In this document: one piece after another, positions 1 to 64,000 of the stretch
How positions within the stretch are numbered: the first letter of the stretch is position 1
Layout: each line of letters starts with the position of its first letter
NCBI RefSeq assembly: GCF_029223255.1
Contig: NZ_JARHUC010000001.1
Span: forward strand, 434,001-498,000
Origin: Albimonas marina
GTDB lineage: Bacteria > Pseudomonadota > Alphaproteobacteria > Rhodobacterales > Rhodobacteraceae
Length of the DNA stretch: 64,000 nt
Reading direction: 5' to 3'
Translations under genes and position numbers: made by a program
Notes under the pieces: model-generated
Database searches by the model: none
Seen by the model: the letters and a program-made list of their open reading frames with translations, nothing else
Told to the model about the DNA's origin: nothing

Positions 1-1413
1 GGGGACCGGGTCTCGATCCTCGCGGACAACTCGCACCGCTATGTCGAGCTGATCTACGCCTGCGCCTGGCTGGGGGCGGTGATCGTGCCGCTGAACCACC
101 GCCTGGCGGAGCCTGAGCTGGCGGCGATCCTGGAGGACGCCGGCGCCTCGGTGCTGCTGGCCGACGACGCGTATCTGCCGGTCGCGCGGCGGCTGGCCGA
201 GGGCGTCGCGGGCCTGCGCGAGGTGCTGCGCGCGGGCGACGGGCCGGGGCCGGCGGAGCTGGCCGACTACGAGGCGCGCCTCGCCGCCGCGCCGCGGATC
301 CCGCCCGCGGACGTGGGCATGCAGGACCTGGCGGGGATCTTCTACACCGGCGGCACCTCGGGCACGCCCAAGGGGGTGATGCACACCCACGCCAACCTGT
401 GGTTCATGGCCTTCAGCTACGCCACGATGATGGAGATGACCGAGGACACGGTCTCGCTGTGCTCGTCGCCGCTGTTCCACGTGGCGGCGACCTGCGCGCT
501 GATCCCTGCCTTCGTGGTGGGGGGCTGCGTGGTGGTGCTGCCCCGCTTCGACGCCGGCGAGGCGCTGGCCGCGATCGAGGCGCACGGCGTGACGCTGGCG
601 AACTTCGTGCCCTCGATGTTCCGGATGCTGCTCGACCACCCCTCGGTGGGCACGACCGACCTGCGCACGCTGCGGCAGCTGATCTACGGGGCCGCGCCGA
701 TGGCGCCGGCGCTGCTGGACGAGATCCTGGAGCGGTTCGAGGGGATCCGCATCCACCACGCCTACGGCATGACCGAGCTGACCGCCTGCATCACCATCCT
801 GCCCTCGAAGTGGAACCGGCCGGAGCATCGGGAGGCGGGGCGCTGGCGCTCGGCCGGGCAGTCGGTGCTGTCGTGCGACGTCGCGATCCACGACCCCGAC
901 GGCCGGACCCTGCCGCCGGGCGAGCGGGGCGAGATCGTCGCCCGCGGCCCGCTGGTGATGGCCGGTTACTGGAACCGGCCCGAGCAGACGGCCGAGGCCT
1001 TGCGCGGCGGCTGGATGCACACCGGCGACGTGGGCTGGATGGACGAGGACGGCTTCGTCTACGTGATCGACCGGCTGAAGGACATGATCATCTCGGGCGG
1101 GGAGAACGTCTACGCCTCGGAGGTCGAGGCGGCGATGCTGTCGCTGCCGGGCGTGAACATGGCCGCCGCCATCGGCGTGCCCCATCCCAAGTGGGGCGAG
1201 GCGGTGCACGGGGTGGTGGTGCTCGACCGCGGCGCGCGCCTGACCGAGGCCGAGATCATCGCCCACTGCCGCACCCGCATCGCCGGCTACAAGATCCCCC
1301 GCAGCGTCGCGTTCCGCGAGACGATGCCGATGAGCGGGGTGAACAAGATCCTCAAGCGTGAGCTGCTGCGCGATTACCTGGCCGCGCGCGAGGACCAGGC
1401 GATGGAGGCCTGA
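1..1413 (+). CDS. AMP-dependent acyl-CoA synthetase/ligase (5' truncated)
   Basis: Class I adenylate-forming enzyme. The family activates a carboxylic acid with ATP and then transfers it to CoA. The frame is already open at the first base of the window, so the N-terminus is missing; about 470 residues are visible. The phosphate-binding loop YTGGTSGTPKG, the YGMTE motif, the hinge region around TGDVGWMDEDGF and IDRLKDMIISGGENVYASE, and the C-terminal catalytic lysine in NKILKREL are all present, so the visible part looks functional. Substrate cannot be told; relatives act on medium- or long-chain fatty acids or aromatic acids. A strong hairpin follows, so it is probably transcribed separately from the ABC transporter downstream. 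Confidence 0.9.
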   Translation, partial: GDRVSILADNSHRYVELIYACAWLGAVIVPLNHRLAEPELAAILEDAGASVLLADDAYLPVARRLAEGVAGLREVLRAGDGPGPAELADYEARLAAAPRIPPADVGMQDLAGIFYTGGTSGTPKGVMHTHANLWFMAFSYATMMEMTEDTVSLCSSPLFHVAATCALIPAFVVGGCVVVLPRFDAGEALAAIEAHGVTLANFVPSMFRMLLDHPSVGTTDLRTLRQLIYGAAPMAPALLDEILERFEGIRIHHAYGMTELTACITILPSKWNRPEHREAGRWRSAGQSVLSCDVAIHDPDGRTLPPGERGEIVARGPLVMAGYWNRPEQTAEALRGGWMHTGDVGWMDEDGFVYVIDRLKDMIISGGENVYASEVEAAMLSLPGVNMAAAIGVPHPKWGEAVHGVVVLDRGARLTEAEIIAHCRTRIAGYKIPRSVAFRETMPMSGVNKILKRELLRDYLAAREDQAMEA

Positions 1414-1477
1414 GGCCGGGTCGCCTCGGATCGGGCGCGGCGAGACCCGCCGCGCCGGCTTCTCCTTGTCGGGCGAA

Positions 1478-1512
1478 ACGACGCCCCGCGCCGGACCGGC
1501 GCGGGGCGTCGT
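1478..1512 (+). terminator. Perfect 17-bp hairpin after the acyl-CoA ligase
   Basis: Arms at 1478-1494 and 1496-1512 are exact reverse complements (ACGACGCCCCGCGCCGG on the left), followed by CTTGCGT rather than a clean T-run. It most likely ends the upstream ligase transcript. Confidence 0.65.
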
Positions 1513-1668
1513 CTTGCGTCCGCGCGCGGGCTTGGCGTCGGCGCGAATCGGCGGCGGCGCCGGTCCTTGTCCGGGGAAAGTCCGGGGGCCGAGGCGCGCG
1601 CGGGGACCGCGGAACCGACTGGGGACGCGTGAAAACGCTCCGAGCGGCCGCGGGGGCGGCGGTATCGC

Positions 1669-1698
1669 TTGACAGAAAGGTCCGGACGAAGGTTAACT
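1669..1698 (+). promoter_or_regulatory. Candidate sigma70-type promoter for livF
   Basis: A consensus TTGACA at 1669-1674 is followed after 18 bp by TTAACT (1693-1698, 4 of 6 matches to TATAAT), in an AT-rich island that is unusual here. It lies 50-80 bp before the livF start. The 334-bp gap from 1414 otherwise holds only the hairpin and a small palindrome at 1709-1719. Confidence 0.45.
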
Positions 1699-1708
1699 TA
1701 TTTCAAGT

Positions 1709-1719
1709 CGATAGCATCG
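1709..1719. promoter_or_regulatory. Small 4-3-4 palindrome between promoter and livF
   Basis: CGAT-AGC-ATCG is a perfect 4-bp inverted repeat around 3 bp, placed just downstream of the candidate promoter, where a repressor could act. It resembles the GTAT-TGC-ATAC palindrome before the penicillin acylase gene. The IclR regulator encoded in this locus is a possible binder (inference). Confidence 0.25.
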
Positions 1720-1747
1720 CAGAACAATACGAGGCCGATCCCCGCCG

Positions 1748-2497
1748 ATGACCTCCGCCGCTCAAGCCCATGCCGCCGCCGGCACGCCGCTGCTGGACGT
1801 GTCCGGCCTCGCCTACGACTACGGCGGGGTGCACGCGGTTCAGGACTGCGCCTTCTCCGCCCCCGCCGGGCGCATCGTCGCGCTGATCGGCGGCAACGGG
1901 GCGGGCAAGACCACCTCGGTGCAGTGCGTGGCGGGAACCCTGAAGCCCCGCGCCGGCAAGATCGTCTTCGACGGCGAGGACGTGACCGACCTGCCCGCCC
2001 ACGAGACGGTGGAGCGGGGCCTGGCGCTGGTGCCCGAGGGGCGGCTGGTGTTCCAGCAGCTGACGGTGCACGAGAACCTGCTGATCGCCGGCCGCGTGCA
2101 GCGCGCCCGCGCCGACGTCTCGGCCAATCTCGACAAGGTCTACGCCCTGTTCCCGCGGCTGAAGGAACGGCGCGCCCAGCATGCCGGCTCGCTCTCGGGC
2201 GGGGAGCAGCAGATGCTGGCGATCGGGCGGGGGCTGATGACCAACCCGCGCCTGCTGATCCTGGACGAGCCCTCGCTGGGGCTGTCGCCGATCCTGGTCT
2301 CGACGATCTTCAAGCTGATCGGGGACCTGAACGCGCAGGGCATCACCATCCTGATCGTCGAGCAGAACCTCCACCAGACGCTGGCCATCGCCGACCACGC
2401 CTACGTCCTCGAGAAGGGGCGGGTGGCGCGCGAGGGCGGCGGCAAGGAGCTGCTGAACGATCCCGCCGTGAAGGCGGCCTATCTCGGCGTCGCCTGA
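1748..2497 (+). CDS. livF: Branched-chain amino acid-type ABC transporter, ATP-binding protein LivF
   Basis: One of two ATPases that power a LivFGHM-type importer at the inner membrane. 249 residues, the usual LivF length. Walker A GGNGAGKTT is at residues 48-56, the signature LSGGEQQ near 144, Walker B LLILDEPSLG near 163-172 and the switch histidine region in IVEQNLHQT. It is first in the transporter operon, ahead of the binding protein, and separated from it by 113 bp. The ATG sits about 50 bp after a candidate promoter. Despite the family name, members import many small amides, acids and amino acids, so the transported compound is open. Confidence 0.95.
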   Translation: MTSAAQAHAAAGTPLLDVSGLAYDYGGVHAVQDCAFSAPAGRIVALIGGNGAGKTTSVQCVAGTLKPRAGKIVFDGEDVTDLPAHETVERGLALVPEGRLVFQQLTVHENLLIAGRVQRARADVSANLDKVYALFPRLKERRAQHAGSLSGGEQQMLAIGRGLMTNPRLLILDEPSLGLSPILVSTIFKLIGDLNAQGITILIVEQNLHQTLAIADHAYVLEKGRVAREGGGKELLNDPAVKAAYLGVA

Positions 2498-2610
2498 CGG
2501 CGCCCGCTCGACCCGGGCGACCCCTCGCGGGCCGGCCGGAGCAACCGATCCCCGGATCGACGCATCCGCCGCCGACAGGACGGCGGAGCGGACCCAGCAA
2601 GGAGGCGACC

Positions 2611-3843
2611 ATGCATAGACGCACGCTGCTCAAGGCCGGCGCGGCCCTCGCCGCGACCACCGCCCTCGGCGCCCCGCTCGTGGCGCGGGCCCAGGCCAAG
2701 ACCATCACCTTCGGCGGCTCGATCCCGATGACGGGCAAGGCGGCCGAGACCGGGCTGAACGTGCTGCGCGGCTACGAGGCGGCCGTGAAGTTCGTGAACG
2801 AGGAGATGGGCGGCGTCGAGATCGGCGGCGAGACCCACCAGGTCGAGCTGAGCCTGTTCGACGACGCCTCCGACCCCTCGCGCGCCGCGACGCTGATCCA
2901 GCGGCAGGTGGACGAGGGCGTGGGCTTCTTCCTGGGCTCCTTCGGGTCGGGCATCGTGCTGCCGACCTGCTCGATCACCGAGGCCGCGGGCCGGCTGATG
3001 GTGCAGGCGGGCGGCGGCTCGGACCAGATCTTCACCCAGGGGCGCAAGCGCGTCTTCGGGATCTTCCCGCGCGCCTCGCGCCAGTTCGTCTCCTCCGTGA
3101 ACATGTTCAAGGAGATGGATCCGGCGGTCGAGACCGTGTCGATCATCTACACCAACGACCCGTTCTCCAAGTTCCAGGCCGACGGCGCCAAGAAGGAGAT
3201 CGAGGCGCAGGGGATGAAGGTGCTCGACTTCATCGACCTGCCGGCCGAGGTCGCCGACGTCACCAACGTGCTGACCACGATCCGCGACTCGAACCCCGAC
3301 GTGCTGGTGTGCACCACGCATGACCAGACCTCGATCCTGATCGCGCGCCAGATGGTGTCCACCGACACCAACGTGAAGATGCTCTACCAGACCCTCGGGC
3401 CGCAGACCGAGGCCTACGGCAAGGCGCTGGGCAAGTACGCGGTCGGCGCGGTGACGCAGGCCTACTGGGACGCCTCGGCCCCCTACAAGGGCGAGTGGTT
3501 CGGTTCGGCCCAGGGCTTCGCGGACTACTACGCGGCGAACTTCGACCGGCCGCTGGCCTATCACATGGCCTCGGGCGCCTCGTGCATCGTGACCTACCTC
3601 GAGGCGGCGAAGCAGGCGGGGACGCTGGAGCTGGACGCGGTGCGCGACGCGCTGGCCGCGATCGACTTCGAGTGCTTCTACGGCCGCATCAAGTTCACCC
3701 CCGAGGGCGACGGCGACCCGTCCCTGCTGGGGCCGATGCTGATGCAGCGCCAGGGCGAGCACGAGATGGCGATCATCTCGCCGAAGGGCGCCGCCACCGG
3801 CGAGCCGATCTACCCCGCCCCGGCCTGGTCCGAGCGCGGCTGA
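2611..3843 (+). CDS. ABC transporter periplasmic substrate-binding protein (LivJ/K family, type I fold)
   Basis: Periplasmic receptor that should deliver the solute to the LivHM permease. 410 residues. The N-terminus has a twin-arginine-like signal: HRRTLLKAG, a hydrophobic stretch, and a likely cleavage site after VARAQA near residue 30. The mature protein opens with the family pattern ITFGGSIPMTGKAAETG and continues as a two-lobed Peripla_BP_6 protein. The start was placed at the ATG preceded by AAGGAGG (2599-2605); the open frame extends upstream only because of GC bias. It lies between livF and livH. Ligand specificity is not readable from sequence; the operon suggests an amide, imide or hydantoin-like compound. 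Confidence 0.93.
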   Translation: MHRRTLLKAGAALAATTALGAPLVARAQAKTITFGGSIPMTGKAAETGLNVLRGYEAAVKFVNEEMGGVEIGGETHQVELSLFDDASDPSRAATLIQRQVDEGVGFFLGSFGSGIVLPTCSITEAAGRLMVQAGGGSDQIFTQGRKRVFGIFPRASRQFVSSVNMFKEMDPAVETVSIIYTNDPFSKFQADGAKKEIEAQGMKVLDFIDLPAEVADVTNVLTTIRDSNPDVLVCTTHDQTSILIARQMVSTDTNVKMLYQTLGPQTEAYGKALGKYAVGAVTQAYWDASAPYKGEWFGSAQGFADYYAANFDRPLAYHMASGASCIVTYLEAAKQAGTLELDAVRDALAAIDFECFYGRIKFTPEGDGDPSLLGPMLMQRQGEHEMAIISPKGAATGEPIYPAPAWSERG

Positions 3844-3966
3844 TCCGAGCCGCGGGCGGCGGAGGGAGCCTCCCCCCGCCGCCCGTCTCGCGCCGCCTGA
3901 CCCGACCCCTGCGCCGACCCCGGACCTGACCCCGGCCCGCCGCGGGCCCGAGACGAAAGAGACCCC

Positions 3967-4845
3967 GTGAGCCTCTTCCTGCAGACCACGATCAACGGCC
4001 TGGTGCTGGGCGGGATCTACTCGCTCGCCGCGATCGGCTTCTCGCTGATCTTCGGCGTGATCGGCATCGTGAACCTGACCCACGGCATCTTCGTCGTGGC
4101 CGGCGCCTACCTGGCGATGATCCTGTTCGACGCCGCCGGCGTCGACCCCCTGCTGGGGATCGTGCCCATCGGCGCGATCCTGTTCATGGTGGGCTACGCC
4201 TACCAGCGCACGGTGATCCACTGGGCGATCTCGCGCGCCTCGGTCGAGGCGTCGCTGGTGGTGACCTTCGGCATGGCGATGGTGTTCCGCAACCTGCTCC
4301 AGCTGTGGTTCGGGCCGGACGTGCAGACCATCACGCCGTCCTACAGCTTCGACAGCGTCTCGATCGGCGTGGTGCGGGTGGACATGGTGCGGCTGGCGGC
4401 GCTGGGCGCCTCGATGCTGATCCTGCTGAGCCTGACCCTGATGCTGGCGCGCACCCATTTCGGCCGCGCGATGCGCGCCGTCGCCCAGCAGCCGCTGGCC
4501 GCGGCCCTGTCGGGGCTGAACGTGAAGCGCATCCACGGGCTGACCTTCGGGGTCTCGGCCGCGCTCGCCGGCGCCTCGGGCGCGATCATCGGCATCGTGC
4601 AGCCGTTCTCGGCCTCCTCCGAGGTGGCCTGGACGCTGAACGCCTTCATCGTGGTGGTGCTGGGGGGCATCGGCTCGCCGGCCGGCGCGCTGGTCGGCGG
4701 CCTCGTGCTGGGTCTGATCAACGCCTACACCGCCACCTACGTCGGCCCCGCGCTGACCCAGGCGATGATGTTCCTGGTCCTGGTGATCATGCTGCTCGCC
4801 CGCCCGCAGGGCATTCTGGGCAACGCCTACGGAGAATCCCGATGA
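3967..4845 (+). CDS. livH: Branched-chain amino acid-type ABC permease LivH
   Basis: Inner-membrane permease subunit of the Liv-type importer. 292 residues, typical for LivH, with about eight hydrophobic segments and the conserved opening QTTINGLVLGGIYSLAAIGF. The C-terminal part contains the family loop VVLGGIGSPAGALVGG, which contacts the ATPase. It starts with GTG and overlaps the next gene by 4 bp (ATGA), so translation of livH and livM is coupled. Confidence 0.94.
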   Translation: MSLFLQTTINGLVLGGIYSLAAIGFSLIFGVIGIVNLTHGIFVVAGAYLAMILFDAAGVDPLLGIVPIGAILFMVGYAYQRTVIHWAISRASVEASLVVTFGMAMVFRNLLQLWFGPDVQTITPSYSFDSVSIGVVRVDMVRLAALGASMLILLSLTLMLARTHFGRAMRAVAQQPLAAALSGLNVKRIHGLTFGVSAALAGASGAIIGIVQPFSASSEVAWTLNAFIVVVLGGIGSPAGALVGGLVLGLINAYTATYVGPALTQAMMFLVLVIMLLARPQGILGNAYGESR

Positions 4846-5807
4846 GCCGCCCCCTCGCCCTCCTCCTCGCGGTCGCGGCGGCGGTGGTCGTCGCCCTGCT
4901 GCCCCAGGCGCTGGGCCCGTTCCACATCCGCGTCCTGCAGTTCTTCTTCTTCGCCGCCGCCACGGCGGTGGCCTGGAACATCCTGGGCGGCTACGCCGGG
5001 TACTGGAGCTTCGGGCACACCGTCTCGATCGGCATGGGCGCCTTCGCGGCCGCGCATTTCGGGCTGATCTTCGGCCAGGCCGCGGGGCCCTGGGGGATGA
5101 TCCTGCCGGTGCTGGCGGGCGCGCTCGTCTCGGGCCTGTTCGCGCTGGTGATCGCCTATCCGCTGCTGAGGCTACGGGGCACCTACTTCGCCATCGCCAT
5201 GCTGGGCGTCAGCCAGGTGGTGGCGGAGCTCGCCAACAACCTCTCGGTCTTCCAGGGGGGCGTGGGGCTGTTCCTGCCCTCGCCCGTCCCCTCGGGCATG
5301 GCGCCGGAGCGGTTCTACTACTACGCCTTCGCCTTCCTGCTGGGGCTGTGCCTGGTGATCTCCTGGGCCGTCAAACGCTCCAAGTTCGGCTACGCGCTGC
5401 TGGCGATCCGCGAGGACGAGGACACCGCCCAGATGCTGGGCGTGGCGACCGAGCGCTACAAGATCGCGGCCTTCGTGCTGTCGGCGACGCTGGTGGGCGT
5501 GCTGGGGGCGGTCTACGGCTACTCGCTGGGGTATTTCACCACCTACTCGGTGTTCCGCCTCGACTTCTCGCTGAACATGATCGTGTTCTGCCTGATCGGC
5601 GGCATCGGCACCCTGTTCGGGCCGGTGATCGGGGCGGCGGTGCTGCTGTTCCTGACCAACGTGCTGCTGTCGGACTTCCTGGACATCCACCTGATGCTGA
5701 CCGGCGCGCTGGTGGTGGCGGTGATCCTGCTGATGCCGGGCGGCATCCTGCGGGCCGGCGCCACGCTGCCCTGGAAGCGCCGCGCCAAGAAGGAGGCCCG
5801 CGCATGA
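4842..5807 (+). CDS. livM: Branched-chain amino acid-type ABC permease LivM
   Basis: Second inner-membrane permease subunit. 321 residues with eight to nine membrane segments, the LivM signature GYAGYWSFGHTVSIGMGAF, and the ATPase-contact loop FCLIGGIGTLFGPVIGAA. The last residues are basic (LPWKRRAKKEARA), as expected for a cytoplasmic tail. Its ATG overlaps the livH stop and its stop overlaps the livG ATG, in each case through ATGA, showing strict coupling of three transporter genes. Confidence 0.94.
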   Translation: MSRPLALLLAVAAAVVVALLPQALGPFHIRVLQFFFFAAATAVAWNILGGYAGYWSFGHTVSIGMGAFAAAHFGLIFGQAAGPWGMILPVLAGALVSGLFALVIAYPLLRLRGTYFAIAMLGVSQVVAELANNLSVFQGGVGLFLPSPVPSGMAPERFYYYAFAFLLGLCLVISWAVKRSKFGYALLAIREDEDTAQMLGVATERYKIAAFVLSATLVGVLGAVYGYSLGYFTTYSVFRLDFSLNMIVFCLIGGIGTLFGPVIGAAVLLFLTNVLLSDFLDIHLMLTGALVVAVILLMPGGILRAGATLPWKRRAKKEARA

Positions 5808-6544
5808 CAGAGATCATCCTCGAAGGCGTCGGCGTCACCAAGCGCTTCCGCGGGCTGACCGCCACCGACCACGTCGACTTCGCCATCCCCAAGGGCGCGA
5901 TCTACGGGCTGATCGGGCCCAACGGCGCCGGCAAGTCGACGCTGTTCAACCTGATCACCGGCTATCACCCGCTGTCCGAGGGCAAGATCCTGTTCAAGGG
6001 CCGCGACCTCGCCGGGATGCCGATCTACAAGCGCAACCAGTTCGGCATGGCGCGGGCCTTCCAGATCTCGAAGCCCTTCCCGGCCCTGACGGTGCGCGAG
6101 AACGTGGGCGTGGGCGCCCTGTTCGGGCGGCCGGACCGGGGCGACACCTCCCGCGTGGCCGACCGGGCGATGGAGATCGCGGGGATCTCGGACCTCGCCT
6201 CCCGCCGCGCCGACGCGCTGACGGTGGGCGAGCTGCGCAAGCTGGAGATCGCGCGCGCGGTGGCCACGGGCCCCGACCTGCTGCTGGCCGACGAGCCCTG
6301 CGCCGGCCTGAACCCGTTCGAGACCGAGGAGATGGTGCAGTGCCTGCGCAACGTGCGCGAGGCCGGCGCCACCGTCTGGCTGGTCGAGCACGACATGAAG
6401 GCCGTGACCTCGATCTGCGACCGGATCCTGGTGATCGACGCCGGCAAGCGCCTGGCCGAGGGCACGCCGACCGAGGTCGTCAACGATCCCGCCGTGATCG
6501 CCGCCTACCTGGGCGTGCCGGCGGACGCCCCCGCCGGGGCCTGA
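5804..6544 (+). CDS. livG: Branched-chain amino acid-type ABC transporter, ATP-binding protein LivG
   Basis: Second ATPase of the importer, 246 residues. Walker A GPNGAGKST is at residues 38-46. The signature is the degenerate LTVGELRKLE near 140, a form seen in LivG proteins in place of LSGGQ, and Walker B is LLLADEPCAGL. The family insert FQISKPFPALTVRENV after Walker A is present. It is the last structural transporter gene, followed after 122 bp by the IclR regulator on the same strand. Confidence 0.94.
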   Translation: MTEIILEGVGVTKRFRGLTATDHVDFAIPKGAIYGLIGPNGAGKSTLFNLITGYHPLSEGKILFKGRDLAGMPIYKRNQFGMARAFQISKPFPALTVRENVGVGALFGRPDRGDTSRVADRAMEIAGISDLASRRADALTVGELRKLEIARAVATGPDLLLADEPCAGLNPFETEEMVQCLRNVREAGATVWLVEHDMKAVTSICDRILVIDAGKRLAEGTPTEVVNDPAVIAAYLGVPADAPAGA

Positions 6545-6666
6545 GCGGCCCGGGGCGTGCAGCCCCTTCCCCCGGCCCGGGCGCGCGCCCGGGCCGACGT
6601 CGTCCCGGCGCGATGCTTTCCAGGCGCCTGCGTCCGCCTCGCGCGGCCTCGACTTTCAGGATTTCC

Positions 6667-7455
6667 ATGAACCAGGCTTCCCGCTTTCCCCCCGTCGACG
6701 AGCGCCTGTTCCTGCAGTCGGTCAGCCGCGCCATCGACGTGATCGAGGCCTACGCCGCCTCGCCCCGGCCGATGTCGCTGACCGAGATCGCGCGCGCCGC
6801 GGGCATCAACAAGTCCGCCGCCCAGCGCATCGGCCAGACCCTGCTGGCGCGGGGCTACCTGGAGCAGGCGCCCAACGGCAGCCTGGCGCTGGGCCGGCGG
6901 CTGCTGGACCGGGGCTTCGACTACCTGCGCTCCAACGCGCTGATCGAGCGGGCGACGCCGGTGCTGATCGACCTGCGCAAGGAGGCGGACGAGCGGATCG
7001 ACTTCTCGCTGTTCGACGCCGACCACGACAACCTGTCGATCATGTACGCGATCCGCCTGCAGTCGAAGCGGGAGACGTTCTACGCGACGCTCGCCGGGCG
7101 GCGGCAGCCGACCTTCGCGACCTCCGGCGGGCGGGCGTGCCTCGCGATGCTGGCCGAGGACGAGGTGGACGACATCCTCGCCCGCTCGACCCTGACGCCG
7201 CTGACGCCGCGCACGCTGACCGACCCGGACGCGATCCGCGAGGCGGTGGAGGAGGCGCGGCGCGACGGCCATTCGCTGGCCGTCGAGCAGGCGCTGCTGG
7301 GGGAGGTGGCGCTGGCCGCGGCGGTGCGGGGGCCCGACGGGCGGCCGGTGGGGGCGATCCACATCGCCGGCTCGCTGGCGGAGTGGGAGCCCGAGCGCTT
7401 CCGCGCCCGTTTCGCGCCGCTGGCGGTGGCCGCGGCGACGGCGCTTCACGGCTGA
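6667..7455 (+). CDS. IclR-family transcriptional regulator
   Basis: Probable local regulator of the transporter and the hydrolase operon. 262 residues. An N-terminal winged helix-turn-helix (about 15-80) includes MSLTEIARAAGINKSAAQRI as the recognition region. It is followed by the IclR effector domain, with RIDFSLFDADHDNLSIMYAI and the ATSGGRACLAMLAEDEVDDI segment characteristic of the family. The start is the ATG at the head of MNQASRFPPVDERLF; upstream in-frame sequence has no family similarity. IclR proteins usually bind short palindromes near the genes they adjoin; candidate sites are described before livF and in the divergent promoter at 8.4 kb. Ligand unknown. Confidence 0.93.
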   Translation: MNQASRFPPVDERLFLQSVSRAIDVIEAYAASPRPMSLTEIARAAGINKSAAQRIGQTLLARGYLEQAPNGSLALGRRLLDRGFDYLRSNALIERATPVLIDLRKEADERIDFSLFDADHDNLSIMYAIRLQSKRETFYATLAGRRQPTFATSGGRACLAMLAEDEVDDILARSTLTPLTPRTLTDPDAIREAVEEARRDGHSLAVEQALLGEVALAAAVRGPDGRPVGAIHIAGSLAEWEPERFRARFAPLAVAAATALHG

Positions 7456-7492
7456 CGTCTCGCGTCCCCGGGACTGGGGACCGGGGCGCGAG

Positions 7493-7524
7493 GGGGGCGG
7501 CGGGGAGGGGTCCCCGCCGCCCCC
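7493..7524. terminator. Bidirectional hairpin between iclR and the deacetylase gene
   Basis: A perfect 14-bp stem (7493-7506 with 7511-7524, loop GGGG) lies between two convergent genes. On the plus strand it is followed by GCGCGTTTC. It is a likely shared terminator. Confidence 0.6.
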
Positions 7525-7551
7525 GCGCGTTTCAGGCGGGGGCGGGCCGGA

Positions 7552-8385
7552 TCAGACCTTGCCCTCGGCCTCCAGCTTCGCCCAGGCCTCGGCCACGTCG
7601 GCGCCGGTGGCGAACCACACGTCGGGGAAGGTGCGGATGAAGGCGATCATTTCCCGCAGCAGGGCGATGCGCGACGGACGCCCGGTGACCTGCGGATGCA
7701 TCACCAGGTCGAACAGGCCGCCCCAGCGGTAGATCTCGCGGAACTCCTCCTTCCACACCTCGAGGATGTGGGAGTTGGTGAACAGCGGCCGTGGCGAGGC
7801 GATCGAGAACAGCGCGAAGGGCGCGTCATCCAGCGACCAGTGCCAGGGCAGCTCGATCGGCCCCCTGGAGCCGTCGGGCAGGATGTGCCGGTAAGGGTTG
7901 ATGTCGTCCATCAGCGAGGTGTCGTAGAGCAGCCCGTGCTTGGCCTGCGTCGCCAGCAGCCCGGCCGAGACCTCGCCGGCCGGCGAGCGGAAGCCCTTTG
8001 GCTTCACGCCCACGATCTCCAGCGAGGCGAGACCCTTCTCGAACTCCTCGGCCTCGGCGGCGGGATCGTCGGAGACCCACTTGTGGGAATAGGAGTGGTG
8101 GCCGACCTCGTGACCCTCCTTGAGGATCATCTCCACTTTGTCCGTATGATTCTCGACGGTCCAGCCGGGGACGAAGAAGGTGGCGGGGACCTCCTCCTCC
8201 GACAGCAGCTCCAGGATCTTGGGCACGCCGGTGGTGGCGCCGTAGCGGCCCTGCGAGAGCACGCCGGGGCGCTGGCGGTTGCGCTCGTCGCGGCCGGTCC
8301 ACAGGGTTTCGGCGTCGAAGTCGAAAGTCAGCATGACGGCGCATTTCGCGCCTCCGGGCCAGGCGACGCTCTTGTCGTGCTTCAT
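7552..8385 (-). CDS. Polysaccharide deacetylase-family (PuuE/HpPgdA-like) metal-dependent amidohydrolase
   Basis: NodB-fold carbohydrate esterase-4 type hydrolase, 277 residues, without a signal peptide, so probably cytoplasmic. Motif 1 is LTFDFDAETLW (the Asp pair), motif 2 is the metal-binding GHHSYSH, and motif 3 is GFRSPAGE. The extended start FDAETLW and the ending DVWFATGADVAEAW place it in the branch with the H. pylori PgdA-type protein, allantoinase PuuE and a described Pseudomonas cyclic imide hydrolase, rather than with secreted chitin or peptidoglycan deacetylases. It diverges from the penicillin acylase-hydantoinase operon across 151 bp. By context it is more likely an imide- or ring-opening hydrolase than a cell-wall enzyme (inference). 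Confidence 0.88.
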   Translation of the reverse strand: MKHDKSVAWPGGAKCAVMLTFDFDAETLWTGRDERNRQRPGVLSQGRYGATTGVPKILELLSEEEVPATFFVPGWTVENHTDKVEMILKEGHEVGHHSYSHKWVSDDPAAEAEEFEKGLASLEIVGVKPKGFRSPAGEVSAGLLATQAKHGLLYDTSLMDDINPYRHILPDGSRGPIELPWHWSLDDAPFALFSIASPRPLFTNSHILEVWKEEFREIYRWGGLFDLVMHPQVTGRPSRIALLREMIAFIRTFPDVWFATGADVAEAWAKLEAEGKV

Positions 8386-8474
8386 TCGTCGGATCCTCCG
8401 TCTTGGGCTCGTCCTGGGCGCGGCCGCGGGGGGCGCGCCAGGCGGCGCGAGTCTCAGGCTAAATCAATTCATTC

Positions 8475-8516
8475 GTATTGCATACCACCATGTCTGTCCC
8501 TAGCATTGTCCAGACA
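8475..8516. promoter_or_regulatory. Palindromes in the divergent deacetylase/penicillin acylase promoter
   Basis: Two inverted repeats lie in the only AT-rich stretch of the 151-bp divergent spacer. The first is GTAT-TGC-ATAC at 8475-8485. The second is TGTCTG (8491-8496) paired with CAGACA (8511-8516). Both are close to the Shine-Dalgarno sequence of the + strand operon (GAGGAGG at 8526-8532). They fit an operator serving both directions, perhaps for the IclR protein 1 kb away. Confidence 0.4.
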
Positions 8517-8536
8517 GAAACCTGCGAGGAGGCGTC

Positions 8537-10846
8537 ATGAGCGTCCAGCACGCCCTGTCCGGCCTGGCCGCGCGGGCCGAGATCCGCGTCGACCGCTGGG
8601 GCATCCCCCATATCAAGGCCGAGAGCCTGGAGGACCTGTTCTTCGCCCAGGGCGTGAACGCCGCGCGCGACCGGCTCTGGCAGATCGACCTGGGGCGCAA
8701 GCGGGGGCTGGGGCGTCTGGCCGCGAGCTTCGGGTCCGGCTACCTGGAGCAGGACAAGGCCGCGCGGGCGTTCCTCTACCGCGGCTCGATGGAGGCCGAG
8801 TGGGCCGCCTACGGCGAGGACGCGCAGGCGATCTGCACCCGCTTCGCCGAGGGGATCAACGCCTGGATCGACGCGATCGAGGCCGGCGAGGCGCCGCTGC
8901 CGCCGGAGTTCGCGCTGACCGAAACGCGGCCCGAGACATGGGCGCCCGAGGACGTGGTGCGCATCCGCACTCACGCCCTGACCCGCAACGCCCTGTCCGA
9001 GATCCTGCGCGCCCAGGTGCTGGCCAAGGCCGATCCCGCCGCCGACCTGATGCGCAAGAACCTCGAGCCGCCGGTGGACGCCGGAGAGGCCGCGGCGCCG
9101 CTGGACGAGATCCCGCTGGAGGCTCTGGACCTCTTCCGCCTCGCCACCGCGCCGGTCACCTTCCCCGAGGCACGGATGGACTGCCCGCTGGAGCAGGCGG
9201 GCCGCTGGCGCAAGGTCGACGACCTGGCGGGCGTGATCGCGGACCAGGCCTGGACCGGCTCGAACAACTGGGCGATCGCGGCGCATCGGACCGAGACGGG
9301 CCGCCCGATCATGGCCGGCGATCCGCATCGCGCCCACGGGCTGCCCTCGCTGCGCTACCTGGTGCACCTGACGGCGCCGGGGCTGGACGTGATCGGGGCG
9401 GGCGAACCCTCGATGCCGGGCATCTCGATGGGCCACAACGGGCACGGGGCCTTCACCCAGACGATCTTCGGGACCGACCAGGAGGACGTCTACGTCTACG
9501 ACCTGGACGGCGAGCGCTATCGCGGCCCCGACGGCTGGACCGGGATCGAGACGGCGGACGAGGTCTTCGAGATCCGGGGCCACGCCTCCCAGACCCATAC
9601 GCTGAGCTGGACGGTCCACGGGCCGGTGCTGCTGCGCGACGCGGCCCGCGGGCGGCTGTTCGCCCTGCGCTCGGTCTGGTTCGAGCCGGGCGCCTGCGCC
9701 TATTTCGGCGGCCTGACCACCATGCGCGCCAAAAGCCCCGAGGCCTTCCGCGAGGGGCTGAAGCGCTTCGCCACGCCCTCGCTGAACCACCTGTGGGCGG
9801 ACGTGGAGGGGAACCTCGCCTGGCAGCCCGCGGGCATGGCGCCGGTGCGGCGCAACTGGACCGGGCTGCTGCCGGCGAAGGGCGACGGGACGAACGAGTG
9901 GGACGGGTTCCACCCGCAGTCCGCTCTGCCCTTCGTGGCGAACCCGGAGAAGGGTTTCCTGCACAGCGCCAACGAGTGGAACCTGCCTGCGGACTTCGAC
10001 CAGGACGAGACCCGCATCGGCTACGAGTGGCTGGAGAAGGGCCGCGCCCTGCGCATCGACGCGGTGCTGTCGGAGGGGGAGGGGCACTCGGTCGCCTCCT
10101 CCCAGGCGCTGCAGACGGACGTGATCTCGCTGCCCGGCCTGCGCTTGGCGGCGCTGGTCGCGGGGCTGCCCGCGGACGTGCCGGGGCGGGACCTGCTGGC
10201 GGGCTGGGACGGGTCGGAGCCGGTGGACTCGGCCCCGGCCCTGCTGTGCGAATGGTGGTTCACCAAGCGCCTGAAGCCCGCGCTCTTCGCCCTGACCGCG
10301 CCCAACGTGCCGCCCGCGCTGTTCGCCCCCGGCGACGTGGAGGGGATCGTCACCCGGCTGGAGAACCCCGACGCGGGCTTCGGCCCCGACCCCGAGGCCG
10401 CCCGCGACGCGCTGCTGGCGCGCACGCTGGCCGAGGCGCATGCCGACCTGGTCGCGGCCTACGGCGCGGACGAGGACGCCTGGGCCTGGGGCGACCTGCA
10501 CCACGCGATGTTCCCCCATGCGCTGTCGCGGCTGGATCCCTTGCTCGACATCGGGCCGCTGGCCAAGCCCGGCTCGGGCACCACGGTGATGCACGCGGCC
10601 TACCGGGGGACGGATTTCCGGGTGACGAACGGCGCCTCGGTCCGCTTCGTGCTGGACGTGGGGAACTGGGACGCCTCGGTCTGCATCAACGCGCCGGGGC
10701 AGTCGGGGAACCCGGACTCGCCGCACTACCGCGACTTGTCCGAGCCGTGGTCGCGGGGCGAATACGTCCCGTTCCTCTATTCCGACGCGGCGGTGGAGGC
10801 GGCGGTGGCCACCCGCATCGTGCTGACCCCGGGGGGCGCGGCATGA
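8537..10846 (+). CDS. Penicillin acylase-family N-terminal nucleophile amidohydrolase (cytoplasmic form)
   Basis: Hydrolyses an amide bond in substrates of the penicillin G, acyl-homoserine lactone or N-acyl amino acid type. 769 residues, with the family order alpha chain, spacer, beta chain. The catalytic serine is Ser242 in TGSNNWAIAA, the residue that becomes the N-terminus of the beta chain after self-cleavage. The N-terminal motif RDRLWQIDLGRKRGLGRLA and the HNGHGAFT-type oxyanion region are present. Unlike classical penicillin acylases it starts directly with MSVQHALSGL and has no signal peptide, which fits degradation of an imported compound in the cytoplasm. It is the first gene of a five-gene operon and overlaps the next by 4 bp. 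Confidence 0.9.
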   Translation: MSVQHALSGLAARAEIRVDRWGIPHIKAESLEDLFFAQGVNAARDRLWQIDLGRKRGLGRLAASFGSGYLEQDKAARAFLYRGSMEAEWAAYGEDAQAICTRFAEGINAWIDAIEAGEAPLPPEFALTETRPETWAPEDVVRIRTHALTRNALSEILRAQVLAKADPAADLMRKNLEPPVDAGEAAAPLDEIPLEALDLFRLATAPVTFPEARMDCPLEQAGRWRKVDDLAGVIADQAWTGSNNWAIAAHRTETGRPIMAGDPHRAHGLPSLRYLVHLTAPGLDVIGAGEPSMPGISMGHNGHGAFTQTIFGTDQEDVYVYDLDGERYRGPDGWTGIETADEVFEIRGHASQTHTLSWTVHGPVLLRDAARGRLFALRSVWFEPGACAYFGGLTTMRAKSPEAFREGLKRFATPSLNHLWADVEGNLAWQPAGMAPVRRNWTGLLPAKGDGTNEWDGFHPQSALPFVANPEKGFLHSANEWNLPADFDQDETRIGYEWLEKGRALRIDAVLSEGEGHSVASSQALQTDVISLPGLRLAALVAGLPADVPGRDLLAGWDGSEPVDSAPALLCEWWFTKRLKPALFALTAPNVPPALFAPGDVEGIVTRLENPDAGFGPDPEAARDALLARTLAEAHADLVAAYGADEDAWAWGDLHHAMFPHALSRLDPLLDIGPLAKPGSGTTVMHAAYRGTDFRVTNGASVRFVLDVGNWDASVCINAPGQSGNPDSPHYRDLSEPWSRGEYVPFLYSDAAVEAAVATRIVLTPGGAA

Positions 10847-11541
10847 AGATCGCGGTCTCCGTCCCCAACGCCACCCTTCCCGACGCCGCCGTGGCGGCGC
10901 GGCGGGACTACCTCGAGTCCATCGCCCGGCCGGGGACCGAGATCCTGATGCGCCGCAACCCCGAGGGGCCGGACAGCATCGAGTCCGAGCATGAGCGGGA
11001 GTGGGCGGCCGTGAACGTCGCGCGCGCCCTGCCGGTGCTGGCCGCGCAGGGGGCGGATGCGCTGATCCCCTGGTGCGCGAACGACCCCGGCGTGACCGCC
11101 TGCCGGGAGCTGTCGCCCCTGCCCGTGGTCGGCCCGATGATGGCCGCCTGCCACATGGCCGCGATGCTGGGGAACCGCTTCTCCTGGCTGATGCCGCTGG
11201 GCAACCCGGGCGCGGTGCGCGCGCAGATCGAGGGGCTGGGGCTGGGTTCGCGGCTCGCCTCGATCCGCTCCATCGGCGTGCCGGTGCTGGAGTTGCGCGA
11301 CGACCTCGACCGCTCCCGCGCGCTGCTGGAGGAGGCGGCGGCGGCCGCGGCCGAGGAGGACGGGGCCGACGCCTGCGTGCTGGGCTGCATGGCGCTGTTC
11401 GGGGTGGCGCCGACGCTGAGCGCGCCGATCCCGATGCTGGACCCGGCCGCCTGCGCCCTGTCGCTGGCGCAGGACCTGGTGGAGATGCGGCTGTCGCACG
11501 CGCCCCGGGCCTATGCGCCGCGCAAGGGCGTGCTGCGATGA
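10843..11541 (+). CDS. Asp/Glu/hydantoin racemase-family protein
   Basis: 232 residues of the cofactor-independent racemase superfamily (aspartate, glutamate and hydantoin racemases, maleate isomerase, arylmalonate decarboxylase), which uses two cysteines. Both are visible: Cys78 in WCANDPG and Cys182 in LGCMALFG. The position next to hyuA and hyuB favours a hydantoin-racemase-like role, supplying the enantiomer the hydantoinase can use, but the exact substrate is unproven. The ATG lies inside the stop of the penicillin acylase gene and the stop overlaps the ATG of hyuA, so it is translationally coupled on both sides. Confidence 0.82.
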   Translation: MKIAVSVPNATLPDAAVAARRDYLESIARPGTEILMRRNPEGPDSIESEHEREWAAVNVARALPVLAAQGADALIPWCANDPGVTACRELSPLPVVGPMMAACHMAAMLGNRFSWLMPLGNPGAVRAQIEGLGLGSRLASIRSIGVPVLELRDDLDRSRALLEEAAAAAAEEDGADACVLGCMALFGVAPTLSAPIPMLDPAACALSLAQDLVEMRLSHAPRAYAPRKGVLR

Positions 11542-13544
11542 CCTCTCCCGACCGGATCGGCGTCGAGATCGGCGGCACCTTCACCGACCTGGTGATGGCC
11601 GCCCCCGACGGGACGCTGACCACGGGCAAGACCCCCTCGACCCCGCCGGCCCCGCAGGAGGCGGTGCTGCGGGTGCTGGACGAGGCGGGGGCGGACCTGG
11701 CGGCGGCGGCGCGGCTGACCCATGGCTCCACCGTCGCCACCAACGCCCTGCTGACCCGGCGGGGGGCGAAGGCGGGGCTGCTGACCACGGCGGGGTTCCG
11801 GGACGTCGCCATCATGGGCCGGGCGGACCGGGACCACGACATCTTCGACATGCGCTTCCGCCACCCCGCGCCGCCGATCCGCCGCGCAATGATCGCCGAG
11901 GTGCCCGAGCGCATCTCCGCCGACGGCGAGATCCTCGTCCCGCTGGACCTCGAGGCCGGCTGGGAGGCGGCGCGCCGCCTGATCGAGGCGGGGGCCGAGG
12001 GGCTGGCGATCTGCTTCCTGCACGCCTGGCGCAACCCGGCGCACGAGCAGGCGCTGGCCGCCCTGATCCGGGAGCGGGCGCCGGCGATCGCGCTGTCGGT
12101 CTCCCACGAGGTCAGCCCGGAGTTCCGGGAGTACGAGCGCACCCTGACCACCACCGTGAACGCCTTCGTGGGCCCGGTGGTGGAGGGCTACGTGCGCCGC
12201 CTGGACGAGGGGCTGAAGGCCCGCGGCCGCAAGGGCGTTCTGCAGATCATGCAGTCGAACGGGGGCGCGATGCCCGCGGCGATGGCCGGCGCCAACGCGG
12301 TGCGGATGCTGCTGTCGGGCCCTGCCGCGGGGATGCGCGCCGCGATGTGGTTCGCCGAACGCAACGGGTTGCGCGACGTGATCACGCTGGACATGGGCGG
12401 CACATCGACCGACGTGGCGCTGGCCCCGGACCTGACGCCGGCGGTGACGCCGGAGATGAAGATCGACGGGCTGCCGGTGCGGGTCGCGGCGCTGGACATG
12501 GCGACCATCGGGGCGGGGGGCGGCTCGATCGTCTCGGTCGATCCGGGGGGCTTCCTCGCCGTCGGCCCGGACAGCGCGGGGGCCGATCCGGGACCCGCCT
12601 GCTACGGCCGCGGCGGGACGCGGCCCACGGTGACCGACGCGCAGGTGATCGCGGGCGTGCTGCGGCCGGCGCGGTTCTTCGGGGGCAGGATGGCGCTGCG
12701 CGACGACCTCGCGCGGCAGGCGCTGGCGGAGCTGGAGATGGGGCCGGCGGACGCCGCCGCCGACATGGCGCTGGGCATCGTGAACGGCGCGATGGCCGGC
12801 GCGGTGCGGCTGGTCTCGACCGCGCGGGGGATCGACCCGCAGGGCTTCGCGCTGGTGGCCTACGGCGGCGGCGGGCCGCTGCATGCGGCCTCGGTCGCGG
12901 AAGAGCTGGGGATGACGCGGGTGCTGGTGCCCTGGTCGCCCGGCCTCGCCTCGGCCTTCGGGCTGCTGATCGCGGACATCACGCTCGACGCGGCGCAGAG
13001 CGAGCTGGGGCCGCTGGGCGAGACGACGCTCGACGCCGACCGGGTGGCTGCGCTGGTCGCGCGGGCGCGGCGGATGGCGGAGGAGGGCGGGCTCGACCCC
13101 GACGCCTGCGAGGTCGAGCTGGGGGTGGACCTGCGCTATGCCGGGCAGGCCTTCGAGCTGACGGTGCGCACGCCGCCCGCCCCGATGGGCGCCGCCGCCC
13201 TGCGCGAGGCGTTCGAGGGCCTGCACCGTCGGCGCTACGGCTATGCGCGCGCGGACCTCTCGGTCGAGAGCACGGGCTGGCGCATCACCGTGCGCCGACC
13301 CTCCACCGGCGAGGTCCGCCCGCCGCTCCCCTCGGGCGAGGGGCCGGCGGCCGAGACGCGCACCGCGACCATCGCGGGCCGGCGGCTGGACACGACCTTC
13401 CTCGCGCGCGAGGCGCTGGCGCCGGGCGCGGAGATCGAGGGGCCGGCGGTGCTGGAGGAGCCTTCCTCCACCACCCTCGTCCCTCCCGGCTGGCGGGCGC
13501 GCTGCCTGCCGACCGGCGACCTGCTGCTGGAGCGGACGGCATGA
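11538..13544 (+). CDS. Hydantoinase/oxoprolinase family protein, subunit A (HyuA-like)
   Basis: 668 residues, the ATP-binding subunit of the N-methylhydantoinase, 5-oxoprolinase and acetone carboxylase family. Members cleave cyclic amide or imide rings with ATP hydrolysis, or carboxylate ketones. The start has the actin-like ATPase phosphate-1 motif IGVEIGGTFTDLV, then HGSTVATNALLTRRGAK, and a second nucleotide motif DMGGTSTDVAL, then GAGGGSIVSVD. Such proteins act as a complex with a HyuB subunit, encoded directly downstream with an ATGA overlap. Context points to a lactam, imide or hydantoin substrate. Acetone carboxylase is unlikely because no gamma subunit follows. Confidence 0.92.
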   Translation: MTSPDRIGVEIGGTFTDLVMAAPDGTLTTGKTPSTPPAPQEAVLRVLDEAGADLAAAARLTHGSTVATNALLTRRGAKAGLLTTAGFRDVAIMGRADRDHDIFDMRFRHPAPPIRRAMIAEVPERISADGEILVPLDLEAGWEAARRLIEAGAEGLAICFLHAWRNPAHEQALAALIRERAPAIALSVSHEVSPEFREYERTLTTTVNAFVGPVVEGYVRRLDEGLKARGRKGVLQIMQSNGGAMPAAMAGANAVRMLLSGPAAGMRAAMWFAERNGLRDVITLDMGGTSTDVALAPDLTPAVTPEMKIDGLPVRVAALDMATIGAGGGSIVSVDPGGFLAVGPDSAGADPGPACYGRGGTRPTVTDAQVIAGVLRPARFFGGRMALRDDLARQALAELEMGPADAAADMALGIVNGAMAGAVRLVSTARGIDPQGFALVAYGGGGPLHAASVAEELGMTRVLVPWSPGLASAFGLLIADITLDAAQSELGPLGETTLDADRVAALVARARRMAEEGGLDPDACEVELGVDLRYAGQAFELTVRTPPAPMGAAALREAFEGLHRRRYGYARADLSVESTGWRITVRRPSTGEVRPPLPSGEGPAAETRTATIAGRRLDTTFLAREALAPGAEIEGPAVLEEPSSTTLVPPGWRARCLPTGDLLLERTA

Positions 13545-15211
13545 CCGAGACGCTTTCCCCCGCCCGCCTGATGATCCTCGCCCGCGGGCTGCAGGCCGCG
13601 GCCGACGAGATGGGGGCGAACCTCGTGCGCTCCGCCTTCTCGGCGGTGGTGCGGGAGGCGCGGGATTGCTCCTGCGCCCTGCTGGACGCGCAGGGGCAGG
13701 TGGTGGCGCAGGCGGAGATGATCCCGCTGCAGACCGCCGCCCTCAACCACTCCTTCGCCGCGGCGGCGGAGCAGCTGGACCTGTCGGACCCGCAGGAGGG
13801 GCAGGCGGTCATCCTCAACGACCCCTACTCCGGCGGCCAGCACCTGAACGACGTGATCGTCTTCACCCCGATCCTGCATCGGGGGGAGCTGCTGGGCTGG
13901 GCGGGCTCGACCGCCCATCACCTCGATATCGGCGGCGGCGCGCCGGGGGTGAACTCGGGCGCGCGCGACCTGATCGGCGAGGGGCTGGTGATCCCGCCCT
14001 TGCTGATCGACGTCGCCCGCGACTGGCACGGCGGCATGGTCGAGCGGCTGATCTTCGCCAACATCCGCACGCCCACCATCGGGCGCGGCGACATGGACGC
14101 CCAGTTCGCCGCCAACCACGTCGGCGCCCGCCGGGTGCGCGAAATGGCGGAGCGGTTCGGACCCGAGGCCGTGCGCGCCGCGATGCGCGAAACCCTCGAC
14201 TATTCCGAGCGGCGGATGCGCGCCGGCATCGCGGCGCTGCCGGACGGGGAGTGGACGGGGCAGGCGTGGCTCGATTCCGACGGCTCCGCCCCCGGCTCCC
14301 CGCCCGTCTGCATCAGGGCGCGCGTGCGGATCGCGGGCGACGAGGCGGAGATCGACTTCGCCGGCTCGGCGCCCGAGGCGCGCTCGATGTTCAACTCGAC
14401 CTTCGCCTCCTCGATGGCCGCGGCGGTGACCGCCCTGCGCTCGGCGCTGGGCGACCTCGAGATGCCGGCGAACGACGGCTGCAACCGCCCCGTCACGGTG
14501 CACCTGCCGGAGGGCTCGCTGCTGCATCCCAACCCCGGCCTTCCGGTACGCGCGCGGGCGACCGCCGCCTGCCGGGCGCTGGACGCGGTGCACGACGCGC
14601 TGGGCAAGGCCGTGCCCGAGCGGATCCCGGCGCAGGGGATGAACGCCACGACCGGCTTCTTCCTGGCGCGGCGGCGGCCGGGCGGGTTCGACCTGCATCT
14701 CGACATCGTGGGCGGCGGCTGGGGGGCGGCGAAGGGCTACGACGCGATCCACGCCACCGACCATGTCCTCTCGACCTGCCGCCTGACCCCGGTGGAGGCG
14801 ATCGAGCAGGTCGCGCCCCACCTGCGTATGGAGGCGACCGGCCTGATCCCCGAGAGCTTCGGCGCCGGCCGCTTCATCGGCGGCATGGGCATCTATCGCC
14901 GCTACCGGATCCTGGCCGAGGACGTCTCGCTCTCGATCTACTCCGACCGCTTCGTGCTGCCGCCGCGGGGGCGGGAGGGGGGGCTCGACGGCAAGCTGGC
15001 CTCGCTGACCGTGACGCGGGACGGCGAGGCGCTGGCGCTGCCGGGCTATGGAACCTTCGAGCTCAGGCCCGGCGACCTGGTGGAGCTGCGGCTGCCGGGC
15101 GGCGGCGGCTGGGGGGACCCGAAGACCCGCGACCCCGCGGCGCTGGCCCGCGACCTGGAGGACGGGCTCGTCCTCGATCCCACGCCTTACCGACAGGACA
15201 TCGCCTCATGA
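13541..15211 (+). CDS. Hydantoinase B/oxoprolinase family protein (HyuB-like)
   Basis: 556 residues, partner of the preceding HyuA. Family landmarks include the N-terminal MGANLVRSAFSAVVREARDC, the segment VVAQAEMIPLQT, the loop LNDPYSGGQHLNDVI, and histidines in AHHLDIGG that are metal-linked in the family. The C-terminus shows the usual glycine-rich RLPGGGGWGDP. It is expected to form the hydrolytic half of an ATP-dependent ring-opening complex in the cytoplasm. It overlaps hyuA upstream and the M20 peptidase gene downstream by 4 bp each, so the three products are probably made in fixed ratio. Confidence 0.92.
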   Translation: MTETLSPARLMILARGLQAAADEMGANLVRSAFSAVVREARDCSCALLDAQGQVVAQAEMIPLQTAALNHSFAAAAEQLDLSDPQEGQAVILNDPYSGGQHLNDVIVFTPILHRGELLGWAGSTAHHLDIGGGAPGVNSGARDLIGEGLVIPPLLIDVARDWHGGMVERLIFANIRTPTIGRGDMDAQFAANHVGARRVREMAERFGPEAVRAAMRETLDYSERRMRAGIAALPDGEWTGQAWLDSDGSAPGSPPVCIRARVRIAGDEAEIDFAGSAPEARSMFNSTFASSMAAAVTALRSALGDLEMPANDGCNRPVTVHLPEGSLLHPNPGLPVRARATAACRALDAVHDALGKAVPERIPAQGMNATTGFFLARRRPGGFDLHLDIVGGGWGAAKGYDAIHATDHVLSTCRLTPVEAIEQVAPHLRMEATGLIPESFGAGRFIGGMGIYRRYRILAEDVSLSIYSDRFVLPPRGREGGLDGKLASLTVTRDGEALALPGYGTFELRPGDLVELRLPGGGGWGDPKTRDPAALARDLEDGLVLDPTPYRQDIAS

Positions 15212-16368
15212 CCCTGCTGCGACCCGAGCAGATCGACGCCGCCCCCCTCGTCGCCCTGATCCGGGAGTGGGTGGAGATCGAGACCCCGTCCGAGCGCCCG
15301 GACCTGATCGACGCGCTGCTGGACAAGGTGGAGGCCGCCTTCGAGGGCCTGCCGGTGGAGCGCACGCGCTTTCCCGCGACCGAGCGGGGCGGCCAGCTGC
15401 TGCTGCGCTACGCGCCCGAGGGCTGCGAGGGGCCGGCGATCACCACGATGGGCCACGTGGACACGGTCTGGGCGGTGGGCACGCTGGCCCGCCGGCCGAT
15501 CGTGCAGGAGGGGGAGCGGCTGTTCGGGCCGGGGATCTTCGACATGAAGGCGGGCTCCTGCCTCGCGGCCGAGACGCTGCGCCGGATCGCGGCCGAGGGG
15601 ATCGTGCCGCCCCGCCCGCTGCAGGTGCTGCTGACGGGGGACGAGGAGATCGGCTCCGACGCCTCGCGCGCATTGATCGAGCGGCTGGCGGCGGAGTCCG
15701 CGATGGTGCTGATCCCCGAGCCCTCCTTCGGGCCGGACATCGCGGTGGTGACCGCGCGCAAGGGCTGGGGGCGGTTCGTGCTGCGCGCCCACGGCCGCGC
15801 GGCGCACGCGGGGGGGAACCTGTTCGACGGCCGCTCGGCGATCCACGAGATCGCGCGGCAGATCATCGACATCGAGGGGCGGACGGACCGCGAGCGGGGG
15901 CTGACCTTCAACGTGGGCGTCGTCGCGGGCGGCACCCGGCCCAACGTGGTGCCGGCGGAGGCGGAGGCGCTGGTCGACATGCGCGCCGTGACCACGGCCG
16001 AGGCGGAGGCCGAGGCGGCGGGGATGCTGGCGCGCACGGCCTTCGGTCCGGACGTGCGGCTGGAGGTCTCGGGCGGCGTGAACCGCCCGCCCTACGAGCG
16101 CACGGCGGCGGTGGCGCGCCTGTTCGAGGCGACGCGGCGGCTGTCGGAATCTCTGGGAATGCCGCTGGCCGAGATCTCCCGCGGCGGGGTTTCGGACGGG
16201 AACCTCGCGGCGGCGATGGGGACGCCGGTGCTCGACGGGCTGGGCTGCGGCGGGGGCGGGGCCCATGCCGAGGACGAGCACATCGACCTGTCGACCGTCG
16301 CCCCGCGCGCGGCGCTGATGCGCGGCATGATGCTGTCGGAGGACTTCCTGGCCGAGGCGCTGGGCTGA
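15208..16368 (+). CDS. M20-family metallopeptidase, glutamate carboxypeptidase (CPG2)-like
   Basis: Zinc-dependent exopeptidase or N-acyl/carbamoyl amino acid hydrolase, 386 residues. Metal and catalytic residues are in place: His83 and Asp85 in MGHVDTVW, Asp112 in FDMKAG, the catalytic Glu pair in TGDEEIGS (146-147), Glu171 in IPEPS, and a late histidine in GAHAEDEHIDL. The dimerisation domain begins around residue 195 with AHGRAAHAGG. No signal peptide is present, so it acts in the cytoplasm, unlike Pseudomonas carboxypeptidase G2. As last gene of the operon it could release an amino acid from the ring-opened or deacylated intermediate (inference). Confidence 0.9.
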   Translation: MTLLRPEQIDAAPLVALIREWVEIETPSERPDLIDALLDKVEAAFEGLPVERTRFPATERGGQLLLRYAPEGCEGPAITTMGHVDTVWAVGTLARRPIVQEGERLFGPGIFDMKAGSCLAAETLRRIAAEGIVPPRPLQVLLTGDEEIGSDASRALIERLAAESAMVLIPEPSFGPDIAVVTARKGWGRFVLRAHGRAAHAGGNLFDGRSAIHEIARQIIDIEGRTDRERGLTFNVGVVAGGTRPNVVPAEAEALVDMRAVTTAEAEAEAAGMLARTAFGPDVRLEVSGGVNRPPYERTAAVARLFEATRRLSESLGMPLAEISRGGVSDGNLAAAMGTPVLDGLGCGGGGAHAEDEHIDLSTVAPRAALMRGMMLSEDFLAEALG

Positions 16369-16425
16369 GCGGCCGGCAGGCCGGCGCGACGCGCGAACGG
16401 GATCGCGGTCTCATCAGGTGAAAAG

Positions 16426-16453
16426 GGCGCCGCCACGTCGGGTCGGCGGCGCC
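16426..16453 (+). terminator. Hairpin after the hydantoinase operon
   Basis: GGCGCCGCC (16426-16434) pairs with GGCGGCGCC (16445-16453) about 60 bp after the M20 gene. No T-run follows, so intrinsic termination is uncertain. The 310-bp gap from 16369 also holds an AT-rich patch (16577-16612) that may be the promoter of the autotransporter gene. Confidence 0.35.
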
Positions 16454-16678
16454 GCGCCCCGTCGCGCGCGCCGATCGCGCGCGACGGGGAATCGCCTTTC
16501 AGGCAAGCGGAAAACCGGGGTCCGCCTGGGCGGAGGGAGGCGCGCGCCGGCGCAGCGGGGGTCGGCGAACCTGAACGGTTATTTATTGAGACGATTCTGG
16601 GTTCACGCTAGCGTCGGGGAACGATCGGCGCCGGTGGGGGGGTCGACGCGTTGATTGTGCTCAGGGACCGGTTTCGAA

Positions 16679-19600
16679 ATGACCACCGATCGGATCGACG
16701 GGGCGCTCGCCCCGATCGCGCGGCCGCGCGTGCGCGCCACGCTCCTCCTCCTCGCCACCTCCTCCGCCCTGGCGCTGAGCGCGCCGGCGCTCGCCGACAG
16801 CGTGGTGTTCTACGAGGCCGGCTCGACCGCCGGCCAGGCGGCGGAGAACCAGACCTACACCAACGACGACGACATCGAGGCCACGCTCAACGGCGCGGTG
16901 ACGCTGGTCGGCACGGGGGCCAAGGGGTCGAACACCGTCACCCAGAGCGGGTCGGGGCGCTACAAGGCGGGCGTCGGGGGCTATGGCGGCCAGATCAGCG
17001 TCACCAACCACGGCGACCTGACCGTCGACCGGGACGCGGACCCCAACGCCAACGCCCTGGGGCTGGAAGGAGGCGGCTGGCCGGGCCTGTTCGACCGCCA
17101 GGGCCTGCTGACGGGCATCAACGTCGCGGGCGTGGGCGGCGCGGGGGGCGATGCGAACGGCTCGGGCGGGTCCAGCGGGGACGGCGGGCTGGGCGGCCAG
17201 GGCGGGGTGGTGGAGATCGTCAACGACGGCGCCATCACCATCGAGCGGGCCTTCCCCTACGGCGGCATCGGGATCCTCGCCACCAGCGCGGGCGGCGACG
17301 GCGGCCATGAGAACGGCGGCGCGGGCGACGGCGGGCAGGACGACATGGGCGGCGGCGGGGGCGTCACCAACACGGTGACCGTCACCAACGCCGGCACGAT
17401 CACCCTGAACGGCTCGGGCCCCAACACGATCAACGGCATCCGGGTCGAGAACTTCGCCGGCGCCGGGGGCGCCGAGGCCGGCGCCGGCGCGGTGACCGCC
17501 AAGACCACCGTCACCCATACCGGCGCGATCTCGGTCACCGGGACCAACACCGGCTCGAACGAGATGGTGAACGGCATCGCCGGCATCTCGGTCTTCAACC
17601 GCTCGGGCGCCGGGGCGCAGTCGGACGACAACTCCGACGCGGGCGGGCTGGGCGGCGCGCCGGGGGCGATCGAGGTGGACTCGACCGGGCGCATCGACGT
17701 CACGGCCACGGGGCTGCAGCCCTACTCGAACGACGCCAACCGCTCGGGCGGGATCGTGGCCTATTCGGCCGGCGGGCGGGGCGGGAACTCGCCCTCGCCG
17801 GACGGCTCCGACGGCTCGCCCGGGGGCGTGGGCGGCGGCTCGGACGCGCAGGTCTCGGTGAAGGCGCATGGCGAGGCGATCACGGTCGTGGGCGACCGGG
17901 CGGTGGGCATCGGCGCCTTCGCGCGCGGCGGCGACGGCGGCAACGGCCGCGCCCAGGCCGACGCCGGCGACGGCGGCTTCGGCGGCGACGCCCACGTGCA
18001 GACCTGGAACGGCCAGCAGATCACCACCGACGGGCTGAAGGCGGTTGGCATCCAGGCCAAGTCCGAGGGCGGCGTGGGCGGCGGCCAGGACGAGGACGGC
18101 GACGGGATCATCGATTCCTACAACCCCACCGCCGGCGACGGCGGCGACGGCGGCACGGTCACCATCCTCGCCGGCGACGACCCGGACGCGGACGGGATCG
18201 CCCATGACGACGGGCTGATCTCCACCCAGGGCAGCCAGGCGCACGGCCTGCACGGGCTGAGCTTCGGCGCCGCGGGCGGCGGCGCCACCGGCAGCTTCGT
18301 CATCGTGGGCTCGACCGTGGGCAACGGCGGCGGCGGCGGCGCGGGCGGCTCGGTCCTGATCATCAACGGCAGCCGGATCGCCACCGCGGGCTCCTTCGCG
18401 GTGGGCATCCTGGGCCAGTCGATCGGCGGCGGGGGCGGCGACGTCGATCCCGGCGACGTGGCCGAGGGCGACCTGATCGCGGTCGCCGGCAGCGGCGGCG
18501 AGGGCGGCTCGGCCAACACCGTCACGGTGCAGAGCAACGGCACCATCGACACCACCGGCGAGGCGGCGCTGGGCATCCTCGCGCAGTCGATCGGCGGCGG
18601 CGGCGGCAACGGCGGCTCGACCGAGGGCGTGGCCGCGGTGGGCGGCCAGGGCGGCGGCGGCGGCAACGGCGGCTTCGTCGAGGTGGACCTGTTCCAGGAC
18701 TCCGACCTCAGCACCCAGGGCGACCATGCCTTCGGCGTGGTGGCGCAGTCGGTGGGCGGCGGCGGCGGCCACGGCGGCTCGGTCATCGACCTGTCGCTGG
18801 GCCTGCCGGCGGTGGGCATCGGCGGCGCGGGCGGCGACGGCGGCGACGGCGGCAACGTCGAGCTGACCACCGAGGCGCCCGACAGCGGCAACTACTCGGT
18901 CGAGCTGCACACCTACGGCGAGAACGCGCACGCGATCATCGCCCATTCGGTCGGCGGCGGCGGCGGCACCGGCGGCGACGCCACCGGCGCGGACATCGGC
19001 CTGGGCGACTTCCAGATGGCCGGCGGCAAGGCGGGCGGCGGCGACGGCGGAAACGTGACCGCCCAGCTCGACGGCGCGAAGATCTGGACCTCGGGCGGGC
19101 ACGCCTCGGGCGTCATCGCGCAGTCGGTGGGCGGCGGCGGCGGCATCGGGGGCATGGCCTCGGGCCTCGACGCGGACCTCGGGCTGGCGCTGTCGGCGCA
19201 GGTCGGCGGCTCCGGCGGGCCGGGCGGCGACGGCGGGCGGGTCGACCTCACGCTCGACACCTCGCTGATCGTGACGGGCCTGCCGGCGGACGCGACCGAC
19301 TGGAAGGTGTGGACGGTGAACGAGGCCGTCTCCGACGGGCATGGCATCTTCGCGCAGTCGGTGGGCGGCGGCGGGGGCGTCGGCGGCGGCTCGGCCGGCC
19401 GCTCGATCGCCATCGCGGTGCCCACGGACTCGGTCCCCGTGGGGATGGAGGCGGACTTCTCCGCCGGCGGCACCGGCGGCGACGGGGGGCGGGGCGGCGA
19501 CGTGACCGTGACCCTCGACAAGGTCGGCGTCGAGACCCATGGGCTGAGCGCCAACGCGGTGATGGCGCAGTCGATCTCGGGCGGCGGCGGCTCGGGCGGC

Positions 19601-22600
19601 ACGGGCTCGGCCGCGGGCTCGGTGATCGGGCTCGGCAAGGACACGATCACGGCCAACATGAACATGGCGCTGGGCGGCCTGGGCGGCAACGCGCAGCCGG
19701 CGGGGACGGTCTCGGTCGCGCTGCGCCAGGGCACGGCGCTGACCACGGCGGGCGATTTCTCGAACGGCGTGGTGGCGCAGTCGATCGGCGGCGGCGGCGG
19801 CAATGCGGCCAGCGGCACGGCCTCGTCGCGCAACTGGGACGCGGGGCCCGGCGTGTCGATGAACTTCGGCATCGGCGGCTTCGGCGGCCAGGGCGGCGAC
19901 GGCGGGACCGTCTCGTTCGGCATGGACGGCAACGCCAACATCGCCACCTACGGCGAGGGCGCGCGGGCCGTTCTGGTGCAGTCGATCGGCGGCGGCGGCG
20001 GCACCTCGCAGGGGGTGACCGCGGGGCTGAGCGTGAGCGCGCTCAAGAGCACGGCGACCCTGAAGATGGGCCTTCAGGGCGGCGCGGGCGGCAAGGGCGG
20101 GGACCTGACCCTGCTCGACGTCACGGGGCGCTTCTTCACCTTCGGCGCCGACGCCGACGGGTTCCTGGCGCAGTCGATCGGCGGCGGCGGCGGCCTGGGC
20201 GGCTCGGTCGGGGGCGCCGGCGCCGACAACACCGGCATCATCCAGGAGATCAAGGACCTGAAGTCCGACCTGAACTCGCCGTTCGACCTGCGCGCCTCGC
20301 TGGGCGGGCGCGGGGGCTCGGGGCAGGACGGCGGCGACATCACCGGCCTGAACCTCTCGGGGCAGGTGACCACCCATGGCGACTTCGCCGAGGGCGTGGT
20401 GGTGCAGTCCATCGCCGGCGGCGGCGGCGCGGGGGGCGCGGGCAACGTGCAGACCTCGGTCTCCAAGCTGCGCCTGCTGATGTCGATGGGCGGTTACGGC
20501 GGCGTCGGCGGCGAGGGCGGCGACATCGACTACAATTTCAGCGGCGGCCAGCTGTGGACCCAGGGCTTCGCGGCCCACGGGCTGGTGCTGCAGTCGCTGG
20601 GCGGCGGCGGCGGCGTGGGTGGCAGCGGCGCGCGGCTCGCCTGCGGCAAGATCAACCTCGGCGGCGGGTTCCTCGCGCCCGAGATCCCCGGCGAGGACCA
20701 GACGCCCGAGCAGATGTGCGACGACGTTCCCAGCTTCCTGAGCGTGGACGGGCAGAACGGCGTCTCGGGCCACGGCGGCGACATCGTCTCGGCCTCGCCG
20801 GGCGACGAGACCCGGCGGCTGACCGTCGCCACGATGGGGCGGCACGCGCACGGCATCATCGTGCAGTCGCTGGGCGGCGGCGGCGGCATCGGGGGGATCG
20901 GCAGCTCGGCCGTGACCGAGGACGCCGACGACGTGGACGTGCAGCATGACGTCGACGTGTCGCTGGGCGGCTCCTCGGCGGCGGCGGGCCACGGGCTGGG
21001 CGCGACGCTGGAGGGGTCGCTTACGATCACCACCTCCGGCGCCGGCGCCGCGGGGGCGCTGGTTCAGTCGGTGGGTGGGGGCGGCGGCGTCGCCTCGGTC
21101 GACGGGATCACCGGCCTGACGATGGGCGGAACCGGCTTCGTCGACAATGACGACGACACCGCCGACGGCGGCGACGCGACCGTGAAGCTCTACAGCGGAT
21201 CCAGCTTCGCGACCACGGCGCAGGGCGCGCATGGGCTGGCTGTGCAGTCCATCGGCGCGGGCGGCGGCTTCGTCACCGGCGCGCTGGCCCAGACCGGCGG
21301 CGACGGCGGGGCGCTGGGCGTCTACGTGGGCGCGACCGGCGGCTCGCGCGCGGTGGGCGGCGACGTCTCGGCGCAGCTGCTGGGGGATGCGGACGCCTAC
21401 GCGCGCATCGTCACCCAGGGCCGCTTCGCCCGCGGCATCGTCGCCCAGTCGGTCGGCGGCGGCGGGGGGCAGTACACCTCGGTCTCCGACGACATCGGCG
21501 GGCCGGTGAAGGCGGTGGTCACCCGGCTGGGCGCGCGCAACGGCGGCGGCCATGGCGGCTCGGTCGAGGTGAACCTCTCGGGCGCGATCCAGACCGCGGG
21601 CCACGGCGCGGACGGGGTGCTCGCCCAGTCGATCGGCTCCGGCGGCGGCGGCATCGACCTCGCGCCCCGGGGCGACCAGTCGCGCGGGCTCGACATCGTC
21701 GTGGGCGCGCAGAACGGCACCGAGGGCGACGGCTCGCCGGTGACGCTGATCGGCGGGCAGGGCGGCATCGACGCGCCCAACGCCACGGTCGTCACCACCG
21801 GCGACTACGCCTACGGCCTGCTGCTGCAGTCGATCGGCGGCGGCGGCGGGCTGGTGGACGACGCCACCTCGGGCGCCTCGGGCTCCGTCTCGCTGGGGGC
21901 GACGGGCGGCGCGGGCGGGGTGGGCAACACCGTCTCGCTGGCGCCGATCCCCAACTCGACCGACGCGGACTTCAACCTGATCTCGACCGCGGGCGCCGAC
22001 GCGCACGCGATTGTGGCCCAGTCCATCGGCGCGGGCGGGGGCGTCGCCCGGGTGCGGGGCGCGCAGGGGGGCGTCGACGCCTCGCTGGGCGGGGGGAACG
22101 TGACCAACGCCAACGCGGGCTCGGTCGACGTCTCGCTCGGCTACGCCCGGATCGTCACCGGCGGCGACCGCTCGATCGGCATCGTGGCCCAGTCGATCGG
22201 CGGCGGCGGCGGGATCCTGTCGGTCGGCGCGGGCCAGGGCCTGGGCTCGACCAACATCGGCGGCGCGAAGGGGAACGGCGGCTCGGTGAACGTGTTCACC
22301 GGCCTCAACGTCTCGGTCGAGACCTCGGGCGCCGGGGCGCACGGGATCGTGGCGCAGTCCATCGGCGGCGGCGGCGGCATCATCGGCGACTTCGGCGCCG
22401 GCGGGCTGGAGTTCGCGACCTACGACGGAACCGCCGCCATCGCCAACAACGGCGGCAACGGCCGCGCGGTGTCGCTGACGCTGGAGGGACCGGTGACCAC
22501 CACGGGCGACCACGCGTACGGGGTGATCGCGCAGTCCGTCGGTTCGGGCGGCGGGCTGATCGGCGACGGGTCGCGCAGCGTGGCGGGCTCCTTCGCGGAC

Positions 22601-24571
22601 GCCCGCACCGCGGTGCTGAGCGACAGCGGCGCGATCACGCTGATGCAGTTCGACGGGGCCACGATCCGCGCGACGGGCATGGATTCCATGGGCATCTTCG
22701 CCCACAGCATCGGCAGCCAGGACGCCAACGGGATCTACCTGACCCTGGAGGGCACGGTTCAGGGCGGCGACGGCGAGGGCGTGGGCATCTTCATGGCCGG
22801 CGGCGCCTACGGGATCGGCGCGATCGACGACAACCTGATCAACCTCAAGGCGGGGGCGCATGTCTCGGCCGTCTCCGGCGTCGCGATCGAATATCAGAGC
22901 GTCTTCGGCGGCGCCCAGGGCGTGGGGATCGAGAACAGCGGCGTGATCGAGGGCGACGTGCTGGGCTATGCGCTCGACGGCTCGCCCTACACGCCGGCCT
23001 TCTCGGGCTCGCTTCCGACCGGCACGCTGAGCGCGATCTCCGCGGCGGCGCCGCGGAACCGGCGCGCGGTGGTGCAGCTGGTGAACATGCCCAAGGGCAC
23101 GCTGGTCGGGGCGCGGCGCTACCTCGCCGACGTCGAGAACCGGGGCACGCTGATCCCCGGCGACGACGGCAGCGCCGAGCGGGTGCGCATCGCGGGCGAC
23201 TTCGTGCAGACCGACAGCGGCCGGATCGTCGCGGCGCTCGACTTCGAGAAGGGCGAGGGCGACCTGCTGCACGTGAACGGCTCGGCCCTGCTGGACGGCA
23301 CGCTGGAGATCGACCCGATCACGCTCGCGCCCTCCCGCGCGATCACCCTGATCCAGGCCGACCGGGGCATGTCGGGGAACTTCGACACGGTGCTGGGCAC
23401 CCTGTTCGAGCTCGGGACCGAGGTGCGCAACGGCGCGCTGAGCATCCAGGTGACGGGGGCGAACTTCGACCAGCCCGGCTTCGGCCTGAACGCCCAGCAG
23501 GGGCGGGTCGCGGGGTATCTCGAGGACCTGTTCATGGCCGACACGGGGACCCACGCGGCCTTCTTCGGGGCGCTCGAGCAGCTGGCCGGGCAGGGATCGG
23601 GGGCCTACGCCTCGGGGCTGACGGGGCTCGCGCCCGGGGCGACGCTGGCGGCGCCGGCGGCGAACTTCGCGCTGGCCCACGACCGGCTGGACGACCTGAT
23701 GGGCTGCGGCGAGGCGCTGGACCCCGCCGCGCAGGGGACCTGCCTGCGCTGGCTGGGCGGGGTCACGCGCCTCGACCAGCAGACCGGCGACGACGGGACC
23801 TTCGGCTACGAGGGGAACGTGTGGCGGATCGGCGTGGCGGGCCAGGCGCCGGTGGCGGACGGCTGGTTCGCCGGCGGCGCGCTGGGCTACGAGGGCTCGT
23901 CCCTCGAATCCCAGACGGGGCTGAGCTCGACCCGCGGCGACACCGCCTTCGCGGGCCTGTCGCTGACCCACGCGATGGGGCCGTTCACGCTGACCGGGGC
24001 GCTGTCGGGAAGCTGGGGCCAGCATGACCTGCGCCGCAATCCCGACGGGCTGCTGACCACCGGCCGGGCGGACGCCGAGACCGACGTGTGGAGCGTCGCG
24101 GCCCGCCTGCGCGGGGCCTGGACGATGTCGTTCCACCAGGGCTGGCTGACCCCGGCGCTGGACCTCGACGTGATCCACTCGGGCGCCGGCGGCTACACCG
24201 AGAACGGGCCGGCCCTGACCGCGCTGCGGGTCTCCGGCGGGTCGGAGACGGCGCTGGTCGCGACGCCCTCGCTGGAGGTCGGGACCTGGACGCCGCTGAC
24301 CGACGCGCTGACGCTGAAGGCCTGGGCGCGGGTGGGGGCGAGCCTGTCGACGCTCGATTCCTACTCGACCTCGGCGCGCTTCGCCGCGGCCGGGGCGGCG
24401 GGCGGCGGCTTCGACAACGCGGTGGGCGTGGCCGACGTGGTGGGTCGGATCTCGGCCGGCGTGACGCTGGTCGGCTCCGACCGCTTCGACGTGGACCTGG
24501 GCTATGCGGGCGGCTTCGCCGACGGCTACGCCAGCCACGGCGGCAGCCTGCGCGCCACGATCCGGTTCTGA
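16679..24571 (+). CDS. Giant autotransporter with glycine-rich AQSIGGGGG repeats
   Basis: Type Va secreted surface protein of about 2630 residues. The N-terminus has a signal peptide: a basic segment, the hydrophobic core TLLLLATSSALALSAPALA, then cleavage before DSVVF. The passenger from about 40 to 2300 is a beta-helix-like repeat array. Twenty-three copies of a G(I/V)xAQS(I/V)GGGGG motif recur every 55-75 residues (DNA 18.4-22.7 kb), preceded by more degenerate copies. The last 250 residues form an autotransporter beta-barrel from about GNVWRIGVAG to the C-terminal aromatic residue in LRATIRF. The chosen ATG gives the signal peptide directly; an upstream TTG in frame is less likely. Function is probably adhesion, aggregation or biofilm, inferred from family only. 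The gene stands alone. Confidence 0.88.
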   Translation: MTTDRIDGALAPIARPRVRATLLLLATSSALALSAPALADSVVFYEAGSTAGQAAENQTYTNDDDIEATLNGAVTLVGTGAKGSNTVTQSGSGRYKAGVGGYGGQISVTNHGDLTVDRDADPNANALGLEGGGWPGLFDRQGLLTGINVAGVGGAGGDANGSGGSSGDGGLGGQGGVVEIVNDGAITIERAFPYGGIGILATSAGGDGGHENGGAGDGGQDDMGGGGGVTNTVTVTNAGTITLNGSGPNTINGIRVENFAGAGGAEAGAGAVTAKTTVTHTGAISVTGTNTGSNEMVNGIAGISVFNRSGAGAQSDDNSDAGGLGGAPGAIEVDSTGRIDVTATGLQPYSNDANRSGGIVAYSAGGRGGNSPSPDGSDGSPGGVGGGSDAQVSVKAHGEAITVVGDRAVGIGAFARGGDGGNGRAQADAGDGGFGGDAHVQTWNGQQITTDGLKAVGIQAKSEGGVGGGQDEDGDGIIDSYNPTAGDGGDGGTVTILAGDDPDADGIAHDDGLISTQGSQAHGLHGLSFGAAGGGATGSFVIVGSTVGNGGGGGAGGSVLIINGSRIATAGSFAVGILGQSIGGGGGDVDPGDVAEGDLIAVAGSGGEGGSANTVTVQSNGTIDTTGEAALGILAQSIGGGGGNGGSTEGVAAVGGQGGGGGNGGFVEVDLFQDSDLSTQGDHAFGVVAQSVGGGGGHGGSVIDLSLGLPAVGIGGAGGDGGDGGNVELTTEAPDSGNYSVELHTYGENAHAIIAHSVGGGGGTGGDATGADIGLGDFQMAGGKAGGGDGGNVTAQLDGAKIWTSGGHASGVIAQSVGGGGGIGGMASGLDADLGLALSAQVGGSGGPGGDGGRVDLTLDTSLIVTGLPADATDWKVWTVNEAVSDGHGIFAQSVGGGGGVGGGSAGRSIAIAVPTDSVPVGMEADFSAGGTGGDGGRGGDVTVTLDKVGVETHGLSANAVMAQSISGGGGSGGTGSAAGSVIGLGKDTITANMNMALGGLGGNAQPAGTVSVALRQGTALTTAGDFSNGVVAQSIGGGGGNAASGTASSRNWDAGPGVSMNFGIGGFGGQGGDGGTVSFGMDGNANIATYGEGARAVLVQSIGGGGGTSQGVTAGLSVSALKSTATLKMGLQGGAGGKGGDLTLLDVTGRFFTFGADADGFLAQSIGGGGGLGGSVGGAGADNTGIIQEIKDLKSDLNSPFDLRASLGGRGGSGQDGGDITGLNLSGQVTTHGDFAEGVVVQSIAGGGGAGGAGNVQTSVSKLRLLMSMGGYGGVGGEGGDIDYNFSGGQLWTQGFAAHGLVLQSLGGGGGVGGSGARLACGKINLGGGFLAPEIPGEDQTPEQMCDDVPSFLSVDGQNGVSGHGGDIVSASPGDETRRLTVATMGRHAHGIIVQSLGGGGGIGGIGSSAVTEDADDVDVQHDVDVSLGGSSAAAGHGLGATLEGSLTITTSGAGAAGALVQSVGGGGGVASVDGITGLTMGGTGFVDNDDDTADGGDATVKLYSGSSFATTAQGAHGLAVQSIGAGGGFVTGALAQTGGDGGALGVYVGATGGSRAVGGDVSAQLLGDADAYARIVTQGRFARGIVAQSVGGGGGQYTSVSDDIGGPVKAVVTRLGARNGGGHGGSVEVNLSGAIQTAGHGADGVLAQSIGSGGGGIDLAPRGDQSRGLDIVVGAQNGTEGDGSPVTLIGGQGGIDAPNATVVTTGDYAYGLLLQSIGGGGGLVDDATSGASGSVSLGATGGAGGVGNTVSLAPIPNSTDADFNLISTAGADAHAIVAQSIGAGGGVARVRGAQGGVDASLGGGNVTNANAGSVDVSLGYARIVTGGDRSIGIVAQSIGGGGGILSVGAGQGLGSTNIGGAKGNGGSVNVFTGLNVSVETSGAGAHGIVAQSIGGGGGIIGDFGAGGLEFATYDGTAAIANNGGNGRAVSLTLEGPVTTTGDHAYGVIAQSVGSGGGLIGDGSRSVAGSFADARTAVLSDSGAITLMQFDGATIRATGMDSMGIFAHSIGSQDANGIYLTLEGTVQGGDGEGVGIFMAGGAYGIGAIDDNLINLKAGAHVSAVSGVAIEYQSVFGGAQGVGIENSGVIEGDVLGYALDGSPYTPAFSGSLPTGTLSAISAAAPRNRRAVVQLVNMPKGTLVGARRYLADVENRGTLIPGDDGSAERVRIAGDFVQTDSGRIVAALDFEKGEGDLLHVNGSALLDGTLEIDPITLAPSRAITLIQADRGMSGNFDTVLGTLFELGTEVRNGALSIQVTGANFDQPGFGLNAQQGRVAGYLEDLFMADTGTHAAFFGALEQLAGQGSGAYASGLTGLAPGATLAAPAANFALAHDRLDDLMGCGEALDPAAQGTCLRWLGGVTRLDQQTGDDGTFGYEGNVWRIGVAGQAPVADGWFAGGALGYEGSSLESQTGLSSTRGDTAFAGLSLTHAMGPFTLTGALSGSWGQHDLRRNPDGLLTTGRADAETDVWSVAARLRGAWTMSFHQGWLTPALDLDVIHSGAGGYTENGPALTALRVSGGSETALVATPSLEVGTWTPLTDALTLKAWARVGASLSTLDSYSTSARFAAAGAAGGGFDNAVGVADVVGRISAGVTLVGSDRFDVDLGYAGGFADGYASHGGSLRATIRF
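18403..22712 (+). repeat. In-gene repeat array encoding the AQSIGGGGG motif
   Basis: Twenty-three imperfect copies of a segment reading CAGTCSATCGGCGGCGGC or close variants occur at 160-230-bp intervals inside the autotransporter. The motif cores are conserved and the intervening sequence diverges. Such arrays can expand or contract by recombination. Confidence 0.8.
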
Positions 24572-24587
24572 GGACGCGCAGAGGGGG

Positions 24588-24606
24588 GCCGGCGGCGGGC
24601 GCCGGC
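24588..24606. terminator. Short hairpin between convergent autotransporter and Rid genes
   Basis: GCCGGCG (24588-24594) pairs with CGCCGGC (24600-24606) in the 50-bp spacer between two convergent genes. It has only seven base pairs and no T-run, so it is weak. Confidence 0.3.
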
Positions 24607-24621
24607 GGTCGCGGCGGGGGC

Positions 24622-25035
24622 TCAGGCCTCCGCCTCGGCCTCGATCATCACCACCAGGTCGGGATGGATCAGGGCGGCGGCGCCGACCAGCGTGGTCGGG
24701 GGGCGGACGCCCGCGGCCTCGATCCACTCGGCGTAGAGGGCGAGCTCGTCCAGCAGGGCGCGCATGTCGGTGGTCAGCAGGCGGACCCGCACGAGGTCGC
24801 GCCGCGCCATGCCCGCGGCCGAGAGCACCGCGTCGACGTTGGCGAGCGCCGCCTCGAGCTGGCGGCCCATGTCGCCGGGACAGCCGACGCCGAGGCCGAG
24901 CGGGTCGTCGGGATCCTCCCACAGCTCGCCCTGGCCGGCGATGCGCAGGCGCCGCGCGGCGCCCTCGACCAGTTCGCCCTGGCTCCACGGCAGGGCGGCG
25001 ACGCCGTCCTGGGGGGTGACTGGCGTTCGTTTCAT
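24622..25035 (-). CDS. RidA/YjgF/YER057c/UK114-family protein lacking the deaminase arginine
   Basis: 137 residues, a single chorismate-mutase-like Rid fold that normally forms trimers. The RidA subfamily hydrolyses reactive imines and enamines released by PLP enzymes, using a conserved Arg in a PxR(S/T) motif. Here the equivalent segment reads RPPTTLVGAAAL, with Thr where that Arg is expected, while the ending LVVMIEAEA is typical. The protein is therefore better called a Rid-family member of unknown activity than an imine deaminase. AAAGGA lies about 10 nt before the ATG. It is convergent with the autotransporter gene. Confidence 0.85.
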   Translation of the reverse strand: MKRTPVTPQDGVAALPWSQGELVEGAARRLRIAGQGELWEDPDDPLGLGVGCPGDMGRQLEAALANVDAVLSAAGMARRDLVRVRLLTTDMRALLDELALYAEWIEAAGVRPPTTLVGAAALIHPDLVVMIEAEAEA

Positions 25036-25126
25036 GCGGCCGCGTCCTTTCGGCCCGGCCCCCGCGCCCGCGCATCTTCTAGCCGATCCGGGGCGCGATG
25101 TCTCCCGCCCCGGTCGCGCGGAATCG

Positions 25127-26866
25127 CTAGAAACCGAACAGATCCAGCGCGTCCTCCATCCCCTCGGCCTCGATGCCCCGGCCGCGGGCGCGGCCGCGCA
25201 CGGCGTCGAGCGTGTGGACGTCGCGCAGGGTGATCGAGGCCAGCAGATGCTCGGTCCGCCGACGCTGGTAGACGTAGGTCCACAGCCACAGCGCGAAGAC
25301 GGCCGACAGGAAATAGTCGATCACGATGGCCATCAGCACCAGGCCTTGGGCGCGCCAGGAATGGAAGCCGCCGAAGAGCCGCTCCGAGAGCTGGTCGCTC
25401 AGACCCTCGACGATGCCGCCGGCGTCGGGGTTCTCGAGCTCGGCCCCCACGGCGCCGATCATCGGGATCGCGGCGACGGCGGCGATCAGGATCCAGACCA
25501 GGATCCCGGGCCAGAGGTTCTTGCGGCTGACGGCCATGTAGGAATCGACCAGGTGCCAGACCGAGAAGCGGCACTCGGCCCGCGCGCCGCCCAGGCGACG
25601 GGCGGCGGTGGTCAGGCGGACCTCGGCGGCGCGGTAGTTCGCCAGCAGCATCGAGGCCGTCATGATCAGCAGGAGCGCGATGGCGATCAGCGCCAGCGGG
25701 CCGAGGCGCGCGACCGTGGCCGGCAGGTCGCCCAGCCCCACGGCCGCCCGCGCCCCGGGGACGGCGACCAGCGCGACGAGGCCCGCGAAGAAGCCCCAGG
25801 CCGGCAGCCAGTGCAGGAGCAGGGGCAGGGGGCCGCCCTCGAAGCGGAAGGGCTCGCTCCCCCAGCGCATGGCGCGGGTCATCCGCGCCTCCCGCAGCCA
25901 GCGCCAGACGGGCCACAGCAGGCCGGCCGAGGCGATCACCAGCGGGGTCCACAGCAGGCCTAGCCCGGTCACCGCCCAGCCCGACCCGTCCATGCCGAAG
26001 CGCACGCCCCGCCAGCGGGTGCGCGACAGGCGGTAGCGCCGCGCCCGGAAGGCGGCGAGCGGGGCCAGCGGCGCAAGCAGCAGCAGGGCGAGGCCCGCGG
26101 GCGCGGCCATCGCCGTCAGCAGCGGCAGCGCCGCGGCGGCGGGGTGGTCGAGGTCGAGCTGCGAACGCTCCAGCGCGCCCGAGACCAGCTCGACCGACAT
26201 CAGGCCCAGGGCCGCGGCCGCCATCCAGGCCGCCGCGATCACCCCGCCCAGCAGGATCAGGGCGAGCATCAGCCCGCGGAACAGCTGCGCGCCGGTGCCG
26301 AGGTATTCCAGCCGCTCGCCGTCGGCCTCGACATGGCTCCACAGCACGCGGCGGGCCTCGGTCTTCATCCAGGGACGGTAGAGCCCGAGGCTGAGCACCG
26401 ACAGCGCGCCGTGGACGATGGTGACCGCCGACCACAGGCCGCGGTCGTCCTGGAGCTCCGGCCAGGCGTCGCGGGCGAGGGCGTCGGGGGTCCGCTCGGA
26501 CCGGGCGCGGGCCAGGCGGGCGCGGTGCATCCGCTCGACATGGCGGGCGGACTGGGGGGCGGCGCCGGGGGCGCGGGCGACGTAGGCCTCGCCGTCGGCT
26601 GCGGGCGCGGGCGTCGGCGCGGGCCGGGGGCGGCCGCGGCGGCCCAGCGGGCTGATCGGGCGCGGGGCGGGGGCCGCGGGCGGCTCGGGCGCGGTCTCGG
26701 GGTCGTTGGCGTTGGCGGGGGCGGGCTTCGGGGCCGGCTCGCGCGCCAGGCGCAGGGCGTCCTCGTCCTCGGCGATGGAGTAGAGATAGGAGTCGCGGTC
26801 CTGCACCACGTCGCCGAACAGGTCGACGATCGACTCCTTGTCCTGTCTCACGCGCTTGCGGGGCAT
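25127..26866 (-). CDS. DUF898 (YjgN-family) multi-pass membrane protein
   Basis: 579 residues from the ATG giving MPRKRVRQDKESIVDLF; an in-frame GTG 45 bp upstream is the alternative start. The first 150 residues are cytoplasmic-looking, first acidic (DLFGDVVQDRDSYLYSIAED) and then rich in Pro and Ala with Arg clusters. After that come about eight hydrophobic segments with the DUF898 pattern GLYRPWMKTEARRVLWSHV and later TAARRLGGARAECRFS. The C-terminus, EAEGMEDALDLFGF, echoes the N-terminal DLFG motif. The function of DUF898 proteins is not established; they are inner-membrane proteins. Confidence 0.85.
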   Translation of the reverse strand: MPRKRVRQDKESIVDLFGDVVQDRDSYLYSIAEDEDALRLAREPAPKPAPANANDPETAPEPPAAPAPRPISPLGRRGRPRPAPTPAPAADGEAYVARAPGAAPQSARHVERMHRARLARARSERTPDALARDAWPELQDDRGLWSAVTIVHGALSVLSLGLYRPWMKTEARRVLWSHVEADGERLEYLGTGAQLFRGLMLALILLGGVIAAAWMAAAALGLMSVELVSGALERSQLDLDHPAAAALPLLTAMAAPAGLALLLLAPLAPLAAFRARRYRLSRTRWRGVRFGMDGSGWAVTGLGLLWTPLVIASAGLLWPVWRWLREARMTRAMRWGSEPFRFEGGPLPLLLHWLPAWGFFAGLVALVAVPGARAAVGLGDLPATVARLGPLALIAIALLLIMTASMLLANYRAAEVRLTTAARRLGGARAECRFSVWHLVDSYMAVSRKNLWPGILVWILIAAVAAIPMIGAVGAELENPDAGGIVEGLSDQLSERLFGGFHSWRAQGLVLMAIVIDYFLSAVFALWLWTYVYQRRRTEHLLASITLRDVHTLDAVRGRARGRGIEAEGMEDALDLFGF

Positions 26867-27077
26867 ACGCAGGGTTCCGCCCGAGGGATACGCAACGCCC
26901 CATCGTATCACGGGATGACGCAGGGATGAACTCGCGCGCGGCCCGGGGCCGGGCGGCCGGCTGCGGGCCGCGGCGGCGCGGATCCTGCCGCGGGATCAGG
27001 CGCTTGCGCGGCGACGGCCGGCGTGGGGACCGGGACGGCGGCGCGGGCCGGCCGATTCGGACGGGTCCGGAACGCGA

Positions 27078-27105
27078 CGGGCCGGCCCCGCGAAGGGCCG
27101 GCCCG
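27078..27105 (-). terminator. Hairpin downstream of the fatty-acyl-CoA ligase gene
   Basis: An 11-bp perfect stem CGGGCCGGCCC (27078-27088 with 27095-27105) lies just past the stop of the minus-strand ligase. There is no strong T-run. Confidence 0.5.
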
Positions 27106-27126
27106 CGATGCGATCCGATGCGCCGC

Positions 27127-28761
<1,635 letters not shown>

Positions 28762-29227
28762 GGCATCCTCCCTAGACGTCGAGTTCGCGAGACCGGGGCG
28801 GAGACTCCCATCCGACGCCGGGCCCGCGCGTTCTGCGAACTTGCCGGGAAGTTACCACCGGCAGGGGCGGCGGCAAGACGTCCGCGACGGAAGGTCGGGG
28901 GGAATCGGCGGGATTCGGGCGATTCCGGCGGGATTTTTCGACGCGCCCGCCCCGCGGCGGCGCCGCGTCGGCCGTCGCGCCCGCGGGATCGGGCCCGCCC
29001 GCGGCGCGGGGCGGGCGGGGCGCGTGGGGGACGCGGGCCCGGGGCGCGCGGGCGGCGCGGCGATCGGGGTTCAGGCGCCCGCCAGCCGTAGGCGCGCGGC
29101 TTGCCCTGCGCCGCGGGACCGACCGGACGCAGGGGCGCGCGGGTCGATGCGGCGCCTCCGCCGGCGGCTGGCCGCTTCGGCAGGCGGGCGGGCGGCGCGC
29201 CGGAGGCGACGTGCCGGCGGGGGTCGC
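28762..29227. other. 466-bp spacer carrying a dispersed inverted-repeat element
   Basis: No gene was recognised. It contains the promoter side of the minus-strand acyl-CoA ligase and, at about 28959-29160, a repeat element whose ends carry the inverted motif GACGCGGCGCC; a second copy lies at 52949-53102. Short duplications (CGGCGGGATT twice near 28908-28935) sit beside it. Confidence 0.5.
28959..29160. repeat. MITE/REP-like intergenic element, copy A
   Basis: The block from 28961 matches 52951 onward with 23 identical bases and then about 28 of 33. A second block, 29103-29160, matches 53046-53102, including the shared GCCCTGCGCCGCGGG and a final GA(T/C)GCGGCGCCTCCG. The outer segments are inverted relative to each other. 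It has no coding capacity. Confidence 0.55.
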
Positions 29228-30577
29228 TCAGGCGGCCTTGGCGGCGGCGGAGACGGCGCCGCAGATGTCGTCGACCACCGCCTCGACCAGCACGGCGTCC
29301 TCGCCCTCGGCCATCACGCGGATCAGCGGCTCGGTGCCTGACTTGCGGATCAGCACGCGGCCCGCGCCTTCGAGGCGGCGCTCCCCCTCGGCGATGGCGG
29401 CGTGGACGGCGGGGTCCTCGAGCGGGGCCTGGCCTGCGGCGAAGCGCACGTTCTTGAGGATCTGGGGCAGGGGCTTGAAGCGGGCGCAGGCCTCCGACGC
29501 GCGGGAGCCGTCCTCGACCAGCGCCGCGAGCACCTGCAGGCCTGCCAGCAAGCCGTCGCCGGTGGTGGCGTGGTCGGACATCACGATGTGCCCCGACTGC
29601 TCGCCGCCCAGGTTGCAGCCGCGGCGGCGCATCTCCTCGACCACGTAGCGGTCGCCGACCTGGGTGCGGATCAGCTTCACGCCCTGGGTCGCCAGCCGAC
29701 GCTCGAGCCCGAGGTTGGACATCACCGTGGCCACCAGCGCGTCGCCCTTGAGGTGGCCGTCGCGCATCCAGCGCTCGGCGATCAGGCACATGATCTGGTC
29801 GCCGTCGACGACCTCGCCCCGCTCGTCCACGACGATGATGCGGTCGGCGTCGCCGTCGAGCGCGAGGCCGAGGTCCGCGCCGTGGGCCAGCACCGTCTCG
29901 CGGCAGGTCATCGGCGCGGTGGAGCCGACGCGGTCGTTGATGTTCTTGCCGTTGGGGCTGACGCCGACCGAGATCACCTCGGCCCCCAGCTCCCACAGCA
30001 CCGTGGGCGCGGTGCGGTAGGCGGCGCCGTTGGCGCAGTCCACCACCACCTTGAGCCCGTCGAGGCGCAGGTCGCGGGGGAAGGTCGCCTTGGCGGCCTC
30101 GATGTAGCGGCCCAGGCCGTCGTCGATGCGCTTGGCGCGGCCCAGGCTCTCGGCGTCCTCGAGCATCGGCTCGGCCTCGACCATCGCCTCGATCTCGGCC
30201 TCCTGCTCGTCCGACAGCTTGAAGCCGTCGGGACCGAACAGCTTGATGCCGTTGTCCTCGAACGGGTTGTGGGAGGCGGAGATCATCACGCCCGCATCCG
30301 CGCGCAGGCTCTTGGTCAGCATCCCGACGCCCGGCGTGGGGATCGGCCCCAGCAGGAACACGTCGACGCCGACCGAGAGGAACCCCGCGGTCATCGCCTG
30401 TTCGAGCATGTAGCCCGACAGGCGCGTGTCCTTGCCGATGACGACGCGGTGGCGGTGGGGGCCGCGGCGAAAGCGGCGGCCGGCGGCCTGGCCCAGCTTC
30501 AGCGCCACCTCGGCGGTCATCGGGTAGACGTTGGCGCGCCCGCGCACGCCGTCGGTTCCGAAAAGCTTGCGCGTCAT
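29228..30577 (-). CDS. glmM: Phosphoglucosamine mutase GlmM
   Basis: Interconverts glucosamine-6-phosphate and glucosamine-1-phosphate in the UDP-GlcNAc pathway, needed for peptidoglycan and lipid A. 449 residues, standard length. The start [13 protein letters not shown] is family-typical and preceded by GGGAGCGG. The phosphoserine loop is [12 protein letters not shown] with Ser102, the metal loop is LDGDADR, the sugar loop GGEQSGH, and the phosphate-binding loop [12 protein letters not shown]. It is transcribed divergently from the sulfur-assimilation operon across 204 bp. In many proteobacteria folP or ftsH sits upstream, but not here. Confidence 0.97.
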
Positions 30578-30677
30578 GCCCCGCTCCCACCTGTCTCTGC
30601 CCTCCCCGGCGATATACCCGTGCGGGGCGCGACGTCCATCTCCGGGCGTGATGCAGCGCAATAAAACTTTTCTGTGG

Positions 30678-30728
30678 TGTGAAATAAAGCGTGTAAGCGG
30701 ACTACCGTGTGAATTATTGCATTACACA
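30678..30728 (+). promoter_or_regulatory. Repeated cys box upstream of the sulfite-reduction operon
   Basis: Two direct copies of TGTGAAWTAWWGC (30678-30690 and 30708-30720) are spaced exactly 30 bp apart, in an AT-rich region of a GC-rich genome. The second forms part of a near palindrome with ATTACACA ending at 30728. A third copy, TGTGAAATAATTC, lies before cysK at 56937. This is a candidate binding site for a cysteine/sulfur regulator, whose identity is unknown. Confidence 0.5.
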
Positions 30729-30781
30729 GCAGGCCCCCTTACCTTCCTGATCAACGAAACCTCCGTCACGGGGATTCCCTC

Positions 30782-31099
30782 ATGGCCAAGACATTCAAGC
30801 CCGTGGTTCTGACCGCGAACGCGCTCGAAGGCGGCGAGGCCGTGTGGTGGACCGGCGCCGGCTGGTCCCCGCGCTTCGCAGAGGCCTGTCCGGCCCGTTC
30901 CGACGCGGAGGCGCGAATGTTCGAGACCCTCGCCGCGGCTCCGTTCTTCGAGAGCCAGGTGGTTGGGCCCTACCTGAGCGAGGTGGAGCTGACCGGCGAG
31001 GGGATCCGCCCCGGCTCCCGGCGCGAGGCGATCCGCGCGGACGCCGAACCGACCTTCGACTATCTCGTGGGCGCGGGGGCGCGCGAGCGGGCCGCCTGA
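30782..31099 (+). CDS. DUF2849 domain protein of the sulfite reductase operon
   Basis: 105 residues starting MAKTFKPVVLTANALEGGEAVWW, with the conserved pattern WTGAGWSPRFAEA. DUF2849 proteins are small alphaproteobacterial proteins that nearly always sit between the siroheme synthase gene cysG and the sulfite reductase gene cysI. Their biochemical role is not known. Here the operon starts with this gene and cysG is absent. It follows the cys box by about 55 bp and precedes cysI by 93 bp. Confidence 0.85.
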   Translation: MAKTFKPVVLTANALEGGEAVWWTGAGWSPRFAEACPARSDAEARMFETLAAAPFFESQVVGPYLSEVELTGEGIRPGSRREAIRADAEPTFDYLVGAGARERAA

Positions 31100-31192
31100 G
31101 GCCCGACGCCCCCCTGACGTCCGACATGACGAGCCGGCCGCGGCGCCCCCGAGGGCGTGCGCGCGGCCCGCGACGTCCAGCGGAGACGCGGA

Positions 31193-32848
31193 ATGTACCG
31201 TTACGACGAATTCGACGCGCAGATCGTGAACGAGCGCGTGGCCCAGTTCCGGGGCCAGGTGGCGCGCCGCCTGTCCGGCGCGCTGAAGGAGGACGAGTTC
31301 CGTCCCCTGCGCCTGATGAACGGCCTTTACCTGCAGCTTCACGCCTACATGCTGCGGGTCGCGATCCCCTACGGCACGCTGTCGGCCGACCAGATGCGCG
31401 CGCTGGCGATGATCGCCGAGCGCTATGACCGCGGCTACGGGCATTTCACCACCCGGCAGAACATCCAGTACAACTGGCCGAAGCTGGCCGACGTGCCCGA
31501 CATCCTCCAGCACCTGGCGGACGTCGAGATGCACGCCATCCAGACCTCGGGCAACTGCATCCGCAACACCACCTCGGACCCGTTCGCCGGCGCCGCCGCG
31601 GACGAGATCGAGGATCCGCGCCCGACCTGCGAGCTCATTCGCCAGTGGTCGACCCTGCACCCGGAATTCACCTTCCTGGGCCGCAAGTTCAAGATCGCCG
31701 TCACGGGCGCCGAGACCGACCGCGCGGCCATCCGCGTGCACGACATCGGCATCCAGATCGTGAAGAACGCGGCGGGCGAGGTCGGCTACCGCATGTTCGT
31801 CGGCGGCGGCCAGGGCCGCACGCCCATGATCGCGCCGGTGATCCGCGACTTCCTCCCCCGCCGGGACCTCCTGCCCTGGCTGGAGGCGGCGCTGCGCGTC
31901 TACAACCTGCACGGCCGCCGGGACAACAAGTACAAGGCCCGCATCAAGATCCTGGTCCACGAGATGGGCGCCGAGGCCTATGCGAAAGAGGTCGAGGAAG
32001 AGTTCGCCCGCATGGACCGCGAGGTGATCGCCCCCGACCAGGAGGAGATCGACCGCATCGCCGCCTATTTCGCGGCGCCGGCTTGGGAGACGCTGCCCGA
32101 GGAGTCCAAGCGCCTCGAGGCCGCCAAGAAGCTCGACCCCGCCTTCGCGCGCTGGGCCGAGACCAACACCCACCCGCACAAGGCGGCGGGCTACGCCTCG
32201 GTCGTGATCTCGCTCAAGCCGATCGGCGGCGCCCCGGGCGACGCGACGGCCGAGCAGATGCGGGTGATGGCCGACGCCGCCGACCGCTTCTCGCTCGGCG
32301 AGCTGCGCATCACCCACGAACAGAACGTGGTGCTGGCGCATGTGAAGAAGGACGAGCTGCCGTCCCTCTACAACCTGCTGAAGACGCAGGGGCTGCACGC
32401 GGCGAACCTCGGGCTGGTGACCGACATCATCGCTTGCCCGGGCCTCGACTACTGCGCGCTGGCGACGGCGCGGTCGATCCCCGTGGCGCAGGCGATCTCG
32501 GAGCGCTTCGCCGACGAGGACCGCCAGCGCGAGATCGGGCCGCTGGCCATCAAGATCTCGGGCTGCATCAACGCCTGCGGCCACCACCACGTGGGCCATA
32601 TCGGGATCCTGGGTCTCGATAAGGCGGGGGTGGAATCCTACCAGATCACGCTGGGCGGCGCGCCCGGCGAGGACGCGGCCATCGGGACGCGCACGGGTCC
32701 GGGCTTCGCCTTCGAGGAGGTGCCGGACGTGATCGAGAAGCTGGTGGATCGGTATCTCGAGATCCGCGAGCCGGGGGAGACGTTCCTCCAGACCTACCGC
32801 CGCGCCGGAATGCCGGCTTTCAAGGAGGCGATCTATGCCGCTGCGTGA
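31193..32848 (+). CDS. cysI: Nitrite/sulfite reductase, siroheme/4Fe-4S hemoprotein (CysI type)
   Basis: Six-electron reduction of sulfite to sulfide in assimilation. 551 residues. Two ferredoxin-like siroheme-binding half domains are visible (HFTTRQNIQYNW and LGELRITHEQNVVLAHV). The cluster cysteines are Cys415 and Cys421 (ACPGLDYC) and Cys458 and Cys462 (SGCINACGHH). The start is the ATG of MYRYDEFDAQI; the in-frame extension is not conserved. The operon context with CysH shows that sulfite rather than nitrite is the likely substrate. The stop overlaps the next gene by 14 bp. Confidence 0.95.
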   Translation: MYRYDEFDAQIVNERVAQFRGQVARRLSGALKEDEFRPLRLMNGLYLQLHAYMLRVAIPYGTLSADQMRALAMIAERYDRGYGHFTTRQNIQYNWPKLADVPDILQHLADVEMHAIQTSGNCIRNTTSDPFAGAAADEIEDPRPTCELIRQWSTLHPEFTFLGRKFKIAVTGAETDRAAIRVHDIGIQIVKNAAGEVGYRMFVGGGQGRTPMIAPVIRDFLPRRDLLPWLEAALRVYNLHGRRDNKYKARIKILVHEMGAEAYAKEVEEEFARMDREVIAPDQEEIDRIAAYFAAPAWETLPEESKRLEAAKKLDPAFARWAETNTHPHKAAGYASVVISLKPIGGAPGDATAEQMRVMADAADRFSLGELRITHEQNVVLAHVKKDELPSLYNLLKTQGLHAANLGLVTDIIACPGLDYCALATARSIPVAQAISERFADEDRQREIGPLAIKISGCINACGHHHVGHIGILGLDKAGVESYQITLGGAPGEDAAIGTRTGPGFAFEEVPDVIEKLVDRYLEIREPGETFLQTYRRAGMPAFKEAIYAAA

Positions 32849-34091
32849 TGCGAACGGCCTGACGCCGGACCTGTGGGTCCGCCTTTCCGACGGCCAGGTG
32901 GCGCCCCGGGGCGCGAAAGTCATCGTCCCGCTCGAGCGTCTGCGCGAGGAGGGCTTCCCCGAGGCCGCCGGCGCGGTGGGCGTGCACGTGTCCAACGACA
33001 CCGACGCCCGGACGCTGGGCAATTTCCTGCCGCGGCTGAGCCTGGTCTCGGTCGCCTTCCCCTCGTTCGCGGACGGCCGGGGCTTCTCGATCGCGCGGCG
33101 GCTCAGGGGCTTCGGCTTCCGGGGCGAGCTGCGCGCCTCGGGCCCGGTGATCGCCGACCAGTACCCGATGCTGCTGGCGGTGGGCTTCGACACGATCGAG
33201 ATCCCCGAGGCGATGGCCGCCCGCCAGCCCGAGGAAGACTGGGCGGAGGCGCGGGATTCCGTCTCGCTGACCTACCAGTCGGGCCTGCGCCGCGGCGCCG
33301 TCTCGATCTTCGAGGCGCGCCGGGCGGCGCGGGGCGAGGCGCGCAAGCGCGAAGGCGGCGCGGCGGAGACGCCCGAGCAGATGGCCGCGCGGCTGAACGC
33401 CAAGTACCGCGGGGCCGAGGCGCAGGACGTGCTGTGGGCGGCCGCCCACAAGGAGTTCCCGGGCGGGCTCGCCCTGGTCAGCTCCTTCGGGGCGGAGTCG
33501 GCGGCGCTGCTGCACATGGTCAGCCAGGTCGACAAGTCCCTGCCGGTGCTGTTCCTCGAGACCGGCATGCTGTTTCCGGCGACGCTCGCCTACCAGCAGA
33601 ACCTGGCCGAGCACCTGGGCCTGACCGGCGTGCGCCTGGTGCGTCCCGAGGTGGCCGAGGTGAAGGCCGAGGACCCCGAGGGCACGCTGCACGGCCCGGA
33701 CGCCGACGCCTGCTGCGACCTGCGCAAGACCCGGCCGCTGGAGCGGGCGCTGGCCCCGTTCCAGGCCTGGGTGACCGGCCGCAAGCGGTTCCAGACCGCC
33801 GACCGCGCCAACCTGGAGCTGTTCGAGGTGGACGCCGCGGGCCGCATCAAGCTGAACCCGCTGGCCGACTGGGACGCCAAGCGCATCGGCGAGTACATGG
33901 ACGCCCACGAGCTGCCGCGTCACCCGATGGTGGCCGAGGGCTTCCCCTCGCTGGGCTGCGCCCCCTGCACCACCAAGGTGCGCCCGGGCGAGGATCCGCG
34001 GGCCGGGCGCTGGCGCGGGTCGGACAAGACCGAGTGCGGGATCCACATCGTGGACGGCCGCATCGTGCGGGGCGCGCCGCAGGCCGCCTGA
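32835..34091 (+). CDS. cysH: DUF934-CysH fusion: DUF934 protein fused to adenylyl-sulfate (APS/PAPS) reductase
   Basis: 418 residues joining two proteins that are usually separate. Residues 1 to about 150 match DUF934 (PLERLREEGF, VHVSNDTDARTLGNFLPRL, AFPSFADGRGFSIARRLR). After a charged linker, residues about 185-415 are the reductase: a nucleotide pocket in LVSSFGAESAALLHM, the four cluster cysteines Cys293-Cys294 and Cys375-Cys378 (DACCDLRK, LGCAPC), and catalytic Cys401 in TECGIH. The CC plus CxxC pattern indicates the 4Fe-4S APS-reducing type. AAGGAGG at 32822-32828 sets the start inside cysI. There is no stop or frameshift at the junction. Confidence 0.93.
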   Translation: MPLRDANGLTPDLWVRLSDGQVAPRGAKVIVPLERLREEGFPEAAGAVGVHVSNDTDARTLGNFLPRLSLVSVAFPSFADGRGFSIARRLRGFGFRGELRASGPVIADQYPMLLAVGFDTIEIPEAMAARQPEEDWAEARDSVSLTYQSGLRRGAVSIFEARRAARGEARKREGGAAETPEQMAARLNAKYRGAEAQDVLWAAAHKEFPGGLALVSSFGAESAALLHMVSQVDKSLPVLFLETGMLFPATLAYQQNLAEHLGLTGVRLVRPEVAEVKAEDPEGTLHGPDADACCDLRKTRPLERALAPFQAWVTGRKRFQTADRANLELFEVDAAGRIKLNPLADWDAKRIGEYMDAHELPRHPMVAEGFPSLGCAPCTTKVRPGEDPRAGRWRGSDKTECGIHIVDGRIVRGAPQAA

Positions 34092-34118
34092 GGCCGGGTT
34101 TCGACCGGAAAAACGCGA

Positions 34119-34145
34119 CGGGCGGCCTGGAGACCAGGCCGCCCG
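34119..34145 (+). terminator. Hairpin ending the cys operon
   Basis: A perfect 12-bp stem CGGGCGGCCTGG (34119-34130 with 34134-34145, loop AGA) lies 27 bp after the cysH stop, followed by CTTGCGTTTCG. Confidence 0.65.
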
Positions 34146-34177
34146 CTTGCGTTTCGCCTCGTGCGAGGAAGATGGGT

Positions 34178-34224
34178 GGTCCGCCTCTCTTCCAGACTCC
34201 CCAGCCGTCGAAGAGAGGCGGACC
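34178..34224. repeat. 15-bp perfect inverted repeat in the cysH-rhodanese spacer
   Basis: GGTCCGCCTCTCTTC (34178-34192) is exactly complementary to 34210-34224 across a 17-nt loop. No T-run follows on either side. The 394-bp spacer (34092-34485) otherwise holds only the operon hairpin and unrecognised sequence. Confidence 0.6.
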
Positions 34225-34485
34225 TGCGATCAGATCCGGGGCGCCCACCCCAAAAGAGGCCGCGCCGGCGATCGCCCGACGCCCGGCGGCGCGGTTTCCG
34301 CTGCCGGCCGGTGCGCCGCGTGACGAGAGCCCCCCTAGGCGCCCGTCGACGCAAGTTTCCCTTCGGGTCAAACTGAGGCGGAAATGGGGCACGGATTCGC
34401 GATTCACGTTTGCGCGCGAATGAAGCAGACCGGTTTTCATGCTGCGCGTGCGGGTTTCAGTTCCACGTCGCAGCCCAACCGCGCA

Positions 34486-34899
34486 TCAGTTGACGAGCGC
34501 GAAGCCCTCGTCCAGCCAGCCCGCGACCCCGCCGATCATCCGCTTCACCGGCCGCCCCAGCCGCGCCAGGCGCACCGCCGCCTTGTCCGCGCCGTTGCAG
34601 TGGGGGCCCGCGCAATAGACGACGAACAGCGTGCCGTCCGGCCACTCGGCCATGCGCCGCTCGGTGATCTTGCCGTGGGGCAGGTTCAGCGCGCCGGGCA
34701 CGTGGCCGCGGGCGAAGAGCTCGGGGCCGCGCACGTCGAGCAGCACGAAGTCCCGCGCGCCCGCGGCATGGGAGGCGTGGACGTCCCAGCAGTCGGTCTC
34801 GAAGGCCAGCATCGCCTCGAAATGCGCCAGCGCCCGGTCGGAGGGGGCGGCGGGAACGGCGGCGACCGCCGAGGGAGCGGGGGCGGCGGGGTGGCTCAT
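34486..34899 (-). CDS. Rhodanese-like domain protein
   Basis: 137 residues, single rhodanese domain (about 45-135) after an Ala/Pro-rich start. The pattern FVLLDVRGPELFARGHVPGALNLP is canonical, the active-site loop is YCAGPHCNGADKAA with Cys96, and the ending GGVAGWLDEGF is typical. It is expected to transfer or bind sulfane sulfur. The ATG is preceded by AAGGAG. It diverges from an FtrA-type regulator, a pairing common in proteobacteria, and is probably a target of that regulator. Confidence 0.9.
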   Translation of the reverse strand: MSHPAAPAPSAVAAVPAAPSDRALAHFEAMLAFETDCWDVHASHAAGARDFVLLDVRGPELFARGHVPGALNLPHGKITERRMAEWPDGTLFVVYCAGPHCNGADKAAVRLARLGRPVKRMIGGVAGWLDEGFALVN

Positions 34900-34979
34900 G
34901 GCGGGCTCCTTGCGGCTGTCCGGGCCGCGGATCGCGGCGGGTCTCGAGGGGATATGCCCTGCGCGGGGCGCAGAGGGAA

Positions 34980-35015
34980 CTGGCGGAACCGCCAGGGTTC
35001 GGGCAGAATCCGCCA
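34980..35015. promoter_or_regulatory. AraC-type operator between the rhodanese gene and ftrA
   Basis: CTGGCGG-AA-CCGCCAG at 34980-34995 is a perfect 7-bp inverted repeat. Its right half CCGCCA (34989-34994) recurs directly at 35010-35015, exactly 21 bp or two helical turns away, abutting the ftrA ATG. Two half-sites with 21-bp spacing are typical for AraC-family dimers. No Shine-Dalgarno sequence precedes the ftrA start. Confidence 0.55.
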
Positions 35016-36017
35016 ATGCCCCTGGATCCCGACGACCTCGTCGCCGTCCTCGTCTACGACGGCCTGTGCACCTTCGAGTTCGGCGTTGCGGTCGAGGTCT
35101 TCGCGCTCGACCGGCCGGAGTTCGACTTCCCCTGGTACTCCTTCGCCGTCGCCTCGGCCGACGGGCCTCGGGTGCGCGCCACGGGCGGAATCACGGTGGA
35201 GGCGGACGGCGACCTCTCGGTCCTCGCCCGCGCGCGGACCATCGTCCTGCCCGGCTGGCGGGACCGGGAGGAGCGGCCGCCCGAGGCGCTGCTCGACGCG
35301 ATCCGCGCCGCCCATGCCCGGGGGGCGCGGCTGGTCTCGATCTGCTCCGGCGTCTTCATCCTGGCGGCGGCGGGGCTGCTGGACGGGCGGCGCGCCACCA
35401 CCCACTGGCGCCACCTGCCGGTGCTGCGCCGCCTGCATCCGCAGGTGATCGCGCAGGAGGACGTGCTCTACGTCGACGAGGGGGAGATCATCTCGTCCGC
35501 CGGCTCCTCGGCCGGGATCGACGCCTGCCTGCACCTGGTGCGGCGCGACCACGGGGGCGAGGTCGCCAACGCCGTCGCCCGGCGGCTGGTGGCGCCGCCG
35601 CACCGGCAGGGCGGGCAGGCGCAGTACGTGCCGGCCCCGGTGCCCGTGCGCCCCGGCCGCGGCGTGGCCCGCGCGATGGACTGGGCGCGGGAGAACCTGG
35701 GCCGCCCGATCTCGGTCGGCGACCTGGCGCGGGAGGCGGCGATGTCCGAACGCACCTTCCTGCGCCGCTTCCGCGACGGCGCGGGGCTGAGCCCGCGCGA
35801 CTGGCTGGCGGGCGAGCGCGCGGCCCGCGCCCGCGACCTGCTGGAGGCGACGGACCTGAGCCTGGAGGAGATCGCCGCGCGCTGCGGCTACGCCTCGCCC
35901 GAGACGTTCCGCGCCGCCTTCCGCCGCGCCGTCGGCGCCCCGCCGGCGAGCTGGCGGGCGCGGTTCAGCCGCCGCGCGACGCCCGCCGCCGGCTCCGACT
36001 TGCCGCGGCGAAATTGA
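35016..36017 (+). CDS. ftrA: GlxA/FtrA-family transcriptional regulator (DJ-1/PfpI domain plus AraC HTH)
   Basis: 333 residues. The N-terminal DJ-1/PfpI-like domain (about 8-185) has the nucleophile-elbow-like SICSGVFILAAAGLL with Cys110. The C-terminal AraC DNA-binding domain (about 215-320) has the two helix-turn-helix units ISVGDLAREAAMSERTFLRR and LSLEEIAARCGYASPETFRA. Divergent placement next to a rhodanese gene is the usual setting of FtrA. The ATG directly follows an operator half-site with no ribosome-binding site, so the mRNA may be leaderless or autoregulated. Confidence 0.88.
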   Translation: MPLDPDDLVAVLVYDGLCTFEFGVAVEVFALDRPEFDFPWYSFAVASADGPRVRATGGITVEADGDLSVLARARTIVLPGWRDREERPPEALLDAIRAAHARGARLVSICSGVFILAAAGLLDGRRATTHWRHLPVLRRLHPQVIAQEDVLYVDEGEIISSAGSSAGIDACLHLVRRDHGGEVANAVARRLVAPPHRQGGQAQYVPAPVPVRPGRGVARAMDWARENLGRPISVGDLAREAAMSERTFLRRFRDGAGLSPRDWLAGERAARARDLLEATDLSLEEIAARCGYASPETFRAAFRRAVGAPPASWRARFSRRATPAAGSDLPRRN

Positions 36018-36169
36018 CCGCCATTTCCTAAAAAATGTGTGGCGCCGCGGAATCGATTGCTCCACCATATTTCGTAGGGACGCCGCTCAGGCTCCCAATA
36101 ACGACGCATCCTCTCAGCCCCTAGCGGGGGCCACCTCGCAGGGGCTCTAACAACGGAGGGGCCGGAGGC

Positions 36170-36673
36170 ATGGACGCGCTCGAGCACGATCTTTCCACCG
36201 AAGACCTGCACCCGATCGACCTGGTCGAGACGCTTGCCGAGCGTCGCGACTGGGAATTCGACCGCGTCGGGCATGACCAGATCGCCATGGCCGTCGAGGG
36301 CGCCTGGCGGACCTATTCGGTCAGCCTCGCCTGGTCGGGCTACGACGACATGCTGCGGCTGGTGTCGACCTTCGACATGGACCCGCCGGCGGACCGCCTG
36401 CCCGAGCTCTACAAGCTGCTCGACAAGGCGAACGACCAGCTGTGGGGCGGCGCCTTCAGCCTGTGGCCGGAGCACAAGCTGATGGTCTACCGCTACGGCC
36501 TGGTGATGGCCGGCGGCGGCTGCGCCACCGGCGGGCAGGTCGACGCGATGATGCGCGCGGCCATCGAGAACTCGGAGCGGTTCTATCCCGCCTTCCAGCT
36601 GGTGTGCTGGGGCGGGGCCGAGGCCGGGGACGCACTGGAAATCGCGATCAGCGGAAACTACGGTCGCGCCTGA
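36170..36673 (+). CDS. YbjN domain-containing protein
   Basis: 167 residues of the YbjN family (type III secretion chaperone-like fold), a cytoplasmic protein of unclear function reported to influence stress responses and motility in enterics. The conserved core HPIDLVETLAERRDWEFDRV and AWSGYDDMLRLVSTFDMD is visible. GGAGG lies immediately before the ATG. It is followed by proC after 58 bp; the ybjN-proC order is common in alphaproteobacteria, so co-transcription is likely. Confidence 0.88.
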   Translation: MDALEHDLSTEDLHPIDLVETLAERRDWEFDRVGHDQIAMAVEGAWRTYSVSLAWSGYDDMLRLVSTFDMDPPADRLPELYKLLDKANDQLWGGAFSLWPEHKLMVYRYGLVMAGGGCATGGQVDAMMRAAIENSERFYPAFQLVCWGGAEAGDALEIAISGNYGRA

Positions 36674-36731
36674 CCGGACCCCGCCGACCGACCTTTCCGG
36701 CCGGGCGCCCCGGCCGGAGAGGGAGACCGAC

Positions 36732-37568
36732 ATGACCAAGCCGACCGCCGACCTGACCGCCCTCGCGCCCCGCGGGGTCACCCTGCTGGGCTGCGGCAAG
36801 ATGGGGGGCGCGATGCTGGAGGGGTGGCTGGCCTCGGGCCTGCCGCCGGCCTCGGTCACGGTGATCGACCCCAACCCCTCGGACCGGCTGAAGGCGCTGG
36901 CGGGCGAGGGGCTGAAGCTGAACCCCGAAAGCCTGGGAGAGGCCGACGTCTGCATCCTGGCGGTGAAGCCGCAGATGATGGGCGAGGCCGCGCCGAAGGT
37001 GGCGGGCCTGGCCGCGGGGGGCGCGCTCTACGTCTCCATCGCCGCCGGCACGCCCATTTCCGCCTTCGAGAAACTGTTCGGCGAGGACGCGGCGATCGTG
37101 CGCGCCATGCCCAACACGCCGGCCGCCGTGGGGCGCGGGATCACCGCGCTGATCGGCAACGCCAAGGTCTCGGAGGCGCAGATGGCGGCGGCCGAGACGC
37201 TGCTGGCCGCGGTGGGCGAGACGGTGCGGCTGGAGGACGAATCGCAGATGGATGCGGTGACGGCCCTGTCGGGCTCGGGCCCCGCCTACGTCTTTCACCT
37301 GATCGAGGCGATGGAGGCCGCGGGCGTCGCCGCGGGCCTGCCGCAGGAGCTGGCGGCGCGCCTCGCGCGGGTGACCGTGCAGGGCGCGGGGGAGCTGGCG
37401 CGCCTCTCGCCCGAGAGCCCGGCGCAGCTTCGCGTCAACGTCACCTCGCCGGGGGGCACCACCGCCGCGGCGCTCTCGGTGCTGATGGCCGAGGGCGAGG
37501 GGCTGACCGAGCTCGCCACCCGCGCCGTCGCCGCCGCCGCCGCCCGCTCGCGCGAACTGGCGGGCTGA
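36732..37568 (+). CDS. proC: Pyrroline-5-carboxylate reductase
   Basis: Last step of proline synthesis: NAD(P)H-dependent reduction of 1-pyrroline-5-carboxylate. 278 residues, normal length. The N-terminal Rossmann motif LLGCGKMGGAMLEGWL, the segment MPNTPAAVGRGIT, and the C-terminal dimer/active-site signature VTALSGSGPAYVF followed by PGGTTAAAL are intact. GGAGAGGGAG precedes the ATG. Confidence 0.96.
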   Translation: MTKPTADLTALAPRGVTLLGCGKMGGAMLEGWLASGLPPASVTVIDPNPSDRLKALAGEGLKLNPESLGEADVCILAVKPQMMGEAAPKVAGLAAGGALYVSIAAGTPISAFEKLFGEDAAIVRAMPNTPAAVGRGITALIGNAKVSEAQMAAAETLLAAVGETVRLEDESQMDAVTALSGSGPAYVFHLIEAMEAAGVAAGLPQELAARLARVTVQGAGELARLSPESPAQLRVNVTSPGGTTAAALSVLMAEGEGLTELATRAVAAAAARSRELAG

Positions 37569-37575
37569 GGGGACG

Positions 37576-37614
37576 GGGCGAGTCGGCTGGGCGACTCGTT
37601 CGGGCGAGTCGCGG
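37576..37614 (+). repeat. Three 13-bp tandem repeats forming alternative hairpins after proC
   Basis: Units at 37576, 37589 and 37602 begin GGGCGA(G/C)TCG. The middle unit is complementary to both neighbours (CGACTCG against CGAGTCG), so hairpin 1-2 and hairpin 2-3 exclude each other. It lies 8 bp after the proC stop and may act as a terminator. Confidence 0.5.
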
Positions 37615-37865
37615 CCGGCTCACCGATTCCGCACCGCCGTCCACGCGCCGCATCGTTTCCCCTGCGGCGCCTGGGCGCATCCGTGGGCGAGACGGCCTCG
37701 CCCGCCGGCCCGCGGGGGCGGGGCGGGCGCGACGTCGGGTCGGCGTGACCTTGGGGAAGTTATTGATTAACCAGAGCGCGAGGGGCGCGTCAGGCGGCGT
37801 CGCGGGGGGCCTGCGGGGCGGGAAAATCGCGTCGCCGGGCCGGAGAACGCCCTGCGCGGGTCCCT

Positions 37866-37910
37866 TTGTGCAGTGCACAACAACCTTGACTTGTTTTGTG
37901 CGCTGCACCA
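37866..37910 (+). promoter_or_regulatory. Phasin promoter with two PhaR-like palindromes
   Basis: TTGTGCA-G-TGCACAA (37866-37880) is a perfect palindrome, and TTGTGCGCTGCACCA (37896-37910) is an imperfect second copy exactly 30 bp downstream. A -35-like TTGACT lies between them at 37886-37891, with a poor -10 (CATATG) from 37909. TGC/GCA-rich sites of this kind are bound by the PHB-responsive repressor PhaR in related bacteria; the assignment here is inference. Confidence 0.55.
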
Positions 37911-37979
37911 TATGGGGGTCATGCAAGGGGCGCGATGACAGCGCCCAGACGCGCAGGAAACCGCGAAGGAGCGACCCCG

Positions 37980-38435
37980 ATGTTCGACAAGTTCTATGGC
38001 TTCGATGCCGAGAAGATGTCCGAGATGTTCAAGACCCCGGACTTCACCAAGTTCTTCGAGACGGCGCGCATGCCGATGATCGACCTGCAGGCCCTGTCGG
38101 CCGTTCAGCAGAAGAACATGGAAGCCCTGGTCGAGGCCAACAAGGCCGCCGCCGCCGGCTACCAGGAGATCTTCAAGCGCCAGGTCGCGCTGTTCGAGGA
38201 GACCATGGGCTCGCTGCAGCTCCAGGCCTCCGAGATGAAGATGGACCAGCTGTCGGCCGAGGGCGCCCAGCGCCAGGTCGAGCTGATGAAGGCCGGCTAC
38301 GAGAAGGCCCTCGCCTCGCTCAACGAGCTGGCCGAGACCGCCCAGAAGGCCAACACCGACGCTTTCGAGATCCTCCGCGCCCGCATCGAGGCGTCGATCG
38401 AGGAGCTGAAGGCGATGTCGGCCACCAAGGCCTGA
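37980..38435 (+). CDS. phaP: Phasin family protein
   Basis: Amphipathic helical protein that coats polyhydroxyalkanoate granules. 151 residues, all predicted helix, starting MFDKFYGFDAEKMSEMFKTP. It contains the phasin pattern VQQKNMEALVEANKAAAAGYQEIFKRQVALFEE and a helical C-terminus. The start is set by the conserved N-terminus with AAGGAG upstream. The gene has its own palindrome-rich promoter and strong terminator, as expected for a highly expressed protein repressed when no polymer is present. No phaC or phaZ lies in this window. Confidence 0.9.
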   Translation: MFDKFYGFDAEKMSEMFKTPDFTKFFETARMPMIDLQALSAVQQKNMEALVEANKAAAAGYQEIFKRQVALFEETMGSLQLQASEMKMDQLSAEGAQRQVELMKAGYEKALASLNELAETAQKANTDAFEILRARIEASIEELKAMSATKA

Positions 38436-38511
38436 TCGCCCGCGGGCCCCGCGCCCGCGAGACCATTCGCCGGACGGCGTCCGTCCCTCCCTGAGACGCC
38501 CTCCGCATCCT

Positions 38512-38544
38512 GGCCGCCCGCACCTCCCTGCGGGCGGCCTTTTT
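38512..38544 (+). terminator. Rho-independent terminator of the phasin gene
   Basis: A 10-bp perfect stem GGCCGCCCGC (38512-38521 with 38530-38539) is followed directly by TTTTT (38540-38544). It is the clearest intrinsic terminator in the window. Confidence 0.9.
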
Positions 38545-38646
38545 GCGTCCGGGGGGCGCCCGCTCGCGGCGGGCCGGAGGCTTGAGCCCCACGGCCCCGC
38601 CTGCCACAACGACGGGCGCAGAGCGGAGCCGCCGCCGGAGGAGCCC

Positions 38647-39006
38647 ATGTCGAGCCAGCCAGACCCCCTCGCCCCCGAGATCGGATTCGACGACTTCCTA
38701 AAGGTCGACATCCGCGCCGGCCGCGTGGTGCGCGCCGAGCCCTTCCCCGAGGCGCTCAAGCCCGCGATCAAGCTGTGGGTCGACTTCGGCCCCGAGATCG
38801 GGGAGCGCAAGAGCTCGGCCCAGCTCACCGTGCACTACACGCCCGAGAGCCTGGTCGGGCGGATGGTGATGGGCGTGGTGAACTTCCCCGCGCGCCAGAT
38901 CGGGCCGATGCGCTCCGAAGTTCTGGTGCTGGGCGCCTACGACGAGACCGGCGTGGTGCTGATCGCCCCCGACAAGGAGGTGCCGCTCGGCGCCCGGATG
39001 TGCTGA
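38647..39006 (+). CDS. csaA: tRNA-binding protein CsaA
   Basis: 119 residues, a stand-alone tRNA-binding OB fold related to the C-terminal domain of methionyl-tRNA synthetase, found as a homodimer with chaperone-like properties in Bacillus. The family core FLKVDIRAGRVVRAEPFP, the segment ERKSSAQLT and the ending VLIAPDKEVPLGARMC are present. CGGAGGAG precedes the ATG. It is monocistronic between the phasin terminator and the long aconitase leader. Confidence 0.92.
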   Translation: MSSQPDPLAPEIGFDDFLKVDIRAGRVVRAEPFPEALKPAIKLWVDFGPEIGERKSSAQLTVHYTPESLVGRMVMGVVNFPARQIGPMRSEVLVLGAYDETGVVLIAPDKEVPLGARMC

Positions 39007-39504
39007 GCCCGGATATGCTGAGGCGGACCGCCTGAGGCGGCGCGCGGGCGGCCCAGCGCGCCCGCTGCGCGGTCGCGACAGGCCCGCCCTGCGCCCCCGT
39101 CGCGGCGCCTCCGACGGGCCTTTCGCCCCGCGCCCGGGGCGAGTCGCCGGCCGCCCGGCGGACGGGGTCTCGCGGAGCGGCGGATGTTTCCTTCAGGGCC
39201 TTCGGCCAGGCGCGCGGCGCCGCCCCGACGGGGACGGCCGGGCGGGGCGGATGCGTCCGCGCAGCGGGCGCGACGGGCCGCTCCGGCCCCTGCGGGGGGC
39301 GCCCGGCGGCGGGGCGCGGGCGCCGTCGCCGCCATTCGCATACAATTGCATACAGACGTTGCAATGCAGCGGGAAAGCGCGTAAGGAGTCTCCACCAAGC
39401 CGGATTGCCAGGCCCCGGCTGCGAGCGACCGTGCGCCCTGCGGGCCCCATGCCGCCCGCCGAGGGACACGTCTTCGCGCGCAGCCCGCGTCAAAGGAGAC
39501 GAAC
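39007..39504. other. 498-bp spacer upstream of acnA
   Basis: GC-rich sequence without a recognised gene. It includes a partial dispersed-repeat block (39086-39113, GCCCTGCGCC then GTCGCGGCGCCTCCG). Its only AT-rich stretch, at 39334-39366, probably carries the acnA control region. Confidence 0.5.
39338..39365 (+). promoter_or_regulatory. Candidate operator of acnA
   Basis: GCATACA occurs at 39338-39344 and again at 39348-39354, one helical turn apart. ATTGCA (39345-39350) and TGCAAT (39360-39365) form an inverted repeat over the second copy. It lies 140 bp before the start codon. Confidence 0.4.
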
Positions 39505-42273
<2,769 letters not shown>

Positions 42274-42293
42274 TCCGATCCGCCTGACGGCCT

Positions 42294-42329
42294 GAGAGGG
42301 GCCGCCTCCGCAAGGGGGCGGCCCTTCTC
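42294..42329 (+). terminator. Terminator after acnA
   Basis: A 13-bp stem with one G-T pair (42294-42306 with 42317-42329, core GGGCCGCC/GGCGGCCC) lies 20 bp after the stop and is followed by CGCGTTCC. Confidence 0.65.
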
Positions 42330-42534
42330 GCGTTCCGGGGGGGGGACGTGGGCGCCCCGGCGCCGCCGCTGCGCGGCGCCGGCCGCCCCGCCCTGCGTCC
42401 CCGTCGCCGTCGCGGGTTCGGGCGGGGCCGCCTCCGGCTTGGGGGCGGACGCGGGAGGGTCGGTTTCGCCGCCGCGTTAGGGCCTTCTTCACCTGCCGCG
42501 GCGAAGACGGGGCGAAACCGAACCGGACGTGACG

Positions 42535-42945
42535 ATGCCCCGAGTCGCCCCCTCTTCCGATCCGCTTCGCGGACGGCCCGCCGCCGTCGCGCCCCTCGAT
42601 CCCGGGGGCGAGCCGCCCGTCTCGCCGCGCGCCCGCGCCGCCGCCCGGGCGGGGCTGCTGGCGCTGGGGCTGATCGCGGGGCTGGGCGGGCCGACCGCCG
42701 CCCTTGTGGGCGCGGCCGATCCGCGGACGCCCGGCGCGCCGGTGCTCGCCGTCGCGCCGCCCTGGGTCGACGTCGACGCGCTCGTCCTGCGCGCGCAGGG
42801 GCGGGAGGTCTCCCCGATCCGCGCGCCGATGGCCGCGCTCGCGACGGGCGCCGGCCCCGACTTTCCTCAGAGGCTGCTGGCCGCGGGGGCGTGGTTCGTC
42901 CTCGACGGCCGCCGCCTCGCCCAGTTCTGCGGAGCCGCCGGATGA
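42535..42945 (+). CDS. Small single-pass membrane protein of unknown function, coupled to a chemoreceptor
   Basis: 136 residues from the ATG (a GTG two codons upstream is possible). A proline-rich N-terminus is followed by one hydrophobic segment ([20 protein letters not shown], about residues 37-56) and a periplasm-facing tail with [18 protein letters not shown] and [18 protein letters not shown]. No known family was recognised. That it is a real gene is supported by the ATGA overlap between its stop and the chemoreceptor start. It may be an accessory or sensory partner (speculative). Confidence 0.6.
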
Positions 42946-44690
42946 CCCGATCCACAGCCGCGGCCGCCTCCGGCGGCGCCCCGTTCCCGATGCCCTTCCT
43001 CGGCGCCGAGGGGGGGCTCGCCGAAAGCCGTCGCCGCACCGCGCGGGCGCTGGGCTGGTTCAACTGGATGCACCCGCCGGTGATGGCGGCGATCATGCTC
43101 ACGATCGGCGGCCCGGTCCTGTGGGTCGCGGGCCTGTCGGTCCTGCTCTGCCTGCTGACGGAGGGCGTCATGCGCGCCGATCCGCGCGCCGGCCGCGTGG
43201 CGGTCGCCGTGGCGCTGATCGGCCAGTGCGCGCTGTTCTCGGGCGGCTTCGCCGGTCACCCCTGGCAGGTCGACACCCACATGTACTTCTTCGCGGTCCT
43301 CGCCTTCGTGGGCGCGTTGACCGACCTGACCGCGCTGCTGGTCGCCGTCGCCGCCATCGCGGTCCATCACCTGACGCTGACCTTCGCCATGCCCGCGCTG
43401 CTCTATCCCGGCGGCGCCGACCTGGGCCGCACCCTGCTGCACGCCTGGATCGTGGTGCTGGAAGCCGCGCTGCTGGCGGTGATCGGGCAGGAGCAGATCC
43501 GCCTCGACGCCGCGGCCCGGCGCGACCAGGCCCTCGCCCGGCAGGAGGCCGACGCCGCCCGCGCCGCGCAGGAGGAGCGTCAGCGGGTCGAGGCCGACGC
43601 CGCCGCGCGGCGCGAGCGCACCGCCGCGATGATGGACCGCCTGTTCGGCGAAATGGTCGGCCAGGGCGTGAAGGGCGACTTCTCCGGCCGCATCTCCGAA
43701 CGGATCGAGGAGCCGGTGCTGAGCCGCCTCGCCGACGGGCTGAACCGCCTCTACGAAGAGCTCGGCCAGGTCTTCGACGAGCTCGAGACCCGGCTCGACG
43801 CGCTGGCCCGCGGCGACCTGACCGCCGCGCGGGAGACGGCGCGCGTGGGCCGCTTCGGCCGCCTGCAGACGGGCCTGCGCCAGACCTCGGCGCAGCTGGC
43901 GGAGCTCGCCTCGGGCATCACCTCGGCGGTCGGCCGGGCGCGCGACGCCTCCGACGACATCGAGCGCAGCGCCGACGCGGTGGCCGGCCGGGCCGAGAGC
44001 CAGGCCGCCTCGCTGGAGGAGACCGCCGCCACGATGGAGGAGATCTCCTCGACCGTCGCCAGCTCCGCCGAGCGGCTGGGGGAGGCGGAGCAGCTCGCCT
44101 CCGAGATCACCCGCCGCACCGCCACGGGCGAGGGCGCGGCCCGCGAAGCCGTCGCCGCCGTGGGCCGGATCGAGGAGAGCTCCTCGCGGATCTCGGACAT
44201 CATCTCGGTGATCGACGCGATCGCCTTCCAGACCAACCTGCTGGCCCTGAACGCCGCGGTCGAGGCCGCGCGGGCGGGGGAGGCCGGCAAGGGCTTCGCC
44301 GTCGTCGCGGCCGAGGTGCGCACCCTCGCCCAGCGCAGCTCCGACGCCGCCAAGGACATCGCCGGCCTGATCCAGGAAAGCGCCGAGCACGTCGGCGAGG
44401 GCGTGCGCCTGGTGCAGCGGACGGGCGAATCGCTGGGCCAGATCACCGGCGGGATCGACGACCTCGCCCGGGTGATCGGCGCCATCGCCACCGCGGGGCG
44501 GGAGCAGTCGCAGGGCGTCTCGGAGGTCAACGCCGCGGTCAGCCAGCTCGACGGCGCCACGCAGGAGAACGCCGCCGCCGCCGAGCGCGCCGCCTCCGCC
44601 GTGCGCCAGCTGCGCGGCGAGATCGCCGAGCTTTCCGACCTGGTCGGCCGCTTCGTGTTCGAGACCCGCGCCGATCGCCGCGCCGCCTGA
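42942..44690 (+). CDS. Methyl-accepting chemotaxis protein with polytopic membrane sensor
   Basis: 582 residues. About six transmembrane segments (residues 38-185) replace the usual periplasmic ligand domain. They include [13 protein letters not shown] and [15 protein letters not shown], with histidines placed in the membrane. Then comes a coiled linker and HAMP-like region (about 190-310) and a canonical cytoplasmic signalling domain: methylation helices, the hairpin tip [19 protein letters not shown], and [17 protein letters not shown]. There is no C-terminal CheR pentapeptide. It is likely a sensor of an internal or membrane-associated signal, such as redox state (inference). No che genes are nearby. 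Confidence 0.92.
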
Positions 44691-45101
44691 CCGGCGCCGG
44701 CGCTAGCCTGGGTCGGTCGTTCCGGCGAGGTGCGACCGTGCTCGAGCGTCCTAGGCGGGATCGCGCGGCGGAAGACCTGGCGAGGCGCGCGGCCTGTTGG
44801 CGACAGGCCGACCCGACGCGTGCCTCCGGGCGCATCGTCCTGACGCCCTCGAAGCGCGGCGGCGAGATCGGGAGCAGGCGCTGGCTCGCGCCGCTCGCCG
44901 ACCGTAGGGGCGGCGGCGGTCCCGGCGCGGGCCGGCAGGTGCGTCGAGGACGCGAACAGGTTCGTTGCGGAACATAATTTTCTGGATCGCGCGCCGCGGT
45001 CGATGACAGGATGACGACACCGCCCCCTCCGGGCCCGTGCCGCGACGCACGCCGGAGCCCCGGCGCAAGTCATTGAAGGAGACGCCGACGCAGGAGACGC
45101 C
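44691..45101. other. 411-bp spacer between the chemoreceptor and usg
   Basis: No gene or strong hairpin was recognised. An AT-rich motif (GGAACATAATTTTCTGG around 44968-44984), about 120 bp before usg, may be its promoter. Confidence 0.4.
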
Positions 45102-45380
45102 ATGACCCCACAGGTCGATCCCGACTTCCGCCGCCAGCTCGAGGGCTGGTCGCTCGCCACCGCCGAGATCTACTACCGCATGCCCGACGCGCGGTCCGTG
45201 CTGCAGAGCTACCTCTGGCAGGACTACGACCTCGCCCCGGACTTCCCGCGCCTGAGGAATTTCCTCGAGTTCTGGACGCGAGAACTGGACGGCCCCCTCC
45301 ACTCCGTCCGCCTGTCACACGCCCGCCTGCTGGGCGCGCGCGAGGTGCGATACCGAAACCACGAAATCGTGCTGCACTGA
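45102..45380 (+). CDS. usg: Usg protein
   Basis: 92 residues of the Usg family, small alphaproteobacterial proteins first noted beside tryptophan genes; the function is unknown. It shows the conserved core GWSLATAEIYYRMPDARSVL, WQDYDLAPDFPRLRNFLEFW and a C-terminus REVRYRNHEI. Length and pattern match the family fully. No trp genes are in the window, so the neighbourhood gives no functional hint. GAAGGAGA lies some 26 bp upstream, and a nearer AGGAGA precedes the ATG by a few bases. Confidence 0.88.
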   Translation: MTPQVDPDFRRQLEGWSLATAEIYYRMPDARSVLQSYLWQDYDLAPDFPRLRNFLEFWTRELDGPLHSVRLSHARLLGAREVRYRNHEIVLH

Positions 45381-46281
45381 CGCCGCGCCGGCGGCTCCCC
45401 AAGGCGCCCGGCGGGATCCTTCGCGCCCGCCCGGCGCACCCGCGCCGCGGCCGGAGACGTCGCGGCGGCGCCTTCGGTCCCGAGGTCCGCGCAGAGAATC
45501 CGGCCGGCGACCGAGGCCGAAGACAAGCGCGGCGGCGCATCGACCGCGCGTCGGCCACGGCATCGTCGCGGAGGCATCGTCGAGGGAGCGTCCGGGCTTC
45601 GGGCGCTTCCATCAGCCTCGCGACGGCGATGCCCGGTGAAGGCGGGAGGCTCGACCGGCTTGGATGCGCCTGCACCGGGCGGGCGGCACGTCCCCCTCGA
45701 ACGTCGACGTGACGAACGGCGCGGAGCCAATTCCGTCTCCGTCTCGAGCTTGAGGACCGGGCAGCGCCAGCGCGACGATCCGGCGAGACGCGCGCGACGG
45801 GGCCGCTCTGCGAGGTGGCGCAATTCGTCGACCGCGGGCCATCGTCCCGACGTCCTCGTTTTCGCCTTGTGGCGACGAAGCCGGCCGCTGTTCGGAGCGC
45901 GTGTTCTTCATATCGAGCGCCAGATCAGGGCAGGGCGCGCGCGTCGGATCCGCGACGCGTGAGGGTGCGGCGAAGCGCATGTCGGCGACGCTCCGACGCC
46001 CTCGACCCCGTCCTGCGGCGATGAAGCTGGCCGTTGTTCCAGGCGCGCCCGCCGCTTCGGGGCGGGCGACCGCGGGCGGGCTGCGCGGCGACTGAAGGCG
46101 GGGCGGCGCGTCGTTCGGGCCGCGCGGGCATGCGGGCCTCCGGCCGAGCGGCGGGACCGGGGCGGCGCCCGCTCCTCCTGCCGAACCGCCCCGCGGCGGT
46201 CGCGGGCCCTCTCGCAGGCTTGACTCGCCGCTCTCCACCGGCAGGGCTACGGTCACGTCCGTGTCCCACCGGAGGTTCCGC
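45381..46281. other. About 900-bp gene-poor stretch with a degenerate duplication
   Basis: Open frames here show no recognisable domain, and base composition looks less GC-extreme than in the neighbouring genes. A 30-bp segment at 45871-45900 matches 46017-46046 at 24 of 30 positions, with weaker similarity extending upstream. It could be decayed coding sequence or a non-coding spacer. Confidence 0.4.
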
Positions 46282-47097
46282 ATGCGCGCCCGTCCCCCCC
46301 GTCCCGTCCGCCTCGTCGCCGCCCTCCGCGGAGGCGTGGGCCGGGTCCTGCGGGCGCCGCGCGCGCTCGCGGCGGCCTTCGGCGGGCTGGCGCTGGCCGG
46401 GCTGATCGCGGCGCCGGGCATGGCGCCGGCGCAGGACGCGGACGCCGCCGCGCCGCTGACGGTGGTGGAGCTGTTCACCTCGCAGGGCTGCTCCTCCTGC
46501 CCGCCGGCGGACGAGCTGCTGGCCGAGCTCGCCGCCCGGCCTGACGTGCTCGCCCTGTCGCTGCATGTCGACTACTGGGACTACCTGGGCTGGAAGGACG
46601 CCTTCGCGATGCCCGCCTTCACCAAGCGCCAGGTGGCCTATGGCGAGGCGGCGGGCGCGCGCTCGGTCTACACGCCGCAGATGATCGTGCAGGGCGACGC
46701 GCGCATGGTCGGCTCTCATCGCGACAAGGTGCTGGCGGCGGTGGCCGCGGCCGCCGGCCGCCCGCGCCCGGCCGAGATCCGCATCCGCGAGCTGGGCGAG
46801 GGGCTGGAGGTCCGCGTCCGGCCGCTGGTCGCCGACGCGCCGGCGGGGGTCCTGTGGTTCGTGACCTTCCACAACCCCGAGCCGATCATGATCCCCAAGG
46901 GCGAGAACGCGGGCCGCGAGGTCGCCTACCGCAACGTGGCGCGCAGCTGGATGAAGCTCGGCCGCTGGGACGGCTCGGGCGAGGCGGTCTACGCGGCCCC
47001 GGCCCCCTCGGGCGACGCGCCGGGGGCGGGCGTCGCGGTGATCCTCCAGCAGGGCTACGTCGGTCCAGTGCTGGCCGCCGCCCGCCTGGAGCGCTGA
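46282..47097 (+). CDS. DUF1223 secreted thioredoxin-like protein
   Basis: 271 residues. An N-terminal signal (basic stretch, then AAFGGLALAGLIAAPGMAPA, cleavage near AQ-DAD at 51) exports it. The mature domain has the DUF1223 opening LTVVELFTSQGCSSCPPAD with a thioredoxin-type CxxC (Cys70, Cys73), then HVDYWDYLGWKD and VYTPQMIVQG. A periplasmic thiol role is likely but unproven. The start is the ATG with CCGGAGG seven bases before it; an in-frame GTG 21 bp upstream is weaker. In related genomes it often lies next to acnA; here a chemoreceptor and usg lie between. Confidence 0.9.
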   Translation: MRARPPRPVRLVAALRGGVGRVLRAPRALAAAFGGLALAGLIAAPGMAPAQDADAAAPLTVVELFTSQGCSSCPPADELLAELAARPDVLALSLHVDYWDYLGWKDAFAMPAFTKRQVAYGEAAGARSVYTPQMIVQGDARMVGSHRDKVLAAVAAAAGRPRPAEIRIRELGEGLEVRVRPLVADAPAGVLWFVTFHNPEPIMIPKGENAGREVAYRNVARSWMKLGRWDGSGEAVYAAPAPSGDAPGAGVAVILQQGYVGPVLAAARLER

Positions 47098-47421
47098 GCG
47101 CCGGCGCCCGGGCGCGACGCGCGACCGGGGCGCGACGCAGCCAAGCCCGCCCGCAGGGCGCCTGTAGACCGTTTGTTTTCAAGGGCGCGGCCGTCCGCTC
47201 AGGGCGCGCGAGGGCCGATCTTCGCGCCGAGCCCCGCAGGGCGCCGCCGCCTTCGCGGCCGGGTCCCGCCGTCGCGTCGGGTCGGACAGGCGCCTCGCCG
47301 AGGTGTTTCGCAGAACAGGAGGGCCGACGTGCGGCGTGCGCCGCGAGGGCGAAGGTCGGGGAAGGCGGAGGCAGGGCGCGTCGCGGACGGGGCGGATCGC
47401 CTTGCCCAGGGCGCGAGGCCC
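47098..47421. other. 324-bp spacer with a dispersed repeat
   Basis: It lies between convergent DUF1223 and acyltransferase genes and contains a 33-bp repeat (47131-47163) identical to one at 62304. An AT-rich patch CCGTTTGTTTTCAAGG follows at 47169-47184. No gene was recognised. Confidence 0.5.
47131..47163 (+). repeat. 33-bp dispersed intergenic repeat, copy 1
   Basis: Identical over 33 bp to 62304-62336. A 23-bp core is also present inverted at 50726-50748. It contains CGCGACGCAG and the internal near-palindrome GCCCGCAGGGC. Confidence 0.7.
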
Positions 47422-48381
47422 TCAGCCGGTCTCCCCGCGGGCGGCGCGGATGCGCTCGCCCCGCGGACGGGTCTTCCAGCGGCGGTGCAGCCAGAACCAC
47501 TGCTCGGGCCAGCGCTCGACCCAGGCGCCGAGGCGCGCGTTGACCTCGGCCATCATCGTCTCGGCGTCGGAGCGGGGGATCTCCGGCTCGAACAGCACCG
47601 AGAAGCGGCCGTCGGGCAGGCGCAGGCCGCGGGCGGGGATCAGGGCGGCGTCGAAGCGCAGGGCGAGCTCGGCGGCGGCCAGCGCCGTCTCCGCCTCATG
47701 GCCCAGGAAGGGGATCAGGGGCGAGCCGGTCTGGCGCTGGTCGACCAGGATCAGCGCCACGCCCTTGCGCGCCACGTGGCGCAGCAGCGTCCGGGTCCCG
47801 TCCCGCCCCTTGTGCAGCACCGGCGTCCCGGCATGGGCGATCATCTTCTGCGACCAGGCGTCGAACAGCGGATTGTTGAAGGCCCGGTAGATCAGCGCGC
47901 AGTCGCGTCCGGCGCCGGGCGTCCCGTCCGGCCCCGCCTCCAGCTCCGCCGAGGCGCGCCGCACCGCGAGGCGGATCGATTCCCAGTTGCCGAAATGGGC
48001 GGTGACCAGCACCACGCCGCGGCCCGAGGCGAGGGCGGCGCGCAGGGGGGCGGCGTCCTCGATCGCCACGCGGTCGGGGTCGGCGGCGATGCGCTCGAGG
48101 TCGAGGTATTCCGCCGCCGCGCGGGCGAAGTGGCCGCAGACCTCGGCGGTCAGGCGGCGGGCCTCGGCGCGGTCGGCCCCGGGGCGCACCAGCGCGAGGT
48201 TCGCGGCGACCCGCTTCACCAGCCCCGGCCACAGCGGCCCGACGACCCGGCCCGCGGCCTGCGCCCAGCCCTCGCCCGGCAGAGCGAGCGACGTCGCCTG
48301 CAGCAGCCGCGCGCCCGCCATCTCGATCCGGTCGAGGATCCGGCGGGGCCAGGAGCGCGGACGGCCCGCCGCCCGGCTCAT
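47422..48381 (-). CDS. Lipid A biosynthesis lauroyl/acyl acyltransferase (LpxL/HtrB family)
   Basis: 319 residues. Adds a secondary acyl chain to lipid A, or possibly to another lipid, at the inner face of the inner membrane. The N-terminal amphipathic region is followed by the HX4(D/E) acyltransferase motif TAHFGNWE (His129). Further landmarks are RAFNNPLFD, HKGRDGTRTLLRHVARKG, LVDQRQTGSPLIPFLG and the C-terminal WPEQWFWLHRRWKTRP. The start ATG overlaps the stop of the upstream EamA transporter gene by 4 bp. The two are co-transcribed, and probably also with the nitrile hydratase genes. Confidence 0.92.
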   Translation of the reverse strand: MSRAAGRPRSWPRRILDRIEMAGARLLQATSLALPGEGWAQAAGRVVGPLWPGLVKRVAANLALVRPGADRAEARRLTAEVCGHFARAAAEYLDLERIAADPDRVAIEDAAPLRAALASGRGVVLVTAHFGNWESIRLAVRRASAELEAGPDGTPGAGRDCALIYRAFNNPLFDAWSQKMIAHAGTPVLHKGRDGTRTLLRHVARKGVALILVDQRQTGSPLIPFLGHEAETALAAAELALRFDAALIPARGLRLPDGRFSVLFEPEIPRSDAETMMAEVNARLGAWVERWPEQWFWLHRRWKTRPRGERIRAARGETG

Positions 48382-49274
48382 GACGCCTGCCCGGCGCGCA
48401 CCCGCTCGCGCCACCACACGTAGAGGCCGGCGCCGACGACCACGACCGCGCCCACCACCGTCCAGCCGTCGGGGAACTGGCCGAAGACGACCAGGCCCCA
48501 GATCGCCGAGAACACCAGGCCCAGGTAGCTGATCGGCGCGATGGTCGAGGCCGAGGCGCGGCGCAGCGCCAGGATCATCAGCATGTGTCCGCACCCTCCG
48601 ATCACGCCGAACAGGCCCATCACGATCCCGTCCTGCCACGAGGGCGTGGACCAGTGGAAGGGGACCACCAGGCTCGCCAGCAGGGCGCCGCCCATGGCGG
48701 TGTAGAAGAACGCGGTCCACGGGCTTTCGGACTGGCCCATCCAGCGGGTGGCGATGGCGTAGGAGGCGTAGCAGAAGGCCGAGGCCAGCGGCAGGATCAT
48801 CGCCGGCGTGAACACGTCCGTGCCGGGGCGGATGATGATCATCGCGCCCACGAAGCCGATCGCGACCCCGGTCCAGCGGCGGGGGCCGACCTTCTCCTTC
48901 AGCAGGAAGAAGGCGAGGATGGTCATGAACAGGGGGGCGACCTCGAAGATCGCCACCGCCTCGGCGATCTGCATGGTCTGCAGGGCGGTGAAGAAGCACA
49001 TGGTGGCGCCGAAGGGCATCACCGCGCGGATCACCTGCAGCCCCGGCTGGGAGGTGCGGATCACCCGGCCCATGCGCGGGGCCAGCAGCACCACCGTCCA
49101 GAAGGCCTGGCTGGCGTAGCGCGCCCAGACGACCATCACCGGGTCGTGACGCTCGACCAGCCACTTGGCCACCACGTCCATGGTGGAGAAGAAGACGAGC
49201 GCGCCGATGTAGAGGAGGATGCCGCGCAGCTCGGAGCCGGGCGCATCGGCTCCCGAGCCTGCGGAAGCGGTCAT
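48378..49274 (-). CDS. EamA/DMT-superfamily transporter
   Basis: 298 residues with ten hydrophobic segments in two EamA repeats. The first repeat includes FFSTMDVVAKWLV and ALQTMQIAEAVAIFEVAPLF; the second includes APISYLGLVFSAIWGLVVFGQFP. The C-terminus is cytoplasmic and basic (WWRERVRAGQAS). DMT carriers export or import metabolites such as amino acids. The 55-bp distance to the upstream nitrile hydratase alpha gene on the same strand suggests one transcript, so a link to nitrile or amide metabolism is possible but unproven. Confidence 0.88.
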   Translation of the reverse strand: MTASAGSGADAPGSELRGILLYIGALVFFSTMDVVAKWLVERHDPVMVVWARYASQAFWTVVLLAPRMGRVIRTSQPGLQVIRAVMPFGATMCFFTALQTMQIAEAVAIFEVAPLFMTILAFFLLKEKVGPRRWTGVAIGFVGAMIIIRPGTDVFTPAMILPLASAFCYASYAIATRWMGQSESPWTAFFYTAMGGALLASLVVPFHWSTPSWQDGIVMGLFGVIGGCGHMLMILALRRASASTIAPISYLGLVFSAIWGLVVFGQFPDGWTVVGAVVVVGAGLYVWWRERVRAGQAS

Positions 49275-49329
49275 CTTGCGGGCGGCGTCCGGATCGGGAG
49301 CCGTCGGGGCAGGGGCGTCCGAGGGCGGG

Positions 49330-50022
49330 TCATCGCGCGGCGGCGCCCGCGCCGGGGCCGTCCGGCAGGCGCGGCACGGCCACGCCGATCATGCAGTCGC
49401 GATCGACCAGCGCGGCCAGCCGCTCCTCGGACCAGCCCTCGGTCCCGGCGGGGCGGGCGGGGAGCACCAGGTAGCGCATGTCGGCGGTGGAGTCGTGGAC
49501 CCGCACCGCCACCTCGTCGGGCAGGTCGAGGCCGAACTCCGACAGCACCCGGCGCGGCTCGATCACCACGCGGGAGCGGTAGGCGCGCTGCTTGTACCAG
49601 TCCGGCGGCAGGCCCAGCAGGGTGCGCGGGTAGCACGAGCACAGCGTGCAGACGATGACGTTGTGGGTGGCCGCGTCGTTCTCGACCACCACCAGCTTCA
49701 GCGCGTCGATGTCGGCGCCGAGCTCGCGCGAGGCGGCGGAGCCGTCGGCGAGCAGGCGGGCCTTGTACTCCGGGTCCACCCAGGCGCGCGCCACCACCTT
49801 CGCGCCCATGGCGGGGGAGCGGGCGTCCATCTTGGCGATGGCCTCGGCGATCTGGGCCTCGGTGAAGATCCCCTTCTCGACCAGCAGCTCGCGCACCGCG
49901 ATCTCCAGCGCCTGCGCCTCGGTGAGGGGGGCGTCCTGGTCGGCGCGGTAGGGGTGGCCGGAGGGGCTCATCCCCTCGTGGCTGTGGTGGGGGTGATCGT
50001 GGTCGTGGTGGTCATGGGGCAT
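49330..50022 (-). CDS. Cobalt-type nitrile hydratase alpha subunit / thiocyanate hydrolase gamma-like subunit
   Basis: 230 residues. The metal site is VCTLCSC with Cys125, Cys128 and Cys130; Thr at the third position marks the cobalt type, whereas the iron type has Ser. The remainder fits the family: ALEIAVRELLVEKG, GAKVVARAWVDPEYKARLL, TLLGLPPDWYKQRAYRSRVV and VHDSTADMRYLVLP. The first 15 residues hold eight His and four Asp (MPHDHHDHDHPHHSH), a possible cobalt-handling tail. Its start overlaps the preceding gene by 11 bp and has GGAG eight bases upstream. Because the beta subunit is split, this may be the gamma subunit of a thiocyanate-hydrolase-like heterotrimer. Confidence 0.92.
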   Translation of the reverse strand: MPHDHHDHDHPHHSHEGMSPSGHPYRADQDAPLTEAQALEIAVRELLVEKGIFTEAQIAEAIAKMDARSPAMGAKVVARAWVDPEYKARLLADGSAASRELGADIDALKLVVVENDAATHNVIVCTLCSCYPRTLLGLPPDWYKQRAYRSRVVIEPRRVLSEFGLDLPDEVAVRVHDSTADMRYLVLPARPAGTEGWSEERLAALVDRDCMIGVAVPRLPDGPGAGAAAR

Positions 50023-50305
50023 CGGTCGTCTCCGCGTCCGCGACCGGCTCCAGCCAGTGGGCGTAGATCTCGGCGTCGAGCGTGTCGTCGGGGCGCTCGG
50101 CGGCGTCGCCCCAGAGCTCGCGCATGGTGAAGCGCACCCGCAGCAGGGGCTTCTTCTCGGCGGGCAGGCCGTAGGCGAGCTGCTCGGGGTTGCCGAACTC
50201 GCCCAGGCGCCGCTCGATCACGCCGGTCTTGCCGCGCAGGTACCAGGGCGTGCGCAGGTGGAAGCCCTTGGGCCGCCAGTCCTTGACCCGGACCCGCTCA
50301 GGCAT
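50012..50305 (-). CDS. Nitrile hydratase beta subunit, C-terminal half (SH3-like; SCNase alpha / ToyK-type)
   Basis: 97 residues equal to the C-terminal barrel of a nitrile hydratase beta subunit: HLRTPWYLRGKTGVIERR, GNPEQLAYGLP, LLRVRFTMRELWG and a final acidic tail. It begins with its own ATG, has CCGGAGA eight bases upstream, and overlaps the N-terminal-half gene by 8 bp. It is thus an independent gene rather than the product of a sequencing error. In thiocyanate hydrolase the alpha subunit has this identity. The SH3-like domain packs against the alpha-type subunit and supplies active-site arginines in family structures. Confidence 0.88.
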   Translation of the reverse strand: MPERVRVKDWRPKGFHLRTPWYLRGKTGVIERRLGEFGNPEQLAYGLPAEKKPLLRVRFTMRELWGDAAERPDDTLDAEIYAHWLEPVADAETTDAP

Positions 50306-50651
50306 CGGACGTCTCCGGGGACGCCCCCAGCGAGGCCTCGCCGTAGGTGGTTCCGCGGGCCTTCACCTCGGCCAGCTTGGCCGCCAGCTCGGTCGGCGTG
50401 AAGGCGCCGGCCTCGACGAGGTTGCGGGTCACCGATTCGATCCAGCGCTCGTAGTAGGTCATGGTCTCGAAGGATTCGGGGCCCATGTCCTCCAGCACGC
50501 GGCGCAGGCCGTCGACGGTGAACATGCCGTTGGAGGTGGCGAGCACCATCAACGCGTCGACGCGCTTCTCCCAAAGGGCGAAGTCGTGCTGGGAGGGGTC
50601 GATCTCCCCCGCGGGCAGGCCGCCCATGTCGTGCCAGGATCTCTCGGTCAT
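50298..50651 (-). CDS. Nitrile hydratase beta subunit, N-terminal half (SCNase beta / ToyJ-type)
   Basis: 117 residues matching the helical N-terminal part of nitrile hydratase beta: the start HDMGGLPAGE, FALWEKRVDALMVLATSNG, and TYYERWIESVTRNLVEAGAF, which is the classic YYERW segment. The family's full beta subunit is about 220 residues; this piece plus the next (97) adds to 214. The order N-half, C-half, alpha is the order of scnB-scnA-scnC in thiocyanate hydrolase. No clear ribosome-binding site precedes the ATG. No cobalt-insertion activator gene was seen in the window. Confidence 0.88.
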   Translation of the reverse strand: MTERSWHDMGGLPAGEIDPSQHDFALWEKRVDALMVLATSNGMFTVDGLRRVLEDMGPESFETMTYYERWIESVTRNLVEAGAFTPTELAAKLAEVKARGTTYGEASLGASPETSDA

Positions 50652-50725
50652 GGAGCGGAGGCTACGCCCGCCCGCGCGCGGCGCCAAGCCCATGCGAACG
50701 GCGCGGAGCGGGGAGGCGGGGACGG

Positions 50726-50748
50726 AGGCGCCCTGCGGGCGGGCTTGG
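50726..50748 (-). repeat. Dispersed intergenic repeat, inverted copy
   Basis: The reverse complement of this 23-bp segment is identical to the core of the repeats at 47141-47163 and 62314-62336. Confidence 0.65.
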
Positions 50749-50844
50749 GCATCCGGCGAAAGGGCGCGAGGAGGGCCGGAGGCGGGCGCGTCCGGCCGGC
50801 GGGGAGAGGCCCCGGGTCGAGCCCGGGGCGCCCTCTCGCCCGGG

Positions 50845-50965
50845 GCCGCCTCGCCCTGTGCGCCGCCTCGCGCCGGGGCCGCCTCGCGCTGCGGCCGCCC
50901 CGCCCTGTGCGCGGCTCGCGCCGGGGCCGCCTCGCGCTGCGGTCGCCTCGCCCTGTGCGCCGCCC
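50845..50965. repeat. 48-49-bp tandem repeat, 2.5 copies
   Basis: Units start at 50845 (49 bp), 50894 (48 bp) and 50942 (partial). Each begins G(C/T)CGCC(T/C)CGCCCTGTGCGC. Copies differ at few positions, so the duplication is recent. Confidence 0.7.
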
Positions 50966-50977
50966 CAGCGCCAGGGG

Positions 50978-51646
50978 TCAGCGGCGGAAGACGAGGGCGA
51001 GGTTGTTGGCGGGCATCTCGATCCGCGTCTCCAGCGTCATCCCGTGCAGGGCGGCCAGCGCCACCACGTCCGCCAGCGGGCGCACGCCCCAGGCGGGGTC
51101 GCGCTCCTGCAAGGTGCGGTGGAAGGCGAGGTTGGAGGGGGCGGTGCCCTCGGCCAGCAGGAACGGGCCGTAGAGGATCGCGCGCCCGCCCTCGCCAAGC
51201 GCCCTGGCGGCGCCGGCGAACAGGCCCTCGGCCACCCGCCACGGCGCGATATGGATCACGTTGGCGCAGAACACCGCCTGCAGCGGCCCGTGGGTGAGGG
51301 CGAGCGCGGCGGGCCAGTCCTCGGTCGCGTCGAGGCGGATGGGCTCGGCGAGGTTGGGCAGGCCCTCATGCTCGCGCCAGGCGCGGATCGAGCGGATGTG
51401 CAGGGGATCGGGGTCCGACGGGATCCAGGTCATCGCGGGCAGGGCCTCGGCCCCCGCGACCGCGTGCTGGCCGGGGCCGGAGCCAATCTCGAGCAGGGGG
51501 CCGCGCTCCCCGGCGAGGACGTCCTTCAGCATCCCGGCGATGGGGCCGGCGTTGCGCAGGGCGGCGGGGGCGACCAGGCGCTCGGCCGTCTCGTCCTCGT
51601 AGCGGGGGCGGGAAGCGGCGGGGTCCTGGGGATCGGGGTCGGTCAT
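50978..51646 (-). CDS. DUF938 family SAM-dependent methyltransferase-like protein
   Basis: 222 residues. The SAM-binding motif I is LLEIGSGPGQH near residue 51, followed by PSDPDPLHIRSIRAW and VFCANVIHIAPWRV (motif post-I and the DUF938 signature), then YGPFLLAEG. The family is widespread, cytoplasmic and of unknown substrate. It is divergent from the N-formylglutamate amidohydrolase gene across 129 bp. Confidence 0.9.
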   Translation of the reverse strand: MTDPDPQDPAASRPRYEDETAERLVAPAALRNAGPIAGMLKDVLAGERGPLLEIGSGPGQHAVAGAEALPAMTWIPSDPDPLHIRSIRAWREHEGLPNLAEPIRLDATEDWPAALALTHGPLQAVFCANVIHIAPWRVAEGLFAGAARALGEGGRAILYGPFLLAEGTAPSNLAFHRTLQERDPAWGVRPLADVVALAALHGMTLETRIEMPANNLALVFRR

Positions 51647-51775
51647 GGCAAGCCTCCGGTTCGGGGGGGAGGGAACGCCTCGCGCCCGGCCGGGTCAAGG
51701 GGGGCGACGGCGCTTCCCTTGCCAGCCGCGGCGGGGCGCCTATGCTCGCGGGCGTTCCCCCGGACCGGAGTTCCC

Positions 51776-52537
51776 ATGCCCTCCATGCCCGCCTTCGAGC
51801 TGGTCAATCCCGACGGCGATCCCTCGGTGCTGCTGCTGTGCGACCACGCCTCCAACGCGGTGCCGGCGGAGGTGAACGGGGGCGACCTGGGCCTGCCGCC
51901 CGAGGACATGGCCCGCCACATCGCCTACGACGTGGGCGCGCGGGGGCTGACGCTGCGGCTGGCGGCGCGGCTGGGGGTTCCGGCGGTGCTGTCGACCTTC
52001 TCGCGGCTGGTGATCGACCCCAACCGGGGCGAGGACGACCCGACGCTGATCATGAAGCTCAACGACGGCTCGGTGATCCCGGCGAACCGGGGCGTGGACG
52101 CGGCCGAGACCGAGGCGCGGCTCGACGCCTGGCACCGGCCCTACCACCAGGCGATCCGGTCGCGGATCGACGCGGCCGAGGCGCAGGGCGTGCGCCCGGC
52201 GCTGATCTCGATGCACTCGTTCACGCCGCAGTTTCGCGGCCGCCCGCCCCGGCCCTGGCACGTGGGCGTGCTGTGGGACCGCGACGGGCGCCTGCCGATC
52301 CCGCTGATGGAGATCCTGCGCGAGGAGCCCGACCTGGTGATCGGCGACAACGAGCCCTACACCGGCGCGCTCTCGGGCGACTGCATGTGGACCCACGGCA
52401 CCTGCCGCGGCCTGCCCAACGCCCTGATCGAGGTGCGCAACGACCTGATCGCGGATGCGCAGGGCGAGGCGATCTGGGCCGAGCGCCTGGCCCCGATCCT
52501 CGAGCAGGCGCTGGACCGGATGCGCGCGGGCGCCTAG
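51776..52537 (+). CDS. N-formylglutamate amidohydrolase family protein (HutG-like)
   Basis: 253 residues. The family hydrolyses N-formylglutamate to formate and glutamate at the end of one histidine degradation route. Landmarks are LLCDHASNAVP, FSRLVIDPNRGEDDPTLI, PYHQAIRSRID, ISMHSFTPQFRG and LIEVRNDLI. The ATG follows CCGGAG by a short gap. No hut genes are nearby, so the true substrate may be another N-formyl or N-acyl amino acid. It is followed after 66 bp by a DUF1244 gene on the same strand. Confidence 0.9.
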   Translation: MPSMPAFELVNPDGDPSVLLLCDHASNAVPAEVNGGDLGLPPEDMARHIAYDVGARGLTLRLAARLGVPAVLSTFSRLVIDPNRGEDDPTLIMKLNDGSVIPANRGVDAAETEARLDAWHRPYHQAIRSRIDAAEAQGVRPALISMHSFTPQFRGRPPRPWHVGVLWDRDGRLPIPLMEILREEPDLVIGDNEPYTGALSGDCMWTHGTCRGLPNALIEVRNDLIADAQGEAIWAERLAPILEQALDRMRAGA

Positions 52538-52603
52538 ATCGGGGGTCGAGGCCGCGCCGCCGCCCCTGACGCAGGGGCCCGCGCGCGGAGGATGGAGGAT
52601 CCC

Positions 52604-52900
52604 ATGGACGACGCCACCCGCACCGAGCTTGAGGCCGCCGCCTTCCGCCGCCTGCGCGATCACCTGCGCGAGCGGACGGACGTGCAGAACATCGACCTGA
52701 TGAACCTGGCCGGCTTCTGCCGAAACTGCCTGAGCCGCTGGTACCAGGAGGCCGCCGCCGAGCGGGGGCTGGAGATGTCGAAGGACGAGGGCCGCGAGAT
52801 CGTCTACGGCATGCCCTACGACGAGTGGCGCGCCCGGCACCAGACCGAGGCCGGCCCCGACAAGCAGGCCGCCTTCGAGAAGAACCGCCCCGACCACTGA
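52604..52900 (+). CDS. DUF1244 domain protein (SMc04008-like)
   Basis: 98 residues, a small helical protein family common in proteobacteria with no assigned function. Highly conserved segments are RTELEAAAFRRLRDHLRER, DVQNIDLMNLAGFCRNCLSR and the cysteine pair in CRNC. The start at MDDATRTE was chosen because GGAGGA lies just before it; an ATG 12 bp upstream is possible. It is probably co-transcribed with the amidohydrolase. Confidence 0.9.
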   Translation: MDDATRTELEAAAFRRLRDHLRERTDVQNIDLMNLAGFCRNCLSRWYQEAAAERGLEMSKDEGREIVYGMPYDEWRARHQTEAGPDKQAAFEKNRPDH

Positions 52901-52948
52901 ACCCAGCCGCGCGCCCCGCCCGAGGGCGGCCGCCCGGCCCGCCGCGCA

Positions 52949-53102
52949 GGCGCCGCGTCGGCCGTCGCGCCCGTGCGACGGGTCCGCCCGCGGCGCGTGG
53001 CGGGCCGGGCGCCGGCTGGCGACCGTCGCCATCGGCGCGACGCCCGCCCTGCGCCGCGGGCGCGCGCGGGGCAGGGGCGGAAGGCCCGACGCGGCGCCTC
53101 CG
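52949..53102. repeat. MITE/REP-like intergenic element, copy B
   Basis: Homologous in two blocks to copy A at 28959-29160, with a shorter middle. Ends carry GGCGCCGCGTC and its inverse GACGCGGCGCC. It lies in the 223-bp spacer between convergent DUF1244 and SDR genes. Confidence 0.55.
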
Positions 53103-53123
53103 GCGCGGGCGGCGAGCGGGCCC

Positions 53124-53900
53124 TCAGGCGGTCAGGCGGCGCCAGGCCCTGAAATAGAGCTGGTTGGGCAGGCGGTTCAGCAGCCTCAGGAACCAGGTGA
53201 AGCGGCGGGGGAAGGCGATCTCGAACCCCGGGCGGGCGAGCCCGTCGGCGATCCGCTGCGCGGCCTCCTGCGGCTGCATCAGGAACGGCATCTCGAAGGC
53301 GTTGACCGCGGTCGCCTCGGTCTCGACGAAGCCGGGGTTGATGACCGAGATCCGCACCCCGAGGTCCATGAGGTCCAGCGCCAGGCTCTCGGCCATCGCG
53401 ATCAGCCCGGCCTTGGTGGCCGAGTAGGCCGCGGCCTGGGGCAGGCCGCCGTAGCCCGCGACCGAGGCGGTGATCGCCACGTGCCCCGAGCCGCGCGCGA
53501 TCATCGCCTTCATCGCCGGATCCAGCGCGTTGACCACCCCGCCCAGGTTCACGTCGAAGGTCTTGCGGGCCTTGGCCGCGTCGAACTCCTGCGCGCGCAT
53601 CGGCAGGTAGACGCCCGCGTTCAGCACCGCCAGCGCCAGCGGGCCCTCGGCCTCGATCTCCGCCACGATGCGGGCCATCGCCTCGGGGTCGGTCACGTCC
53701 CCCGGCGTCGGGATCACCCGGCCCGGCCCCGCGACGACCGCCAGCGCCTCGAGCTTCTCGGCCGAGCGGGCGGTGGCATGCACCGTCCAGCCGCGGGAGG
53801 CGAGCTCCAGCGTCAGCGCCCGCCCGATGCCGCCCGAGGCGCCGGTGATCCACGCGACCCCGTCCTGCGGCCGCATCACCTGGTCGAAGACGTTGCTCAT
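53124..53900 (-). CDS. Short-chain dehydrogenase/reductase
   Basis: 258 residues, classical SDR. The cofactor motif TGASGGIG is at 19-26, NAG at about 94-96, and the catalytic residues are Ser146, Tyr159 and Lys163 (YSATK). ATARS after the second strand suggests NADP preference (weak). The basic C-terminus FPRRFTWFLRLLNRLPNQLY could be membrane-associated. It lies 7 bp after a DUF6134 gene on the same strand and belongs to a minus-strand set with a ChrR-like protein. Confidence 0.92.
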   Translation of the reverse strand: MSNVFDQVMRPQDGVAWITGASGGIGRALTLELASRGWTVHATARSAEKLEALAVVAGPGRVIPTPGDVTDPEAMARIVAEIEAEGPLALAVLNAGVYLPMRAQEFDAAKARKTFDVNLGGVVNALDPAMKAMIARGSGHVAITASVAGYGGLPQAAAYSATKAGLIAMAESLALDLMDLGVRISVINPGFVETEATAVNAFEMPFLMQPQEAAQRIADGLARPGFEIAFPRRFTWFLRLLNRLPNQLYFRAWRRLTA

Positions 53901-53907
53901 CGCGCCC

Positions 53908-54687
53908 TCACGCCGAGGGCCACAGGGGCGCCAGCGCCGGGGCCGCGCTCAGCGCGCGGAACCGCGCCGTCTCGCCGCCCGCGTCGAAGGCGCTGCCCAT
54001 CCACTCGCCCCGGTCGTCGTAGAACAGCGTCAGGTCGATGTCGCCCGACACCTGCCAGCGCCGCACGGGCAGGGGACCCGAGGGGCCGGGGATCTCCGCC
54101 GCCCCCGCCTGCGCGGCCGCCACCGACAGCGGCCGCCCGGTCTGGGTGCTGATCCAGGTGGAGCGCTGCAGGAAGGCCGGGGTCCAGTAGGTGGTGGTGG
54201 CGACGTCGTCGGGCAGCTCCCCGCTCCAGTCGCCGGAGGAGACGAGCCGCCCCCCCTCGCGCCGCACGCGGGCCACCTGCCGCTCGCCGTCGTCGTTGGT
54301 CTGGCCGTCGAGCGCGACCAGGCGGCCGCCCTCCCACCGCTCCTGGCTGTCGAGCTCGTAGCGGTAGGCGCCGATGCCCAGGACCTTGACCAGGATGCGC
54401 ACCCGCACGGTCACGTCCAGCGCCTCGCCGGCGCGGGCGACGGTGGTGGTCTGCTCGCCGATCGAGGCGCCGTCGCGCAGCACCTCGAAGCGGCGCGAGG
54501 CGCTCTCGGCCGCGCGCAGCGGGCGGGCGAGGGCCAGCGCGGCGCCGGTCGCGAGGCCCCCGGCCAGCAGGGCGCGGCGGTCGATCGCGGCCTCGGCGGG
54601 CGCGGCGAGGGCGAGGGCGTCGGGCGCCGACAAGGCGCAGGCGGTCGGCGCGCGCCGGGGGGCGCACGGGAGGGGTCGGCGGGTCAT
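53908..54687 (-). CDS. DUF6134 family exported protein
   Basis: 259 residues. A Tat-like signal is visible after an unusually long N-region: DRRALLAGGLATGAALALARPLRA, with likely cleavage near residue 60. The mature part shows the DUF6134 pattern: FEVLRDGASIGEQTTTVAR, YRYELDSQERWEGGRLVALD, TTTYWTPAFLQRSTWISTQ and a terminal DIDLTLFYDDRGEWMG. The function is unknown. GGAGGT precedes the ATG. It sits between a ChrR-like protein and an SDR, all on the minus strand. Confidence 0.82.
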   Translation of the reverse strand: MTRRPLPCAPRRAPTACALSAPDALALAAPAEAAIDRRALLAGGLATGAALALARPLRAAESASRRFEVLRDGASIGEQTTTVARAGEALDVTVRVRILVKVLGIGAYRYELDSQERWEGGRLVALDGQTNDDGERQVARVRREGGRLVSSGDWSGELPDDVATTTYWTPAFLQRSTWISTQTGRPLSVAAAQAGAAEIPGPSGPLPVRRWQVSGDIDLTLFYDDRGEWMGSAFDAGGETARFRALSAAPALAPLWPSA

Positions 54688-54727
54688 GGTGACCTCCGTT
54701 CGGAAGGGCGCCGGGGCGGGCGGAGCG

Positions 54728-55411
54728 TCAGGACAGGTAGTTCAGCACCCGCGACAGGCGACCCGTGAAACGCATCTCGCCGGTCATCACCACCAGGCAG
54801 ATGCAGGTTTCGTCCCCGACGATGCGGGGGCGGTGATCGTCGTGATCCGTGGCGATCGCCACGTCGCCGCGGCCCAGCGTGCGGCCGCGATCCTCCATCA
54901 GCCCGCACAGCACCAGCGTCGTCTCGACCCCGGTGTGGGTGTGGGCGAAGATCGGGGCGCCCGGGCGGGCCCGCAGCAGCGAGACCTCCTCGTGCTCGTC
55001 GCCGACGCCCTCGATGATGTGCTCGGCGAGGCCGGGAAGCAGGCGCTTCCAGGCGACGTCCTGCGGGGTCTCGACCCCGCTCTGGGACAGCACGGCGCGC
55101 AGGGGGGCGGGGAAGGGGTTGCCCGGGTCCGCAGGCGGGGGCACCGCGGCGGGCCTGGCGCCCTCCGCCCGCGGGCCTTCACGGTCGAGCCGGGCCAGCA
55201 TCGCCTCGAGCGAGGGGGCGGCCGCGGCCTCGGCCGCGCCGGCGGGATCGGAGGCCAGCAGGGCGCCGCCCAGCCGCTCCAGCTCCGCCACGCGGCGGCG
55301 GCCCTCGGGGTTGAAGGTGAGCTGAGAGGCGACCAGCAGCGACAGGCCCGCCGGCAGGGAGCCGGCGGCGTATTCCGCCAGAAGCGCTTCGTCAGGCAGG
55401 CTTCGCATCAT
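54728..55411 (-). CDS. ChrR-like cupin protein lacking the N-terminal zinc ligands
   Basis: 227 residues from the ATG of MMRSLPDEALLAEYAAG; a longer frame upstream is not conserved. The family (anti-sigma factor ChrR) has an N-terminal anti-sigma domain with a zinc site formed by His and a CxxC, and a C-terminal cupin. Here the N-terminal segment reads LLVASQLTFNPEGRRR where ChrR proteins have HLxxCxxC, so those ligands are missing. The cupin ligands remain: HTHTGVE and DHDDH. No ECF sigma gene is adjacent. It may be a detached sensor or a cupin of other function. Confidence 0.78.
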   Translation of the reverse strand: MMRSLPDEALLAEYAAGSLPAGLSLLVASQLTFNPEGRRRVAELERLGGALLASDPAGAAEAAAAPSLEAMLARLDREGPRAEGARPAAVPPPADPGNPFPAPLRAVLSQSGVETPQDVAWKRLLPGLAEHIIEGVGDEHEEVSLLRARPGAPIFAHTHTGVETTLVLCGLMEDRGRTLGRGDVAIATDHDDHRPRIVGDETCICLVVMTGEMRFTGRLSRVLNYLS

Positions 55412-55767
55412 CGCATCGTCCGTCAGCGCGGCGCGTTCCAGGGGCGCGGCCGCGTCGCCAAATCCTCTAGTCCGCGCCGTCGCCCCGGGGGTCGGGACGC
55501 GCCGGCGCCGCAGCTTCCGCTCCGGTCCGAAGCGGTTTCCTGCCATGGCCTGACCTTCGCGTGAAGGCCCGGGCCTGCGACAGGAGCCCGCTCCGCGTCC
55601 GCCGCGGCCTGCATTCCGTCTTCCCCTGTGATACGTGCGCCTCCGCGGATCGGTTCACCGCGCCGCATCATTTCCCGCGCATCCCGCTTCATGGAAGCCG
55701 GACGCGCAGGGTGGAGGCGATCGCCCCGCGCCGGACGGCCGGCGCGGCGCAGGGACGGAGGACGGCG

Positions 55768-56904
55768 ATGGCCGGCAAGTCGGTGTTCTTCTACGGGTCG
55801 CTGCGCGATCCGGAACTGGCCGCGGTGGTCCTGGGCCGCCCGTTCGGCGAGGTCCCGCTGCGCCCGGCCCGTCTGCCCGGCCACGCGGTGCGCCAGGTGG
55901 CGGGCGAGAACTTTCCCTGCGTGGTCCCGCTGGAGGGCGCCGAGGCCGAGGGCGCGCTCGCCTGCGGCCTGAGCGAGGCCGAGGTCGCGCGCGTCGCCTT
56001 CTTCGAGGACGACGAGGAATACGAGCTGCGCCCCCTGCCGGTGCGCGCCGACGACGGCGCGCTGCGCGAGGCGCTGGTCTGCTTCCCCAAGGGCCCCACC
56101 ACCCCCGACGGCCCCTGGCGGTTCGAAGACTGGACCGGGGCCGAGCGCGACCTGCTGATCGAATGCGCCCGCGAGATCATGGCGCTTTACGAGGCCGGGG
56201 TGGACTGGTCGGACCTGACCCTGTGGCCCGGCCTGAAGGCCCGCGCCGCCGCCCGCGCCCGCGCCGGCCGCGCCCCCTCGGCCGCCTTCCCCGGCGTGGA
56301 CTTCCGCCGCGAGGCGGTGCGGACCGAGCGGCTGGATCGCCCCTACGCCTCGTTCTTCGGGGTGGAGGAGCATTTCGTCTCCTTCCCCACCTCGGACGGC
56401 GGGCGGTCGCCGGTGGTGCGGCGGGCGGTCTGGGCCTCGGGCGACGCGGCGACGGTTCTGCCCTACGACGCGAAGGCCGACCGGGTGCTGCTGGCGACCC
56501 AGTGGCGCGCCGGCCCGCACGCCCGCGGCGACGCCCGCCCCTGGCCGTGGGAAGTGATCGCCGGCCGCCTCGACGCCGTCGAGGACCCCGAGGAGGCCGC
56601 GCGGCGCGAGGCACTGGAGGAGGCCGGGGTGACGCTCGGCCGGATCGAGAAGGCGGGCGGCTACTACACCTCCCCCGGCACGCTGGCGGAGTTCGTGACC
56701 TCCTTCGTCGGCGAGGCGGACCTGAGCGCGGCCGGCGGCGCCGGCGGGCTGGAGGAGGAGGCCGAGGACGTGATCTCTGCCGTGCTCGACTTCGACGCGG
56801 CGATGGCGGCGGTGGACGCGGGCGAGGTGAACTCGTCGCCCGCGGTGATCTCCCTGCTGTGGCTGGCCCGTCACCGGGCGCGGCTGAGGGCGGAATGGGG
56901 GTGA
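55768..56904 (+). CDS. trgB: TrgB-like protein: gamma-glutamylcyclotransferase-like domain fused to NUDIX hydrolase
   Basis: 378 residues. The N-terminal AIG2/GGCT-like domain (about 1-150) opens with KSVFFYGSLRDPELAAVVLG. The C-terminal NUDIX domain (about 185-370) carries a complete Nudix box GRLDAVEDPEEAARREALEEAG and should cleave ADP-ribose-like nucleotides. This two-domain form matches TrgB of Rhodobacter sphaeroides, where trgAB with cysK contributes to tellurite resistance; cysK follows here too. GGAGGA five bases before the ATG fixes the start. No trgA was recognised. Confidence 0.86.
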   Translation: MAGKSVFFYGSLRDPELAAVVLGRPFGEVPLRPARLPGHAVRQVAGENFPCVVPLEGAEAEGALACGLSEAEVARVAFFEDDEEYELRPLPVRADDGALREALVCFPKGPTTPDGPWRFEDWTGAERDLLIECAREIMALYEAGVDWSDLTLWPGLKARAAARARAGRAPSAAFPGVDFRREAVRTERLDRPYASFFGVEEHFVSFPTSDGGRSPVVRRAVWASGDAATVLPYDAKADRVLLATQWRAGPHARGDARPWPWEVIAGRLDAVEDPEEAARREALEEAGVTLGRIEKAGGYYTSPGTLAEFVTSFVGEADLSAAGGAGGLEEEAEDVISAVLDFDAAMAAVDAGEVNSSPAVISLLWLARHRARLRAEWG

Positions 56905-56936
56905 GGGGCGGGTCGCCCGTAAACCACGTCTCATCC

Positions 56937-56949
56937 TGTGAAATAATTC
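56937..56949 (+). promoter_or_regulatory. cys box upstream of cysK
   Basis: TGTGAAATAATTC matches the two boxes before the sulfite-reduction operon (30678 and 30708) at 11 and 10 of 13 positions. It lies in the 166-bp trgB-cysK gap within a local AT-rich patch. Confidence 0.45.
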
Positions 56950-57070
56950 GTTCCCCGCGATCCCTCGTCAAATTCGGGGGGCGCGGCTTGCGCGCGCTCG
57001 CCCTCGCGTCTAAGTCCGAAGGCGCAGGGCCGGGCCGCCCCGGCGGCGCCCGCGGAGGAAGGAGCGCGAG

Positions 57071-58114
57071 ATGACCATTCGCAAGGACCTGGCGGCCGCC
57101 GTCGGGAACACGCCGCTGATCCGGCTGAACCGCGCCTCGGAGGCCACCGGCTGCGAGATCCTGGGCAAGGCCGAGTTCCTCAACCCCGGCCAGTCGGTCA
57201 AGGACCGCGCCGCGCTGTTCATCATCCAGGACGCCGTGAAGCGCGGCCTGCTGGAGCCCGGCGGCACGATCGTCGAGGGCACCGCGGGCAACACCGGCAT
57301 CGGGCTGGCGCTGGTCGGCGCCTCGATGGGCTTCCGCTCGGTCATCGTCATTCCCGAGACCCAGTCTCAGGAGAAGAAGGACATGATCCGCCTGGCCGGC
57401 GCCGAGCTGGTCGAGGTTCCCGCGGCCCCCTACCGCAACCCCAACAACTACGTGCGCTACTCCGGCCGCCTCGCCGAGGCGCTGGCCAAGACCGAACCGC
57501 ACGGGGCGATCTGGGCCAACCAGTTCGACAACGTCGCCAACCGCCAGGCCCATATCGAGACCACCGGCCCCGAGATCTTCGAGCAGACCGGCGGAAAGGT
57601 GGACGGCTTCATCTGCGCCGTGGGCTCCGGCGGCACGCTGGCGGGCACCGCCCAGGCCCTGCGCGAGCGCAAGCGCGGCGTGAAGATCGGTCTGGCCGAT
57701 CCCGACGGCGCGGCGCTCTACCACTACTACAAGCATGGCGAGCTGAAGGCCGAGGGCTCCTCGATCACCGAGGGCATCGGCCAGGGCCGGATCACCGCCA
57801 ACCTGGAGGGGCTGTCGGTGGACATGCCCTACAACATCCCCGACGCCGAGGCGCTTCCGGTGATCTTCGACCTGCTGGAGCATGAGGGCCTGTGCCTGGG
57901 CGGCTCCTCGGGCATCAACGTCGCCGGCGCGATCCGCATGGCGAAGGAGATGGGGCCGGGCCACACGATCGTGACGATCCTGTGCGACTACGGCACCCGC
58001 TACGCGACCAAGATCTTCAACCCCGCGTTCCTGCGGGAGAAGGGGCTGCCGACCCCGGCCTTCCTGGAGCGGCCCGCCCCGGCCCTGCCCGAAGTCTTCG
58101 CCGAAGACGCCTGA
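57071..58114 (+). CDS. cysK: Cysteine synthase A (O-acetylserine sulfhydrylase)
   Basis: PLP enzyme that makes cysteine from O-acetylserine and sulfide. 347 residues. The PLP lysine is Lys44 in GQSVKDRAA, the substrate loop is EGTAGNTGIG, and the phosphate-binding loop is GSGGTLAG. The C-terminus is longer than E. coli CysK and ends in a Pro/Ala-rich tail, typical of the Rhodobacter type. GGAAGGAG precedes the ATG. It would use the sulfide made by the operon at 31-34 kb, with which it shares a promoter motif. It follows trgB. Confidence 0.95.
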   Translation: MTIRKDLAAAVGNTPLIRLNRASEATGCEILGKAEFLNPGQSVKDRAALFIIQDAVKRGLLEPGGTIVEGTAGNTGIGLALVGASMGFRSVIVIPETQSQEKKDMIRLAGAELVEVPAAPYRNPNNYVRYSGRLAEALAKTEPHGAIWANQFDNVANRQAHIETTGPEIFEQTGGKVDGFICAVGSGGTLAGTAQALRERKRGVKIGLADPDGAALYHYYKHGELKAEGSSITEGIGQGRITANLEGLSVDMPYNIPDAEALPVIFDLLEHEGLCLGGSSGINVAGAIRMAKEMGPGHTIVTILCDYGTRYATKIFNPAFLREKGLPTPAFLERPAPALPEVFAEDA

Positions 58115-58179
58115 CCGTGCCGCGGGCCGGCGCGCCGACCCGCCCCGACCGCCTCCGCCGGCAAGGCGAGGGCGGTCCC

Positions 58180-61074
58180 GTGAAGGCGTCGCTCGCCGCC
58201 GTCGTGCTGACGGCGGCGGTTATCGTGACGGCCGCCGCGCTTCTCGCGCTGCGGCCCGACCCGGCGCAGGCGCAGAGCCCGGCCCCGGTCGAGCTCGCCC
58301 AGGATGCGGCCGAGGCGGCTGAGGAGCTGACCGAAAGCCCCGCCGGCCCGCATTTCACCCCGCACCACGCCTCCCGCGGGAGCGCCGCGACCACGCCGCA
58401 GGCGGTGGAGGCCGACCAGGCCGCCATCGACCAGCGCCTCGACGCCTGGGACCAGAGCGCCCAGCAGGCCGAGGCCGCGCTCGCCGCCGGGGAGGCGACC
58501 ACGCCCCGGTTCGAGGCGATGCGCGCCGAGCTGGTGCAGCACCGCGCCGCCGCCGGCGCGCTGGCCGAGCGGCTGCGCGCCGCGGCCCAGCCGCTCGCCG
58601 CCCAGCTCAAGGCCCTGACCGGGGACGAGGCCGCGCAGGAGCCCCCCGCCGAGGCAGGCGGCGACGCCGCGACGCCCCCGGGCGACGCCCAGGCCGAGGC
58701 CCCGCCCGAGGGCGAGGCCGAGGCGGCGAAGGCCGCCGCGGAGGCCGAGGCGGCGGCCGAGGCCGATGCGGCCTCCCGCAGCCAGAACCTCGCCAGCATC
58801 CGGCGCGAGCTGCAGATGCGCGTCGACGCGCTCGAATCCCGGGCCAAGCGGGCCGACCTCGCCAACGCCCGCGCCGACGCGCTGGTGCGCGAGATCGACG
58901 AGCTGATCCGAAACCGCCAGGTCGAGGAGCTGCTGACCCTGGGCCCGAGCCCGCTGGTCCCCGCCGCCTGGCTGCCGGCGCTGGACGAGGCGCAGGCCAC
59001 CGTGCGCGCCATCGCGGGCGAGACGCTGGCCAACGCCGCCGACCGCGCCCGCGCCGGCGGCGACAGCTTCGCGCCCAGCGCGCTAGCGCTGGCGGCGCTG
59101 GGCCTGGGGCTCCTGTGGGGCGTCTGGCGCGGCTTCGTGGTGGTGCGCCGGCGCATCGGCCTGGGCTCCACCCGCGGCCAGCGGGCGCTGGCCGCGGCGG
59201 TGGCGCTGCTGGCGCGGCTGGTGGCGCCGGTGCTGGCGATCGCGCTGATCCGCGGCGCGCTGGGCCAGCTCCAGATCCTGGGCGCCGACGGCGAGCTGGT
59301 GGCCGACCACATCGCCGCCGGGCTGGCGACGCTGGCTATCGGTCATGCCATCGCGGGGTGCTGGTTCTCGCCCAACACGCCGGCGCTGCGCCTCTCCTCG
59401 CTGGACGACGCCGCCGCGACGCGGGCGCTGTCGCGCTCGAACCTGCTGGCGGGCGCGCTGGGCCTGCACCAGGTGGTGGTGCTGGCGGGCGAGCAGCTGG
59501 ACCTCTCGCCCGGGACGCTGGCGGTGGGCAACCTGCTGGTGCTGGCGCTGGGCGCGGCGGCGCTGTGGCGGCTGGCGGCCTCGCTGCATCCCGGCCCGGC
59601 GCCCGACGCGGCGCCGGACGGCGGCGCGCCCGATGCGGACGACGCCGACGACGCGCCGCCCCCCGACGACGACCCGCTGGCCGAGAGCCTGCAGTCCGCC
59701 GCCTCGGTCGGCCGCCGGCTGGAGACGCTGGGCGCCTTCGCCATGCGCACCGTGGCGCTGGTGGCCGTGGGGCTGGCGGCGGCGGGCTACTACGCCGCCT
59801 CGCAACGGCTGTTCTACCCCACGGTCGTCACGGTCGGCATCGTCGGCGCCGGGCTGATCCTGTTCTCGCTGGCCCGCGAGGGGGTGGAGGCGGCGCTGGA
59901 GCGGCGCACCGCCGACGCCGGCGGCCTGCGGCTGCTGACGGTGCTGGTCGGCTTCGTCATCGTGCTGGCGAGCCTTCCGGTCCTGGCCCTGACCTGGGGC
60001 GCGCGCACCTCCGACATCGTCGAGGTCTGGCGCCTGGCGAGCGAGGGCGTCGACATCGGCGGCGCCCGGCTGACGCCGATGGTGTTCTTCACCTTCGCCC
60101 TGGTCTTCGCCTTCGGCTACGCGCTGACAAGGCTGCTGCAGGGGATCCTGGCGAGCTCGGTCCTGCCCAACACGCGGCTGGACGCGGGCGCGCGCTCGGC
60201 GATCACCACCGGGCTGGGCTGGACCGGCATCACCGCCGCGGCGCTGGTGGGGATCGCGGCGGCGGGGATCGACCTGTCGAACATCGCCATCGTCTTCGGC
60301 GCGCTGTCGGTGGGCATCGGCTTCGGCCTGCAGGCGATCGCCTCGAACTTCATCTCGGGCATCATCCTGATGATCGAGCGGCCGGTGAAGGTGGGCGACT
60401 GGATCCTGGTCGGCGGCACCCATGGCGTGGTCAAGCGCGTGGCGGTGCGCGCCACCGAGATCGAGACCTTCGACAAGACCGCGCTGATCGTCCCGAACTC
60501 CGAGCTGATCTCGGGCCGGGTGGTGAACTACACCCACAACAACGCGGTGGGGCGGCTGATCCTGAAGGCGCCGGTGGCCTACGGGACCGACCTGAAGGGG
60601 GTGCAGAAGCTGCTGCTCGACATCGCGCGGCGGGACCGGCGGGTGCTGCGCTACCCCGCGCCGATGGTGCTGATGACCGGCTTCGGCCCCGCGGCGATCG
60701 AGCTGGAGCTGCGCGTGATCCTGCGCGACGTGAACCAGATCTTCGACGTGCAGACCGACCTGTTCTTCGAGATCGACCGCCGCTATCGCGAGGCCGGGAT
60801 CGAGATCCCCTATTCCCAGAACATCGTCACCCTGCGCGAGCCCGAGCGCCTGGCCGCCGCCCTGCGCGCGGGCCTGGCGGGCGAGGGGCTGGCGATCGCC
60901 GAGGACGCCGGCGCGGCGACGCCCCCGCCCGCCGCCGCCCCCGCGCCGAGCTCCGCCCCGCGCCGCCGCGCCGCCGGCCCGCCGGCCGCGACCCGGGGTC
61001 CCGAGGGGCCCGGCGTCGCCGGCCTGGGCGAGGGCGGAGACGGAGGGGGTGGCGACGGCGACGGAGGCCGCTAG
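58180..61074 (+). CDS. DUF3772/MscS-family mechanosensitive ion channel
   Basis: 964 residues. A signal peptide (KASLAAVVLTAAVIVTAAALLAL) leads to a long periplasmic coiled coil rich in Ala and Glu (about 45-300) with the DUF3772 hallmark EELLTLGPSPLVPAAW. Then about ten transmembrane segments lead to the MscS pore and beta domain: GIGFGLQAIASNFISGIILM, ERPVKVGDWI, IVPNSELISGRVVNYT. The C-terminal tail is Pro/Ala/Gly-rich. GTG is used as start because the signal peptide begins there; an upstream GTG right after cysK is possible. It is larger than E. coli MscS, similar in scale to MscK. Confidence 0.9.
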   Translation: MKASLAAVVLTAAVIVTAAALLALRPDPAQAQSPAPVELAQDAAEAAEELTESPAGPHFTPHHASRGSAATTPQAVEADQAAIDQRLDAWDQSAQQAEAALAAGEATTPRFEAMRAELVQHRAAAGALAERLRAAAQPLAAQLKALTGDEAAQEPPAEAGGDAATPPGDAQAEAPPEGEAEAAKAAAEAEAAAEADAASRSQNLASIRRELQMRVDALESRAKRADLANARADALVREIDELIRNRQVEELLTLGPSPLVPAAWLPALDEAQATVRAIAGETLANAADRARAGGDSFAPSALALAALGLGLLWGVWRGFVVVRRRIGLGSTRGQRALAAAVALLARLVAPVLAIALIRGALGQLQILGADGELVADHIAAGLATLAIGHAIAGCWFSPNTPALRLSSLDDAAATRALSRSNLLAGALGLHQVVVLAGEQLDLSPGTLAVGNLLVLALGAAALWRLAASLHPGPAPDAAPDGGAPDADDADDAPPPDDDPLAESLQSAASVGRRLETLGAFAMRTVALVAVGLAAAGYYAASQRLFYPTVVTVGIVGAGLILFSLAREGVEAALERRTADAGGLRLLTVLVGFVIVLASLPVLALTWGARTSDIVEVWRLASEGVDIGGARLTPMVFFTFALVFAFGYALTRLLQGILASSVLPNTRLDAGARSAITTGLGWTGITAAALVGIAAAGIDLSNIAIVFGALSVGIGFGLQAIASNFISGIILMIERPVKVGDWILVGGTHGVVKRVAVRATEIETFDKTALIVPNSELISGRVVNYTHNNAVGRLILKAPVAYGTDLKGVQKLLLDIARRDRRVLRYPAPMVLMTGFGPAAIELELRVILRDVNQIFDVQTDLFFEIDRRYREAGIEIPYSQNIVTLREPERLAAALRAGLAGEGLAIAEDAGAATPPPAAAPAPSSAPRRRAAGPPAATRGPEGPGVAGLGEGGDGGGGDGDGGR

Positions 61075-61107
61075 TCTGCCCGCCAGTCCCGCAGGAGAAC
61101 CGGAGAG

Positions 61108-61851
61108 ATGGGCATGAGCGCCGAGACGCCCGACCGCAGCCAGCTGCCGTTGTGGCAGGGGTATCCCTACATGTTCGAAGGTCCCGCCCGCGTGGTGGCG
61201 GTGGACGCCGAGGGGGGCGTGACGCTCGACCGGCCCCTGTTCTACCCCGCCGGCGGCGGCCAGCCCGGGGACACGGGCGTGCTCGAGGCCGCGGGCCGCG
61301 AGATCCGGGTGGCGGACGCGCGCAAGGGCGAGGGCGGCTGCGTGCTGGTCCTGGCGGAGGGCGAGACGCCGCCCGAGGTCGGGACCCAGGTGCTCCAGCG
61401 CCTCGACGAGGACCGCCGGCGCGCGCACATGCGCATGCACACCGCCCTGCACCTCCTTTCGGTGGTGATCCCGCTGCCGGTGACCGGCGGCCAGATCGGG
61501 GCGGAGAAGGGCCGGCTCGACTTCGACATGCCCGAGGCGCCGGAGGACAAGGACGCGCTCGAGGCGAAGCTGAACGCCCTGGTCGAGGCGAACCACCCGG
61601 TGAGCGACGAGTGGATCACCGACGCCGAGCTCGAGGCGAACCCGGGCCTGGTGAAGACCATGGCGGTGAAGCCCCCGATGGGCTCGGGCCAGGTGCGCCT
61701 GGTGCGGATCGGCACGCCCGAGGCGACGGTGGACCTGCAGCCCTGCGGCGGCACCCACGTCCGCTTCACCGGCGAGATCGGCCCCCTGCGCATCGGCAAG
61801 ATCGAGAAGAAGGGCAAGCGCAACCGCCGCGTCTCCCTGACCTTCGCCTGA
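61108..61851 (+). CDS. Alanyl-tRNA editing protein AlaX-type
   Basis: Trans-editing enzyme that deacylates mischarged Ser- or Gly-tRNA(Ala). 247 residues, with an AlaRS-like beta domain and an editing domain. Zinc and catalytic ligands are His111 and His115 in MHTALHLL and a Cys and His in LQPCGGTH near 213-217. The FYPAGGGQPGDTG motif is characteristic. GGAGAG precedes the ATG; a second ATG two codons later is also possible. It follows the channel gene after 33 bp. Confidence 0.93.
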   Translation: MGMSAETPDRSQLPLWQGYPYMFEGPARVVAVDAEGGVTLDRPLFYPAGGGQPGDTGVLEAAGREIRVADARKGEGGCVLVLAEGETPPEVGTQVLQRLDEDRRRAHMRMHTALHLLSVVIPLPVTGGQIGAEKGRLDFDMPEAPEDKDALEAKLNALVEANHPVSDEWITDAELEANPGLVKTMAVKPPMGSGQVRLVRIGTPEATVDLQPCGGTHVRFTGEIGPLRIGKIEKKGKRNRRVSLTFA

Positions 61852-62303
61852 GGGCAGGGCGCCCGAGGACGGCGCGCCCGCACGGCCCTGTCGCGCGCTG
61901 CGCGCACGAGGCGGCCCGCCCGGGCGCCCGCGAACGGGCCGACCGGAGAGGCCGGAGCGGAGCCGGAAAGTCGGACGCCCGGCGCGGGCGGCGCCCGATC
62001 CGCCCCCACAGAGGCGTCCCGCGAGGGCTGCGTTCGGCCGTCGCCGCGACGACGCGCGGCCTCGCCCCGACCGAGCCTGCCGCGAGAAGCCGGGCGAGGG
62101 AGGCGGGCCGGTCCCGGCGGGAGACGTCGGGGCGCCTCGACCGTCGGGCGCCGCTCGGCCGGTGGGCGGCGCGCCCGGCGAGGGCGGTCCGACCGCCGCC
62201 ATGATGCGACGGGCGCATAGCCGGCGGGGCGAAAGCTCTTCGCTCTCCCACGCGCCGGCGGCGGCGCAGAGCGGTGGAGATCGGGGAGCGACGTCTCGAC
62301 CGG

Positions 62304-62336
62304 CGCGACGCAGCCAAGCCCGCCCGCAGGGCGCCT
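62304..62336 (+). repeat. 33-bp dispersed intergenic repeat, copy 2
   Basis: Identical over 33 bp to 47131-47163; the flanks differ, which argues for a discrete mobile or amplified unit. Confidence 0.7.
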
Positions 62337-62418
62337 TGCCGCCCGCTCCTCTCGGCTTGCCGAGATTCTTCCCGATCTCCACGGCGAATGGGGTTGCACG
62401 GGAGGGGGCGGCGTCGTG

Positions 62419-62547
62419 CTCTCCGCCTCTCCGCCTCTCCGCCTCTCCGCCTCTCCGCCTCTCCGCCTCTCCGCCTCTCCGCCTCTCCGCCTCTCCGCCT
62501 CTCCGCCTCTCCGCCTCTCCGCCTCTCCGCCTCTCCGCCTCTCCGCC
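62419..62547. repeat. 8-bp tandem satellite (CGCCTCTC), about 16 copies
   Basis: 129 bp of uninterrupted 8-bp periodicity without a single mismatch. As 8 is not divisible by 3, it is open in all frames and encodes nothing meaningful. Copy number is likely variable between strains and may be uncertain in the assembly. Confidence 0.95.
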
Positions 62548-62644
62548 GGGCGCCCTCCTCCCCCTCGGCCCTCCACCCCTCACGCTCCCGCCAGCCCCGC
62601 GCGGCGGCGATTGACGCGCGCGCCCGGCGCGGCGATGCAGGGGC

Positions 62645-63436
62645 ATGAGCTTCGAGGTCCTCGTCCGTCTCGGCCTGTTCCTGGGCATCTTCCTCGTCAT
62701 GGCGGGGTGGGAGGCCTTCGCGGCCGCGCGCCCGGGGGCGCTGCCGAAAGCCCGGCGCTGGGTCACCAACTGGGCGGTGGCGATCCTCGACATGCTGGTG
62801 ATCCGGCTGCTGTTCCCCGCGGCGGCGGTGGGGGCGGCGGTGGACGCCTCGGCGCAGGGCTGGGGGCTGTTCAACGGGCTTGGGGCGCCGGGGTGGCTGG
62901 CGGGGGCGGTCTGCCTCGTGGTCCTCGACCTCGCCATCTGGGGGCAGCACGTGGCCTTCCACCGCGTCCCCCTGCTGTGGCGCCTGCACAAGGTCCACCA
63001 CGCCGACCGCGACGTCGACGTCACCACCGCGCTGCGCTTCCACCCGCTGGAGGCGACGCTGTCGATGCTGCTGAAGGTGGCGCTGGTCTACGCGCTGGGG
63101 GCGCCGGCCTGGTCGGTGCTGGTCTTCGAGGTCCTGCTGAACGGCTGCGCGATGTTCAACCACGCCAACGTCGCCCTGCCCGCGGCGTGGGAGCGGCGGC
63201 TGCGCCGGGTGCTGGTGACGCCGGAGATGCACCGCATCCACCACTCGGTGATCCGCGAGGAGCACGACACCAACTTCGGCTTCTCGGTCAGCTGGTGGGA
63301 CCGGCTCTCGGGCCTCTATTCCGCCGAGCCGCGGGGCGGGGAGGCGGGGCTGACGCTGGGGCTTTCCGAGCATCAGGACGCCGCCCCCGCCCGGCTGGGA
63401 TGGAGCCTCGCGCTGCCCTTCCGGCGCACGCCGTGA
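62645..63436 (+). CDS. Sterol desaturase/fatty acid hydroxylase-family membrane di-iron enzyme
   Basis: 263 residues with four to five membrane segments and the three histidine clusters of the family: HVAFH (102-106), HKVHH (115-119) and HRIHH (about 198-202), plus NHANV between them. It should hydroxylate or desaturate a lipid using O2 and reduced iron. The substrate is unknown; bacterial members act on carotenoids, hopanoids or fatty acids. The stop overlaps the GTG of the next gene by 4 bp. Confidence 0.9.
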   Translation: MSFEVLVRLGLFLGIFLVMAGWEAFAAARPGALPKARRWVTNWAVAILDMLVIRLLFPAAAVGAAVDASAQGWGLFNGLGAPGWLAGAVCLVVLDLAIWGQHVAFHRVPLLWRLHKVHHADRDVDVTTALRFHPLEATLSMLLKVALVYALGAPAWSVLVFEVLLNGCAMFNHANVALPAAWERRLRRVLVTPEMHRIHHSVIREEHDTNFGFSVSWWDRLSGLYSAEPRGGEAGLTLGLSEHQDAAPARLGWSLALPFRRTP

Positions 63437-64000
63437 CCCCGCCGCGCTGGGAGGCGATCGCGAGCGCCGCAGCCGGGGAGGGCCTGCGCGCGGCCCCCTT
63501 CGCCCTGGCCGGGGACGAGGGCGCGCCCGGCGCCCCGCGGGCCCGCTTCGGCGCGCTGCTGGCGGCGGACGCCGAGGCCTGGGCGCGGTTCCGCGCCGCG
63601 CCCGAGGCGCAGGACGGGGGCCCCGATCCGCTCGACCGCTGGTCGGCGCGGGTGGCGGGGGCGCTGGCCGCGCGCTTCGGCGCCCGCGCCGTGCTGCCCA
63701 GCGACGGGCCGCCCTACGCGCCCTTCCCGGCCTGGGCGCTGCGGGCGGAGCCGGTCTGGCCCTCCCGCCTCGGGCCGCTGCTGCATGCGTGCCGGGGGCT
63801 CTGGGTCTCCTGGCGGGCGGCGCTGCTGTTCGAGGCGGTGGAGGGCGCGCCCCCGCCGCCCGCGCGCGGGCCGAACCCCTGCGGGGCCTGCCCGGCCCCC
63901 TGCCTGCGCGCCTGCCCGGTCGACGCCTTCGCCGAGACGCCGCAGGGCCCCCGCTACGACGTGCCCGCCTGCGCCGCGCATCTCGAGACGCCGCAGGGCG
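63433..64000 (+). CDS. 4Fe-4S ferredoxin-like protein, QueG/COG1600-related (3' truncated)
   Basis: The reading frame starts with GTG overlapping the desaturase stop (GTGA) and is open to the end of the window, giving 189 visible residues. The N-terminal 135 residues have no catalytic motif recognised by eye. Then comes a cysteine cluster CGACPAPCLRACPVDAF (Cx2Cx3Cx3CP), the type found in ferredoxin domains and in epoxyqueuosine-reductase relatives, followed by YDVPACAAHL. The vitamin B12-binding features of true QueG are not seen in this part. It may donate electrons to the adjacent hydroxylase (speculative). Confidence 0.75.
   Translation, partial: MTPPRWEAIASAAAGEGLRAAPFALAGDEGAPGAPRARFGALLAADAEAWARFRAAPEAQDGGPDPLDRWSARVAGALAARFGARAVLPSDGPPYAPFPAWALRAEPVWPSRLGPLLHACRGLWVSWRAALLFEAVEGAPPPPARGPNPCGACPAPCLRACPVDAFAETPQGPRYDVPACAAHLETPQG

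Follow-up and report, generated by a model that had tools for sequence, protein, structure and literature searches.

The closest described systems are found among the nitrile hydratases (NHases) and the thiocyanate hydrolases (SCNases). A three-part NHase encoded in the order beta-N, beta-C, alpha is of a kind already known, from Streptomyces canus AnhDEA. According to PMC7329996, the three chains of that enzyme assemble with no activator, and experiments identified AnhD, the beta-N chain, as a metal and subunit-swapping chaperone; the paper gives chain masses of 10.41, 11.35 and 21.33 kDa, and names Tyr108 and Leu110 as docking residues. The same paper names ToyJ as the alpha subunit of ToyJKL, the three-subunit NHase of Streptomyces rimosus, and says that ToyJ alone is active. 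An earlier sequence-only reading of the DNA analysed here was therefore mistaken in taking ToyL for the alpha subunit. The review PMC13243292 places the S. canus enzyme on one branch with that of S. rimosus. In the solved SCNase (PDB 2dd4), beta is likewise made of two chains; the review PMC7193024 gives the SCNase gene order as alpha, beta, gamma, activator, and the sequence-only reading had likened the present order to scnB-scnA-scnC. The Pseudomonas putida enzyme (PDB 3qxe) represents the two-subunit cobalt NHases.

The locus and its three genes

We analysed a stretch of 64,000 nucleotides from Albimonas marina, called the window hereafter. The locus, on the minus strand from 50651 to 49330, carries the genes for the beta N-half, the beta C-half and alpha, in this order (Table 1), with overlaps between consecutive genes of 8 nt (N-half/C-half) and 11 nt (C-half/alpha). 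Three overlapping genes, for two beta halves and a VCTLCSC alpha, had been proposed in the sequence-only reading, and coordinates, lengths and motif all agree with it. Each of the two later genes was also thought to have its own ATG and a GGAGA-type ribosome site; GGAGA does lie 6 nt 5' of the ATG in both, and none is found at the first gene.

Table 1. Features of the locus and of its surroundings (window coordinates)
Feature	Coordinates	Strand	Matches and remarks
Beta N-half subunit, 117 aa	50298..50651	-	PF21006 72.8 bits; TIGR03888 positions 4-103; PDB 3qxe_B alignment
Beta C-half subunit, 97 aa	50012..50305	-	PF02211 64.8 bits; TIGR03888 positions 143-226; PDB 3qxe_B alignment
Alpha subunit, 230 aa	49330..50022	-	PF02979 268.5 bits; TIGR01323 257.5
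EamA-type transporter	48378..49274	-	PF00892 113.2 bits; 55 bp downstream of alpha
Neighbours	46261-53900		DUF1223, lipid A acyltransferase-like, EamA, DUF938, N-formylglutamate amidohydrolase, DUF1244, short-chain dehydrogenase

The beta N-half is the counterpart of AnhD and of SCNase beta, and the C-half that of AnhE and of SCNase alpha. In the alpha chain, the motif VCTLCSC (VCTLCSCYPR) contains the cobalt residues C125, C128 and C130. The N-terminus of alpha is His-rich, a trait that is not specific, since alpha N-termini with many histidines, present at 66 of 119 split loci (duplicates counted), also occur in 20 of 48 two-subunit enzymes. The genome is 99.6% complete, and has one match each for PF02979 and PF21006.

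The window resembles S. canus AnhDEA in gene order, in its predicted cobalt, and in a genome where no activator was found. Streptomyces loci of the L-type with CYPL, such as L193, L196, L201 and L205, have chain masses near those of S. canus, and their numbering fits Tyr108 and Leu110. The S. canus enzyme is therefore probably L-type and, judged from the stated masses and residues, probably belongs to another clade than the window. The window differs from it by an arginine in place of the CYPL leucine, and by a longer, His-rich alpha. ToyJKL, a three-subunit NHase as well, is probably not with the window's clade either, because it is said to branch with S. canus in PMC13243292.

The split of the beta subunit in relatives

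Among the matches listed, the best 80 named loci were ranked by likeness to the window (two of them, L094 and L096, have identical alpha). Beta was split in 77, fused in none, and cut by a contig end in 3; the order was N-C-alpha in 74 and C-alpha-N in 3. The closest named relative among these matches was Albimonas pacifica, with 96% identity of alpha in the best segment, and 94.3% across 229 codons. Within the family, an alpha match was present in 78 of 149 genomes (own counted). Thirty family loci were examined (own counted): 25 had a split beta in the window's order, and 5 had alpha followed by beta, of which 4 were clearly fused, L027 having no detected C-half. Split genes are thus present in 24 family genomes besides that of the window, and the split recurs in loci whose labels name several phyla; many are metagenome bins.

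At four loci, the halves are separated by another gene: a cupin gene (Cupin_2, 58 to 64 bits) in L003, L008 and L009, and a short-chain dehydrogenase gene in L149. A frameshift or an assembly error was ruled out on these two grounds, the recurrence of the split in relatives and the intervening genes. The sequence-only reading had considered that resequencing might join the two halves into one frame; in the relatives, the halves stand apart.

One locus, L058, is of a different type. Its beta is split, in the order alpha, beta-N, beta-C, but it lies inside the two-subunit clade and has kept an activator. Either beta was split there a second time, independently, or the locus has a frameshift.

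Distribution of the activator

An activator-like frame was found at 47 of the 48 distinct two-subunit loci, L070 being the exception, compared to none of the 112 split loci and none of the 18 Streptomyces split loci (0 of 130, L058 excluded), many of the loci offering only about 1.5 kb of flank. Such a frame was also present at both SCNase loci, at L058, and at three of six incomplete loci. In the plasmid SCNase loci L040 and L041, a P15K-like gene lies directly downstream of the SCNase genes.

Whole genomes were then considered. TIGR03889 scored above its 46-bit cut-off in none of 23 split-only genomes, at least 3 of which are less than 90% complete, and in 9 of 10 genomes taken as two-subunit, the tenth reaching 35.4 bits. 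The weak match seen in one of the 23 (G143) is its own beta-N. Two further genomes, G127 and G128, each contain a split and a two-subunit NHase together (L025, L026, L164, L169); G128 is above the cut-off and G127, with 41.6 bits, below, and the stronger activator matches adjoin the two-subunit copy. Of 14 named genomes carrying a split locus, a single one (G548) passes TIGR03889; it has a second, weak match in a 246-aa frame 1.3 kb off. Five others have matches below the cut-off, corresponding to their own beta-N (three cases), to an L-type locus (one) and to a two-subunit locus (one).

In the window's genome, TIGR03889 had no match, and PF21006 matched the beta N-half alone. As a detector, PF21006 places 5 of 5 tested NHase activators above its cut-off, but it is weak on P15K (20.9 and 15.0 bits, for a cut-off of 21.5), and TIGR03889 is blind to P15K, with no match in SCNase record W03. 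Because both models are poor at P15K, one P15K-like sequence was added as a query; its best match in the genome had E = 0.062. The cobW family (P47K-like) gave 8 matches, none of them on the window's contig. The earlier remark that no P15K or P47K-type activator is adjacent therefore stands, and for P15K-like genes the absence extends to the whole genome at the E value given. The association between a split beta and the lack of an activator draws on a small number of independent lineages, and has an exception in L058.

Family models and phylogeny

The alpha subunit scores 257.5 bits with the NHase equivalog TIGR01323, above the cut-off of 249.85, and 222.5 bits with the SCNase gamma model TIGR03887, below its cut-off of 291.45; two annotated SCNases reach 356.8 and 359.2 bits with the latter. 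The VCTLCSC motif and the counterparts of beta Arg52 and Arg157 are as expected of a cobalt-type NHase. It falls outside the two-subunit NHases, as beta is not fused and no activator is adjacent. As far as sequence tells, the description as a split-beta cobalt nitrile hydratase is upheld.

In a tree of 66 alphas, whose bootstrap was not wholly settled, a branch with 100/99 support divides the family. On one side are the window, SCNase, and the sampled split enzymes except L058 and the Streptomyces L-type; on the other are the two-subunit NHases, the L-type split enzymes (L193 being the one included among the four CYPL loci named above) and L058. The comparison of alpha with SCNase and NHase proposed in the sequence-only reading thus places it on the SCNase side, and not with the ordinary two-subunit enzymes. 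Quick alpha trees placed the window and SCNase alike; apart from L058, they moved 6 and 7 deep split rows to the two-subunit side, at weak support values of 69 and 84. These trees are unrooted, and are silent on whether the fused or the split state is ancestral.

AU tests were carried out on groups chosen after the quick trees had been viewed. Neither an SCNase placed beyond the window's clade (P = 0.276) nor a single split + SCNase group opposed to the two-subunit enzymes (P = 0.425) was rejected; two-subunit enzymes and SCNase as one clade were barely rejected (P = 0.0435). An origin of SCNase inside the window's clade is suggested by the trees, and only suggested, because the first of these tests allows SCNase to fall outside.

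In the beta-N tree, where few columns and long branches limit resolution, a 100/99 division has split beta-N, SCNase beta-N and P15K on one side, and on the other two-subunit beta-N, L-type beta-N and 12 activators, which group as one clade (99/97). P15K kept to the split side when SCNase beta-N was left out of a quick beta-N tree (support 88). By family model the window's enzyme is an NHase, and by phylogeny it is closer to SCNase than the two-subunit NHases are. Its lineage appears distinct and, as far as a narrow search of the open literature shows, uncharacterised, no described member having been found in that search.

The window could also be an ordinary NHase whose beta was split by chance, without functional meaning, cobalt being delivered by an unrelated chaperone, of the cobW family for example. 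L058, with its split inside the two-subunit clade and its activator kept, provides a precedent, and the 8 cobW-family matches would supply candidates. Evidence against such an accident comes from the recurrence of the split in loci whose labels name several phyla (many being metagenome bins), from an alpha standing outside the two-subunit clade at 100/99, and from the contrast in activator-like frames between split and two-subunit loci, L058 aside. We regard this explanation as rather improbable.

Signature residues

Residues were counted on 187 distinct alphas out of 205 loci, classed by gene layout: a split set of 112 distinct loci (window counted), gathered largely by likeness to the window; 48 two-subunit loci; and 18 Streptomyces split loci. 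Six incomplete loci were left over, and L058 was kept apart. Arg133 of the window's alpha, after CSCYP, corresponds in the alignment to SCNase gamma residue 136. At this position, the split loci have Arg in 107 cases, Lys in 3 and Trp in 2, and the three SCNases examined all have Arg. The two-subunit loci have Trp (40), Phe (6) or His (2), and the Streptomyces split loci Leu (14), Ile (2) or Arg (2). We take the places of SCNase Arg136 and NHase Trp117 to line the substrate pocket; in a literature search, Arg136 of SCNase was mentioned in no paper found, and Trp117 was treated in no NHase paper found.

A second difference concerns the place of P. putida beta Tyr215, occupied in the window by W84 of the C-half. 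Trp is found there at all 112 split loci and in both SCNases examined, compared to Tyr at 46 two-subunit loci (His at the other 2); the Streptomyces split loci have Tyr in 15 cases, Trp in 2 and a gap in 1. Inspection of the beta arginines, advised in the sequence-only reading, showed the equivalents of both Arg52 (N-half R50) and Arg157 (C-half R18) to be present, as they are in all complete loci of all classes. The equivalents of Glu56 (N-half E54) and His147 (C-half H16) are present at all 112 split loci, while the two SCNases compared, both plasmid-borne, have Asn and Tyr there. Where P. putida beta has His71, the window has Arg, as do 108 of the 112 split loci and 12 of the 48 two-subunit loci.

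The window therefore shares with the P. putida enzyme its protein families, its cobalt motif and the four beta residues Arg52, Glu56, His147 and Arg157, and differs from two-subunit NHases by its split beta, the lack of an adjoining activator, and the residues at alpha 133 and at the Tyr215 place. With SCNase it shares a beta in two chains, the alpha arginine, the beta tryptophan, and its side of the alpha and beta-N trees. The plasmid SCNases L040 and L041, from Alphaproteobacteria, differ from it by a fused beta that lacks Glu56 and His147. Because SCNase-type Arg and Trp are combined with NHase-type Glu56 and His147, the window is neither a plain NHase nor an SCNase by signature. The earlier proposal of an organisation like that of SCNase holds in part: the N-half has its match in the beta chain of SCNase and the C-half in its alpha chain, and Arg133 and, within the limits of the AU test, the alpha tree agree, but membership of the SCNase family fails on TIGR03887 and on Glu56/His147. 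On this basis, family model and residues, an SCNase proper was ruled out.

The same chains might nevertheless hydrolyse thiocyanate, the anionic substrate being drawn by alpha Arg133 and the products being carbonyl sulfide and ammonia. The two-chain beta of the solved SCNase, the 100/99 branch, the arginine at alpha 133 and the tryptophan for Tyr215 are all in keeping with this. The TIGR03887 score, far from those of the annotated SCNases, argues against it, as do Glu56 and His147 where two annotated SCNases have Asn and Tyr, the P15K-like gene of both annotated SCNases, with none found in the window's genome, and the AU test that lets SCNase fall outside the window's clade. We consider thiocyanate hydrolysis unlikely.

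Neighbourhood and cobalt or nitrile context

The EamA-type transporter gene is possibly a member of the operon; in 109 loci of N-C-alpha order (window and duplicate genomes counted, flanks unequal), such a gene occurs in 28, mostly directly downstream. Other recurrent neighbours of the same loci are DUF1223 (41), lipid A acyltransferase-like (39), FliG (33) and aconitase (29) genes. This recurrence looks like inherited chromosomal synteny of Rhodobacterales.

The seven scanned neighbours include no nitrile-pathway amidase and no cobalt transporter. The search for a NicO-family cobalt transporter was negative in the window's genome, and matched 5 of 14 controls. A link to aldoximes was sought with PF13816, which matched 0 of 20 genomes, and none of its controls. 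Neighbours with neither amidase nor cobalt transporter, and a genome with no TIGR03889 activator, could be read as signs that the genes are vestigial, or that an inactive complex has been retained by synteny. Such a reading is very hard to reconcile with dN/dS values, relative to A. pacifica, of 0.22, 0.16 and 0.13 for the beta N-half, the beta C-half and alpha, with the retention of the metal ligands and of both beta arginines, and with the split genes of 24 more family genomes; we give it almost no credit.

Elsewhere, HoxN or CbtAB cobalt-transport genes adjoin several CaN and Streptomyces split loci. Aquaporin, DUF302, and HoxN or CbtAB genes occur near the split NHase in L034, L035, L036, L037 and L038, in varying combinations. 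In Planktothrix (L033:1421-4606), the split NHase genes begin 12 bp after the end of an asparagine synthase gene, perhaps as part of a biosynthetic cluster.

Proposed enzyme and its maturation

We think it probable that the locus encodes a cobalt NHase which acts on a small polar nitrile, and whose free beta N-half also serves as cobalt chaperone. The three chains would form one cobalt(III) enzyme, with alpha, beta-N and beta-C as the working unit. Cobalt would be bound by alpha C125, C128 and C130; oxidation of C128 and C130, to sulfinic and sulfenic acid, is expected, and beta-N Arg50 and beta-C Arg18 would hold these two residues. The nitrile would be hydrated to the amide. Because Arg133 occupies a position that is mostly aromatic in two-subunit enzymes, a small, polar or anionic nitrile is suggested as substrate.

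Because no activator gene was found, free beta-N most likely pairs first with alpha as a loading complex, helping cobalt in; once loading is complete, it would join beta-C and alpha as a working part of the mature enzyme, like AnhD of S. canus. This chaperone role is inferred by analogy with S. canus, whose enzyme is probably of another clade. Against a maturation without activator, both SCNases, which are on the window's side of the tree, carry an activator-like gene. The negative NicO search in the genome also counts against the proposed cobalt enzyme.

A broader scheme may be proposed, tentatively, and we find it more doubtful than not. The window would belong to a third lineage of the NHase superfamily, the parent stock of SCNase, with a free beta-N performing two jobs. 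Activators and P15K would be duplicates of beta-N, of at least two independent origins, needed once beta-N had become locked in a fused beta.

NHases serve as industrial catalysts, and most depend on a specific activator. Expression could be simpler with a widespread branch that seemingly matures without one. A catalytic half-subunit that possibly performs the loading allows the evolution of activators to be tested directly, and the combination of an SCNase-like arginine with NHase-like network residues would make this lineage a natural intermediate for the origin of thiocyanate hydrolysis.
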